The position numbers and the translations under genes were made by a program. A stretch of DNA of 64,000 nucleotides from Selaginella tamariscina (lineage: Eukaryota; Streptophyta; Lycopodiopsida; Selaginellales; Selaginellaceae): assembly GCA_003024785.1 (NCBI GenBank), contig PUQB01000153.1, positions 1 to 64,000 of the forward strand, read 5' to 3'. The notes below the pieces were generated by a model. The model worked only from the letters and a program-made list of their open reading frames with translations. It did no database searches and was not told the origin of the DNA. Within the stretch, counting starts at the first letter, position 1. The number at the start of each line of letters is the position of its first letter. Positions 1-64,000 of this stretch are shown piece after piece.

Positions 1-13
1 CCCACAGCTGTCA
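1..13 (+). pseudogene. 3' end of a tRNA-Leu gene cut by the window edge
   Basis: The first bases match the 3' T-arm and acceptor end of the tRNA-Leu(UAG) genes seen complete further right. A TTTT run follows within about ten bases, which could be a Pol III terminator. The full complete genes at 38.7, 46.2, 47.4, 50.9 and 57.7 kb lack such a run. Whether the rest of this gene is intact cannot be seen. Confidence 0.55.
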
Positions 14-800
14 CCATTTTCTCTGTTGTCATTTACAACACTATTATATATCTTTGTATGTACACATGCATTTTATGTATAGTTATGTGTGTGTACATGT
101 GTTAAGTTTTATGGTTGATATATCCGTATCATTCTTATATAATATATGATTACTTGAAAGTTTGTAAATAAATGACTATATATATCCTATAAAACCATGT
201 AGTTTTGTTAAAATCCCTAAAAATACATTTAAAACTAATGTTAAGAAATGTTTTATCCTCAGTTTTCCCTGGTATGTATATGTATATTTATAAATATGTA
301 TATGCATGTACATATATTTAGTAGACCTACTAATATATGTACATGCATATACATATTTTATAAATAAGTGTAAAACATGTTTACCCACACCATATGCCAG
401 TATTTTTAGTATATATGTTTTAATATACTGAGTTTATTCTACATGAACAAAAATAATATTTTTAAAAGAATCAAAATCAATAGTTAAGAATAAATTGATA
501 TATTAATAGATTAGGCCGAAGGAAATATAACCACAAACTACACATGTAGTAACTAGTTAAAACATATATAAGTATTAACGTGTATATATATAAAAGTTAC
601 AGATAATGCTTTCCTAATAACCTTCCACAACCACACATATAACTGACACTTGTCACCTCATCCCTAAAAACTAAATAAATATGTGGTGGGTCCAGAAGTA
701 AATTAAAATTTTCTTCTCATATATAATACACCTCTCTCTTATAAATATAAATGCATCTATGGTTTGTATGCGTCATACAATGGTGTTTTGTGATTGCAAA
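14..800. other. AT-rich intergenic DNA, no gene seen
   Basis: Short AT-rich tracts with ATGT/ACAT-rich repeats. Open frames here are low-complexity and unsupported. Confidence 0.6.
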
Positions 801-801
801 C

Positions 802-880
802 AACATCTTGGCCGACTGGTAGAAGGGCGTTCGATTTAGGATTCAATCTCAAGATCATGGGTTCAAGTCCCACAGCTGTC
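802..880 (+). pseudogene. tRNA-Leu(UAG) pseudogene
   Basis: The stretch aligns end to end with the intact tRNA-Leu(UAG) genes of this window: a CTTGGCCGACTGG box A region, a TTTAGG anticodon loop and a GGGTTCAAGTCCCACAGC T-arm. The 5' acceptor strand no longer pairs fully with the 3' strand, and the anticodon and variable arms carry mismatches (TTCGATTTAGGATTCAA). It is a decayed copy and probably not functional. Confidence 0.8.
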
Positions 881-2644
881 TCTCTTAATATATTGTTTCA
901 TAAATTTAAAATGGTACTTGTTTAGAACAATCGTTATTAACGAGTATATACTAAAATATGCTGGCATTTACATTCACTTATAAACAATATTTATAAGTGT
1001 AATTACTATTGTTTATAATAAAAAGTATTTATTTATATTATTTAACTTGAACATGGAGTTGTTAATTACCCTCATTTAACATACACATCCATGATATACA
1101 TACATGGAATAAGTGGTCCAAGCACTAATAAAGAAGATAACACATAGACAAGTTCAATAAATAACATAATAATAAATATAATTAATAATAGTACATTTGA
1201 GTATATATATATTTGATTCTGCTTCATGTTTCATATTTATATTAGAAATATAAATTTGAATATGTATTTTATTATATAATTAATTGCATTTAACACAAAT
1301 ATTTTTATACAAATTGTTTCACTTGAAAACGTGATACTTCATGTTTATTATTGATATACTATTCATCTGAAAAATATAAAAACCATTTATTGCAGTGTTG
1401 TTATGTATAGTTTGAAACATAAAAAACTTCATTGTTTGATAATTTAAAACATGATGCATATCATATACGACGTAATGTGTACATGTATAGACACACATAA
1501 GTAATGAAACTAACCATAGTGAAAAAACGTTAATTAATAATTAAATTAAATTAATAATAAAATAAATTAATAATTAAAATTTCCATAACATTTTTTAATT
1601 ATGGCTAGTTTGGCTGTACATAAGTACTTCCAACTCTGTGGACAACATTTCACACACACAAATAGATGCACACACGGGTGTGTGAGGGTACCTGCAGTTC
1701 TTATTGTATATATGCGTCCATTGTCAACATGAGGCAAGAGAGATAAGAGTCTCTCTCTGTTTCTGTATGTTCTCTATATCTGAGGATACGTCCCATCGGT
1801 ATATCACACACAAACACAGACCCTGTGTGTGTGTGTGGCTGTGTGAATGTGTGTGTGTGTGCGTGCGTGTGAGAGAGGGAGGGAGTATGAGTGAGTGAAC
1901 ATAATATATAATGATTAGACTGGACAAATTTTCCACTCTCGAACGGGCTTAGAGTTAACCTATTAAACATAAAACTATGTCAATTAAGCTATTGAATAAG
2001 GCATTTTCATGTTCACAAAAGTCGATTTCTTTTATACATATGTACGGGTCATTGTATTGTATCTGTGCAAGTTCATGTATGGTAATTAGCTTTGACTATT
2101 TTGAAAAACGTGTAATATATGACATAATGATTTGTATATGTATATATACACATGGAGCCATTGTATATGTCCATTTTGACTTATTTATACATATCTCTCA
2201 TAAACAGAATAATAATAAGCTTTTTTTTTTTATTATATATCTATCCTTTCATCTAGAAGTGTTAACTAGAAACCGTGTTTTATGCGTACCGATATTTTCC
2301 GTACAAATACATCAATGAAATATTAAATCATACAAGAATCACAACGAGAGTGTATTCATTTATATTCAATGATGTGTAATATATGGTTTTCTATAATATA
2401 CAGGTAATATTTATACACACTACATACAAACCGGTAGGCGTATAGAGGCGGGTTCTAAAAAACTCATATATAAAGAATACTTATTAATGTTTATAAGTAA
2501 TAGGTATTATTTAATATGTTATGCATAAGTGTTTTACACACACGTATATAAACTGATTCTAACCTAGGTTACAGATCATTCAGCTATTAGTCTTGCACAA
2601 TTGTAAACTTTCATTTCTCCATATGTTTAAATAAATGTGAGATA

Positions 2645-2675
<31 letters not shown>

Positions 2676-2880
2676 ATCTGCTAAAAACATGGGAGGGCTA
2701 GTTGGGATGATCTATAACCAAATTCATCAATATACTAGTTTTAAAAATGTTAGAAACAATCAAATGTTTCAATCGTGTGTAAGAAACATACTTACTCGTT
2801 TATGTTTGTAAGCTTGAAAATATATAATGTTAATATATATTTACTTTAACCATTAATTATTACAAAGAATATCCATAGCA
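881..2880. other. AT-rich intergenic DNA with CA/GT microsatellites
   Basis: A (GT)n/(GA)n cluster lies at about 1820-1890 and a (TA)n run at 2650-2674. Open frames across 1701-2318 are made of repeat-encoded Thr-His, Cys-Val or Ser-Leu strings and do not look like genes. No RNA gene was seen. Confidence 0.6.
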
Positions 2881-2908
2881 TATTAACTGCATAGACCAGC
2901 CATCGGTT

Positions 2909-2956
2909 CACGTGCACTCCTGCGTGAGCGTGCGCGTGAGTTGTTCCGTATATAAA
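2909..2956 (+). promoter_or_regulatory. Putative core promoter of the F-box gene: G-box and TATA box
   Basis: A perfect CACGTG G-box is at 2909-2914 and a TATATAAA box at 2949-2956, about 180 bases before the first ATG of the F-box frame. The spacing suits transcription starting near 2980 with a ~150-base leader. Base composition changes from AT-rich repeat to balanced sequence at the same place. The assignment rests on motifs and position only. Confidence 0.5.
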
Positions 2957-3131
2957 CATGGCAACCATTTAGGTCAATTCCATTTTCCAAGGTTCTCTTA
3001 TTCATTCAGTGTGAGAAATTTAGCGCGTTTTTGTGTTCTGTATATATACACAAACAAGAACAAGGGGAATTAGGCTATACAGTGTTGCAATTGAAGTTTA
3101 GAGGACATCTCCATCTTCATAGTCACCTGAA

Positions 3132-4238
3132 ATGTCTGACTGTAAGAAAGAGTCGAGGAAGAGTGTCAGCATTGAACAGTTCGCTCCTTCGAAGAAGCGT
3201 GTCAGGATTGAACACGAGGATAACTGGGGGGAGTTTAATAGATTTTATAGCCTTGGAGAGGCACTGGACAGTCTTCCAAGAGATGTGCTTGGTGATATTC
3301 TCGGATTCGCAGCTGAGTTTGAATACAGAAAACTACTTATCTTGGGTTCTGTGTGCAAAGCTTGGAAAAACTCATCATAAGTCAGGTGAAAGTAGTCACT
3401 GTAAATATGTGGCACCATGAGTACGCATGCACATCAGTGTGTCAGTTTCTTGAGAGTTACAGTGGCTCGATCCAGACGGTTAAGATTGAGGGCATCCGTT
3501 GTCGTCAAGAAACTCTAGATTGGAAACCTCTACTGCAAACGTTACTCAAGTGCAGATACTTACAGAATCTTACTGTACGGGACAGTGTTTGGCAGGTAGA
3601 GGATGACCCAGTTGCTGCCGCTGTATTTGAAAAACTTGTTACTTTAAGGCTGCAGTACTCGTGGCCTCGGCGGCCAAGTGAACTCAGCATTGCATCTCCA
3701 CACTTGCGGACTCTTGAGATTGAAGACTTTTTCAGTGAAGATGGAGTGCTCAATCTGGTGGGCATACAATCTTTTGGACTGCCTTCACATTAATGATGGG
3801 AAATTAATAATGGTTAATGCTGTGAATCTTTTACACGTAGGGATGTTTTCAATTGGCTATTACTCGTCAGAAGAGTTAAGATTTTCTGCTCCAAAGCTAA
3901 AGGGCATCTTCACCTTTCAACCAAATTTAAGCCTAAGAGAGATTATTAAGGATGTGCAAAATGTTCAAGTGAATACACTGCGTGTAAATTACCCAGCCGA
4001 TGACCTTATTCGGGAAATTTGGCCATGTCTGCATGTGCCAAAGCTTGTATTTAATGTGGGAACAAGTGGATATACAGGCCAAATAATAAGATGGATAAAG
4101 TGGTTTGAAAGGAATAATAAGTCCCTGGTAAAAGTAGTAATGAATATTGGAATTAACACCAAAGCTAACAGGACCTTATCAAGGGTACTAGCCAAATCCT
4201 TGAAAAGGGCTCGTCTTACAGTTACAGGACTTGAATAA
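3132..4238 (+). pseudogene. F-box/LRR-type gene, frame broken twice
   Basis: F-box proteins are the substrate-recruiting subunits of SCF ubiquitin ligases. The first frame from ATG 3132 has a basic, charged N-terminus, then an F-box (residues ~45-80) with LPRDVLGDILGF and the ending VCKAWKN. At a run of five A (about 3364-3368) the reading moves to a second frame. This gives a leucine-rich part typical of F-box/LRR or FBD proteins (LLQTLLKCRYLQNLTVRDS; SPHLRTLEIEDFF). Near 3755 (CTGGTGGG) it returns to the first frame, continuing with LLDCLHINDGK to the stop at 4236-4238. One added A and one removed G would give about 365 residues, normal for the family. AATAAA-like signals follow at 4236-4280. 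No intron is needed. Either a recent pseudogene or a gene with two sequencing indels. The family call is firm; the target protein is unknown. Confidence 0.78.
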
Positions 4239-4480
4239 TAAAAACAGCAATCACCATTGTTATATGTGTTTTGGTTTGAATAAATACGTAATCTTTTTGT
4301 TTTATTTTTATATCACAATGCATTGATGGATTAGGTAGCACGCACATACGCTCCACACTGTGAAGCAATTACTTGACATAAATAAATTATAATAATATCT
4401 TGTATATATAGACAATTACATATGTACAGTCGTAGAAGCTGCAATATTCCATTCGATAACGTTTTAATGAATTTAACTGG
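4239..4480. other. 3' flank of the F-box gene
   Basis: Contains AATAAA-type signals just after the stop and then AT-rich sequence. No other feature seen. Confidence 0.4.
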
Positions 4481-4525
4481 TAAACCCCAAATCATCTCAA
4501 GCAAAGGCTTACACTGTGCTCGGTC

Positions 4526-4700
4526 ACCCACCCGACGTGGTAAACCCCAATCATCAATCGTGTCCACATCAGATCTCAAGCAATATGGTCCATGCTGACT
4601 CTCCCTTTGAACCTAAGAAACTCATTTGTTAATTTGGACGTGGCACTTTATAACTTTAACTGTTGAAGCTAAACTAATGAATGTGAGATAAATATGTTGC
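4526..4700 (+). pseudogene. Decayed exon copy, 'PPDVV' family
   Basis: Read on the plus strand this encodes PPDVVNPNHQSCPHQ, followed by SSNMVHADS, before a stop. The same peptide is encoded on the minus strand at 53.28-53.44 kb and 60.44-60.58 kb, so all three derive from one coding exon. A partial direct repeat (TGGTAAACCCCAA at about 4478 and 4539) precedes it. I do not recognise the protein. Confidence 0.6.
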
Positions 4701-5290
4701 ATCGGCAACTAACACGTGTAGACAAGGGAATATTCAGAATATACATTCCGGTCCTGTGAACGTATCTGCAAACCCTTCTGAGATTTTAGTTTGTGCGTGG
4801 ATATAAAAGTATGTGTGCATCTTTTACTATCGTATGTATATTTATAATAAAAAGCATTTTAAATACTCAATATCAACTTTAAATTGCAATAAAAGATAAA
4901 AAATAAATATTATATAGAAATAACTTACTAAATAAGCAAAATCATTATAAACATGAGGATCATGTTTTAAATTATGAAACACTAAAGTTCTTATATATCA
5001 AAACTGTATATAACAATATTGCAATCGGTGTTTTTTATCTTTCTTAATTACTGTTTGAATTATGGATTTGTTTCAATACAATTATTATATTAAATAACAA
5101 AACTAAAATGTTTAAACTCAATATATAATATATAATTTTAATAAATAATAAATTTAATTATGTTTCACACTCATATTATGAATATATTTATGTATTGTTA
5201 TATATACGTATGCATGTGAACTGTGTAACTTCAGAATTTAGAAAGATGCCACGTGTGTCACAGAACCCTAATTAGAAGGATTATGAATAT
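4701..5290 (+). repeat. Decayed copy of duplication block A
   Basis: The order of short matches (AATGAATGTGAGATAAATAT, then TTTTAGTTTGTG, ATATAAAAGTA, and the long A/T tail) recurs at about 55.44-56.06 kb and 61.15-61.8 kb on the same strand. It ends in a (CA)n tract at 5320-5360. Confidence 0.55.
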
Positions 5291-5399
5291 ATATATATGC
5301 ACGTGTATATATATCAAAGCCACACACACACACACACACCACACACACACACACACACACATATATAGATTGTTTATGTATTTACATTTAAATTCAATA

Positions 5400-5940
5400 T
5401 AATATGCGTTTATACATGTCAATACCTATATGTATGTATGGATTTTCTGGATACATGATATGTTATAAATATTTGGAAACCACTACTTAATATACATATA
5501 TAAGACATGTGTGCATATATATGTCCATATGTATACACGCACGCACCACTGACATGAAAAAAAAAGGCCATAAATAAGCATATGGCAACATACACGTACA
5601 TATATATAATAAAGCATACACATATACTTCTATGTATATGATTTATTTATATATTTATGTCTGAAGTCCGAAGGCATAAAGTACATCATACAGATATTTT
5701 GGACATATATAACAAAATTTACATATATATTACACCTGTATCTGATCTGTTGTACAGATATATTCTATATGTATGATTCACATACACACGCGCGTGCGTA
5801 TATAAGAGGAGATGTCTGTGTATATACATTTCAGTATAGGCATGTGTATATTCACGGATACTTCTAAATAAATGCTCTCTCTCACACACACACGCACATG
5901 CAAACGGACGCACATATATGTATATGTATATTATATTATA
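5400..5940 (-). repeat. Inverted copy of duplication block C
   Basis: The reverse complement of this stretch follows the same sequence order as 52.1-52.7 kb and 59.3-59.85 kb: TATTTGGAAACCACTACTTA, CATAAATAAGCATATGGCAA, GGCATAAAGTACAT, and the CGGATACTTCTAAATAAATG end. No protein gene is supported. Confidence 0.65.
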
Positions 5941-6193
5941 CTATTTTTTATGGCCTTTACTAACATTCATTTCTTTCATTTTCAGTTTTATTTTAAATCA
6001 AATATTATATAGTTTTAATCCATTTCATTTCAATTTGTTTTAAACCAAATATGTATGTTTAATTAATTATATTGATTGAGTTTTAGAAATAAATTTTGTT
6101 TCTTTTAATATATATATATTATTTAAATTTTACGTGATAATCTAATCGTGCTTCATTAGAAATGTCATTTGCTCCTTAGAGTGAAAAAGTACT
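5941..6193. other. AT-rich spacer
   Basis: Includes the TTTATGGCCTTTACTAACATTCA segment also found next to other block copies (for example about 60.85 kb). No gene. Confidence 0.4.
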
Positions 6194-6245
6194 GACGTCT
6201 GTGTGATTTGAACCCACAACGCTTGGACCACTCGGCCAAGCTGTC
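6194..6245 (-). pseudogene. tRNA-Leu remnant lacking the anticodon arm
   Basis: On the minus strand the first ~30 bases match the tRNA-Leu 5' half (GACAGCTTGGCCGAGTGG) and the last ~20 match its T-arm and acceptor end. The anticodon and variable arms are deleted. It lies about 75 bases from the Ty3/gypsy LTR. Confidence 0.75.
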
Positions 6246-6279
6246 ATTTACAACGTGTCATTTTGCTAAATATATCAAA

Positions 6280-6319
6280 TAAATAATATCTATGTATGTA
6301 GACATATATTTTATCTGTG
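6280..6319. repeat. 40-bp direct repeat abutting the left LTR
   Basis: This stretch matches 12897-12936, immediately outside the opposite LTR, nearly base for base; the inner ~35 bases differ at one position. It behaves like a target-site duplication but is far longer than the 4-6 bp normal for LTR elements. Confidence 0.75.
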
Positions 6320-6513
6320 TGAAAGAACAAGATAAATACGCACAGAACGTGATGATTTATTCATGTACAAACCTTGCTTATATACAGGAGACCCTCTGCC
6401 ACATGGCACACATGCAACATGTGGCACTGACACATGGGGGCCATATCACCACCCTTGTGTCACTATGCATGTGTGTTATACACATACGTATATACAGTAT
6501 ACAACATCTTACA
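6320..6513 (-). repeat. 3' LTR of the Ty3/gypsy element
   Basis: Matches 12679-12896 along its whole length. In element orientation it begins TGTAAGATG and ends TTTCA. It is shorter than the other LTR mainly because it lacks a ~25-bp internal duplication. Confidence 0.9.
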
Positions 6514-6530
6514 TTATCCTCCCCTCTGCG
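6514..6530 (-). other. Polypurine tract next to the 3' LTR
   Basis: On the minus strand the bases directly before the LTR read CAGAGGGGAGGATAA, a purine run in the position expected for plus-strand priming. Confidence 0.8.
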
Positions 6531-8375
6531 GCTGTGTAGATCGTGATGGATCTAATGCTCCTAGATCCGTGTGAGCTGGCTCATCTAAAGTATGACCGAA
6601 TGTACTTTAACGGGTCTTGAACAACAAACCATTTCATTCGAACTACGTGAATTATCTCAACCTCATGAGATCCACTAATTGTACTTGATATACATGAGGA
6701 CCAACCTTTCAAGTACTTAGTAAGGACCAAGTGTTAGAGTTTTAACCCGAAGGGTCAACACGTGGTTGCCAAATGGCCATTCGGCATCATCATCCTGTGT
6801 GAGCAATGCTAAGTCTCCCTAAGAGTCTAACTCAGAGGCCCAATTAGGCAAAGACTTAGAGTACTACCTTAAGTTCCCTAGAATGACCATCCCCTGAACC
6901 TTAGAGGATAACCCGAGTAGACTTTAGGATCCTATCCCAGTATACCTAAATAGGCTCATGCCTTAACCCCACAAAGGAGATGTGTCTCATACATACCCCC
7001 ATGATAGAGCCAAGGCATTGTCACTTACCCCTTGAGGAATCACCCTTTCGGAAGTACAACCCTTTAGGGCGACAAGGGGTACCCTGAACCACGACTAACC
7101 CTTAAGGGTTTGAGTGGTCAAGTCATACCCTAGACCTAGGGCTAATACTTAGTGAGGACACGAGTGTGCGCCGTAGGCGAACACGAGTGTTCTACTAAGC
7201 AAACTCCCTAAGGCTAGGTTTGGATAACCCTAAGTACATAACCTTGTGAGTGCTTCATGAAAAAGCTCATGTTAACAAGCTTAGGTTGTTCAACCCTGGT
7301 TTCCAAGGAGAACACTCCCCTAGCCAAGTGTGCCTAAGCATACTTAGTTACGAGACCTAGCCTCCCTTGAGCAGATGCCCAAGGCTTAGCACCCTAGTGC
7401 GAGCACAAGCATAGAGTATCCAACCCCTTGGTGACAAGCCCATGACACAACCCAAAGGGCGTGCCCCAGGCGTTGTATCGTGTGACGTCTAGCCCAGTGT
7501 CACATCTCCAGTGGACACTACCTTTCACGATGTGGTTATCATGCCATAGCCCTTAAATAAGGTAACATAAACATGTCAAACAAGATCCCACACCCACATT
7601 TGGACAGGGACATAGATGTGCCTTGCTTGGTCGTGAGTGCTACACTTAGCTTTGATGTGAAGGAGGAGGCTGGAGACAAGCCTTTACCTCTGCCTCTTGG
7701 AACGTGCAATTCAACAAGACCTCCCAGACATGGATTTGCCAACGTTAAGGGTAAGTTACCCCAAAGTGGGACGTACCCTGTCATATGGAAGTTAGGGCGG
7801 AACAGGGGGTTATGCCTTGATGACACAAGCTAGAGCTTGCACCAGGAGAAAAGTAACGAGCTCAGTCATGAACCCAGGAACCCTCACTCCTACATACTCT
7901 ACCTTATTTATGTGACGGAGCCCCCCCCCCCCACGCCCTCCTTTCCTGTATGTGTAAGTGGGATGGCACGGAATGCCAGCCCCTTAGTTAATGAGATGAG
8001 TTTGCACACTAACCCCTACCCCTAAACCTACCCAAGGGGGGTGGGTTTTAGGGTGGGTTAGGGCAACCCTAGGGATGTTTCTAACCCTATTTAACATGCC
8101 AAACTCATATTAACTAGGACGTCAAATTTGGGGTGGGTTTTCTAAAAGGTAAGTGCTACCTTCGCTTAAAGTTTCTTGCGACATCTAAAGATAGCCGGCC
8201 GGATTACTCCTAAACACCTAAGTGCACTAAGCGAGGCTATTTCTCACTACATCTAGGGTCCATCAACGTAGTATAGTAAGTAACAAGAATTAATCTCCAA
8301 AGTAGAGGGTCGAGTCATAGTGAAAACTATGACACCAAGCCACTTATGTAATAAGCCAGTTGCAAGCCCAGGTGC
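6531..8375 (-). other. Ty3/gypsy 3' internal region, no domain seen
   Basis: About 1.85 kb of near-balanced composition between integrase and the 3' LTR. Two overlapping open frames (7539-7826 minus, 7573-7833 plus) resemble no family I know, and they shadow each other. A 13-C run is at about 7921-7933 and a G-rich hairpin at 8016-8066. It may be a decayed extra coding or untranslated region. Confidence 0.5.
8016..8066. other. C-rich/G-rich hairpin with G-quadruplex potential
   Basis: A C-rich arm (CCCCTACCCCTAAACCTACCC) is followed after two A by a G-rich near-complement with five or more GGG runs. The stretch could form a hairpin, or a G-quadruplex on the plus strand. Confidence 0.55.
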
Positions 8376-9489
8376 AGTCAGCTTGGAAAACGTACCAGGA
8401 CTAAGTCACCGTCAGCAAAATCTGGTGGAATTTAATGTCGTGCATTGTAAAAGATTGCTGTGTATTTGAGCTCGACCAAGATGTTCAGCAGACTCTTGCA
8501 CGCAGAAGAGGCAAAACAGCATCCAAATGTCGAGCCCACATCTTTGCATCCTCGGCACGTGGCAGATTCGATGATAACCCCAATTCACTAGGCAACTTAG
8601 GATCATATCCATACAATGCCTTGAATGGAGAGATACCAATCGAACTCTGAATGCCTGTTACATAAGCAAATCTCAAATCGCAAATACCAATCCCAGTCTG
8701 TGATTGAAGTTCACATACTTCGAGATCATACCCTTGAAGGTCCGATTCAATCGCTCCACCAAACCATCAGTTTGTTGATGATACGGAGAGGCAAATGAAT
8801 GTTTTACCCCTAACCTCTCACACAACACTCGGAATACCTCTGCAATGAAAGCGGGGCCATTGTCTGATAACATCCGCTCTGGACAAGAATGCTGCAAAAC
8901 CACATTATCGAACAGAAAAAAAGCTGTTGACATGGCAGTTGCATCCGGAAGAGCACCAACCTCCACCCAACGAGTTAAATAATCAGATACACAATGATGT
9001 ACTGGTTACCTTGAGAAGAACGTGGAAAAGGTCCCATTAAATCCACTGCAATTAACTCAAAAGGGCGAGAGACATTGATGGATTCTAACACCCCCATGGC
9101 CCGAGTCGTAGAGGAATTCCGAGTTTGACAAATGGGACAGCTTTGAATATACCTGATCACATCACCACGCATGCTGGGCCAATAAAAGATCGGAGCTTCT
9201 CCAACACTCGTTGGTGACCAAGATGACCTCCAACAATAGGTGAATCATGATATGCTCGAAGAAGGTGTGGAACATATGTAGAGGGTACAACCAAACGCCA
9301 TCTGTCTCTGGATTTGTCCCAATAAAATACAATAAACCATCCTGAAGTCGAAACTGAGCATGATATTGTCGAAAAGCGGAAGGGATTGCAAACGCGTAAT
9401 TGCCTCGTCCATGGTTCATGTTTTTGAGCATCCTGCCACTGTTCCAAGGATGGTAAGTCGGCATCGAATACCTGAGGGGCTTGTATCAA
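8376..9489 (-). pseudogene. Ty3/gypsy integrase domain, frame-broken
   Basis: Integrase inserts the element's DNA copy into the genome. From the high-coordinate end one sees the zinc-binding HHCC region (GGHLGHQRVLEKLRS; CPICQTRN), then the catalytic core with all three acidic positions: the first D in VDLMGPFPRSSQGN, the second in LSDNGPAFIAEVF and the E in QQTDGLVERLNRT. Next come SPFKALYGYDPKLPSEL and, near 8376-8415, the typical C-terminal DGDLVLVRFPS. The pieces lie in several frames (8673-8966, 8975-9172, 9157-9489, 8485-8676), so the product is not continuous. No chromodomain was seen. Confidence 0.9.
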
Positions 9490-9874
9490 ACCGAACTGCA
9501 GCTACTGCATGAGCAGGCAAAGTGGAATCAAAAGAGGGTGCTCGAGAAAGTGCATCCGCATCCACCATTGTTCGCCCAGGCCTGTGCACCACCTTAAAGT
9601 TATATACCTGGAGACGTAATGCCCATCTGGCTACACGACCCACTAAATTCTTCCGTTTTAATAAGGAAGTGACAGCAGCATGATCACACTCCAAAAGTGT
9701 TTCACTCCCATGTAAGTAGGCATGAAGTCGTTCAAAACCCCAAAGCAAGCATTCTTTTTCAGTAGTGGAATAATTCCTCAGCAGTACTCGACTAATGTAA
9801 GCCACCGGGTGTCGAATTGAAGAATCCACAGCATCAGTTTGCATCAACACCACCAATACCAAATATTGAGGCAT
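9416..9874 (-). pseudogene. Ty3/gypsy RNase H domain
   Basis: This frame reads HPVAYISRVLLRNYSTTEKE, then LLECDHAAVTSLLKRKNLVG and HRPGRTMVDADALSRAP. These are the conserved blocks of the RNase H domain that follows reverse transcriptase in Ty3/gypsy elements. It degrades the RNA strand of the hybrid during replication. The domain is nearly uninterrupted, but its N-terminal connection to reverse transcriptase is in another frame. Confidence 0.9.
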
Positions 9875-10790
9875 CTACTCGTAAAATGAACGGACGAGTA
9901 AAATCTGGGTATTGAAGCAATGGTGGAGTTGTCAGGAACTCTTTTAACTGGTCAAATGCCTGTGACACCTGCGAGTCCACCTGAAAGATACCTGTGGACG
10001 AACTAACTCCCGAAGAGGGGCAGTTCGATCAAGATGATCGATGAATCGACCCAAGTACTGCACCTTGCCCAAGAAACGCTGGACTTCCTGTACTACGGGG
10101 ACGAGGGAACTCTCGAACAGCTCGCAACTTCATTGGATCCACCTGTAAACCCTCTCGAGATATACGGTAACCCAAGTAAGTGGTGTCGGTCGAACCAAAC
10201 ACACTTTTCAAGTTTCAACTTCAGGCCAACTTCTCGAAATCGATCAAGAACGCGCCGCATCACGAATGTGATCCTCCCAAGAACCAGACCCATGAATGAG
10301 CACATCATAAAAATCGGCAGTGATATCAGGCATATCGAAAGAAGCTCATCCATCATGCGTTGAAAGGTGGCAGGAGCTGAAGTCAATCCAAAGGCATGAC
10401 CAAAAACTCGTAAAGACCAAATGGTGTCCGGAAGGCCGTTTTTGGAATATCTCCTCAGCCATAGGAACCTGCCAATATCCTGATGCCAAATCCAACTTAG
10501 TAAACCATCGACTCTGACCCAAATGATTTAATAGATCGACAGAGTTTGGAAGTGGATAACATCTTTGATGGTAACATCGTTGAGAGGTCGATAATCTTCA
10601 CAAATCGAAGAGATCTATCAGGCTTGGGAACCAAATGAGGTTTACATGCCATGGACTCCATGATGGACGCCACACTCGTTACCAATCATATCAGTAACAG
10701 CTGTTCGCATGGCTAATAACTCTTTTGGTGACCTGCGTGAACCGGGACTTTGAAAGGCTTTACATTGCTGATGGGTATACAATGTCAAGA
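9875..10790 (-). pseudogene. Ty3/gypsy reverse transcriptase domain, frame-broken
   Basis: Recognisable blocks in order are ACKPHLVPKPDRSLRF (10497-10685), TSAPATFQRMMDELLS (10093-10386) and TTYLGYRISREGLQVDPMKL (10029-10211). At the catalytic YxDD position the best frame reads FYDVLIHG, so one acidic residue is lost or shifted. Frame changes separate all blocks. The domain would copy element RNA into DNA but is inactive here. Confidence 0.88.
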
Positions 10791-10794
10791 GAGG

Positions 10795-10930
10795 ACATAT
10801 ATATTCATATGGGTTATAATATCTATATAACACATATATATATGTGTGTGTTTTTCTATAATTTTAGGAGACATATCCTGTATGCATATCATGTTGGCAT
10901 ATTATGTAGGTATATCCTGTAGGTATATCT
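10795..10930. repeat. AT/GT-rich insertion inside the retrotransposon
   Basis: A sharp compositional break: (TA)n, TGTGTG and a tandem 'ATATCCTGTA(T/G)G' motif interrupt the balanced coding region between protease and reverse transcriptase. Confidence 0.6.
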
Positions 10931-11200
10931 TCACACGTGCACCTTGGGACAAATCAAATTGAACAAACTTGCATACTGCTGCTTAAGTTGTTCGATGCAG
11001 TGTGCTCGATACTCAAGTGACAGATCCGGCATTTGAACCTGTTGAGATGAACACCACCCCAAACCGAAATCAAAGGAGTTGTATGCGTGATACAAACAAC
11101 AACAAGCTTCTCTGGTCGCAAAGGAGCAGACTACAGAGACACAGACTCCAAGCGTAATATGGGAGAGAGAGTGAAAAATCATACATACCTTTTGACTGCT

Positions 11201-11557
11201 TTAACAAATCACATCCCAGAATAATGTCAAAGACCTGGGAAGGGACAACCCTAAGAGACCCAGAGGAAAACTTACAGTTGCACTCACAATTAGCGTAGTC
11301 GAAGTGGTGTACTGTGATACTGCATGAGACTGTCCATTACCATATAAAATGTGCAAGACCTTATCTGCACGTCTCAAGGGTAATGAGCACCGATGCGCCA
11401 GAAAAGTAGTTATAGAAGACATACTGGATCCTGTATCCACAAGCACTGTGACTGAAAAATTATTCACCTGTGCATTAAATGTGAAAACTGGATGATCTGA
11501 TGGAACTTGCAATCCTTGATATGCATAACAGAAAAAACATGGAGGCGAAGTCTCCAT
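11201..11557 (-). pseudogene. Ty3/gypsy aspartic protease domain
   Basis: The frame contains VTVLVDTGSSMSSITT, the DTG/S catalytic loop of retropepsin-like proteases, followed by the hydrophobic strands expected of the family. The family's ILG-type motif is displaced by a frame shift near 11240. The enzyme would process the element's polyprotein; this copy is broken. Confidence 0.85.
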
Positions 11558-11569
11558 CGCACAAGATCC

Positions 11570-12660
11570 CTCCGTTGCCCATACGATTACTAGTTTTCTG
11601 CAACAAACCCACCTGCAAGAGAGGCTTCGTCATCTGGAAGCTCATCATCAGACATAATGGCCACCACAGGCACACTATCCGGAACATATGGTCGCCAGTT
11701 CGGATGTGGTAGACGCCAATCAGGATTCACATCACATGCCCGCAAGTATGTCCAGGTGCCCAACATGCCCAATAATGAACTTGATTGGGTCGACCTGCAT
11801 TGTTCTAATTCCTCCTGCCACAAATCCGTGGATTTTGACCACCATGAGCAGGAACTGGAGCAGGACGATTTTGTGGAGGTGGTCCACAGGGTGGCCCTGA
11901 GGTCAACCACAAAGGGCTTGTTGTGCGGGCACATATGCAGTAGCATCCACTTCCATTGGATCAGCATGCTAAATAGGAGGAGCAAGTAACCCAAGGGGAC
12001 CACAACCCTCACCAGGCACCAACTCAATTGTTGAGCTAGTGCAAAAGCTTCCTCCAATGTGGTAGGTTGAAGAGCCCGAATGAATCGAATGAGTTCAGGT
12101 CACATAGTCAGCCATAACATACCGAACTTAATGGGCTCAGGCATGTTAGGATATGCACACCGAGCTAAATCCCCGAATCTAATACTGAACTACATAATAG
12201 ACTCACCCATATTGCATGCAGTTGTTGGAAAGCATCATCTGAATCCTCAACTTTGCCAAACATATGTTTGAGGCATTTTGTCAATCGATTACTATTAGCT
12301 TAAATCTCCGCAGTGAATCCTTGAGCGCCAGACTTTCCAAACATGTAGGAAATTCTTTGAGAGCACGAGCCTCATCCCAACCATGGTAACGAACAATAAC
12401 CTGGAAATGATCAAACCAGTAGTATACATCATCTCCCGAATCACCACAAAAGATCGGGGTCGAACCCTCGGATTTGTGGCTTGTGAAGAAGACAAAGGAG
12501 CACTAGAAGCAGATCCCCCGGTAGGGGCTCATGCGGGGAAGAAGAGGATGGACCCTCAACAAGGCACTCGTGCATCAATAACAGTAGCAATAATGCTAAA
12601 AATTGTTTCCATATTCATTCCCATGGAAACAAGAAAAGGAAGAGGTGGAAGAAAAAGAAT
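11570..12660 (-). pseudogene. Ty3/gypsy gag region, frame-broken
   Basis: Lies between the 5' LTR and protease. Translated pieces in different frames give WFDHFQVIVRYHGWDEARAL and EEAFALAQQLS, which fit the plant gag capsid region. Stops and shifts occur throughout. A CxxC/H-containing stretch near 11750 may be the zinc knuckle, but it is degraded. Assignment rests mostly on position plus these short matches. Confidence 0.65.
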
Positions 12661-12661
12661 A

Positions 12662-12678
12662 CCCCACTTCTCCACCAA
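12662..12678 (-). other. Putative primer-binding site
   Basis: In element orientation the 5' LTR ends CA, then T, then TGGTGGAGAAGTGGGG. A TGG start one base after the LTR is the usual place for the tRNA primer site. I could not match it to a specific tRNA. It is not the initiator-Met type. Confidence 0.55.
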
Positions 12679-12896
12679 TGAAAGAACAGATAAATACGCA
12701 CAGAACGTGATAATTTATTCATATCAAAAACCCTACTTTATTCATGTACAGAACCCTACTTATATACAGGAGACCGTCTACCACATGGCACACATGTGAC
12801 ATGTGGCACTGACACATGGGGCCAGATCACCACCCATGTGTCACTACACATGTGTGTATATACACATGAGTATATACAGTATACAGCATCTTATCA
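12679..12896 (-). repeat. 5' LTR of the Ty3/gypsy element
   Basis: Partner of 6320-6513. An internal tandem duplication (AACCCTACTT...TTATTCATGTACAG) makes it about 24 bp longer. In element orientation it should carry the promoter. The divergence between LTRs suggests an insertion that is not recent. Confidence 0.9.
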
Positions 12897-12936
12897 AAAT
12901 TATATATCTATGTATGTAGACATATATTTTATCGGT
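12897..12936. repeat. 40-bp direct repeat abutting the right LTR
   Basis: Partner of 6280-6319; see that entry. Confidence 0.75.
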
Positions 12937-13524
12937 GTGGGCATATGCCCTGTGTGCGTGGTACAATATATATGTGTCTGTGTATGGACAAGACCTATGG
13001 TTGATAACCTACCATATTACAGTACATATTTATCATTCTTATATATAATAGATAATTAATTAAATAAGTATAATGTAACTACGGTAAATTACGTAGTTAC
13101 CATACAACATTTAGAATATAATATTAAAATTCCATTACTCTCTTTATTGTGCCTTCTAAATGATTTAGGTTTGTTACACTTAAGAATAATAGTAATATAT
13201 TTCAATTATATTATTATTTATACATGGATCTTAAATTTACAATGAAAGTGTATTTTCTTTTTTATAGTGTATAATTTAATTTTAAAATTTATATTAAAAT
13301 CACATTGTTATTTTTAAAATTATTATTTTTAAATTATAAATTTACATATTTTAATTTTAATTTTAAAATCATTACTGGTCGATCAGGCGGAGTATTGGTG
13401 ATCTTCAAACCTAATTTCCATTGCAAATTAATACATATAAATTGATTAATAAATTTACTACTGTTGTTTATTTTTTATCTTCTTTTTTTTTATGTATTTA
13501 CTTTGGCAACACACACACACACAT

Positions 13525-13556
<32 letters not shown>

Positions 13557-14060
13557 ATAAACTATGTATCCTAGCCACATAAACTTATATTCTGTCACTA
13601 TATAAATTCCACCCCACACGCGCGCACGCAGATGAGCTGAGTTAGCTCACTTTAGTTGGATGTGTGTGTCTACGTGCGTGTGCGAGGGTGGAGCTTTAAA
13701 CCCTAAACCCTAAGCCAATTAACCAAATAAGAGAAACCTCATATGGTAGCCGTTGCCTGTGTGTTGTTTAACATATACTGGATGAATGCATGTACACCTT
13801 AAATACATATATATACGATATAGAAATGTATATACAGTATGTATCTAGTTGGTTAAACTTGGTTCCAGTGTATAAAAACTTTCATGCGTGTGTGCTTGAA
13901 ATGAACACATATATAATGACAAATTACTACCTCGTATACATATAATATAAGCTACATTATGATCACTTACACAGATGAAACTCTAATGACAACAGACATT
14001 CTCTCTCTCTCACTCACACACACATGCTACAGGTGTAAACACTGATTCTGTTATATGCAG
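12937..14060. other. AT-rich intergenic DNA with microsatellites
   Basis: Holds a (CA)n(TA)n block at 13510-13560 and CG-rich ACGCGCGC at about 13617. A degenerate telomere-type motif is at 13700-13715. (CT)n(CA)n lies just before the CER1-like exons. No gene seen. Confidence 0.5.
13700..13715. repeat. Short interstitial telomere-type motif
   Basis: AAACCCTAAACCCTAAG: two plant-type (CCCTAAA) units. Too short to indicate a chromosome end. Confidence 0.6.
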
Positions 14061-14488
14061 GGAGGACTTCATAATACTAAGTGCAAGTGGCAATTGCAGG
14101 CCTATGTCTAAATTGTTACCCATATACCTCCAAACCCAGTACCCCATGTGGAATTGGATCGGGTTTGTATTCACCATCTTCTAGCACATAGGCCGGGTAG
14201 AGTTCCTCTACTACTGGTTCCACAGGGCACTCCATCACCATTACATCTACACGAGGTACCATTCGCACCACATTCGTTGTTCCAGACACAGTCTGTCACT
14301 GGAAATGTGCATCCCTTTCTCGCCTACCTTGTGGTCGTTCGGCTCCCCTGTTGCTGTTTACTCCATGGGTATCAACTCTCTCTTAATGTATGGTTACATA
14401 CTCTGGTTCAATTTTATGAACAATATTGGACACTGTAACTGGGAATTTCTGCCCTTGGCTCTATAAACCACTCCAGTACCCCATCGTA

Positions 14489-14551
<63 letters not shown>

Positions 14552-15650
14552 GCAGATTATAACTTACTATATGCAGATTTCATTCACGTCACCACACTCA
14601 AGTTCATGCAACTTCTGCTTGTATATGCCTCTCTATGACTACTTATATGGAAACTATGGATAAATCTTCCGATCAACTCTATATAGCAGCACGTCAAGGT
14701 TGGTCTCTCTCTCTCTCTCTCACGAACCACTTATACAGGGAGGAGGATGTTGTGTTTTTGACACATCCAGCGGACCTGTTATCTGTGATTCACTATTGTT
14801 TTGGTATACCTTCGTTTGCAGCACATCCATACGAGAGTGGTATATTCGGCTCGTACCCTTGGCTATTCCTTTAATGCTTCTTCTTTTGGCACTTGGAACG
14901 ACGTTTACTGTAGACGATTACATGGTTGATAAGCTGCATGTCCAGACTTGGGCCACACCCAGATTCACATCATGTGTATCGAGTATTCCTTGTCATGGGA
15001 GATCGAGGATCAATATGCTTATGAGAAGGCTATCCTTGCTGCACAAGATAATAAATTCCTTTAAGTACAATGACGTCTTATCTCTCTGTCCATCTGGGTG
15101 TGTATGTGTTTATATATACTAACTTCTTGAACACACACACACATCAGGATGAACAGCTGAATGCAAACGGAGCTGAAGAACAACGGAGACTGGAAGATAA
15201 ACGTAGAGGTTAAAGTTGAGCGTGCACATTGCAAGTTCTGCAGTTACCGCAAAAATATCACACGCTGAAGGTAAAGCTTGTTTATCCTGTGTGTGTGCGC
15301 GCGCGCGTGTGTATGTGTGTTTTGTATATAGAGAATGATGCATATTTATACATAGTACGCATATGCATATAATACATGTTTTATATTAATTATCAGCAAA
15401 TAATGCTATTGGTCCAGGCCATGGTTAAGTCTGTGCATGTTTTCAAAGCTTTGAAGAAGTGAATCCCTCAGGAGTTTCATCACAAGCTAGTTACGGTGGA
15501 TTCATTGGAGAAAGAGAAACAATGCAAGGGTGTGTGTGTGCGTGTGTGTTTATGTGGTGTGTATAAGTATATCCGTCTTGATCTTATATTTTACTTTGAT
15601 AAAGATATAGCCAGATACATATAATATGTATGCATGCATATTCTTATATG

Positions 15651-15683
<33 letters not shown>

Positions 15684-15747
15684 GTTGCAGACTTGGATAG
15701 TGGGGAATGCACTAGCAGCATCTGAACATATTATGTTAATAAAATAA
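14061..15747 (+). pseudogene. CER1: CER1-like very-long-chain alkane-forming enzyme, broken and truncated
   Basis: CER1/CER3-type proteins are ER membrane enzymes with a fatty-acid-hydroxylase-like His-rich core; they make wax alkanes of the cuticle. Plus-strand exons: 14061-14485 (VEFLYYWFHRALHHHYIYTR, RYHSHH, FNFMNNIGHCNWEF), 14577-14698 (HSRHHTQVHA; MDKSSDQLY), 14739-~15100 (EEDVVFLTHPADLLSVIHY; DKLHVQTWATPRF; YEKAILAAQD), 15148-15270 (DEQLNANGAE), 15418-15539 (IPQEFHHKLVTVDS) and 15691-15747 (TWIVGNALAASEH). These follow the CER1 order from the first His box to the C-terminal WLVG-type motif. The N-terminus (~100+ residues) and the C-terminal domain are missing. At least four frame shifts and internal stops are present. 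Several introns end in (CT)n(CA)n or (GT)n tracts directly before the acceptor. The family call is strong; the gene is non-functional as read. Confidence 0.88.
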
Positions 15748-16635
15748 AGTAAAACTACATTTTTAATCAGATTTTATAGTTTCCCGAGTGGAACTTTTCA
15801 ATTTGTGTTTTTCTATAATATATAGTTTTTATAAGGAGGATTATGTATATTAATTTAACAGATTGTACAATTTATAATTCAATCATTTAAATAATAAAAA
15901 TGTAAATATTTAACATTTCTTTAATAAATTTATGAAGAAATCCCTTTATAATCATTTTAATTAATTTCTTTGATCATGTTCACATATGTGGTACACGTCT
16001 AAAATGACTGTCCCCAACAAAAATATGTGGTGAAACTTTAAATGTGTATGTTTGAAAGAGAATTCATTACACACATATATATAAACGCGCGCATACACAC
16101 GCACGCACAGACACACAAGTGGGTGTTGATAGTGTTATCTCTAGACTACGGCTTTCTTCCTCACTATTGATATTGATAATAAATATAATAGTGAACGTTA
16201 TAATGTACATATTTGTTTATCTCTTAAAATGGACTTTAAAAAAAAAATTCTAACTTATATAATATATTAGATCTTAAATTTATTTTTCATTGTAGGACAT
16301 TTATATTATATAACATATATTTAGAATTTCTTAATCTGAAAAATTATATATTTTAATGTGGAGTTTCATTTTCCACTGAAAATATTATTATATATATAGG
16401 GAGAGCAGTCGGAAATGACGTATATTAAAAATATAAGACTTAATCTAATTTAGAGATTTTAGTTTCTTATTCTGTGATAAAATTAAAATAAATGTGGAAT
16501 TTTTCAATATGATGTATACACACATGCATATTTGAAGCACTTATTTCAGCATATACGTTTGCTCATTTTTCTGCTATAGTTTTATCACACTATAATATGT
16601 TATACTTTAGTAAATTTATAACTTGTAACATTTTA
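15748..16635. other. AT-rich intergenic DNA
   Basis: No gene or RNA seen. CG/CA-rich tract at 16083-16120. Confidence 0.5.
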
Positions 16636-17949
16636 TTATTTTTCATCATGAAATAACCTTGAGAAACACTCCTCGCCAAGCTCCTGCTGGAATGAGTCCA
16701 GATCTGCCAAGTTGGCAACATCGCCATCGTTTTCCAGAAACCGGGCACCAATCGTCCACAACGCTTTGGTGCTCATACGCAGAAGGACCTGCGCTCGGTC
16801 TTCTCCATCTGCTTGAACTTCTTCCGTGGCGGGCCAGACAAAGTCTGAGGGAGGATCACGCCGTCCGGACTATCATCCCCAAGATCATCTGGAAGAGCAG
16901 CCCACATACTAGACACGAATTCCTCAACTTCATCCATGTTTCTGAGCACCACCTGCCTCATTTCAATGCCAGTTACTGCATCTATCCGCTTGCAGTAAAT
17001 TGCCACTCCTCCTTTCTGCATATCCGTTATGAGCTGAACAAACGGAACGCACGATGCATCGGCCCAGAGAAAGAAGTCCATAAACGCCTGCCGTAATGAC
17101 CTCCTCGTCAAAGTTTTCCGTTTCAGCTCCACACCCAGCACAGCTCCCTGTGAAAAAGGTCCCCGAAAATTCTCATCACTGCAACCAGATCGTTCTTCGA
17201 GCTGAGCGTGAAATGCAGGCCCTCAAACTTGCGCCGTACAGTTTCCCGGTTCCCGTTCACCCATCTGATAAATCTCTTGCTTGCCACCCAGCCCTCCACG
17301 ATTTTACAGTATCCAACTCGCTGTTGCTCCTGGTACCTCTGATCCACAACTGCTCGTCTCCCAAAAGTTGCTCTAGAACGTCAGCATCGTCGCTTAAAAT
17401 GTTCCATCTTTGTCTTCGCTGACAGGCCCGACGATTTTCAGCGCCTGACGTACTAACTCGAAGTCATCAGCATTAATACCAGAGGCGCTTCGTGTAACGG
17501 AAACATCCTGTCCCAGAGCGTCAAGCTTCTGAAGAATGTTTTGAAGAACGGGAGTAAGTGGCAACGAAGCTAGCAAAATATATCATGGTTTAGTAAAACC
17601 GCAAAGCACACAACACCTATGACATCAAGCAAACACTCAATCGAGAGAAAGCACAAGCAAGCACTAGTGCCAACGATTACCTTGAAACTTGAGATAAACG
17701 GTGGCACCCTCGGGCCGCTGACTCTCCGTTAAGTCACACCAGGCCCGTTGTTCAAATACGCAACGCCCAAATCCTGGCCGATGCTTGTCTTAATGCTCTC
17801 AATCACTTCGCCCAGGCATGTCCCAATATCTGGCGTTACTGCTGCCGATGAGCCGTGCCGCTTTACCTCATCTTCTGTCGGATCTAACCTCTCCCACTAT
17901 CCACGATACAATAGAAAACAGTGAATACTTCCGCATCACCTTCATCCAT
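16636..17949 (-). pseudogene. Unrecognised multi-exon gene, frame-broken
   Basis: Balanced composition and long protein-like frames on the minus strand. In order: a possible start ATG at 17947-17949; a piece with RHGSSAAVTPDIGTCLGEVI (~17890-17740), then a shifted frame ending WCDLTESQRPEGATVYLKFQ at a GT donor near 17680. An intron with a TTGCTAG acceptor precedes the next exon at about 17570, which joins in phase (ASLPLTPVLQNILQKLDALG). Later pieces are LEQLLGDEQLWIRGTRS, FIRWVNGNRETVRRKFEGLH, RSLRQAFMDFFLWADASCV and a lysine-rich PPRKKFKQMEK. The last piece is LADLDSFQQELGEECFSRLF, ending HDEK at the stop 16636-16638. At least four frame changes. The basic KKFK patch could be a nuclear signal. 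I do not recognise the family. It may be lineage-specific. Confidence 0.6.
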
Positions 17950-18211
17950 GAAACCCTAACAACAGAATAACCCTCACTCTAAACTATCTTCCTTTTTAAA
18001 TAAAACTTTATGAATATCCCGTATTATTTAAATATTAAAATTATAATAAGGTTAATTCTGCTTAATTAACGACACTGTTTCCTTTCTTGCCTACCTGTGG
18101 GTTTTTGTGTGCTCAAGAAATCAAATATCCAAAATATCATCTTAGATTTAATTTAATTTGAATTTTTATAATACATTTACTATAATTATTAAAAAGTAAA
18201 TAAACACTGAT

Positions 18212-18258
<47 letters not shown>

Positions 18259-18334
18259 TTCTACGTCTTGCTACTGATTAAGTTATTAAACACTATTATA
18301 TTTTGCAAATAGTACAGTTGTTTATATACTATTT
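17950..18334. other. AT-rich spacer with a (CA)n tract
   Basis: A telo-box-like AAACCCTAAC lies just upstream of the preceding minus-strand gene (17951-17960), a common feature of plant leaders. A (CA)n run spans 18221-18256. Nothing else seen. Confidence 0.45.
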
Positions 18335-19210
18335 TTTTATGAATAACTGTCTATGAGAATGAAGAAGTCACAAACACACACACGCACACACACACCGGGT
18401 TTTTATACGTTCATTTACATGTGTGTGTACAATGTTTGTCATGAATATGTTTTTTCATATACATAGATATGTCTGTATATGTAAGTAAAGTCTCTATGTC
18501 TGTTATATATGTAGAGAGAGCGTATGTATAGGTCCTTCTATGAATAGATGTCTATGAGAGTGAAAAACATAGTCATAAACACAACACAGAGGGTTTTGTA
18601 TACGTACATTTCCATGTGTGTGTGTACAATATGTGTTCTTTTCATACACTACATATGTATAGTTCCTTTTGAGATGCCTAATGAGAGTGAAGAAGAAAAC
18701 ATAGTCACAAACACACACACAGAGGGTTTTATTACGTACATTTACATGTCTGTGTGCACAATGTTTGTCATCAATATGTTTTTATTTCATATACATAGAT
18801 ATGTCTGTATATGCAAAGTTCTATGTCTGCTATATATGGAGCGAGAGAGAGAGTTGTTTTCATACAGTAGGTCCTTTTTATGAATAGATAGATGTCTATG
18901 AGTGTGAAGAAAAACATAGTCACACACACACACACACAACACACAGTTTTATATACGTACATTTCCATGTGTGTGTACAATGTTTGTCATTAATATGTTC
19001 TTTTCATATACATAGATATGTCTGTATGTGCAAAGTCTCTTTGTCTGTGATATTTAAAGAAGAGAGAGAGAGAGTTGTTTTCATACATTATTTGTATAGG
19101 TCACACTGGGTTTCTATACGTACATTTAGATGTGTGTGTACGTACAATATTATTATGTTCTTTTCATATATATATATAGATGTCTATATATATACAGTCC
19201 CTATGTGTGT
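18335..19210. repeat. Degenerate satellite, about five units of roughly 130-225 bp
   Basis: Units start near 18335, 18541, 18671, 18881 and 19105. They share ATGAATAGATGTCTATGAG, then AACATAGTCACAAACACAC, TATACGTACATTTACATGTG, TTTTCATATACATAGATATG and GAGAGAGTTGTTTTCATAC. Short open frames on both strands only reflect the repeat. Confidence 0.8.
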
Positions 19211-19221
19211 TTGTTGATGAA

Positions 19222-19392
19222 TCTCCCTCTCTCTCTCCCTGCCTCCATCTCTTCTCTCCATCTCCCTCCCTCCCTCTCTCTCCCTCTCTCCCTCCCTCCC
19301 TCTCTTCTCTCCATCTCTCCCTCCCTCCCTCTTTCTCCTCTCTCTCCCTCTCTCTCCCTCTCTCCTCTCTCTCCCCGTCTCTCTCTCTCGAC
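19222..19392. repeat. ~170-bp pure pyrimidine-rich tract (CTCC/CT)n
   Basis: Almost uninterrupted C/T on the plus strand with CCCTCCCTCTCT repeats. Such tracts can adopt triplex (H-DNA) structure. Overlapping Arg-Glu or Ser-Leu open frames are artefacts. Confidence 0.85.
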
Positions 19393-19680
19393 AAGCTCTA
19401 AAAAACAAGTCATAACGCATTCGTTACTTCAGCAGATACCTTGAATATGACATACAGTCGACTATATATCATATATATATATATATTATATAATATTATA
19501 TTATATATATATATAATATATATATATAGTAAATGCATGTAAATATAGAAAAAAAATACTTATATATAATATATAGATATATATGCGGACATATACGTGT
19601 GCATGTAGAAAATATACAAAAGCTTTTAAATCTTAATTAAGTTGGATTAGATGCGAGTATTCAATAGGTATATACCTTAA
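19393..19680. other. AT-rich spacer with (TA)n
   Basis: (TA)n and TATAATATTATATTATA palindromic tracts at 19468-19528. No gene. Confidence 0.5.
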
Positions 19681-19685
19681 GGCTA

Positions 19686-19715
19686 TTTTCCCGCCAAGAA
19701 ATAGATTTTCGCGCC
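19686..19715 (+). promoter_or_regulatory. Two E2F-type sites upstream of the primase gene
   Basis: TTTTCCCGCC (19686-19695) and TTTTCGCGCC (19706-19715) both fit the TTTSSCGC consensus bound by E2F/DP. They lie 26-55 bases before the ATG. E2F control of DNA-replication genes at G1/S is well established in plants, so the sites support the primase call and suggest S-phase expression of the parental gene. Confidence 0.8.
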
Positions 19716-19740
19716 ATTTGCTAGGGTTCTTGAGCCGGTT

Positions 19741-20128
19741 ATGGAGGCAGGGAAGGGCGATGATCCGATGCAGATTGAAGGAGCGGCGGTGGTGCCACAG
19801 CAGAGCGAGTTCGATCCAGACTATTTGCGGGTCTACTACAGTAAGATTTTGTCATTTCTTGTTTTGTTTGTTTTCTGCTGGAATCTGTGTGAATCCGTCT
19901 TCTATGCTGATTTTCGGTGTTAAAATGTATGTGTTCTGTTTTGAAATGTGTGTGGAAATCTGCGTCCGAAATCTATCTTGCATTTTCAGGACGGTGCCTA
20001 GATGCACAAATGGCTTGCATACGGAAACGGTATGTATTCAATTCCGATTATATAGCTGAGAGATTGTGTACAGGTGTATATATACACACGTATACTATTT
20101 ATTCTTATATACCCGTATATACATATTC

Positions 20129-20165
<37 letters not shown>

Positions 20166-20296
20166 GATATACTTATTAAGAGTATGCTTATATCTATAGA
20201 TGGAAATCGTGTATAAGGACATAACTACATTGCATCAACACACACACACACATGCTATAGGAGCAGGAACCTTTAACAACACAATTAATACGATTG

Positions 20297-20339
<43 letters not shown>

Positions 20340-20862
20340 ATAATATGTTTATGTTTATGTCTGTAGATGGGATTGTGATTCTTCTTATTTCGGAAGACGA
20401 GAGTTTTCTTTTACACTGGAGCATGACATCTATCTGAGGTACATGTCATTTCGTGATGCTGCCGAACTCGAGTCTACCGTGTGTGAGAAGAATCCTTACA
20501 AAATATGCATTGGAGCTGTCTATAATGTTGATACATGCACAAATAAATATATGTATCTGATTGTTTATTTTCATTGAACTTTTTGTTTTCTACGTTCAGC
20601 TCATGCCAACGTTCAAGTGATCGAGTATTTGGTCCTGTCGAAAAGGAGCTTGTTTGGGACGTTGTAAGTATATTAAATAACGTCGGTGCATATAGACATA
20701 TATAGAGATACAGCGTGTAAGTATATCTTGTCTAATGGATTGATGTATAGGATATGACAGATTATGATGATATTCGGAACTGCTGTTCTGGACCCGACAT
20801 TTGCTTGGATTGCTGGCCGCTTATGACCATTGCCATCAAAGTTGTTGACACGGCTTTGCGAG
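19741..20862 (+). pseudogene. PRIM1: DNA primase small (catalytic) subunit, 5' part only
   Basis: The primase small subunit makes RNA primers with DNA polymerase alpha. Exons: 19741-19840 (EFDPDYLRVYY), 19990-20029, 20367-20552 (WDCDSSYFGRREFSFTLEHD; AAELE), 20600-20663 (RVFGPVEKELVWDV) and 20751-20862 (DMTDYDDIRNCCSGPDICLD; WPLMTIAIKVVDTALR). Joining exons 4 and 5 restores VDMTDYDD, the DxD metal-binding motif of the active site. All junctions keep phase. About 167 residues of a usual 420-450 are present. The next expected block, the conserved GRRGVHCWVCD region, is absent: after the donor at 20863 only microsatellite and AT-rich DNA follow to 22.1 kb. Exon 2 is a poor match to the usual segment. 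The gene is therefore truncated, not frame-broken. Intron 2 (337 bp) holds (GT)n and (TA)n tracts; intron 3 is 47 bp. Confidence 0.9.
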
Positions 20863-21712
20863 GTATCGTTTGTGTTTGTGTATACACGGATACTTGCATA
20901 CACACACACACACACACAAATATGTATGCACAGATACGTGTGTAGATTCATATGATGTATATATGGACAGAGTATGAACTAACATAATGCTAGTTGAAAA
21001 TAACTATGACGCTCGTATCTAATATAAATTAAATTTAAATTAAAGCTTTAGTTTAAAGAAAATTGGACTGTACACAATTCTTTTATCAAAAAAGATTAAT
21101 TATTATTTCGTATAACCCTTTATAAATGCTGTGTTAAAAGACATTGCAGTTAGTACATGCAACATGTAATATAAGTGGCAGTGTCAATGTATTAAGACCC
21201 CCTGATAACTCATACATAAATTATAAAGACACATACACACACACGCACACGCAGACATACATATATGTGTAAGTGTGATTTATATTGCGATTGTATATAA
21301 AACAAAACAAAGATATGCATAACAAATTTTAAATGAATATAATCTTCTTAAATCATGGAATATGTTAAAATAACTATAATTTTGTTAAATAAATACATAC
21401 ATTTCAAATATCAAATACGTTAAATAAGACAAATTATATAATTATATATATCTAAAAGCGAAATAATAAAATTATATGCATATAGAATTTGAATTAATAA
21501 TATTGTTGTGATATGCTTTTCTCACGTATAGCAGAAATATTTCTTCCTCGAGCATATACCACGTTGTATCTAACACACCAGTATAACAAATATATAGGTG
21601 CGTGTGTTTGTGAGAGAGAGTATTCATTTAGAAGTATCCGTGTATATATACATGCTTATGTATATATAAATACATCAAAATGTATATACATAGACATTTC
21701 CCTTTATATGTG
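20863..21712. other. AT-rich DNA replacing the primase 3' half, with a dispersed repeat
   Basis: No primase exon is visible. From about 21585 the TATAACAAATATATAGGTGCGTG...TATTCATTTAGAAGTATCCG dispersed repeat begins, ending at 21711. Confidence 0.55.
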
Positions 21713-21870
21713 ACTTACTGGAAGAACTACAATCCTGGAACATTACAGTAATAACAGGTTTAAAGCTGTTAATCTTCAAGTTTAGCATTGTATTAGTGAA
21801 AACAGTGATTTCTCATGACCACCAGTCTCCAATCCTCGAAGACTATACCTGTATGTAGAGCCTTATACGA
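21713..21870 (+). pseudogene. Exon relic, 'WKN/CSNHRF' family
   Basis: Plus-strand GGAAGAACTACAATCCTGGAACATT...TTTAAAGCTGTTAATCTTCAAG matches minus-strand copies at 25.40-25.49, 53.77-53.84 and 60.59-60.66 kb. Best copies read WKNWNIAAITGLKFLILEFS. Each copy lies next to the same dispersed repeat. The protein is not recognised. Confidence 0.55.
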
Positions 21871-21889
21871 TAATATATATTGAACTAAG

Positions 21890-22114
21890 TGTGTGTGTGT
21901 ATATATATATATACGGGCGTGCCTATACATCACATAAACGTGTTAATATCGTTTATTAATGAGTCCCCACATATATATAACATATGCACGCAAACATGTG
22001 TATGTGTATATATATATAATGAAGATACATCCATATATACACAAAACTTTGTAAGAAATATGTTAAGATATTGTTTTGACATGTGTATACATTCCCTATA
22101 TATACATATATGTG
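21890..22114. other. AT-rich spacer
   Basis: ACAAAACTTTGTAAGAAATATGTTAAGATATT at about 22043-22074 is a partial extra copy of the flanking direct repeat described next. Confidence 0.4.
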
Positions 22115-22339
22115 TTATAAAGGTATACATATGTATGTGTGTCACACACAACGTTTATAGAGAATCTTAAGATACTCTAGATATTCATCACTTATGGGCA
22201 TAAAAGCATATATAAAAAAGAGATATCTACCCGAAAATTGAAACAGAACACACATATAAAACTTTATTAAGATATTTAATCACATAAATGCATATATACA
22301 CGTAAATATATATGCACAAATATCTAATGCCATACATAC
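22115..22339 (+). repeat. Direct repeat flanking the 22.6-24.5 kb gene, left copy
   Basis: TTATAAAGGTATACATATG, CACTTATGGGCATAAAAGCA, ATCTACCCGAAAATTGAAAC, ACTTTATTAAGATATTTAAT and CAAATATCTAATGCCATACA recur in order at 24536-24870. Confidence 0.8.
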
Positions 22340-22347
22340 ACACACGC

Positions 22348-22384
<37 letters not shown>

Positions 22385-22648
22385 AGTGAAGTAATCTATG
22401 TATGAATGTACTTACACACGTGTTGTATAAATGTCGAAATACGTTAGATTTCTCTCTCTCTCTCACACACACACACATACATAATTATAATCATATTTAT
22501 GTGATCTATTTATTTACATATTTCATAAATAATACGTTAATATTTTAACTCATGAATACAACAATATAGTGCAACATGAAGCATAATCAAATAAAACCTT
22601 ATATTGATTTGAGTTTGTAAATAAAAATGAAATAAATCACCTGAAGCC
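22340..22648. other. Microsatellite spacer downstream of the gene
   Basis: (GT)n at 22360-22385 and (CT)n(CA)n at 22451-22476; the rest is AT-rich. Confidence 0.5.
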
Positions 22649-24488
22649 TCAGGCAAGTACTTGAACAGGCTTGGGCGGTGAAAGCTTGCATGGCTTAATA
22701 CACTGGGACACGAACTCGAGGAACTTGGCCGTGTCCTTATACTTTTCCAGCACTGGGACATTGGGTCGAGGAAGAAATCGCTCTCCTCTGACAGTATCCA
22801 CACCAAGCCAGAAGCCAAGCTTGGTCTCGTACCATAAAGTCGCAGGCAGGTCGAGGCTCAACGGGTGTTGACAAGCTTCAAATGCGAATATGTCCTCCAC
22901 TTCTCTTAGGTAGCATGGCACCTTGAGACGGGAGCAGATGACAGTTGGAACATTCCACACTAGCTTCTCCCCACAGCTTTGAGAAAGGAAGCAAAGAAAA
23001 AGCAGTTAAACCAGAACAAGCAGACACACAACATTTACCACTGGTCGTTCTCCAGGATAGCTTGGTGTCTCAGCAACCTTTCCACGTACGATGGAATGCG
23101 CTCGCCAAACCAACCGGTGATTCCAGTACCTGTAAACGCCATTAGTAGAGCGAGGCAAAACCAAAAGCTGGAGTACCTCAGCTTCTTCATCAACATAGTC
23201 TCCAAGTACATCATCTGCCCAGAATAAAATCAGAACAGCGTGAGCAACAAAGAGAGAAAACTTACAAGTCACAGATTTGAAATGGCAGTAGACAGGAAGA
23301 TGATACTTGAGCAGCCACAGCCTTGCACGCGTCACACAGTCGTAGACGGCCAAAAGATGCGAGGAAAAGACGGAGTTGGGCGGCTTCATAGTGAAAAGCG
23401 AGGACGCCAGACCTGGTAATCTGCACTTATCAAGAAGCTCCTTAGCTTGCACTGCAGTGAGCTTCCCCCAGGCTGGGTCACAGTTGTGTTCCATGCTGAG
23501 AGAGAAGTACAAGTCCCAGTCTTCCTTTTGTAGAACCACTGCCTCTTTTGCATAAAACAGAGCAATCTCGCTTCCAGTTCCTTGAGTTGTTTCAGAAGCT
23601 CTAGTGCTTCAGCATCAGCCTGCTCCCCAAATGGTGGATGTAACCCGGATAAATGCCAGTGAACATGCACAAGCTGGGCCCTGAGAGACACGTAAAATGT
23701 TACAACTTAAGATTTTTCATGTTACAAAAGACGAAAATTACCTCATCTCTCCTTGGCAGAGTTAAGAAGTAAGATGAGTGAAGTACGTTCTCTATCAAAG
23801 AGAATAAATCCCCGACACTGAAAAACAAAACGAGTGATCATATGAAAATTGTGAGATTGAAGCATGCTTACTGTTCCTTCTTCCACATACGTTCCAGGAA
23901 CTCCGTAGCCAGATGATTATCCCCATCTCGCTCCTGGTTAGATTCTGTTATGCTGCTCCGCGTAGCAACTCTCCAAGCCAGGTCCTCAACATCTGGCTCT
24001 GTTAGGCTGCTCCGGTCCTCAACTTGAGCAGATTGTGTTGCATCTGGCTCCCGGTCAGATACAAGTTGAACATCACTCACAAGTCCACGAGCAAAAAGCA
24101 GAAGCTGACGCAACTCATCCCTGGTAACCAAACCGTCAAGGGCGAGAGAAGATACACAAGATTCAAACTGCTGTTCGTCGTCCAGCAGTAACCGCGAGAG
24201 ATAAATCATGGCCAGCAAGTAGAGTAACTCCCGGTCATAGGCTACAGGACTCCAACTATCCGAAACCCATACGCTTGATGCAGCATGGAAGCATTCTGCC
24301 TCTCGCAGATCTTTCTCTGCCAGGCTGATTATCTCATCTGCTAAAACCCCTGCCCTGGATGCTGCACCATTTTTCAAGTAGTCTAACACCATCCACTCAC
24401 CCGCTGATTTCCTGTACCCACCCGTTCTGACATCGAGGCACTCCGCCTCAGCCAGGCGCTCACGTGGTGAAGCACAATACTCGCCCAT
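22649..24488 (-). CDS. Unrecognised five-exon protein gene
   Basis: A minus-strand gene starting at ATG 24486-24488. Exons: 23872-24488, 23742-23817, 23266-23680, 23039-23214 and 22649-22963 (or -22976). Introns are 51-75 bp with GT-AG ends. Exons 1-2 and 3-4 join in phase (KKEH|VGDLFSLIENVLHSSYF; FKSVTY|DVLGDYV). The 2-3 junction is off by one base, and one shift lies inside exon 3 near 23570 (LLKQLKELEA to EIALFYAKEAVVLQKEDW). Corrected, it would encode about 530 mostly helical residues. Traits: an acidic N-terminal half (SLAEKDLREAECFHAAS; YDRELLYLLAMIYLSRLLLD) and a C-terminal part with VWNVPTVICSRLKVPCYLRE and DTVRGERFLPRPNVPVLEKY. No signal peptide or clear domain. AACCCTAACCCTGG just upstream of the ATG is telo-box-like. 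Probably a real gene, perhaps lineage-specific. Confidence 0.7.
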
Positions 24489-24535
24489 AGAAATGCCTCT
24501 GTCCTAACCCTAACCCTGGTATATATATAGATGTA

Positions 24536-24641
24536 TTATAAAGGTATACATATGTGTGTGAATGTCCACACACACAACCTTTGTAAAAAATCTTAAGACA
24601 CTATTATTCGTCACTTATGAGCATAAATGCATATATATATA

Positions 24642-24686
<45 letters not shown>

Positions 24687-24706
24687 GGTGTGTGTTTACT
24701 TATAGA

Positions 24707-24745
<39 letters not shown>

Positions 24746-24870
24746 AGTAAAGTGTACATCTACCCGATAATTGAAACAGAAACACACATAAACTTTATTA
24801 AGACATCTAATTATATAAATGCATATTTGCACGTAAGTATTATATACACAAATATCTAATGTCATGCATA
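24536..24870 (+). repeat. Direct repeat flanking the 22.6-24.5 kb gene, right copy
   Basis: Partner of 22115-22339, enlarged by (TA)n and (GA)n tracts at 24635-24740. Confidence 0.8.
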
Positions 24871-25193
24871 TATATATCTGTGCATATTTACATATCCGCT
24901 TCCATATATACACCATGAGAGATGTATACATATTTATCTATGTATCAATATACCTACACTGTGTGATATACAACGTGTTGTATATCAGAAGGTTAGATAT
25001 ACATATACAAAAGTACGTAGTTGTTAATTCTACTCTGTGGAAGAACATTGTATAAACTGGTAAGTCATTTTAGTGGACGATCGGATTTATACAAATCTCA
25101 GTGCGTTTCTCAATACAACTAATAACCTAAGGTTTGTTTCATTTTTTAGTAAGCGCTTCTGGTATCAGACAACCCGGCTGCATCAAACCATTA

Positions 25194-25230
<37 letters not shown>

Positions 25231-25320
25231 GACACACACACACACACACACGAAGAGTTGCTACATTGTGTGTGTCTGTGTGTGTTATAAGTGTTTAACT
25301 CTATAGCTTCCATTGCATCT
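24871..25320. other. AT-rich spacer with microsatellites
   Basis: (TA)n at 25198-25224 and (CA)n at 25230-25252. A short balanced stretch at 25150-25195 follows a TTTTTTAG acceptor-like site but is too short to assign. Confidence 0.4.
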
Positions 25321-25334
25321 CACACACACACACA

Positions 25335-25490
25335 AGACTTACAACAGCAAGCATGGCCCATCTGCAGTGGATTAGCTCCGACTCCTTGAACCGCTCCTAA
25401 TGCAATGCTAAACTCAAGGATTAGCAGCTCTTAAACTGTGATTACTGCAATGTTCCAGGATTGTAGTTCTTCCAACGAGAGTAAGTCACA
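25335..25490 (-). pseudogene. Exon relic, 'WKN/CSNHRF' family, longer copy
   Basis: On the minus strand WNIAVIT is followed, after a stop, by LLILEFSIALGAVQGVGANP and LQMGHACC, ending at a GTAAG donor near 25338. Homologous to 21.7, 53.8 and 60.6 kb up to LEFSI, then different, so it may carry a different downstream exon. Not recognised. Confidence 0.5.
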
Positions 25491-26509
25491 TATAAGAAGG
25501 AAATGTTTGTGTGATACATTTTGATGTATTTATATATACATAGGCATGTATATATACGGATACTTCTAAAATGAATACTCTCTCACACACACGTGCGCGC
25601 GCGCACATATATTTGTTATAAAAAGGGATGGTGTGTTAGATACAACGTGGATGGATATATATGCTTAGGAAGAGTACGTGAGTAGAGCATTTCACAGTAA
25701 TATTATTAATTCAATTCTATTGCTATATTTAATATTTCTTATTTAAGCGTATTTGATTTTGAAATGTATGCATTTATTTAACAGAATTATAGTTTTTTAA
25801 TTTAATTATTTAACCAGTATTATGCTACATATGTATAATCATTGTTGTACATCCAATTGTTTTATATACAATCACAACATAAATCACACATATCACATGT
25901 TGTGACTTAATATATAATATTATATTTAAAAGTTATCAAAAAAATTATTATAAGGGACAAAATAAATTTCATAAGGAAAATCGTTTCGAACTTATCATTT
26001 TATTCAGAGATTTTATGCGTTAACATCTTAAATAATTAAAAAAAATTTCAAATTTCATTTAGATCTTATTAAAAAATGAGTACATTTATATAAACACCTC
26101 AAAATAAAACTTCTCCTTTTAAAATCATTATTCAAATTTTATAAGGCGAGCACATGTAGGAAAGATATGCATTATGCTGTTTTATATATAAGCTGATAAA
26201 AGTTAAAACTTGGCCGTACATGATAATAATGTCCGTATTTTTAAAAACTTAATTAAGCTTTGATATGAGTTAATGCTCTTTTTAATAAAAAAAAGAACTA
26301 GACAAAGATCCAATCCATGTAGTATATACACACCACACACACACACACACACGTATATGAAAAGCATTTCTTATGAAACACACACATCCCAGTAGCGAGA
26401 GGAGACGCAGGATAACGTTTTGGAATAGCTTTTGTAAGTAAAGTAAACGTGCCATGGAGTTAATGGCTCTTAAACAGTGTCTATAAACTCGCTTATCACG
26501 AGTTAATCA
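25491..26509. other. Dispersed repeat copy and AT-rich DNA
   Basis: 25488-25600 is an inverted copy of the dispersed repeat ending CGGATACTTCTAAAATGAAT. The rest is AT-rich with (CA)n at 26332-26352. Confidence 0.5.
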
Positions 26510-27256
26510 TCACCTTAATCCGTTTAAATCCCGGGAGAAATTGCGAAGCGGTGCCTGCTTTAGCATCTCCGTGTCGCTGAAACACACAATAAACAAATTA
26601 AATAAATAAACCACTTTGATCAATGCTTATCTCTATCCCATTGTCATGTGCTGCGTGCGTGTGTTTTGTGTGTGTGTGTGTTTACTTACGCTTTGAGGTC
26701 CTGAATACGCGACAAATCGAAGTTTGAGAGCAGCTGTACGTTTCCTCTCGGTTCCCAGTCACGTGACACCTCTCTCCTGATAAATCACACATTTATGCAT
26801 ATGTTTGTGTGTGGATGCATCGTGAATATCTACGACTCTGTGTGTGGGTGTGGGTGTGTTCATAGATGATATATATACTCACCTCGAGAATTCTTCATCA
26901 AATAGATATTGAGCGGTGGTTCAATCGGAGCAGGCTTGGAAGCTCTATGAGGAATCTGTAAGTTTTTGACAAGGAAAACATCTTCAGCATTGAGAAACTG
27001 CTGTAGTATTCTACCACATAAGCCTTTTGTCTCATCTTTTTAGGATAATTAAACACACACACCACACAAACCAAATGCGTAAGTATTACTTGGCTGTGTT
27101 CCATTTTGATGCATGTTGGATATTCTCCTTTGTACGTTCAGCCTGAGTACCAAGATTGGTCCATATGGTAAAGAATGACTACCACTGTTTTCTAATCCTG
27201 TTGTCTTCTTAGCCGTCGGAGAGTCCACAACACAGAAAACCTGGCACGTTCCATGG

Positions 27257-27289
<33 letters not shown>

Positions 27290-28643
27290 ACACACCACAA
27301 GGCCAGATTTGTACGTATGTAATGTACGTGTGTGTGTTTTACATTACAAATAACAACTAGCATGGTTATTCTTACTTCTGATTGGAGAGCGGCTGTATAT
27401 TGTGCTTCGTAGTCTTTTGCAAAGGACGAACAGCGGTAGGTCCTGTGTTAGGACAGTTAGAACTTATTGTACTTTTTGAGAATGTGTACATTTGGTACTG
27501 TAGTGTAGACAGAATTATAGATATATATATATTATATATATATATATATACACCTGTGTTTCACAGATCCAAACGACCTCACAAACCTTCATCCTGATCG
27601 TCCTGAAATACTTGTTTCTGTTTGAGTTGTGTAATATAAAATAATTTAAGTGATAAGTAGCTTTACCTCTTCCTGTTTCTGTTTTGCATGCCTTGCACTC
27701 CGCTCAAGAAAGCTCCTATATTTGCTCTTCAGCTCATCAAGAGGATGCACTTGCCTTCATAAAACAGTATGATATGGCATAAATCCGTATGCACGCACAC
27801 ACACACACACATGCATAGAGAGAGAGAGCGCGACAACTGGTGATGCATTATACAGACCTGGCAATACCAATCTGGAACACGTCATTCGCTTTCGCAAAGT
27901 TCTTGCAACCCTCCAAATAGACGGCATACGATATGTAAAACAGTGCATAACTTTGCCCGATGTCATTCACTCGAGGAACGTATAAATATCTCTCGGGTGG
28001 GTGCACCTGTCCGACTGAAAATTACACAATAACCCATCAGACACGCACACGCGTGCGCACAAAGACACGTGTATTTATGTTTCGAAAACTTACATATTCG
28101 AGCCCAGTTTCAAGTAGCGAAAGTCGTCCTTGTACTTAGCATCGTCGAAGAAGGTCCGTAAAAACAACTCGAGCATCGGAAGGAGTCCCGACTGCGTTCC
28201 GCCAGATGGGTAGGCCTCTTTTGTCCATTCAATGCATCTGAAGGGGTTACATCAATCAATAAACCCAAACCGAGAAAATGTCACGTCATCTTACCTGATC
28301 CAAGGCTTCAGCGGGTCATTTCCGGTGTAATTGTCGATTTCTTCGAGCAAAATTCTGCCAGACAAAACGAATCAGAACTAGGATTTTACGTATGCTTGGG
28401 CAAATGATTTCGGAGCTCTCAAATGGGATTTCGCTCAGAAACAACGGGATTTCATGGGGAAACATAGGATATCGATTACCTGCGTTGTTCCGAGAGCAGA
28501 GACTGCGCCGGCGCCTCGATCTTCGCCTTGAGACCCTGATTGAGAAGCTCCACATTCTTTCGTCCTTTGCGAAGCGGCTGCACATTCTCCTTGCTCAACT
28601 CCCACTCCATTGTAGGGATCTCAGCGACACTTAGCATCTCCAT
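26510..28643 (-). CDS. BUBR1: Spindle-checkpoint protein BUBR1/MAD3
   Basis: BUBR1/MAD3 joins MAD2, BUB3 and CDC20 in the mitotic checkpoint complex that inhibits APC/C. ATG 28641-28643 starts MEMLSVAEIPTMEWELSKEN; KEN box 1 is at residues 18-20, followed by QPLRKGR. The TPR-like Mad3/BUB1 homology region follows (EEIDNYTGNDPLKPWIRCIE; SYALFYISYAVYLEGCKNFA; RQVHPLDELKSKYRSFLERS). KEN box 2 (ERTKENIQHASKW) lies in exon 8. The end is DTEMLKQAPLRNFSRDLNG, stop 26510-26512. Exons: 28480-28643, 28295-28354, 28094-28237, 27858-28014, 27667-27754, 27587-27602, 27376-27442, 27090-27240, 26883-27035, 26690-26776, 26510-26576; about 385 residues, like plant BUBR1, with no kinase domain. Exon 3 seems to lack one base (KLGSN for expected KLWARI), and exon 8 and its junctions have one-base discrepancies. 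Possibly functional if these are sequence errors. Exon 6 (16 nt) is a microexon. Confidence 0.9.
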
Positions 28644-28676
28644 GATCCGTAGCCCCGGAAGAACCCTAGCTCTCTG

Positions 28677-28686
28677 CCAACGGTCA
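28677..28686 (+). promoter_or_regulatory. MSA-type element upstream of BUBR1
   Basis: CCAACGGTCA fits the core of the M-phase-specific activator consensus (YCYAACGGYYA) recognised by MYB3R factors, 34 bases upstream of the BUBR1 ATG. Plant G2/M genes are typically driven by such sites, which act in either orientation. Confidence 0.65.
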
Positions 28687-28937
28687 TATTTTCAAAGATA
28701 AATTTTAAAATGGACGGTCATGCGCAAGCCATGTGTCATAAACTCGTTTAAATGATCAAAACAGAGTATATACCTATTTACATATATTTACAGAGACATA
28801 CTTGCGTGCTATAAACAACTTAAATGGCATAAAATATCTGACATCAGCTCTTTAACAAATATATAAAAATAATAATGTACTATACCGTTATAAATGAATT
28901 TAACTATATACATTTTATCATTATTATCATAACAATT
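28687..28937. other. Short spacer between ATG13 and BUBR1
   Basis: The two minus-strand genes are only about 295 bases apart, stop to ATG. The spacer must hold the ATG13 3' end and BUBR1 promoter. A second GGACGGTCA lies at 28714-28722. Confidence 0.5.
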
Positions 28938-30007
28938 TTATATACGGAGATTATGTACATTTGCTCTGCATCCCCTTAGTTCTTCAAGGGCATCGTTCAG
29001 TGTCATCTGTGGGGAAGCCCTTTGTATGGGAGCTGCCTGATTTAACTCCTTCACGAGAGCACCAATCGCTGCATTCTTAGATGTCCCTTGTGCACACCAC
29101 CTGTCAAACATTCTACTCTATATATATACACATATATACCATACATGCGTGTGTGTGCGTGTGTGTGTGACTTATAAATATGTTTGGGTTACCTTTGGCA
29201 GTTTCCACGCTCATCTTCACTAGCAAACGGACAATTCACCTCTTTCTTGTCTGTCTTCACTTGCAAGGGACTGCTATAAGTTCTTCTAACCCCTGACAAC
29301 TACAACTCTCCATTACTACACAACACACACACACACACACACACACACTAATACGTATGTTTGTCATACAAAGCAAGATACTTACTGGAGTTTTGTTAGA
29401 AGCTTCCTCGAATGCATCCTATATAATCTGGTATGATCTCAGGAAGAATGGATACCCTTCTCTCAACAGCCTGGTCTACACACGCATCGGTGCACACTTC
29501 ACAGAGATACACACTCGACCGAGCTGTGTATCCACTGGAACAAGGTTAAACCTGGTAAACTCCTCCGGTAAACCGGCAAGTGCGTTGGTCACATAGGAGA
29601 GGTCAAAATCCATACAGTAGTTTGCATTCAAACATTGGAAGAGCCTGTAACCTGGTAAGAGCCTGGTTAAACTATACAGCGATCTCAACATAATAACCAG
29701 CATGTTCTTGACTGTATTCCAAGGATTATTACTCGTTCGCGGATCAGCACACTGCATTATCCATCTCTCTATAAGAACGCTTTGGGACTATGCGTTTCTT
29801 GTCAGGCTGCTGTGTAAGGATTACATCTAGCACCACAGGGTCTCTCACTGCCCAGTGAGACTTGTTCTTCACATATTGATCGAAGAGTAACAACCCAAAA
29901 CTTGTAGATTGTTTCTTCTTATGATGGGAATTCGGTACCCTGGCCGCGAGTATTACATTCATACTCTTCGTGAAGAACTCAGACAGTAGATTACGTGGAT
30001 CATCCAT
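28938..30007 (-). CDS. ATG13: Autophagy initiation protein ATG13, compact form
   Basis: ATG13 is the regulatory subunit of the ATG1 kinase complex that starts autophagosome formation. Exon 1 (29386-30007) begins MDDPRNLLSEFFTKSMNVIL and carries the HORMA domain: FTKSMNVILAARVP, DPVVLDVILTQ, then in a shifted frame SQSVLIERWIMQCADPRTS, LRSLYSLTRLLPGYRLFQ and FNLVPVDTQLGRVCISV. After another shift comes SILPEIIPDYIG, matching the plant PQIIPDYIG-type segment. Exon 2 (29193-29292) ends in CPFASEDERGNCQ; exon 3 (28938-29100) has SKNAAIGALVKELNQAAP and LNDALEELRG, the conserved plant ATG13 C-terminus, then TAA. Exon 2-3 phase fits. About 295 residues against about 600 usual: the middle disordered region is nearly gone. 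Two to three one-base frame breaks lie in exon 1. Family call strong; functionality uncertain. Confidence 0.87.
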
Positions 30008-30450
30008 ATCTATTATATCAGCTGAAATCGCTCAAACTACCATGAATTAGCTTGAATTCTATCTGCGTCTCCTCAGAATCAGTACTGAAAGAAACCCTGG
30101 AACCCATCTGAAATATGGATTTAAATCTTCATAATTCTGCGCACAAGAACATGAATTAAGTCTTAATTCTGCAAAATACAGAGGAAATCGTGAATTTCTA
30201 TGAACTGTGAATAAGGGAAAAAGACCTAGATATGGAGGAGAATCGAAGCTTGAATGAAAAGATAGCGGAAAGCTAAATCTGGAGAAGCTTGAGAATTAAG
30301 AAACACTTGGGGAAGCGCCACTATACTGTTAATAGAACTACCACTTATAAAATCCTTCACGATTCGCCTCGTCTCAATCCTATTTAGGGCTTTGTTAACT
30401 AGTAATTATTCCACGTCATTTTCACGATAAAAGGAATATACTTGAATATT
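30008..30450 (-). promoter_or_regulatory. ATG13 leader and promoter region
   Basis: Balanced sequence continues about 300 bases upstream of the ATG13 start, suggesting a long 5' leader with several small upstream ATGs. CTTATAAAAT (about 30344-30353) could be a TATA box if transcription starts near 30315. Confidence 0.4.
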
Positions 30451-30770
30451 TTATATGGGTTGAACAACATACTTCTGCAGGGTAGTGGATGCGATCCTAA
30501 CTGGACTGGTTGTCATACATCTCTTTCTCACACACGCGCGCGCGCACACACGCACACATACTGTGTTTCTCTTGCAACCAAATAGAGATTTGAAACCTGG
30601 TACAGAACATAGCATGTACGTGTGTGTGTGTGGTGTCTTTGTTATAGCGTATAATATCCACACACATTTACGTATATAAGACTTACCACCCAGACGAGTA
30701 ATAGCCAGAGCGTCACTCCACACAAGTCCAGCGTACAGGAAGGTTGCAGTTACATAATCCTACTTTAAAT
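30451..30770 (-). pseudogene. Unrecognised exon fragments
   Basis: On the minus strand ATTATGTAACTGCAACC... reads YVTATFLYAGLVWSDALAIT, ending RLGG at a GTAAG donor (30686). Two further short pieces (FCTRFQISIWLQ near 30600; a CAG acceptor, then KYVVQPI and stop near 30450-30480) could be later exons separated by (CA)n and (CG)n introns. The family is not recognised and the exon model is speculative. Confidence 0.4.
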
Positions 30771-32222
30771 TTAATATATATTTATTACACATGCCACCGT
30801 TGGTGGGCTTAATTATTTAATTACTTAATTTACTATTTATTCATAATTTTATAAACTGGATCTTATTGGAATTCTTATTCTTCACAATTTTTAAACTCTT
30901 CAATCTTTCTTACTAAGTTAGATGTGTAATTTAACTATTATTTTAAACCCGATGAATTTATCCCTTAATTATTTTCTTTAACTTATTGAGTTTATCTCTA
31001 AATTACTTAGTGATTTATTCTTAAGTTAATTCTTTAATTCAATTATTATCTTTAGCATAATGAATTTATCATTAACTTCATATTTGAACTTTACTATTTA
31101 ATGACCATAATTTAATTATTATTCTTAATTTGATGAATTATTTTCATTTAAATCTTTAACCCAATTATTATTTTTAACATGGAGAATTTATTTTAAAGTT
31201 AGACCTTAACATATTTATTATTCTTAACTTAATGAATTTAATTTTAAATTTAACTCAATTATTATTTTAACTCAATGACTTATGTTATTCTTATGACCCA
31301 TAATTTAATTATTATTCTTAATTAATTTTTAATCTAAATCCTTAATCCAATTATTATTCTTAACTTAATAAATTTATTTATAATTCAAGTTATTAATCCA
31401 TCTTAACCTCATGTGTTTAGGATAATTGTCAAATTCAATTTAGAATAACCATCAAATTAACCTCATGTGTTTAGAATAATTGTCAAATTCAATTTAGAAT
31501 AACCATCAAATTAAGTATAAAATAACTATTAAATTAAGTTTAAGATAAATATTATATAAATTAAAAAAACTATTAAATAAAGTTTAAAATTATTATTAAT
31601 GTAAATGAATGTGAAATAAGAGTTAGAACAATTGTGGTGTATAGTTGTTGAAAAATAAATTTAGACTTATACATACATATACATCAACATATATGTGTTA
31701 AACGTTTGTATATATAAAAAATTCTAATTATTAATTTTAAAAAACTAATTTATTTTTTTTAAAAGAATTTCTAAACTTTTTTATGCAGGTAGATTCACAA
31801 TGTACTTCACCATTTTGTTTTATTCCTGATTAATCTGTTCATCCTATATATAACTGTGATATAATTATTGTAACATATCATAAATATAATTAGTAAGGTC
31901 GTTTCGCACTACACTTAACTTAACTTAAATGAGTTTAAATAAGGAAAAATAGATTCATACTTGCCCTTAAGTTAAGTAACCTCTTAACTAAAATTTTTTA
32001 AAGGTTTGACTGTTAAGGGAATTGAATTCGCACTAGCCATTAATTTAAAAAAACCACTTACTCAAGATTTTTAAACAGTGATTTCACAATATTTTTTTAA
32101 CTTAATTTATTTTAAAGAAACAATACAAAATTACAAAGAACTAAACACGAGCTCGCCACCTTTTTCACAACCTTTTTAAAATAAAATAAATTTTTTTTCC
32201 ATGCATAATGCATTTTTATATG

Positions 32223-32277
<55 letters not shown>

Positions 32278-32561
32278 ATTTTTATTTTAACATATATACT
32301 TAAAATTAAAAAAATAATATATATGATTTTTTAAAGTATTCTCAAAATGTATAAATTTAGTTATCTATAGAATGTACCCATATATATTATATATTAAGTA
32401 TATAATTTTATTTCACCATATTTTATATTTTTTACTTTAAATGTTAATAAAAATTAAGGATGCACAATTATTTAAATGATGAATACTATAAATATATTTT
32501 AAAGTGGTTAAAAATATTTATTACAAATTCAAAACTCTCCTAGTTATATGTGGAATATTAT

Positions 32562-32598
<37 letters not shown>

Positions 32599-32776
32599 CG
32601 ACCATGTATATAGATAGCATTACTAACTCACGTGCACACACACACGCACACACACAGAGGCACGCACATACCTTTTTTTAGTCTATCGATATATAATATA
32701 TATATGTATGTAGACACACACACACATATAATGTCTTGCATTATAACGTTTACTTAAGACCTACACACACGTACAC
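30771..32776. other. Very AT-rich region
   Basis: Repeating TTAATTATTATTCTTAACTTAATGAATTTAT-like sequence (30.8-31.4 kb), a 54-bp tandem pair, a long (TA)n at 32229-32270 and (GT)n at 32570-32597. No gene seen. Confidence 0.6.
31405..31512 (+). repeat. 54-bp tandem duplication, two units
   Basis: AACCTCATGTGTTTAG...CAATTTAGAATAACCATCAAATT occurs twice, 31405-31458 and 31459-31512, with one difference. Recent. Confidence 0.9.
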
Positions 32777-33125
32777 CTTTTTCAGGATGCTAACAATCTC
32801 CAATGGTTTGTTTTGATTGGCAACAAACACCTGATTACATTAACATTAGTATACATATAATGTGTGTGTGTGTGTAATTAGATGTATATAGACACACATA
32901 AGAAATTTAAAAACTTGGAAGGCTTCAATTTGAATGCTCTTGCTGGATTCCTGGCAAAGACTGATAAAAGTAATATCTCTCTCTCTCACACACACAGCGT
33001 ACATGTATATATGTGTACATATAGATTACCTTAAGAAGGTTCATCATTATACGAAGGCTCTCTTTGGAGTTCACGTATCTTATCATCACAGCCGCGTTGG
33101 ATCGGTCCAAAAGCATATCTCCAAA
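32777..33125 (-). pseudogene. MO25: MO25-like scaffold protein, C-terminal-half exons (minus strand)
   Basis: MO25 (CAB39) is a helical-repeat scaffold that activates STE20-type kinases. Minus-strand exon 33030-~33125 reads FGDMLLDRSNAAVMIRYVNS, then KESLRIMMNLLK to a GTAAT donor. Exon ~32906-32950 after a GCCAG acceptor reads ESSKSIQIEAFQVFK. Exon 32777-32830 reads VFVANQNKPLEIVSILKK and ends at GT. These join in the MO25 order and lack internal stops. The terminal exon is missing to the left, and the N-terminal half is not on this strand: it lies on the plus strand 1 kb to the right (34166-34500). The donor after exon 2 is not clear. Confidence 0.85.
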
Positions 33126-33130
33126 TTGTA

Positions 33131-34165
33131 AACAGAATATCAAAATACATGCAGATATCTACATATGTGTAAAACACACGCACGCACACCACGAGTATAA
33201 CTATATCTAATAACTTGGAGTTTTATTCTTGGAAAAACTGAATATATATCACAAAAATAAAATATAAAATATAAAATAGGCATTATTATATACTTAGTGT
33301 CCACAATCTTATTTATAGGACACTCACTGTACACTAATGTACATACACGCAAATATTATATAAATAGCCGTAATTATGCATAGTCAGAAGTTCCGTGTCT
33401 GTGTGTGAGGTGTTATTTGTTCGATCATATAATAACCGTATAATGTATATAATGAACAATATGTTGAGTTGTCTACACACTTAGACTATATAGATAATTA
33501 TACATAATAGTTTTATTTTTGTATACTTCACTAGTGTAATTACATCACGTTTATGTATTTTTGGTTCGACATATACCTTGAATTCACAACAAGGATTAAA
33601 CGTGTTTATAAGTTTTCAAAAGAGTTAATTAATGGTATGTTTAGTTTTTAGAAAATCTCTAGTAACAAATAGATCCCTAAACATTTCTTACGTCTGTTTC
33701 TCATTCAAAAATTTCAGAGAGCTAATTTAATTTTTTTTTATTATGGATGGTTTTTATATTGTATGCATATGATAATATTTACATATCACATCATATTATA
33801 TATACAAAAATGAATTATATTCTTCCAACATACAAGAGAATAATGCATGTGTTTGAAAGATTATTCATATTATAATTTGGTGCACGCGTGTGCTAGTAGA
33901 TTTACTTTATGTAATAGTAGATATTTAAGAACAGAAAAATAGAAACTATATTAAATTTTGAAATTATAACATGGGAATATGTTGTTTAATTAAATCTAAG
34001 ATAATTATGTCATAGTACTATTTAGATTAAGAAGTTTAAAGTATGTCATATACATATACATACATATCTGTAAACTTCTTTATATAATTATGTAATACGT
34101 ACTTTAAGTTTAAAGTACTTAAAATATAAAACCACGTATATGTATATGTATATGGTATAATGTAG
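33131..34165. other. AT-rich spacer between the two MO25 pieces
   Basis: No exon seen; contains the inferred rearrangement breakpoint. Confidence 0.5.
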
Positions 34166-34340
34166 TTAACGGAGTTGACGAAGAACATACGGGTGATCAA
34201 GTTTACTCTGTATGGGAGCAAGCTAGACTTGGAGGTATACCGTATGTGTGCACGTATGTTTGTATGTATACATGTGTGTGTATGGAGTTATATAAGTGTG
34301 TGTGTGTGTGGCCAACATGCTCATGCTTGCGTGTATGCCT

Positions 34341-34403
<63 letters not shown>

Positions 34404-34500
34404 ATTGTTGATATACAGGTCGGAGATATTGCACTACATTATGGAACTATACTCCATGAATATGGCAAGGCAACTCTCTCTCTCCGGCAATATATAGACA
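34166..34500 (+). pseudogene. MO25: MO25-like scaffold protein, N-terminal exons (plus strand)
   Basis: Exon 34166-34234 after a TGTAG acceptor reads LTELTKNIRVIKFTLYGSKL, matching the ELSKNIRELKSILYG segment near the MO25 N-terminus. Exon 34419-~34500 reads VGDIALHYGTILHEYGK, matching the DIALNYGTMLRE segment. About 60 residues expected between them are absent. A further weak candidate (CAG acceptor at 34631, then FF and QLPS-like sequence) may be the next exon. The intron between the two contains (CT)n(CA)n. Together with the minus-strand C-terminal exons this is one gene broken by inversion, or two partial copies. Confidence 0.8.
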
Positions 34501-36302
34501 CATGTACATGTACGTGTGTATATACAAATATAATATCCTTTTACCATATATACATATATATATATTATGTGTATATATATTAATCTTTTCTTCTATACCG
34601 TTTTACTGCATGCTGTTTTTTCTTGTTGCAGTTTTTCAACTTCCATCTTTGTGTGTGTATAAATGTACAACATATTTGTATCCATGTATTTGTAAATAAC
34701 ACACACTAATAACACCACAAATACACTATAAACACAGTACAGGAACACACATATACATAATATTTAATATATATGTACATATATATAATATGTATCCATA
34801 TGTATATAATCCACTTGAGATTAAATCTGAAAGTAAACAGAATATGTTGTCCCTCTCATTGAAACTTTTCAAAATTTTTAAATTAACTTCTTTATTATCT
34901 ATATATGCTGCTATTTATTTCAAATAATTAAAAACACACACAAAATTTAAAAGAAACAAATTCTTTTTAAAAAAAACACATTAACTCATTATACCTGCTG
35001 GTAATGTCTTTTTTAACTTTATCAGTCTATCTGACGGTTTAAATATGTTGAATGAAGGTTAACTTATTGGTTAGACAATATTAAAACAGAGTTTAAATGT
35101 TGTGAATTATAATTTCTAATGAGTTTAATTGACATATTTGTCTAGAACAGATAAGAACAATACATTAAATAAAAAATAAATAAAATAAAATATAACAAAA
35201 TCTAGTTAAAATTTTGACATTATTCTTATTTTAAATTTTATTTAGCTACTTATCAGATTTAATTGAACTTCTAATTAATACCTCTTATATTATTCAGTGT
35301 CTATAAAAGAAAGTAACTAGTTGAAAACAAATTATGGTCCCCAACTTACCGAACCCACATGTTCGTGTGCGTGTGTGTGGATGTGTAGATACGTCCCTAA
35401 GAAGTTGTGTGTGTGAGCACATATTTAACTAGACATACAATGCATGTGAAGGGCGTGGTACTAGTGAAGTCTCTCACACACTCTCTCTCTACACACACGC
35501 GCACACACACACACATATATATTGTCTAACACCTATACTTTTACACACACGCATATTTGTATCCATGTGTAAAGTATAAGCCACATGACTGAATGTTAAA
35601 CTCTATGGATAACACACATATACGCGCGCACACATTCTTAGATTTGTCAATACATTTCATATTATAATATCATATACATTGAACATTCTTAATTATAATC
35701 TTTCATCAAGCCAATATTAATATTGAAAATATTTTATATTATTATATTTCTTAAATGTATATTAAACTAACTCTATATGCAGCATCATGAACGCTCCGTC
35801 GTTAAAAGGTTTAGAAAATTTAAATTAGCATTTCATTAATGTCAACACGTTACCATTATAACTAATAGAACCTTAAAACACATAAAACAAAATTTAAAGC
35901 GAAACTTTTAAAAATAAATAAATAAATAAAATTAAATCCACTAATTAAACTCATCAAACTTCCTGCTTATACATAAATACACACGCATAATTTACATGGA
36001 TACGTCAGTATTGTCTTTGTGTGTACACACGCACACATTCACTATATATGGCATGTATATGTCATGTTGTGTGCTCTTATAACAGACGTGGATTTATCTT
36101 CAAGAAGTTGGTGAATATATTTCACATATTATCGTATGTGTGATCATTTATAATTACAATCTTCATCAATATATAGTAATTGGTACATATAATTAATCGA
36201 TATAGTCATGCATGTTTATACTTTGTTATACAATGGATAAATATACAAACAGAACCGTGTAATTTATTAAATGCTATAATTGCAGTAAACGTACTATTTT
36301 GT

Positions 36303-36352
36303 AATGATAGCCGAGTGGTCTAAGGCGATTTAGGTTCAAATCCTACAGGTGT
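36303..36352 (+). pseudogene. Collapsed tRNA-Leu remnant
   Basis: Reads GATAGCCGAGTGGTCTAAGGC then TTTAGG, then GTTCAAATCCTACAGGTG. The 5' half is fused to the T-arm with the anticodon stem and variable arm largely deleted. Confidence 0.75.
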
Positions 36353-36479
36353 TTAGTATTCATATGCTATATCTATATTTATATTAATTACATTTCATGT
36401 GTACATTTAATTCAACATAAGTAAAAGTTTAAAGTATTAAAAAGAACCAATTAATAGTCAGCATTTATCAAAGAGAATA

Positions 36480-36530
36480 TTAATGATCCAGAGAATGTTC
36501 TCTCTTCCGGGCTCATCCAACTCAACCTGT
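36480..36530 (-). pseudogene. Relic of the terminal exon family (IPAGQ)
   Basis: GATCCAGAGAATGTTCTCTCTTCCGGGCTCATCCAACTCAACCTGT parallels the acceptor end of the exon conserved at 51.64-51.80 kb. Similar short relics lie near 37.86, 43.84, 47.67, 48.33 and 49.13 kb. Confidence 0.5.
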
Positions 36531-37730
36531 ACATACATAAATACACAAACGTAAGCTGTATGGTATGGATATGAATTTGTCAGTCCTAGTATAATAAACT
36601 GCTCCAATAATGTAATTACAGAATCTAATTAAAATTTTCACATTAATAATACATGCTTATGTTAAATTTATTTAACTACTTCAACTATAAACAAGCATAT
36701 ATAGTTATTTCTTAAATATAAATTAAACTCAGTCGTCGTTCACAAGGACCGCTTGTCTTGTAAAAACAGTTGTAAAAAGTTTAAATTTAAGTTTCCTTTT
36801 TACATATTGACCATTGTAATTTGTAACTAATTAAAAACAATATAAAAACCATTAAAAGAAGCCCCGTTTAAAAAGATGAAAACTTAAATGAAGAATTGTT
36901 AATCCACTAATTAAGCTCATCAACTTCCAACAAAGACATAAATACACACTCATATGGCATACATTCATCTTAACCTCCTTAAGTTGTTAGCATTCAAGTA
37001 CACAGTGTCTCTAACAAATATTCACAACACGCGCACACACACAACACACAAATGTATGTGTGTGTTTGTGTGTATATGTCACTTTGCATATTATATAAAA
37101 CATTGAAAGTAACCATTAAAAGCTCTTTTTAAAAAAAAATAATTAAAATAATAATATTTTAATACACTAATTAAACTCCTCCAAGCAGGTATATTCCCAG
37201 GTTCTAATTAACATGCACACACACATATATCCATGTGCATATACATAAATAATGCACATTACATAAAACAGACATGTAGACTCAAGGATGACAGGGAAAT
37301 AAATAATGTACACACATTTAAACTCAATAAAGACATGGTTACACCCATTTTAGCTAACACACACAGAGTATTTCAACAGAGAATATTTAAATTATTTAAT
37401 ATAATATGTATTTATTTGTATATATACATTCACTTATAATTATGGTAAATAATTACCAAAGAGACATGCAATTGCATTAATCTCTTAATATTTGTCAATA
37501 TATTTCAAAGTTATATATATATGATTCATATGTAAGATAACCTGGTTCAGATCAATATTATTTAATATTTAATATCATTATATTTCTTAAATGTAAATTA
37601 ACCAGTGTACAGTACTAAGACGGCAACTTCTCTAGTTATAAATTTTTTAAAAGTTTAATTACGAGGAAACACACCAAAATATATAAATAAAAAAACCATT
37701 TATAAAGAAAAAAGCATACTTAAAACACAA

Positions 37731-37874
37731 TTATTAATCCACTAATTAAACTTGTCAATTAAAAATAACAGTACAATCCATACACTGAAGATATATTTCT
37801 AGTTATTAATCCACTACTTAAACTTGTCAATTATAAATAACAGTACAATCCATACACTGAAGATATATTTTAGA
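37731..37874 (+). repeat. 72-bp tandem duplication, two units
   Basis: TTATTAATCCACTA(A/C)TTAAACTTGTCAATTA...CAATCCATACACTGAAGATATATTT occurs twice, starting 37731 and 37803. Confidence 0.85.
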
Positions 37875-38502
37875 ATGTAGTGATCCACATAATGTTTCTT
37901 TCTCACACCTGTATATATACATATATACACACGGATAATTTGCATGGATTTGTCAGTGTGTGTCGTGTGTGTCACAACACACACATGCATGTAAAAGCGT
38001 ATGTTATATATGAAGTACATAAATAAAGCTATCTATATTTCGCAGTTAAATATCATATGTGTAAAGGATACTTAATATTTAATATTACTACATATGCTGC
38101 TATCTATTTCAACATAAATAACAAAAACACATAAAAGTTTAACCATTAACTGATAGTATACATCAATACACTATGAATGTATATTATTTAATATGTATGA
38201 AAATATACGTGTAAAAGTAAATATCATGATTATCTTCTAAACATACCTGAAATTTTTATATTTCATAGTTACACTCATCTATATGTGTGTGTTATATCCA
38301 TGCAAACATTCTTAATTCCACAGTATATACAAATTTATTATTAAATATTATATTTATTAAAAGATTTATAGAGTTTAAATGATGTACACAAGTGACCACT
38401 ATAACTCAAAATAAGCTCTTTAATTTAAAAGAAGCAAACTTAAAAGATAATTTTAATAAGTAAGCTTGTTTCTTAAGTAGTTTCCACACCCACACTACGG
38501 TG

Positions 38503-38640
38503 TAAATGACTCAGCATCTGCTCTACTTTTCAGCTAAATACCATCTCCATATCTGGATTAAACATCACATTTAAATGACTCAGCATCTGCTCTACTTTTC
38601 AGCTAAATACCATCTCCATATCTGGATTAAACATCACATT
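38503..38640 (+). repeat. 69-bp tandem duplication within an exon relic
   Basis: TAAATGACTCAGCATCTGCTC...CTGGATTAAACATCACATTT occurs twice (38503, 38572). The unit aligns with part of the minus-strand exon at 43235-43383 (AAATGACTCGGCAGATGCTC), so an exon fragment was duplicated. Confidence 0.85.
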
Positions 38641-38739
38641 TTTTGAGATTTTAAACAATAGTTTAATTACAGAATAAATTTATAAATATTAATTTTTAAA
38701 TGATAAATAGATTTTTATAATTTTGCATAGTACTGCGTG

Positions 38740-38770
<31 letters not shown>

Positions 38771-38819
38771 ACGGATTGGAGCCTAAATCCAACGCCTTAG
38801 ACCACTCGGCCAAACTGTC
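38740..38819 (-). tRNA. tRNA-Leu(UAG)
   Basis: 80-base gene on the minus strand including the discriminator base. Acceptor strands GACAGTT/AGCTGTC pair with one G-U. Box A GGCCGAGTGG and box B GGTTCAAATCC are present. The anticodon stem TTGGA/TCCAA encloses TTTAGGC with anticodon TAG, and a long variable arm is present. No intron. No run of four T follows on the minus strand within about 40 bases, so termination is unclear. Confidence 0.9.
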
Positions 38820-38820
38820 A

Positions 38821-41606
38821 TTACAATTTATTGCAATTACAGGATTTGATAAGCATGTTAATCTTACACATAGTCCTTACATTTATCCATACATGTGCTA
38901 ATATATGTATAAAACTTGTTACACAAGAATAAATGAATTATTACATATATTGATTAATTTATATGTAGCTTATACATTGTAAAAAATAAATTAAATCGTT
39001 TATATAAAGAAATATTGTAGAAATCTGGTTGATTAAGGAGGAGAAATGCATTACATCTACATGTAATATTTGTATGTGTTTATAAATATATAAATGTAAT
39101 TAATAATTAAATTCATAAGAAATTAAAATATTAATCTTATAAGCTAATTGAATTGTGAAGAGTACATCTATATGTAAAAAGGAATTTAAGTTTATTCTTA
39201 AAAAACCTTCGACAATGTATTAAAAATATGTATGTATTACAGATATACATAAGTTTTTAGTATATAACTCATGAATATATACAAAATAATATAAATATTT
39301 TTATAATATGGGTGTGAAACGTGAAGCTATATTGAACATGAAGTTATACATTCACAAACTCTTGCGATGTGTATGAGATTAACGCAGTTTGCACGTATGT
39401 TTGCAAAACTTGTAACATCTTAAGTCGCAAGTGGATATTCCACACACCCATACACACACACACACACACGTAGATATGTTTCTATATACACCTATGATCG
39501 CTATTGAAATAAATAAACGTCATACTTTATGAAAGAAAAGTTACAAACTCCGATTCTGTGAATATCCCGTAAACATTATGGCTTATGCTTTAACAGCACA
39601 ACATACATACATATATATAAATATATAGATTCTGTATTATAAATATGTTTTATATATCATATTAAAAATTATATATTGAACTTTTAGTAAATTTTAAAGT
39701 AATATTTTGAAAGGTAGAATGGATTATACTTGGTTAAAATATAATGTTTGAAACTTTATAATGTTTATAATGCAGAGTTATTTTTATTAAGATTTTATAA
39801 TTCATATAGTTTTTAAGCTTCAGTTCTTATATATATATATATATATATATAACAGCGTAAAACAATAACAAATTTTAGAAAGCAACTAATTCAAAACAAA
39901 TTATGACGACCTTCGAGAGAAAATTATCAATATATAGTACATATACATATATTTAAATCTCTCTCTTTCTATCTATACCATCCTCCATGTGTATATACAT
40001 ATATAATGTACATTAAATAATACAGACATTTAAACTCAAGTAAGATAAGGAATTAAATAATGTACACACATTTAAACTTAACAAAGACGTGGTTACACCC
40101 ATTTTTAAGCCACGTGACTGTTAAACTCTATAAGTAACACATGCACAGAATATTTTAGGAGAGAATATTTAAATTATTTAATATTATGTAAGTATACGAT
40201 AAATAATATCTATTTATATATACATTCACTTATTAATTATTGTGAATAATTACCAAAGAGACGTACAATTGCATTAATATGTTAGATTTTGTCAAGATGT
40301 TTCAAAGTTATATAATGTGATTCATATGTAAAATAACTTGAACATTCTTAATCAAATTAATATTAATTTTAATATTTAATATCATTATATTTCTTAATTA
40401 AACACTGTACAAGTATAAGACCGCCGCCTCGTTATAAAGCTTTAAAAGTTTAAATAATGAGGAAACACATCAAACATTTCAAATAAAAAGAAACCATCGT
40501 TAAAAGCTCTTTTTTAAAAAAAACGAGTCAATTATTAATCCACTTAATTAAACTTTTCCATCCACTAATTAAACTTTTCCATAGTCACACACCACACATA
40601 TATATTAGAATTAAGATAGTTTGCATGCATATGACACACACGTATACATATATAGGCTAGTTTTCACAATTAATTATTTTAATGATTTTATATGCATTTG
40701 AATACAAAGAGTTAATTCATTTCATTTATATTAATCAGTATTAATATTTATATTTATTAAATGTAAATTAAACGCCTTATAACATGAAGATCCCTCCTTA
40801 AAAATGATAGAGTTTAAATTATGTACATATGTGACCCAAACTAAAAAACAATTATTAATCCACTCATTAAACTCATCAATTATAAGCAAGCTTTCTTCTT
40901 AAGTAGTTTCCACCCACACATCCACACACATATACGGAGCTAAATACCATTAAGAATTGAAGTTTAAAAAATATACTTAACAATTATAAAATCTTATAAA
41001 AATAAATAAACATTACTAAGTTTCATAACATTTATAATGACATTCTATTTTATAAAAAATATTCTATTCTACTTTTCAATACATTAATATACAAAAATTA
41101 CTGCTTAATATGATATAATAACATTTATAGAGTTTTGTATATATTCATGAGTTAAGTATTAAAACAATTAAGGGATCATATACTAATCAATATTAAGCAA
41201 CATAAAATCTAAATTTTAGCAAATGCATACACCTTCTATTGTAAAAAAAAAGCTTTAAATATAAATAAATAATATTCCATTGATATATCATAAATCTGGA
41301 ATAATTTATAGAATTTAAATAACTAATAATATAAAGTTTGATTATTTAATAATCTAAATTTTAACAGATAATGTTATGAATTAATATAAATATAAACAAA
41401 ACGAGTTATCTAATTTAATACCAATTTTTTTTTAAAATTTAAATCTTATCTTATTTTTATTGGTACTTTTAAATTGTTTTTTTTATTAAGACAAGATTAA
41501 GTGACCTAAAAAAGAAGCCATTTTAGTAAATGATAACTTTTAACAATTATAATACAGTATATCACTGTTATATAGCTCTCTCTAGTATATACTTAAGGGT
41601 TAGAAT
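38821..41606. other. AT-rich DNA and array copies
   Basis: Includes array-type copies around 40.0-40.6 and 40.7-40.95 kb and plain A/T sequence elsewhere. No gene. Confidence 0.5.
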
Positions 41607-41893
41607 GCATAATACCGCCCCCCCCCCTTCCTAATTATTTGCTAATTTGAGAGGCGCCGCCCAAATATGGCGGTTCCCTAATTCCACCTAATATAGCCAT
41701 ATGTGTATGTGTGTGTATAATCATTTTTTTAAATTAAAAGTTCATAATTAATCTCAATGTGTGTATCACATGCACACACATATATTGTCCTGTCCACGTG
41801 TATATTATTGTAATATTTCATTTTTACTATACTTAGGGCACTGCCATATTTCCAAATTAGTGACTAATTAGGGGGGGGGGGGCGGTATTATGC
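41607..41893. mobile_element. MITE-like element with poly-C/poly-G terminal inverted repeats
   Basis: 287 bp. The left end GCATAATACCGCCCCCCCCC and the right end, read in reverse complement, are the same, and similarity extends inwards ~60 bases (CTAATTA..., ACTAATTTG, ATATGGC). Centre is AT-rich with no coding capacity. Size and structure fit a non-autonomous DNA transposon. I see no clean target-site duplication, so the superfamily is unknown. Confidence 0.8.
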
Positions 41894-42234
41894 TGGTTTA
41901 ATGTTGTCATTTGGTATATTTTTGTATTTTTTAAATATGTATATATAACAACAATTGTAGTTTCAGGCTGGACACCCCTCGTTGTATTAATTTAATTAAT
42001 CTTAATTGATTAACAAAACATTAAAAACTAAGTGAAAACAAGTATTTAAAAACTTTCCTTTAATATTTTTCTATTATTACATAGGGTCATATTGATTAAT
42101 ATAACTTCGAAGTGGTTGTGATTATGTTTGTTATTTACTTGAAAATTATAAAGTTTGAAAAAATAGTTTCTATTTTTAAATAAAATAATAAATATATTAT
42201 ACTCGAAGATGTATTATTATTGTCTATTATTACA

Positions 42235-42314
42235 ACTTCCTCTCATTACTTCGTTCTAAATGCTTGGATTTTGCATTAAACTCTTGCCTAATCATACTTA
42301 GCTCTAGCATGATC
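42235..42314 (-). pseudogene. Exon relic 'SMIRQEF', copy 1
   Basis: After a TGCAG acceptor the minus strand reads MLELSMIRQEFNAKSKHLER, then SNERKL and stop, or a donor at CGAA|GTAATG. The charged, helical sequence is repeated at 45.25-45.33 kb within a duplicated ~900-bp block. Not recognised. Confidence 0.55.
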
Positions 42315-43023
42315 CTGCATGTATACAACACACACACACTATAATATCATTTTAAGTAAATAAATAATCCTAATTAAAAAATGCATATCTAAAAATCTAA
42401 GTGTTACAACTTAAAACTTTAAAAACCTTATTAAAAAGTAGAATGATATTATGCAATAAAATATATGAAAAAATGGTGGTTTATTATATAAAAATTGTAC
42501 CCTGGAATCGTATAACCATGCACATCACCATATAAAACTTTCAAACAATAAAACATATATTATAACTATGATTTTAACATAAAATCAATGCGTTTCAGTA
42601 CTATGTGATATAATTATTTATAAATATTTCCCAAGTGCAAATTGTACCTAATACAAAACACTTATACTCAACCATATTGTGGTGACACACAAAATGTTGT
42701 GTCATATAGTTTACATATACATAACATTGTGTGCGTGTGTGTGTGTGCAGATCATAGATACAAAATTTCTCTCTCTCTCTCACACACACACACTGCAGAA
42801 ATGAAGGAACATTCTTGTGTAACAAGTTCATGCATGTTTATACATATAAATTCATACATGTATTTTGTATTGAAATAGTCACTACTTATTCATAAGTGTG
42901 GTAAATGTACAAGAGAACAATCCTTTCCAAGCATATTCTAACTTATTCCCTAGCCCCGGCTACCCCTCCTAACTAGTTAGATAGCTACTATATATATGCC
43001 TCAAGTCGCTGCCATATCACCTG

Positions 43024-43094
43024 TCCACGTCAACACTGCCATGTCACTTCCTCCACGTCAGTACTTATCCACGTCAACACTGCTCTGCCACGTG
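43024..43094. promoter_or_regulatory. Cluster of four ACGT-core motifs
   Basis: TCCACGTCA occurs three times (43024, 43052, 43068) and GCCACGTG once (43087). On the minus strand these are TGACGTGGA and CACGTGGC, typical bZIP/ABRE binding cores. No gene start is adjacent, so it may be a promoter relic. Confidence 0.45.
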
Positions 43095-43234
43095 TTCATG
43101 CATATTTATACATATAATTCGTACATGTATTTTGTACATGGATAAATATCTATCGTCCTATCTTGTAATGACACCTGACACCGGCAGGTAAAGCATTTTA
43201 AAGTATAAATTAATACGAAGGTACATACACACAC

Positions 43235-43383
43235 CTGACAAGGGTGTATAAATGACTCGGCAGATGCTCTATTTTCTTAGTATCCATCTTTAAGCGCTCT
43301 TCTTTAATCTTAAGCAAACTCTTAAACACCCGCATATCCGCATTAAGATCCTGTGCAACTGGCTTGAGCTCCTCCACCAGATC
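43235..43383 (-). pseudogene. Exon 'ELKPVAQDLN', open throughout
   Basis: Bounded by a TTTTAG acceptor (after 43383) and an AG|GTGTGT donor (before 43235). The minus strand reads LVEELKPVAQDLNADMRVFK, SLLKIKEERLKMDTKKIEHL, PSHLYTLVR without a stop; likely coiled coil. It could be an internal exon of the same gene as the relics at 44.8, 45.3 and 51.7 kb. Not recognised. Confidence 0.6.
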
Positions 43384-44798
43384 TAAAATTTAAAATTAAA
43401 TAAATAAAAAAATTAATGTAATGACATACACATATCCATGTGCATAAACATAAATAATGTACACACATTTAAATTCAACATGGTTACACCCATTTTAAGC
43501 TACGTGACTAATAAACTCAATAAGTAACACACACACACAATATTTAATTTTTTTAATATGTATGTACATATACTATAATATGTATCTATTTATATATACA
43601 TTCACTTATAAGTCCATATGTTTCAAAGTTATATAATATGATTGATTCATATGTGAAATAACCTGAACATTCTTAATTATAGTCTTATATATATATAAGA
43701 TTAATATTAATTAATATTTCACATCATTCTGTTTCAAAAAAGATAAAAAAGAATCATACTTAAAAAAAGCAATTATTAATTCACTAATTAAATTTGTCAA
43801 TTATAAAATATATACTGGCCGGTTTCTAGATTGTACATAATGGTCCGTTCTCACGTGCTTTGTCTGTATATATACATAAATACACACGCATAATCTGCAT
43901 GGATTCGTCAGTGTGTACATGTGTATGTGTCTCACGACACATTCGTGCATGTATCAAAACCATTACATTATTAGTTTTATATATTAAAATAATTATAAGA
44001 TTCCTAGGTGAGTGTGAATAAGTTTATAACGGTTATAAGAGTTTGATCTGTTAAATTTAAATTAGGATTTTAATAAAAGAAATCTTATATTGTATACATG
44101 ATATATTGTATATAAATATATCATATGACTAATAATACATGCACACACAGTAGTTTTGTGGTAGTAAACTGTGAAAATACTCTTTGTGGTAATAAACTGA
44201 AATAATATATGAATGCTTTTACAATCCAGTTTCTCTTTTGTATTAGTGATAATTAATTAAAATTTAATTAATTAGCAAATATTAAAATTAAGGAAAAACA
44301 TGTATTTAAGAATAATTATATATAGCAAATTGTGTATACAGATGAATATCCTCTAAATGTATATAAAATTATCTTAATAATTAACTTAATTAACTATGAT
44401 TAAAAAAGGGGTTGGACTGTGAAAACTAGCCAATAAATATATATTTGACAGTTAAATAACAACTAAAATATGCATACAGAATAACCTACAATCTTTCATA
44501 AATGTATAAATATTAATGTATTAATGATAATTAATATTTAATATTATTACATTTCTTCATCATTATGTACATGCTGCTATCTATTTCAACATAAGTAATT
44601 ATTAAACTCTGAGCGTTCTTTTAAACATTGACTAGTATACCATCGATACGCTATGGATGTATATATTATTTAATATGTATGAAAATATACAAACTTAATA
44701 TGAACATACACACGTGTGTCCATTTTCTCTAAACTAAACCATTTAATTAAAATCATGTAAATGCTAATTAATTTAACATAATTAAGTAAAAAGTTTAC

Positions 44799-44875
44799 CT
44801 TCTCTCTTGTTCGAAAAGCCTTTGAGGCCCTTGTGAGAACTTTGCTCTTTTTCCAAAAATATCCATAATGTCTTC
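44799..44875 (-). pseudogene. Exon 'DIFGKRAKFSQ'
   Basis: A TATAG acceptor and an AG|GTAAAC donor enclose a minus-strand frame EDIMDIFGKRAKFSQGPQRL, FEQER. It lies upstream, in minus-strand order, of the 43.2-43.4 kb exon. Not recognised. Confidence 0.55.
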
Positions 44876-45249
44876 CTATAAATATACATTGTAATTCATA
44901 TATATACCTTCGTCTAATCCTTTAAATTTTAACACAGTGTTGTACTTAAAATTATTATATTGATGAACACTTTAATAATATTTATTAAAATAATTAATAC
45001 CTATTACTGAGATGATGCAAAAACATGAGAAAGCGATATTAAGTTTAATCTAAGTAATAAAAAAAACTATTATCATTAATAATAGCATAAAATTGGTCTA
45101 CTTTACAAAACATGAGTTTTCTTTATAATTTTATAATGTGATTATGTCTGTTAATTACTTGGAGAGTATTTTGACATTGAAGAAATAGTTTTAATTTTTT
45201 AATTAAAATAAGAAATATATTATACTCGAAGATATAACATTAATTATAA

Positions 45250-45330
45250 AGAAAAGCTATTACTTCGTATTAAATGCTTGAATTTGCATCAAACTCTTGC
45301 CTAATCATACTTAGCTCCTGGTGCACAAAA
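45250..45330 (-). pseudogene. Exon relic 'SMIRQEF', copy 2
   Basis: The minus strand reads ELSMIRQEFDANSS and then a stop; homologous to 42235-42314. The flanks also match (42.08-42.65 versus 45.1-45.9 kb), showing a block duplication. Confidence 0.55.
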
Positions 45331-45954
45331 AATATACTTCACAGTGTCACACACACTATGTGTGTGTGTGTGTGTGTGTTGTGTGTTGTGTGAAATATAC
45401 AACGTATTTGTGTTTGTGTACTTAAAATGATATTATAGTATATTATACACACACACACATGTAAATATATAATATGCATATGTGTCATAAAAAATATATA
45501 TTAGATATATGCATATATGAATAGGTTGTGTGTGCGTCTTGGTGTGGACATTTAGATAGATTTATACACATAAATAAATAACTCTTAGTTAATAAATGCA
45601 TATTTAAAAAACTAAGTGTTACAACTAAAACATTAAAAAATTATTATTCTAATAATGGAATACTCATATACTGTCTAATTATATTATGTTATAAAATATA
45701 TGAAAAAAAACTGTTGATTTATTAAAATACAGAATTATACCATGAAATCGTTAACCATGCATACATCTATTCTTAGTTCAAACTTTAAAAAACTAAATAT
45801 ATATTTATTACCATGATTTTAACATTAAATTAATGCATTATGATATATAATACTTATAATATTTTCATTAATTAAAAAATGCACCTAATATAAATATTTA
45901 TACTCGTGGTGTACACACGCACACGCACAATATGCATACGTATACGTCCGACAT

Positions 45955-45992
45955 GCGTAAGGGTGTGGGTTCAAAATCCCATAGCTGTAGCA
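45955..45992 (+). pseudogene. tRNA-Leu 3'-half remnant
   Basis: AAGGGTGTGGGTTCAAAATCCCATAGCTGT: variable arm, T-arm and acceptor end only. Counterpart at 47170-47203. Confidence 0.7.
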
Positions 45993-46179
45993 CTTTTCTT
46001 TTACACACGTACACAGACATATTTACATTAACACACACAATATATGTTAATGTAAACACACCTAATACACACATTTATACTCAACCAAAGTGTGGTCTAC
46101 ACACAAAATGTTCCGTCTGTGTAAGATTAGCACTGCTTATTATATCCTGTAATTGCAGTAAAACTTACTATATCGTAAT

Positions 46180-46227
46180 GACAGTTTGGCCGAGTGGTCT
46201 AAGCGTTGGATTTAGGTTCCAATCCGG

Positions 46228-46258
<31 letters not shown>
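46180..46258 (+). tRNA. tRNA-Leu(UAG), one base short in the D-loop
   Basis: 79 bases. Identical in plan to the 38.7-kb gene; anticodon loop TTTAGGT with TAG. The D-arm reads TCTAAGCG where the others read TCTAAGGCG, so one G is lost. No T4 run downstream. Its function is doubtful. Confidence 0.8.
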
Positions 46259-46259
<1 letters not shown>

Positions 46260-46358
46260 TATTAATATATGTGTGTGAGATGTATCATGTGTAACGTCCC
46301 TGGTTGATTGCATCCCTGCACTTATGAATAAAAAGCGAATATTCCGATATGTTATAAA

Positions 46359-46397
46359 TGACAGGTTTGGCCGAGGGTCAATCCCACAGTTGTCACT
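46359..46397 (+). pseudogene. Tiny tRNA-Leu remnant
   Basis: GACAGGTTTGGCCGAGG is joined directly to CAATCCCACAGTTGTC; about 40 internal bases are deleted. Confidence 0.7.
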
Positions 46398-46684
46398 CTA
46401 TAAAATATCCACAAGGTCATGGGCTCGAAGCGTATTAACACTTAAACTCGACCGTTTATGATCTTTATATACCATGTAATATTTGCTGATTTATATTATT
46501 ATAAGATAATATTAATAAGATATTTGATTTATAACAAATCTAGTTTAAAAATATATCTTTAGAAATAAATGAAAAAAGAAATGTTAGTAAATGCCATAAA
46601 TTTTAAAATAGCTATATTATAATATAATATATATGTTTAATTAATTTTAATCTGAAGTAAAATCACACGAATATTAAGTTTTTA

Positions 46685-46990
46685 TATGTTTTAAAAAAAA
46701 GTGCATAGTCAATCTCCTTTCACAATCCTGTATAACAAATATACATACGTGTGCGTGTGCCTGTGCGTGCGTGTGAAAGAGTGAGAATATTCATTTAGAA
46801 GTATCCGTGTATAGATACATGCCTATGTATATAAAAGATCAAAATGTATACACAGACATCTCCCTCTTATATGTGGCTTACAGGTGTGTGTGACCGCGCG
46901 CGCGTATTCTCCTTAAAGGATATACAGGTGTATTATATATGTAAATTATGTTATATATATCAAACTATATGTATGCATGTACGTTATGCC
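46685..46990 (+). repeat. Dispersed repeat copy (AGAAGTATCCGTGTAT family)
   Basis: ATTCATTTAGAAGTATCCGTG...GACATCTCCCTCTTATATGTGG. Other copies: 5.8 (inverted), 21.6, 25.5 (inverted), 52.2, 53.85 (inverted), 59.35 and 63.8 kb (inverted). Confidence 0.75.
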
Positions 46991-47056
46991 TTATGACTTC
47001 ACACATAATATATATACATATATATACATACATACATATATATATACATATAAATA

Positions 47057-47107
47057 TAGATAGATAGATAGATAGATATAGATAGATATAGATATAGATA
47101 TAGATAT
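47057..47107 (+). repeat. (GATA)n/(GATATA)n microsatellite
   Basis: TAGATAGATAGATAGATATA... for about 50 bases. Confidence 0.9.
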
Positions 47108-47169
47108 ACTATGATATGACTATAGCACACACGCACACACACAATATGCATACGTATACGTCTGACATG

Positions 47170-47203
47170 CTTAAGGGCGTGGGTTCGAATTCCAGAGCTG
47201 TAG
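47170..47203 (+). pseudogene. tRNA-Leu 3'-half remnant
   Basis: TTAAGGGCGTGGGTTCGAATTCCAGAGCTGT: T-arm and acceptor end only. Confidence 0.7.
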
Positions 47204-47355
47204 CACTTTCTTTACACACGCTAATACACGTGTTTACATTAACACACACAATATATACACACCTAATACACACATTTATACTCAACCACTGTCTGTGTAA
47301 GATTAACATTGCTTATTAAATCCTGTAATTGCAGTAAAACGTACCATATTGTAAT

Positions 47356-47404
47356 GACAGCTTGGCCGAGTGGTCTAAGGCGTTGGATTTAGGCTCCAAT
47401 CCGG

Positions 47405-47435
<31 letters not shown>
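47356..47435 (+). tRNA. tRNA-Leu(UAG)
   Basis: 80 bases. GACAGCT/AGCTGTC acceptor pairs fully; TTGGA TTTAGGC TCCAA anticodon arm with TAG; long variable arm; box A and box B intact. No T4 run in the next 60 bases. Confidence 0.92.
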
Positions 47436-49129
47436 GTATTATTAAGTGTGTGCAACAACTATCTATGTCCCTGTTGCTATATTTCTTATAATGAAATTAA
47501 AATTTCTCAAAAATTTAAATTAATTTTTCATATGTATATTTAATTCAATAAGAAAAACACATCAAAAAGTTTAAAATATTAAAAAGAAACAATTAAAAAA
47601 AAAACTTTGTTTTTAAAAGAAGCATACTTGATAATTATTACTCAGCATTTATTGTACAAGGTATAATATTGGCGAGTTTTGTAAATCTTATCCAACTCTA
47701 CTTATATATACATAAGGTATAATAAACTCTGCATAAATGTAATTAACAAAATATAATTAAATTTTCACATGCTTATTTTAAATTTTGTTTAACTACTTAT
47801 CAATTTTCACCTATATGATATTTGATGTCTATAACAGCGTAAAACAATAATAAATTTTAATTCAAAACAAATTATATATTCATGAACTGGTCAGTTTTTG
47901 TGTTTGTGTGTGTGTGCATATCTGTATATGTAGGAACACATACGCCCCTGAGAGAGCAGCTATGAATAACACAAGCGACATACAGTGTGCATATGTATGA
48001 ACCTATAACAAACTGTAAACACAGCAGAGGAACACATATACACACACGTATATAAACTTTGAGACTATCTATCTATTTATATTTATTTATTTCTTATATA
48101 TAAATAAACTTGGTCGATTGCAAACAGCAGCGCCTATCTTGTTAAAACATTTAAAAAGTTTAAATTAGCTTTTCTTAAGTAGAAACCAATAAAAGAAGCT
48201 CCTTTTTAATCCACTAATTAACCTCATCACTACACGTATAATCTACATGGATTCGTCAGTATTGTGTGTGTGCGTGAACACACACATGCACACATTCACT
48301 ATATATAGCATACATTCATCTTAAACTCCTCAAGTTGGTAGCATTCATCAAAAGTTTTCTTACACACTGACGTGACCAACAGGTATGCACAAAGCTTGCA
48401 TGTTAATTAGAACCTGGGAATATGCCTCTCTGGAGTGGATTAAAAAAATTATATGTTTTTAAGTATTTTTCTTTTGTTTTGAACGGAGCTTCTTTTAATG
48501 GTTACTTTCAATGTTTTAAAAAACATATAATGTTGAAGTTAGTTTACTTAAACTAACTTTGAGAGAGGCCTTGTACTTGATTTAAGCTTCGTCTGTTCAT
48601 ATAATAAGTATAGTCTCATACAGATATATATCCATGTGCATATACATAAAAAATGTACATTAAATAATATAGACATTTAAACTTAACAACCATTTAAGCT
48701 ACGCGACTATTAAACTCTATGAGTAACACACACAATATTTAAAGAGAGTGCACATATACGTAAATAATGTATCTATTTATATATACATTCACTTATAATC
48801 TGACGTGCAATTGCATTAATCTCTTAGGTTTTTGTCAATGTCTTTCAAATCTATATATAATATGATTCATTTGTAAAATGACATGAACATTCTTAATTCT
48901 AATCTTATATATATAAGATTAATATTAATTAATAATTAATATCATTATATTTCTTAAATGTAATTACGCCAAGAACACAGATTGTCTCCTTATCAATTTA
49001 AAAAGTTTAAATTCTCAAAATAAAAGAAACCATTAAAAGCTCTTTTTAAAAAAGAGTCATACTTAAAAAACAATAATTGTTAATCCGTTAGTTAAACTTG
49101 TCAATTATAAATCAGATAACTAAGTGTAC

Positions 49130-49216
49130 AATCCATGCACTGCCTGATGGGAGGTATATTTCTATATTGTAATGATCCACATAATGTTCCCTTCTCACGG
49201 GCTTTGTCTAACTCCA
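49130..49216 (-). pseudogene. Terminal-exon relic (IPAGQ family)
   Basis: CACTGCCTGATGGGAGGTATATTTCTA...GATCCACATAATGTTCCCTTCTCACGGGCTTTGTCTAACTCCACCTGT parallels the exon at 51640-51795, but its frame is ruined. Confidence 0.6.
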
Positions 49217-49359
49217 CCTGTATATATACATACGAATAATCTGCTTCGTGGATTCGTCAGTGAGTGTGTGCATGTGTGTGTGTCACAAGACATGCATGTA
49301 TACATTATAAGAGTTTGAAAAGCGTATGTTATATATGAACAACATAAATATAAATATAA

Positions 49360-49363
<4 letters not shown>

Positions 49364-49445
<82 letters not shown>

Positions 49446-49470
49446 CATACATACATACATACATACATAT
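49364..49470. repeat. Compound microsatellite (TA)n(GA)n(CATA)n
   Basis: Three consecutive simple repeats, about 28, 50 and 28 bases. Nearby Ser-Leu open frames are artefacts. Confidence 0.9.
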
Positions 49471-50882
49471 ATGTATGTATTTATGTATGTATTGTGTGTG
49501 TGTGTGCGTGCATATGATATATAATATATTAATGATAATTAATATTTCGTATTGTTACATTTATTCATTATGTACATATGCTGCTATTTATTTCAACATT
49601 AAAAAAATAAAAGTTTTGTAAACATTAACTGACAGTATATCATCAATACACTTTGGATATATATTATTTAATATATGTATATTATAGATAAATATTACAC
49701 GTATATTTTCATATAAATATAGAGGGCGATTCTTAGATTTTGTCATATTTTTCATAGTTAGACACACGTATGTATGTGATAAGCATGCAAAATAGCCTGA
49801 CATTCTTAAGTTCATCAATATAAACAAAATTATATTAATCAGTATTTAAACGTTCAAAGAGAAAGTTATTAAAATGTCTTTAGAATTTTAAATATTTATA
49901 AATTGTTATTATAATTTGATAATTATGAAATGTTCTTGTACAGTTCACAATACTCTTTTCTTTTGTATTATTTTACTACTTTTTAATTAGTTTTGGATTA
50001 AATTAAAACCATAACATTAGCTTTGGATTAAATTAAAACTTAAGGAAAGAGAATAAATTTAAATTAATAACTATGAAATGAATTTACTGTTTGTGAGAGT
50101 TATATCTGTCTCCATAAATTAATACAAGGTTGTTATGAAAGATAAAATTATTTATGATTATGCATAATTAGTATTTGATATTAAAATATAAACACGTTTT
50201 TCTTAATATATAAAAAGATAAATTTTTATTGTCTAGAAAAGCTAAAGAGTATATTTTGTTGATTGGATACCTTAAGTTACGGCATTTTAATCTCACAGTT
50301 TGTATGATACGTGTACTCATGACTGCAATATGCGTTAAGTAAAATATTTTAGCAATCATATATCCTAACACATTAAAACTAATGTGTTAATACATTCATT
50401 GTGTGTGTGTGTGTGTGAGCCACACACACATAAGTAACAGATTGTTCTGTACTTATTTTTAGATTCAATGTATGCGTTTATACATGTTAATACGTATATG
50501 TATGTATAAAAGTGTATGTATGTATTTCTGCGACTGTATGTACACAAGCATGTGAGCGTGTGTGCGTGTGCATGCATCTGTTGTATGTATGTGCATATAC
50601 AAGTGCCGATACATGCATGTTATAAATAATTGGAAACTACTATTTAATCTTGTGTATGTGTGTGTATATACACGTGTGATAAATGTGTGTGTGTGTTAGA
50701 TGTATATTACATAACTTCCTAATTTGAGAGGAAGGGACTCTTTTGGTACTTGTTTTGGTCTCTGCCTCCATATACACACGCACACGCGGCACACGCGCTT
50801 GCACACCTAACAATTATAGATGTATACATACATAGATATATAATTTTATACACATGATATACTAGCAAAACAGGCTGTAAAC

Positions 50883-50931
50883 GACAGCTTGGCCGAGTGG
50901 TCTAAGGCGTTGGATTTAGGCTCCAATCCGC

Positions 50932-50962
<31 letters not shown>
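50883..50962 (+). tRNA. tRNA-Leu(UAG)
   Basis: 80 bases, same structure as the 47.4-kb gene; variable arm CCGCAAGGGCG. Identical over its length to 57662-57741. Only a TTT run follows. A CAA-rich leader (AGCAAAACAGG) lies just upstream, as is common for plant tRNA genes. Confidence 0.93.
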
Positions 50963-51639
50963 CCATTTCCTGTGGTGTGTTCACATCTTTGCACATTATT
51001 GACGTACATACTATCATGTGTGCTGTATTATCATAAATTTAAATAGTTTATAATTAAAATAATAAGAGAGAGTATTTATATTCTCTCTCTCTCTAACACA
51101 CACATTCCAGCATAAGAACTTCCACAAAAAACCAAGTAATATAACTAGACTATTTTAATGTTTGAATGAGCAATTCATGGATGGCTTTACATGTATTGTA
51201 CAAACTTGCATTGTAGTCAATGGATATTTATGAAACTAATAAGAATTTATATTATGATGCAAATTTAGGAATTCATAATAAAGGCTATATGAATATATAT
51301 TGACAAAAATAATAATAACATATATTAACAACAATTATGCAGATAAAACTTAAAAAGAGTATAGGGACTTAGAGCTACAGAACATTTAGATAGATAAACA
51401 CACACATGATACGTACACAGGTATATACACGATGCGTGTACATAAGTTAGTGATTTAAATGAACGTTTAAAAACCTGTTTACGGCTGTGCATTGTGCATG
51501 TTGGACCGTTGGATGAATACCATAGTATGACTGAAATGTTTCTAATGTATAGCTTTTATGCTTTTATATTTAATGAAATATGTACAGTCTCAGCAAACAC
51601 ACATGGAAAGGCCACTTAACCACTAATCAAGCTTAATCC

Positions 51640-51795
51640 TTAAGCAGTTTTATCACTTCCATAATCGAAAGAAGATGCCTGGAGTTTCCTCACAAGTTGG
51701 TAGCATTCATCACCCACTGCCTGACCGGCAGGTATATTCTCGAACCTCATAGATCCATAGAATATCCCTTCCTCACGGGTTTTGTCAAACTTCAC
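51640..51795 (-). pseudogene. Conserved terminal exon 'IPAGQ', intact frame
   Basis: After a CACAG acceptor the minus strand reads VKFDKTREEGIFYGSMRFEN, IPAGQAVGDECYQLVRKLQA, SSFDYGSDKTA and TAA: 51 residues without interruption. The copy at 58757-58921 is frame-broken, and several shorter relics lie at 36-49 kb. The clean frame and splice acceptor mark it as a real last exon. No upstream exon is adjacent in this copy. Protein not recognised. Confidence 0.65.
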
Positions 51796-51839
51796 CTGTG
51801 AAACCATAAAACACACTTATATATGTAACATCATGTATA

Positions 51840-51985
51840 GATAACATTCTCTCTCTCTCTTCTCACACACACACACACACACACACACATCTAGAAACAG
51901 TGCATCTCTCTCTCTCACTTTAACACACACACATCTACATCAACTTGTCATATATGTCTCTCACTCTCTCTCTTTATATTTAAAA
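51840..51985. repeat. (CT)n(CA)n microsatellites
   Basis: Repeated CTCTCTCT...CACACACA tracts followed by ACATCTAGAAACAGTGCATC; the paralogue at 58.97-59.17 kb has more repeats of the same motif. Confidence 0.8.
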
Positions 51986-52194
51986 AGAATTAAAGTAAGC
52001 AATGTTAGCAAATGCCATAAATTTAAAATAACTATATTATAATTTAATATATAGGTTTAATTAATTTTAATTTGAAGTAAAATCACATGAATTTTAAGTT
52101 TTATATATATTTAAAAAAATAAATGTGCTTGAAGTCTCCTTCCACAATCCTGTATAAGAAATATATACATACGTGTACGTGCGCGTGTGTGAGA

Positions 52195-52400
52195 GTATTC
52201 ATTTAGAAGTATCCGTGTATGTATACATGCCTATCCCTCTTATATGTGGCTACAGGCGTATTTATCTACATAATTCTCCATACATATAGATATATCTGTA
52301 CATGTAGAATCGTATACAGATGTAATATACGTAAATTATGTTACATATAGCCAAAATATAGTATGCCTGTACTTTATGCCTTATGACTTCACACATATAA
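52195..52400 (+). repeat. Dispersed repeat copy in block C
   Basis: Same family as 46685-46990, with an internal deletion joining ATGCCTAT to CCCTCTTATATGTGGC. Confidence 0.65.
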
Positions 52401-53279
52401 TAATAAATGAATCTTATTTATAGAAGTACCTACATATATATGTATGTGTATGTTGCATATGCTTATTTATGACCTTATTTTGTTCATGTCAATGGTGCGT
52501 CTATACACATATGTCTTATATATATAATATTAAGTAGTGGTTTCCAAATATAGTATATGCACATACATACAACAGTGCATGCAAACACGCACACACGCTC
52601 ATATGCTAAGACATATAATCGCAGAAAATACATACATACACTTTCTATACATACATATACGTATTGACATGTATGAACGCATCTAAATATAAATACATAA
52701 ACAATCTGTAATCCTATATAATAACTTATATATCTTATATATTTATAACATATTAAGTATTGCTTCTCCTCGTTTAAAACTGTGTTTACTTATTGTGCAT
52801 TTAACAAAAAATATAGTTATGCGATTTGTTTAATATAAATTAAAAACATGATACTTCGTGTTACAATTGGTATATTATTCATATGAAGAAATATAAGAAA
52901 CATTGATTGCAATGTTGAGTTTGAAATATAAGATGTTCATTGTTTGATACTTCAAACATGATCCTTCGTGTTACAATATATATACACTAAGTGTTTTGTA
53001 TTCATTTTGCTTATTTAGTAAGTCATTTCTACATAATATTTAATTTGAACGTTTTGTTGCAATTTAAAGTTGATATTGAATATTTAAAATGCTATACATA
53101 CGGTTTCAAAGACACTTAAGTATAATAGTAAAAGATGCACACATACGTACTTTTATATCCATACACACACAAACTAAAATCTCATCTATATACATGCAAA
53201 AGGGCATTTCATGTCTGCAGACGTACGTATGTAATGAATACTCCATGATAAACACGTGTCAGTTGCTGGTGTAAGATAT

Positions 53280-53442
53280 TATCCCACATTCATTAGTTTG
53301 GCTTCCAGAGTATAGATTATAAAGTGCCGTGTGAAACTTATTAATGAGTCCGTCGGCTTCAAGGTGAGAGTCAACCTGTACCATATTGCCTGAGGGCTGA
53401 TGTGGACATGTTTGATAATTGGGGTGTACCACGTCAGGCGGG
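53280..53442 (-). pseudogene. Exon 'PPDVVHPN', copy 1
   Basis: The minus strand reads IPPDVVHPNYQTCPHQPSGN, MVQVDSHLEADGLINKFHTA, LYNLYSGSQTNECGI without a stop. Homologous copies are at 60440-60582 (minus) and 4526-4700 (plus). Conservation of the peptide across diverged copies suggests a real exon. Not recognised. Confidence 0.6.
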
Positions 53443-53492
53443 ATAACCGAGCAGCGTCTGCCTTATTTGCACCGGTGAAGGGACCGCGGACT

Positions 53493-53688
53493 CTTTTGTG
53501 TTATTAACTTAATGTAATTTTAAATAAATATTAAAATGATATAAGAACAGCTTAATGCATTTTAGTAAGTATTTATCATAAATATTAAAACTTTTGTGTT
53601 ATTAACTTAATGTAATTTTAAATAAATATTAAAATGATATAAGAACAGCTTAATGCATTTTAGTAAGTATTTATCATAAATATTAAAA
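53493..53688 (+). repeat. 98-bp perfect tandem duplication
   Basis: CTTTTGTGTTATTAACTTAA...TTTATCATAAATATTAAAA occurs at 53493-53590 and 53591-53688 with no difference seen. Very recent, or an assembly artefact. Confidence 0.93.
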
Positions 53689-53740
53689 CGATTATATATT
53701 TACTTAAGGCGGTGTTATCAATGAGAAAACACTGGTTTAG

Positions 53741-53757
53741 GGTTTAGGGTTTCATTA
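53741..53757. repeat. Short interstitial telomere-type motif
   Basis: GGTTTAGGGTTTAGGGTTTC, plant TTTAGGG units; absent from the paralogous position at 60.59 kb. Confidence 0.7.
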
Positions 53758-53765
53758 AAATAATA

Positions 53766-53845
53766 CTAAACTCGAGGATTAAGAACTTTAAACCTGTGAT
53801 TGCTGCAATGTTTCAGTTCTTCCAACGAGAACAGTTCTGTATATA
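53766..53845 (-). pseudogene. Exon relic 'LEELKHCSNHRF'
   Basis: The minus strand reads SLEELKHCSNHRFKVLNPRV and stop; homologous to 21.7, 25.4 and 60.6 kb. An alternative frame gives the WKN...LEF reading. Confidence 0.5.
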
Positions 53846-54752
53846 TACATTTTGATGTACTTATATATACGTAGGCATGTATATATACGCGGATACTCTC
53901 TCTCACACACATACACACGCACACGCACACATGTATGTATATTGTATACAGGATTGTATACAAATACAACGCGGATGAGATATATATGCTCGAGGAAGAA
54001 ATCACGTGAAAAAGCATATTCACAGTAATATTCGTATGTGACCGAGAGAAATTCTCTTTAGTGAATCAGAAATTTGAATGTTCGCGCGAAAAATCTCTGA
54101 CGTATGCCTTAAAATTTAGAAATTATAATTTACGATGTATATTTTAAAACATATTATGTATATATATCTATCAAATAAATTAATTGAACATATAGTTATT
54201 AAAAATTTATGGCATTTATTAGCATTTGCTTATTTCATTTCTTTCAATTTAAGATATATATGTCTTTAGTTTAAAAACAAATCGAATCAATTGATTAAAA
54301 TATAATTTATTCTAATTTCTAATACAAATAAAATGATAACAAAATATTTTAATAATTTTTAAATAAAGGGATTGATTAAACATTATTGAAAATATCATAT
54401 AAAAATATTTTTTCTTCTTTTATTACTTTTTAAATTTATATTTATAATAATTAAAAAAGTGGTATGATTTTTTGAAGGTAAAAAATGTGATTATAAAATT
54501 TCAGTAATTAAACTAGTCACTGTTGTTAACTCACACATGGACATGCGTATATAAAATGAATACGATTTCTAATTAACACGTAATTATTTAATATTATCTT
54601 GTGTGTGCGTGTGTGCGTGTGTGCGTATTCTATATATGTTTACTGTGCTTCATCAGACTAATATTATCTGTGCGTGCGTGCGTCGTATATATATATATTA
54701 CTGTGCTGTGTGTATGTCGGATGACCTTACGGACTCGATATATTGTAAGTGC

Positions 54753-54787
54753 TGACAACTGTGGACTTGAACCCACGCCCTTGCGGT
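54753..54787 (-). pseudogene. tRNA-Leu 3'-half remnant
   Basis: The minus strand reads CCGCAAGGGCGTGGGTTCAAG and ends CCACAGTTGTC: variable arm, T-arm and acceptor end. Confidence 0.75.
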
Positions 54788-54789
54788 CA

Positions 54790-56600
54790 TTAATATATGT
54801 ATAGTTTGTAAATATGTATACTAATTATATATAGAATATTTCACCCTCACACAAGCACGCACATCCAATTAAATAGAAAATGCATATGAGAAACCTCAGA
54901 TGGTAGTTTTAATTATGTAAATTTTAAGGTAATAAAAGGCAATTGCTAGAAATCGTATCTAATACATTAAATATAAATTAAATAAAATGAATTTAAACTA
55001 GAAACTTTAGTTTTAATAAAGTTGGACTACATTCTTTTGTCAAAAAGGATTATCAAAACCGTTATTGTCTCGTATTTTTTGTTTTAAGCACTCCCCACAT
55101 TCAAATTTTCATTAGTATATTTCTTGAAAATTCGAAAGTTCGGGTTTAAAGAATGTACTTTTTTTAATCGAAAATAAAGAAATTTAATTTTCTTTTTTTC
55201 TTAAGGACCTTTGAGAATATATGTATATACATAAGTATAATCATATTTATGCATATAGATATATATATGATGACTTATTTTTTATATAGTCTCTTTTTCA
55301 TACATGTTAATATATAATTTTTGATTTATATAACAACGTTTCCTACGGTACTATAAATATATAATCGTTTTATTAAATACAAATTAAAATGTATTAAGCA
55401 ACTGTGAGCAAACAAACGTAGCAACGTTAATTATCACTTCATAACCTAAACTCTAGAAACTAAATTAATGAATGTGGGATAAATATTGCACCAGCAATTG
55501 ACACGCATAATAAAGAAATATTCAAAACACGCAAACATATACATATATGTTTGCAGAAATGCAAATGACCTTATGTATGTGTGAGATTTTAGTTTGTGTG
55601 TGTGTGAAGATATAAAAGTACATACATGTGCACTATTATAGTTAAGCGTATTTAAAATCTATAATATAATAAGCATACTTTAAGTATTAAATAAAATTAT
55701 AAAAAAAGAACAATTTAGAAAGGCTTATTAAATAAACTTATCAAATAATGATGTTGTTAAGTTTTAACTGCATTAAATAAATAATAAAGTTCTTATGCAT
55801 AACAACATTTATGTTAAATAAATTAGTCATTAATTAATAAATAAAAACAATATAATTATTATACGAGAAAGGTCTCCTAACTGTATTAAAATGAAATTAT
55901 AGTTTAGGTATGGTTTATATTATTAATCCATTTTATTTAAATAAATACAATTGTTATGTTAAATAGAAAAGTTAAATTGTTCAAACTCAATTTATAATAT
56001 ATAATTCTAGTAAATAACAAACTTGATTATGTGTCATATTTCCATTCTTACTATAAATATATTTATATATTGGTGTTATATATTGGTACTATTTCTGAGA
56101 AATGAATATGTAAATCACATAAATATGATTATGCTTATGTATATATATTAATGAGTGTGTGGGTGTCTATATATATATATATATATGCACAATTGAATGC
56201 TTGCATGTATGTTTGTTAAGTTGAGTTAGATTTATCAAAAACATATATTTAACAAGTTATAATATTATAAACACATAGTCAAACTAAATAAATATTTGTA
56301 TACATACGTGTAAAACATACGCATATACACAACATGTCGTAAATATACATTCAAATAATCGTACCTTCACAATCTATATGTAACTCGGCAGTTCGAACAA
56401 CTTATGAGAAAGACTGTACAAAAATCAAATATAAAAGCAAAATAGGTATTATTGTATAATGTCAAATCTTATAAAATTGTAACGCTTTAGACAGATAAAG
56501 AGAACCTACTGTAATTAATATTTTTATGTATATACATGTACATATTATATTTAATGGATGTGTGTGTGAGAGAGATTTAACCTTGTTGTGAACTTATTCC
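54790..56600. other. AT-rich part of copy 1 (block A)
   Basis: No gene. 56091-56125 is the empty-site counterpart of the TRIM insertion at 61827. Confidence 0.6.
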
Positions 56601-57661
56601 ATTGTATATACAAAGCGTTCTATTGTGTAAACATTTTAGTCATTCAACTTAAAAAGAGAACGTTATTAAAATGTCTTAGAATTTCAAATATTTATAAAAT
56701 TGTTTATTATAATTTGATAATTATAAAAAGTTCTTCTTGTACAGTTCAGAAACTCTTTTCTTTTGTATTATTTAATTCAAGTTTATTCTCGTCCCTTAAT
56801 CAAAAACTAATTTAAAGACTTTTAAAAAGTAGTAAACAAATATGAAATGAATTTACTGTTTGTGAGAGTTATATTTGTCTACATAACTTAGTACAAGCTT
56901 GTGTTGAAAGATAAAATTATTTACGATCATGTATAATTAGTATTTGATATTAAAATATAAACGTGTTTTCGTAATATATATAAAGGATAATCATTTTTTA
57001 TTGTCTAGAAAAGCTAAAGAGTATATTTTGTTGATTGGATACCTTAAGTTTTAAACGTGCGGTTTATTGGGGAGCATCTTACAGTTTTTGAGACTGCACA
57101 TATGCGTAAAATAGCACAAGTAAAATATTTTAGCAATCGTTATCCTAATACATTAAAACTGATGTGTTAAATGCATACACACACACACACATATATATAA
57201 ATGCACGTGTATGTGTGTGTGTATAAGCCACACACACACATATATTTCTATACTTATATTTAGATTCAATGTATGCGTTTTACATGTCAATACGTATATG
57301 TATGTATTTCTGCAACTGTACACAAGCATGTAAGCGTGTGTGCGTGTGCATGCATCTGTTGTATGTATGTGTATATACGAGTGCCGATACATGATATGTT
57401 ATAAATATTTGGAAACTACTATTTAATATTGTGTACGTGTGTGTATATACGGGTGTGATAAGTGTGTGTGTGTGTTATATGTACATTACATAACTTCCCA
57501 ATTTGAGAAGAAAGGAATCTTTTGGTACTTGTTGTGGTCTCTGCTCATAAAACTTGTCCATATATACACGCACACGCGGCACACGCTCGTGCACACCTAA
57601 CAATTATAGATTTATACATACATAGATATATAATGATATATTAGCAAAACATGCTGTAAAC

Positions 57662-57710
57662 GACAGCTTGGCCGAGTGGTCTAAGGCGTTGGATTTAGGC
57701 TCCAATCCGC

Positions 57711-57741
<31 letters not shown>
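57662..57741 (+). tRNA. tRNA-Leu(UAG)
   Basis: 80 bases, sequence-identical to 50883-50962, with the same leader (GCAAAACATGCTGTAAAC). No T4 run in the next 40 bases. Confidence 0.93.
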
Positions 57742-57784
57742 TCAGTTCCTGTTGTGTGTTCACATGTTGACACACACTTATGCA

Positions 57785-58165
57785 TATATATATAGAGAGA
57801 GAACAGAGTATTTGCATTCTCTCTCTCTCTCTCACACACACGCGCATCCTATAGAGAGAGAGCAGAGTATTTGCATTCTCTCTCTCTCTCACACACACTT
57901 ATGCATATATTATAGAGAGAGAACAGAGTATTTGCATTCTCTCTCTCACACACACACATCCTAGCATAAGAAACTTCCACAAAAAACGCAGAGTATTTGC
58001 ATTCTCTCTCTCTCTCTCTCAACACACAACCATCCTAGCATAAGAAACTTCCACAAAAAACGAAGTAATATAACTAGACTACATTAATGTTTGAATGAGC
58101 AATTCATGGATGGCATATATATAGAGAGAGCAGAGTATTTGCATTCTCTCTCTCACACACACACA
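57785..58165. repeat. Hairpin-forming minisatellite, five to six units
   Basis: Units of GAGAGAGCAGAGTATTTGCATTCTCTCTCTC, each a GA-arm and CT-arm inverted repeat around ACAGAGTATTTGCAT, followed by (CA)n. Units near 57795, 57853, 57913, 57985 and 58120. The last two are joined to a duplicated CATCCTAGCATAAGAAACTT...GAGCAATTCATGGATGGC segment. The paralogue at 51065-51095 has one unit. Confidence 0.8.
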
Positions 58166-58756
58166 TCCTAGCATAAGAAACTTCCACAAAAAACGAAGTA
58201 ATATAACTAGGCTACATTAATGTTTGAATGAGCAATTCATGGATGGCTTTACATGTATTGTACAAACTAGCTAAGAGAGTCGACAACTTATTAGGTGCTC
58301 TTATATGAGATTTAACTGAAGAGACGTTAATTATAACATATTTAACTGACAGGAGAAACCCAAGAACTGCATTGTAGTCAATGGATATGTATGAAACTAA
58401 TAAGAATTTATATTATGGTGCAAATCTAGGAATTTATAATAAAGGCTATCTGAATATATATTGACAAAAACAATAATAACATATAGTTATGCGGATAAAA
58501 CTTAAAAAAGAGTATAGGGACATTTAGATAGATAACACACACACATCAGGTATATATACGATGCGTGTACATAAGTTACTGACGTTTAAAAACCTGTTTA
58601 CGGCTGTGCATTGTGCATGTTGGACCGTTGGATGAGTACCATAGTATGACTGAAATGTTTCTAATGTATAGCTTTTATGCTTTTATATTTGATGAAATAT
58701 GCAAACGCATGTTGTAAACACATGGAAAGGCCACTTAACCACTAATCGAGCTTAAT

Positions 58757-58921
58757 CCTTAGTTTTATCACTTCCATAATCGAAAGAAGATGCCTGGAGT
58801 TTCCTCACAAGTTGGTAGCATTCATCAAGAAGATCGCCTGACCGGCAGGTATATTCCCGGATCTTAGTGATTCATAGAATATCCCTTCCTCACGGGCTTT
58901 GTCAATCTCATCTAACTTCAC
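58757..58921 (-). pseudogene. Terminal exon 'IPAGQ', copy 2, frame-broken
   Basis: Reads VKLDEIDKAREEGIFYESLR and SGNIPAGQAI, then shifts frame before CYQLVRKLQ. It has three codons (DEI) that 51640-51795 lacks, so neither copy is simply ancestral. Confidence 0.65.
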
Positions 58922-60439
58922 CTGTGAAACTATAAAATGCACACTTAACATCATGTACAGTTAACATATAATTTCTCTCTCTCTCTCTTCACACACACAC
59001 ATCTAGAAACAGTGCATCTTCTCTCTCTCACTCACTCACTCACACACACACATAGACACATCTGCATCAGCTTGTCATATATGTTGTATATACAAATACA
59101 TAATAAGACTTAGAAACAGTGCATCTCTCTCTCTCACACACACACATCTAATGTCTCTCACTCTCTCTCTTTATATTTAAAAAAAAGAAATAAAATAAGC
59201 AATGTTAGTAAATGTCATAAATTTCAAAATAACTATATTATAATTTAATATATAGGTTTAATTAATTTTAATTTAAAGTAAAATCACATGAATTTTAAGT
59301 TTTTATATATTTAAAAAAAAAAACGTGCTTGAAGTCTCCTTCCACAATCCTGTATAATACATGCCTATGTATATAAATGCTCAAAATGTATATACACAGA
59401 CATCTCCCTCTTATGTGTGGCCTACAGGCGTGTATTTATCTATATAATTCTCCATACATATAGAATATATCTGTACATGTAGAATCATATACAGATGTAA
59501 TATATACGTAAATTATGTTATATATGGCCCAAATATGTACTTTATGCCTTATAAATAAATCTTATATATAGAAGTATCTGTGTATACTTTATAACATATA
59601 TATGTATGTGTATGTTGCCATGTGCTTATTTATGGCCTTATTTTGTTCATGTCAATGGTGCCACATATATCTTATATATGTATATTAAGTAGTGGTTTCC
59701 AAATATCATGTATCGGCACTAGTATATGCACATACATACAACAGTGCATGCACACACAAGACATACAATCGCAGAAAATACATACATACATATACGTATT
59801 GACATGTATGAACGCATATATTGAATCTAAATATAAATACAAAAACAATCTGTAATCCTCTTTCTGTACATGTGTGCTAATAATGTATATAATAACTAAC
59901 ATATTAAGTATTGCTTCCTCCTCCTTGATTAATTGCATTTAACACAAATATAGTTATGCGATTTGTTTAATATAATAATTTGAAAACATGATACTTCGTG
60001 TTTACAATTGGTATATTATTCATCTAAAGAAATATAAAAAACATTAATTGCAGTGTTGAGTTTGAAATGTAAAATGTTTATTGTTTGATACTTAAAACAT
60101 CATCCTTCATATTTACAATATACATACTAAGTGTTTGGTATTTATTTTGCTTATTTAGTAAGTCGTTTTTAATATTAAATTTTGACCTTTTGTTGCAATT
60201 TAAAGTTGATATTGAGTATTTAAAATGCTATACATACGGGTTTCAAAGACACTTAAGTATAATAGTAAAAGATGCACACATACGTACTTTTATATCCCAT
60301 ACACACACACAAACTAAAATCTCATCTATATACATTTGCATGTCCGCAGACATACGTATATAATGCGTGATCCCTTGTAAACACGTGTTAGTTGCTGGTG
60401 TAGCATATTTATCCCACATTCATTAGTTTGGCTTCCAGA

Positions 60440-60660
60440 CTATAGGTTATAAAGTGCCATGTTCAAATTCTTTAACGAGTCTGTCCCTTCAAGGTGAGAG
60501 TCAACATGTATCATATTGCTTGAAGGCTGATGTGGACATGATTGATAATTGGGGTGTACCACGTCAGGCGGGGTAACAATACTAAACTCGAGGATTAAGA
60601 ACTTTAAACCTGTGATTGCTGCAATGTTCCAGTTCTTCCAACGAGAACATTCTGTATATA
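60440..60660 (-). pseudogene. Fused exon relics, copy 2
   Basis: One minus-strand frame runs WKNWNIAAITGLKFLILEFS, IVTPPDVVHPNYQSCPHQ, SSNMIHVDSHLEG. The two exon relics that lie ~320 bp apart in copy 1 (53.44 and 53.77 kb) are here directly joined, so DNA was lost in copy 2 or gained in copy 1. Confidence 0.55.
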
Positions 60661-60780
60661 TACACATGTATGTATAATATTATATACAAGATACAACGCG
60701 GATTGAATGTTCGCGCGAAAAATCTCTGACGTATGCCTTAAAATTTAGAAATTATATTTTTACGATGTACATTTTAAAAC

Positions 60781-60815
<35 letters not shown>

Positions 60816-60947
60816 AATAAAATTAATTGAACATATAGTTATTAAAACATTTATGGCATTCACTAACATTGCTTATTTCATTTCTTTCATTTAAGATTTT
60901 TATAAATTATATTTTTAATCAATTTGATTTCGATTTGTTTTTAAACT

Positions 60948-60978
<31 letters not shown>

Positions 60979-61067
60979 TATATATAATGTTATCCTATTT
61001 CATTCTAATTTCTAATACAAAAATGATAACAAATTTTTAAATAAACTGATTGATTAAACATTATTGT

Positions 61068-61103
61068 AAATCCAACGCCTTACACTACTCGGCCAAACTG
61101 TTC
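61068..61103 (-). pseudogene. tRNA-Leu 5'-half remnant
   Basis: The minus strand reads ACAGTTTGGCCGAGTAGTGTAAGGCGTTGGATTT: D-arm and start of the anticodon arm only. Confidence 0.75.
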
Positions 61104-61826
61104 GTTACAGCTACACCACTTTAAGGTTTAATTAAAATGTATTAAAGCAATGGTGAAAACGCCCTTTTGCATGTGTGAAATTTTAGTTTGTGTGTGTGTT
61201 AAGATATAAAAGTACATACATGTGCACTATTATATTTAAGCGTATTTAAAATCCATATGTATATATATAATATAATAAGCAATTAAATCAAAAAATAAAA
61301 TTAAGAAAGGCTTACTAATAAATTTAGTATATAGATTATAAACATGAAATATTATGTTTTAAATTATCAAATAATGATATTGTTAAATTTCAAACTGTAG
61401 ATAACAACACAATTAATTTCTTCAGATGAAGTATAGTATACCCATTATATCCATGACAACAATACACTAATTAGAAACATATGTCTTTTAATGTATCATT
61501 TCTTTTAAATTATCACATTAAATAAATAATGAAGTTCTTATGCATAACAATATTTAGTCATCAATTAGTGAATCAAAACAATATATAACTTATTATTTAA
61601 CTGAAAGGTCTCCTTAAATGTACTAAAATGAAATTAGTAATCTATTTCATTTAGATAAATATAATTGTTATATTAAACAGCAAAAGTTAAAATGTTTTTA
61701 TAATATATAATTTTAATAAATAGCAAACTTGATTATGTGTCATATTTCCATTTCTGTTATAAATATATTTATATATTGATGTATATATTGGTACTATTTA
61801 TGAAAGATGAAATATGTAAATCACAT

Positions 61827-61987
61827 TGTAAGATCCACGTGTACGGCTGCATGTGCACATATTATTATTTGCATAGTGAATTTTGATATCCGTCGGATTG
61901 GATTCAATTTGGACCATTCGCTATTGTATATAAATTAGGGTTTCTAAAGTAATGAATATACACATTTCTATATTTTGAGCTATCACA
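61827..61987 (+). repeat. TRIM 5' LTR
   Basis: Begins TG, ends CA; contains TGTATATAAATTAGGG, a possible TATA region. Confidence 0.9.
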
Positions 61988-62113
61988 TTGGTGAAGGTGA
62001 CAAGAACCCTTCCGTGACAGATTCACCAGTGCCTCTTCCTGATGTTCCTCCATATCCGGCCCGTCTAAAAGAGAACCCTAACCAACTTACACCCTTATAA
62101 GAGGAGAGGATGA

Positions 62114-62275
62114 TGTAAGATCCACATGTATTGGCTGCATGTGCACATATTATTATTAGCATAGTGAATTTTGATAGTCGTCGGATTGAATTCAATATGG
62201 ATCACTCACTCTTGTATATAAGTTAGGATTTTTGAACTAATGGATATACACATGTCTATATTCCGAGCTCTCACA
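62114..62275 (+). repeat. TRIM 3' LTR
   Basis: Diverged from the 5' LTR at roughly one base in eight by eye, so the insertion is old. Confidence 0.9.
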
Positions 62276-62739
62276 ACATAAATATGATTATACTTATATA
62301 TATATATATATATATATATGCAGAATTGTATGCATGCATGTATGTCCGTTAATTTTATCTGCAGCTCACATATCTCATCATTAATGTCGAGTTAGATTTA
62401 TCAACAAACATATCTCTAACAAGTTACAATATTATAAACACACATAATCAAATTAAATAAATATTTGTATACATACGTGTGTAAAACATACACACACACA
62501 TACACAGCATGTGTGTAAATATACATTCAAATAATTACCTTAACAGTCTATATGTAACTCGACAAATCCAACAACTTACGAGAGAAAACCTGCACAAAAA
62601 TATAAAATATAAAAGCAAACATAAATATTATTATATAATGTCAAATCTTATAAATTGGAACGCTTTAGACAGACAGAGAGCCTACTGTAATTAAATATTT
62701 TGATGTACAAATATACATGTACATATTATGGTAATTTAT

Positions 62740-63480
62740 AAAATTGTTATTATAATTTGATAATTATGAAATGTTCTTTTTGTACAGTTCAGAAAAATCT
62801 TTTCTTTTGTATTATTTAATTCAAATTTATTTTCGTCCTTTAGGTTTTGACTCAATCCATAATTTTATGGTTTTTAAAAAGTAGTAAACAACTATGCAAT
62901 GAGTTGAAAGTTAGATATGTCTCCATAACTTAGTACAAGCTTGTTGTGAAAGATAAAATTATTATGATATGTATAATTAGTATTTGATATTAAAATATAA
63001 ACACGTGTTTTCTTAATGTATAAAAAAGATAAATTTTATTGTCTAGAAAAGCTGAAGAGTATTATTTGTTGATTAGATACCTTAAGTTACGGCATTTTTA
63101 AACGTGCACAAAAGAAAAAGGTATATCGAGAGCATCTCACAGTTTTTGAGCGTTTGTATGATACACGTGTACTCAGGACTGCACATATGCGTTAGCACAA
63201 GTAAAATATTTTAGCAATCGTCATCCTAATACATTAAAACTAACGTGTTAATACATACATACATATATATATATATATAATGTGTGTGTGTGTGTAAGTC
63301 ACACATACATATATACAGACTGTTCTGTACTTTTAGATTCAATGTATGCGTTTATACATGTCAATATGTATATGTATGCATAGAAAGTGTATGTATGTAT
63401 TTCTGCGACTGTATGTACACAAGCATGTGAGCGTGTGTGCGTGTGCATGCATCTGTTGTATGTATGTGCATATACTAGTG
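62740..63480 (+). repeat. Segmental duplication, copy 3 (block B only)
   Basis: AATTTATAAAATTGTTATTA through GCATGCATCTGTTGTATGTA follows 49.86-50.60 and 56.68-57.37 kb. The expected tRNA-Leu gene does not follow. Confidence 0.8.
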
Positions 63481-64000
63481 GCGATACAGGAAACCACTAC
63501 TTAATATTATACATATATAAGACATATGTGTAGCACCATTGACATGAACAAAATAAGGTCATAAATAAGCATATGGCAACATACACATACATATATATGT
63601 AGGTACTTCTATATATAAGATTCATTTATATATTATATGTTAAGGCATAAAGTACATGCATACCTATATTTTGGCTTATTTTATGTATATATTACATCTG
63701 TATATGATTCTACATGTACAGATATATTCTATATGACACTTAAAGGAGAATTATATAGATAAATACACGCCTGTAGGCCACATATAAGAGGGAGATGTCT
63801 GTGTATATACATTTTGAGCATTTATATACATAGGCATGTATACATACACGGATACTTCTAAACACACGCACGTAGACGTATGTATATAATTGTTATACAG
63901 GATTGTGGAAGAAGACTTCAAGCACTTTCTTTTTTTTAAATATATAAAAACTTAAAATTCATGTGATTTTACTTCAAATTAAAATTAATTAAACATATAT
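63481..64000 (-). repeat. Inverted block C at the right edge
   Basis: Reverse complement of 59.25-59.70 kb (AAACCACTACTTAATAT to TTAATTAATTTTAATTTGAA). Shows a B-to-inverted-C junction near 63.49 kb. Confidence 0.8.

Follow-up and report, generated by a model that had tools for sequence, protein, structure and literature searches.

The end of a 64,000-nucleotide stretch of Selaginella tamariscina DNA (the window, on a contig called C453 here) raises the question of how a segment of 6–7 kb carrying a tRNA-Leu(UAG) gene came to be repeated there, and what has kept the tRNA genes alike. BLASTN of the window against itself showed a collinear 6–7 kb diagonal between two unit copies on the forward strand, copy 1 at 49,856–56,548 and copy 2 at 56,653–62,729, in agreement with the sequence-only reading of the locus as a tandem array with diverged flanking DNA. 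Nine matching segments run in one order in the two copies: 49,856–50,995/56,653–57,774 (79.0% identity), 51,065–51,209/58,127–58,271 (90.5%), 51,207–51,957/58,368–59,084 (81.0%), 51,892–53,447/59,111–60,577 (80.0%), 53,759–53,849/60,575–60,664 (96.7%), 54,074–54,261/60,703–60,903 (86.7%), 55,560–55,740/61,154–61,326 (81.8%), 55,771–56,120/61,516–61,826 (76.0%), and 56,168–56,548/62,301–62,729 (79.0%). Of these segments, the five that exceed 300 bp are 76–81% identical. Matches to copy 1 cover 5013 of the 6081 bases of copy 2, compared to at most 73 bases in 100 first-order Markov shuffles, and the top match scored 1448 bits against no more than 40.1 bits in the shuffles, which ruled out microsatellites alone as the source of the matches. 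Each of the two copies has the order block B, tRNA-Leu, block C (with an exon relic), blocks D and E (51,892–54,261, forward strand, in copy 1), an inverted tRNA relic, and block A. Since pieces of block D are also found elsewhere within the window and on other contigs, this block holds fragments of a dispersed repeat.

The tRNA-Leu(UAG) genes of copy 1 (50,883–50,962, forward strand, intact) and copy 2 (57,662–57,741, forward strand) show no difference over 80 bp, as had been claimed. The cluster nevertheless extends beyond the array that had been described. ARAGORN also called tRNA-Leu genes at 38,739–38,819 (reverse strand), at 46,179–46,259 (forward strand; 95% identical to the array tRNA, with a lower Rfam score of 54.9 bits), at 47,355–47,436 (forward strand, within a duplicate of the 46 kb copy), and, past the window, in copy 3 (65,795–65,872, reverse strand; ARAGORN start 65,792). 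Relics of tRNA-Leu are present in the cluster as well, so that it contains both intact and degenerate tRNA copies. A second, inverted tRNA-Leu is found only as relics, in six of the seven units that have blocks D and E (copies 1 and 2 of C453, all three units of a related contig, C467, and one unit of C186); its 3′ half lies at 54,753–54,786 in copy 1 and its 5′ half at 61,067–61,101 in copy 2, both on the reverse strand, and no such relic was found in copy 3 of C453. For the two tRNA types, RNAfold gave minimum-energy folds unlike each other.

The exon shared by the units had been taken for a conserved terminal exon, a view that had to be abandoned: its frame is broken in five of six copies, and a conserved protein exon was rejected in favor of a decaying relic. 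The relic lies on the reverse strand at 51,640–51,800 in copy 1, where the frame is open, and at 58,761–58,926 in copy 2, where it is broken. Pfam returned no family for the copy 1 peptide and, for the joined copy 2 peptide, DUF2408 alone at 15.2 bits, below the cut-off of 25; the PDB held no match to the copy 1 peptide. A parent gene was not found in the genome, all nine matches falling on the four contigs that carry the array.

A third copy begins at 62,734, very near the 62.74 kb that had been proposed, and is 76.5% identical to copy 1 and 76.4% to copy 2 at its start, but it does not simply continue the array upright. At 62,734–64,000 (forward strand), upright block B (62,734–63,491) is followed by inverted block D (63,314–64,000), which extends to 64,135 beyond the window, and the inverted exon relic lies still further out, at 64,256–64,366. 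The full order is B, reversed D, reversed C, tRNA on the reverse strand, reversed B, D, and E; the exon–tRNA segment is thus inverted, and both B/D junctions are reciprocal and lie inside an inverted repeat that is found in every unit of C453. The arms of this repeat are at 50,437–50,600 (forward) and 52,553–52,709 (reverse) in copy 1, with 83% identity between the left arm and 52,709–52,553, and at 57,245–57,429 (forward) and 59,682–59,845 (reverse) in copy 2, with 76% identity between the left arm and 59,845–59,682. The left junction of copy 3 (63,314–63,491, forward strand) is B-type on its left and D-type, in reverse, on its right. Unit 3 of C467, the counterpart of copy 3, is upright. Because repeats abound at the locus and the two contigs C453 and C467 resemble unmerged haplotypes, an assembly artefact may be suspected in the inversion or even in the whole array. 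Such an artefact is, however, very improbable: the junctions are reciprocal and fall inside the inverted repeat, confusion of the arms by an assembler is unlikely because they are just 76–83% alike in units 1 and 2, and two contigs each show three units.

The age of the duplication can be judged from C467, whose three units have the same order as those of C453, apart from the partial inversion of the third unit of C453. The two contigs are near-allelic, differing by 0.5–3.3% substitutions in seven long matches (30.8–65.7 kb) among the ten best, whereas unit 1 of C453 and unit 3 of C467 differ by 8.9%. These values, together with the shared order, show that the duplication predates the split of C453 and C467, although C467 may be the product of a recent segmental duplication rather than an allele. 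One-base gaps were the most frequent indel class in all ten long alignments; they may be residual assembly errors that inflate the number of frame breaks and account for some of the tRNA damage.

Likeness of the tRNA genes had been ascribed to selection or gene conversion, or else to a unit that spreads as a tRNA-containing amplicon. The tRNA has 2 variable columns out of 80, and the 400 bp upstream have 67 out of 404 (Fisher p = 3e-4), which supports past purifying selection on the tRNA, yet just three of the six units have an intact tRNA. When pairs are compared singly, the contrast is modest (p = 0.003–0.095 in seven pairs), and the 50 bp directly upstream of the tRNA are also well conserved (94–100%). 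Gene conversion between units would preserve the likeness of the tRNAs and of a few hundred bases before them, and some observations point that way. The 80-bp tRNA is the same in units 1 and 2 of C453 and unit 2 of C467, and identity between units is 86–96% in the 400 bp upstream and 42–76% further out (unit 3 of C453 being left out beyond its junction), much as a conversion tract would appear. However, the tRNA of C467 unit 1 keeps deletions of 6 and 11 bp, the latter taking out the anticodon, next to intact neighbors, and the tRNAs of the third units retain changes of their own. Furthermore, a tRNA at 355 kb on C467, with short flank similarity only, is 100% identical to the array tRNA; this identity is explained equally by selection or common descent. 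In the region from −700 to −400, unit 1 is 100% and unit 2 is 95% identical to its C467 counterpart, compared to 74–76% between units 1 and 2, and conversion is therefore unnecessary for these two units. Unit 3 is 94–96% identical to its counterpart downstream of the tRNA compared to 32–50% to the others, but in the 400 bp upstream the two third units (87–90%) are no nearer to each other than other pairs are (86–95%), and conversion is a possibility for this part of unit 3. The upstream pattern of unit 3 is not what strict unit-by-unit descent predicts. As the cause of the likeness between units, gene conversion is unlikely.

Spreading of the unit, or of its tRNA core, as a mobile tRNA-headed element is less probable still. 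In its favor, tRNA-Leu copies at 340 and 355 kb on C467 and on C40, C760, C280, and C471 share an upstream TGTAAAC or TGTAAAT, some of them also share a downstream TTCCTGTTGTG-like flank, and C1337, C1229, and C766 bear both block D fragments and tRNA-Leu matches. The upstream motif may be a general feature, as some control tRNAs of other isotypes have GTAA just upstream. Long matches to block B (at least 346 bp, in one piece) are limited to C453 (three), C467 (four), C103 (one), and C186 (one), counts that are lower bounds, and matches on other contigs reach about 130 bp at most; a spreading amplicon is thus contradicted for the whole unit. No target-site duplications were spotted by eye, units without the tRNA occur (the upright tRNA is absent from one unit of C103 and two units of C186, in the parts read), and several of the other copies form separate clusters (five matches on C1337, three on C40), as from local duplication.

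An old local tandem segmental duplication within a nuclear tRNA-Leu(UAG) cluster, now undergoing birth and death, is the reading that we prefer (probability about 0.8). That the genome is that of a green plant was supported by a search for the light-harvesting protein family and by an Lhcb sequence, read in two frames, that we judge to resemble those of land plants. An ancestral unit of 6–7 kb would have held an upright tRNA-Leu, a broken last exon, fragments of a dispersed repeat, and an inverted tRNA-Leu, and would have multiplied head-to-tail, in all likelihood through unequal crossing-over, until three or more units were present. This copying took place before the near-allelic contigs diverged, as units 1 and 2 match their counterparts throughout and unit 3 does so downstream of the tRNA. 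Afterwards, the tRNA would have changed more slowly than its surroundings, presumably under selection, while single tRNA copies were damaged or lost. On C453, homologous recombination between the inverted repeats of unit 3 has then probably flipped the exon–tRNA segment, leaving the reciprocal junctions.

Arrays of tRNA genes of this kind are already known elsewhere. According to one report (PMC12308677), the tRNA-Ser/tRNA-Tyr (SYY) cluster on chromosome 1 of Arabidopsis thaliana was expanded by tandem duplication and contains pseudogenes; like the Selaginella array, it is a nuclear plant expansion that stands apart from copies of its tRNA dispersed elsewhere. Its units, in that account, are far more numerous and combine one Ser gene with two Tyr genes each, whereas the Selaginella array has few units of 6–7 kb, one isotype, a decayed inverted second tRNA, and an inversion on one contig. 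The human tRNA variable number tandem repeat at 1q23.3, as described (PMC4041453), comprises 9–43 units of about 7 kb per allele and likewise has kept its tRNA genes while the rest diverged, there between human and mouse; it is GC-rich and CTCF-bound with several tRNA genes, unlike the AT-rich Selaginella array of few, diverged units. In Entamoeba, too, tRNA genes are carried by tandem units, and some species have microsatellite-like repeats separating the genes (PMC2652664). Unit copies in E. histolytica are described there as mostly uniform, with nearly all tRNA genes in arrays, whereas the Selaginella units have diverged by about 20% and are decaying, and other copies are dispersed. As in a tandem tRNA cluster, tRNA-bearing units lie head-to-tail on C453 (three, the third partly inverted) and on C467 (three, one with a broken tRNA); near-uniform units of the Entamoeba or human 1q23.3 type were not found, at the identity seen between copies 1 and 2. 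Among the literature matches listed (titles and abstract openings), there was no lycophyte nuclear tRNA array, and those on tRNA arrays with inversions were mostly organelle papers. The locus provides a clear plant example of a tRNA cluster in the midst of birth and death, with an old duplication, a conserved tRNA, decaying neighbors, and an inversion seen on just one of two near-allelic contigs. It should be useful for studying how clustered tRNA genes are rearranged, while the general view is unchanged.

Four consecutive T residues follow within 30 nt in one of six ARAGORN-called genes on C453, in 2 of the 10 called on the stretches of C467 that were read, and in 22 of 40 high-scoring control tRNAs. 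Absence of this terminator was not taken as proof of dead genes, since 18 of the 40 controls also lack it and it does follow soon after the match in some copies outside the cluster that have the TGTAAAC flank (C760, C280). It may be speculated that the inverted repeats make the exon–tRNA segment flip repeatedly, with individuals varying in the strand of their clustered tRNA-Leu genes, and that the cluster genes, most of which have no nearby Pol III terminator, form a separate tRNA-Leu class with a regulated or boundary role, by analogy with the regulated expression reported for the Arabidopsis SYY cluster; we regard this combination as a long shot. Outside the cluster, this tRNA also occurs in dispersed copies that have ordinary gene features: TTTT begins one base past the 80-bp tRNA in the copies on C526 and C505, and later in others (at 13 on C659, 31 on C435, and 56 on C969).

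Self-comparison of the window placed two tandem copies of the unit (block B, tRNA-Leu(UAG), block C with a terminal-exon relic, then D, E and A) at 49856-56548 and 56653-62729. The copies are collinear, their matched blocks are 76-97% identical (76-81% in the five blocks >300 bp), and 5013 of the 6081 bases of copy 2 are matched to copy 1 with a best match of 1448 bits, whereas 100 Markov shuffles never exceeded 73 bases and 40.1 bits. The sequence-only reading had proposed collinear 6-7 kb tandem copies with identical tRNA genes, and both proposals hold, the genes at 50883 and 57662 agreeing over 80/80 bp. With a probability of about 80%, we consider this locus on contig C453 (C numbers denote contigs of the same assembly; the window is C453:1-64000) a small, old, decaying tandem tRNA cluster of an already known kind. 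The assembly is that of a green plant, as 26 matches to the light-harvesting protein family (PF00504), each exon counted separately, indicate; one of them reads, in our judgement, as a land-plant-like Lhcb across two frames. The Arabidopsis SYY cluster has tandem duplication and pseudogenes, with separate dispersed copies (PMC12308677), the human 1q23.3 array has units of 7.3 kb (PMC4041453), and Entamoeba arrays are more uniform than the C453 array (PMC2652664). What distinguishes the locus most is that one of two near-allelic contigs carries an inversion.

Within copy 1, a direct repeat in tandem (118-bp match at 95% identity, offset by approximately 98 bp) lies between blocks D and E at 53493-53707 and was not found in copy 2. 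Copy 2 contains a piece of approximately 160 bp twice (61827-62275, 86%), which recurs near 70.2-70.5 kb of C453 and 11.7-12.0 kb of C467. Two units of TTTAGGG, the plant-type telomere motif, occur within the array at 53736-53749.

A third copy had been proposed to start at about 62.74 kb. Block B is indeed upright at 62734-63491, but from 63314 the DNA matches block D on the opposite strand. The switch can be traced to an inverted repeat inside the unit (50437-50600 versus 52709-52553, 83%, in unit 1; 57245-57429 versus 59845-59682, 76%, in unit 2); the change between B-type and D-type DNA falls within this repeat at both junctions. Past the window follow inverted C with the exon (64093-64885), a minus-strand tRNA-Leu (65795-65872), inverted B ending at 66241, and upright D (66120-67034) and E (67171-67620), an order consistent with inversion of copy 3 between the repeat arms. 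Because the C467 counterpart of copy 3 has the upright order, which units 1 and 2 share on both contigs, the inverted form is probably derived.

The tRNA had been suggested to be under selection or gene conversion. Only 2/80 tRNA columns vary among six unit copies, compared with 67/404 in the 400 bp preceding the gene (Fisher p = 3e-4; p = 0.003-0.095 for seven single pairs), and we therefore read the gene as having probably been under selection for much of the time. Gene conversion between units, which would keep the tRNA and its upstream DNA alike, is unlikely as the explanation; some exchange is possible upstream of the tRNA, where unit 3 and its C467 counterpart (87-90% over 400 bp) are no more alike than other pairs (86-95%). 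Among the six units, the tRNA is intact only in units 1 and 2 of C453 and unit 2 of C467. Unit 1 of C467 lost the anticodon in an 11-bp deletion and has another of 6 bp, unit 3 of C453 has one substitution and a cut 3' end, and unit 3 of C467 has single-base indels and one substitution. The C103 unit and its like on C186 retain only approximately the first 16 bases, and the second C186 unit showed no upright tRNA within the 20 kb read. A second, inverted tRNA-Leu survives only in pieces (C453 54753-54786 in unit 1 and 61067-61101 in unit 2; C467 19278-19328, 29793-29865, 82.5% over full length, and 36621-36657; C186 29290-29345); none was found in unit 3 of C453.

The terminal exon, thought to be conserved in each copy, is open to the stop in unit 1 of C453 and broken in the other five aligned copies (C453 units 2 and 3, C467 units 1-3). 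Some frame breaks may be assembly errors; several deletions cover many bases. Pfam gave nothing above cut-off and PDB no match. In the genome (300.7 Mb, 1391 contigs), the exon has nine matches (three on C453, three on C467, one on C103, two on C186). The idea that the unit spreads as a tRNA-containing amplicon was not upheld: long block B matches (≥346 bp, one piece) were confined to C453 (at least three), C467 (at least four), C103 and C186 (at least one each), and the remainder of at least 29 matches reach approximately 190 bp on these contigs and 130 bp on others. Block D gave at least 44 matches, with 40 of 55 candidates scored; six long ones fall on C453 and C467. Partial matches lie on further contigs, including C1337, C1229 and C766, which also carry tRNA-Leu matches. 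D therefore includes a dispersed repeat, whereas the complete unit is local.

By BLAST, the parts of C467 read match 30.8-67.2 kb of C453 at 84-97% identity, with gaps. Among the ten best alignments, seven near-allelic ones (30.8-65.7 kb) differ at 0.5-3.3% of aligned bases, with 12-34 indels/kb, most commonly of 1 base; C453 unit 1 and C467 unit 3 differ by 8.9%, and 8.3-10.8 and 10.9-12.9 kb of C453 by 1.8% and 9.1%. The C467 matches of the last two adjoin that of 30.8 kb and are probably separate retroelement copies. At 23.0-24.5 kb, identity is 99% to C467, 94% to C335, and 88% to C994 and C623. We take C467 to be the likely other haplotype, although it could also stem from a recent segmental duplication. 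Units 1 and 2 are each closer to their own C467 counterparts than to each other, as is unit 3 to its counterpart than to other units downstream of the tRNA, which argues that the array predates the split between the contigs. Retrotransposon integrase and RNase H domains lie in separate open frames at 8673-9874 (minus strand); related DNA (87-95%) at C467 63.3-67.8 kb is probably another copy, since it adjoins the counterpart of C453 30.8 kb.

A TTTT run lies within 30 bases downstream in 1/6 ARAGORN-called genes on C453 and 2/10 in the parts of C467 read; its absence is suggestive only, because just 22 of 40 controls (from 62 tRNA matches) have one. In dispersed tRNA-Leu copies, TTTT begins 1 base past the 80-bp tRNA on C526 and C505, and at 13, 31 and 56 on C659, C435 and C969. 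Several other copies have TGTAAAC or TGTAAAT upstream and may form one lineage; some of them (C760, C280) have TTTT soon after the match, and GTAA directly precedes some controls too. A smaller tandem duplication (45913-46275 versus 47127-47452) carries two tRNA-Leu genes (46179 and 47355), and approximately 150-190 bp upstream of each lies a relic of a tRNA 3' part on the same strand (45953-45988; 47173-47201). A tRNA-Leu relic at 803-880 (82%) is followed by a D-like fragment at 1285-1455 and, together with C1337, C1229 and C766, hints at an older association of tRNA and block D. Copies resembling tRNAs may be abundant in this genome; a genome-wide RF00005 search gave 15756 loose candidates, only 63 of them scored.
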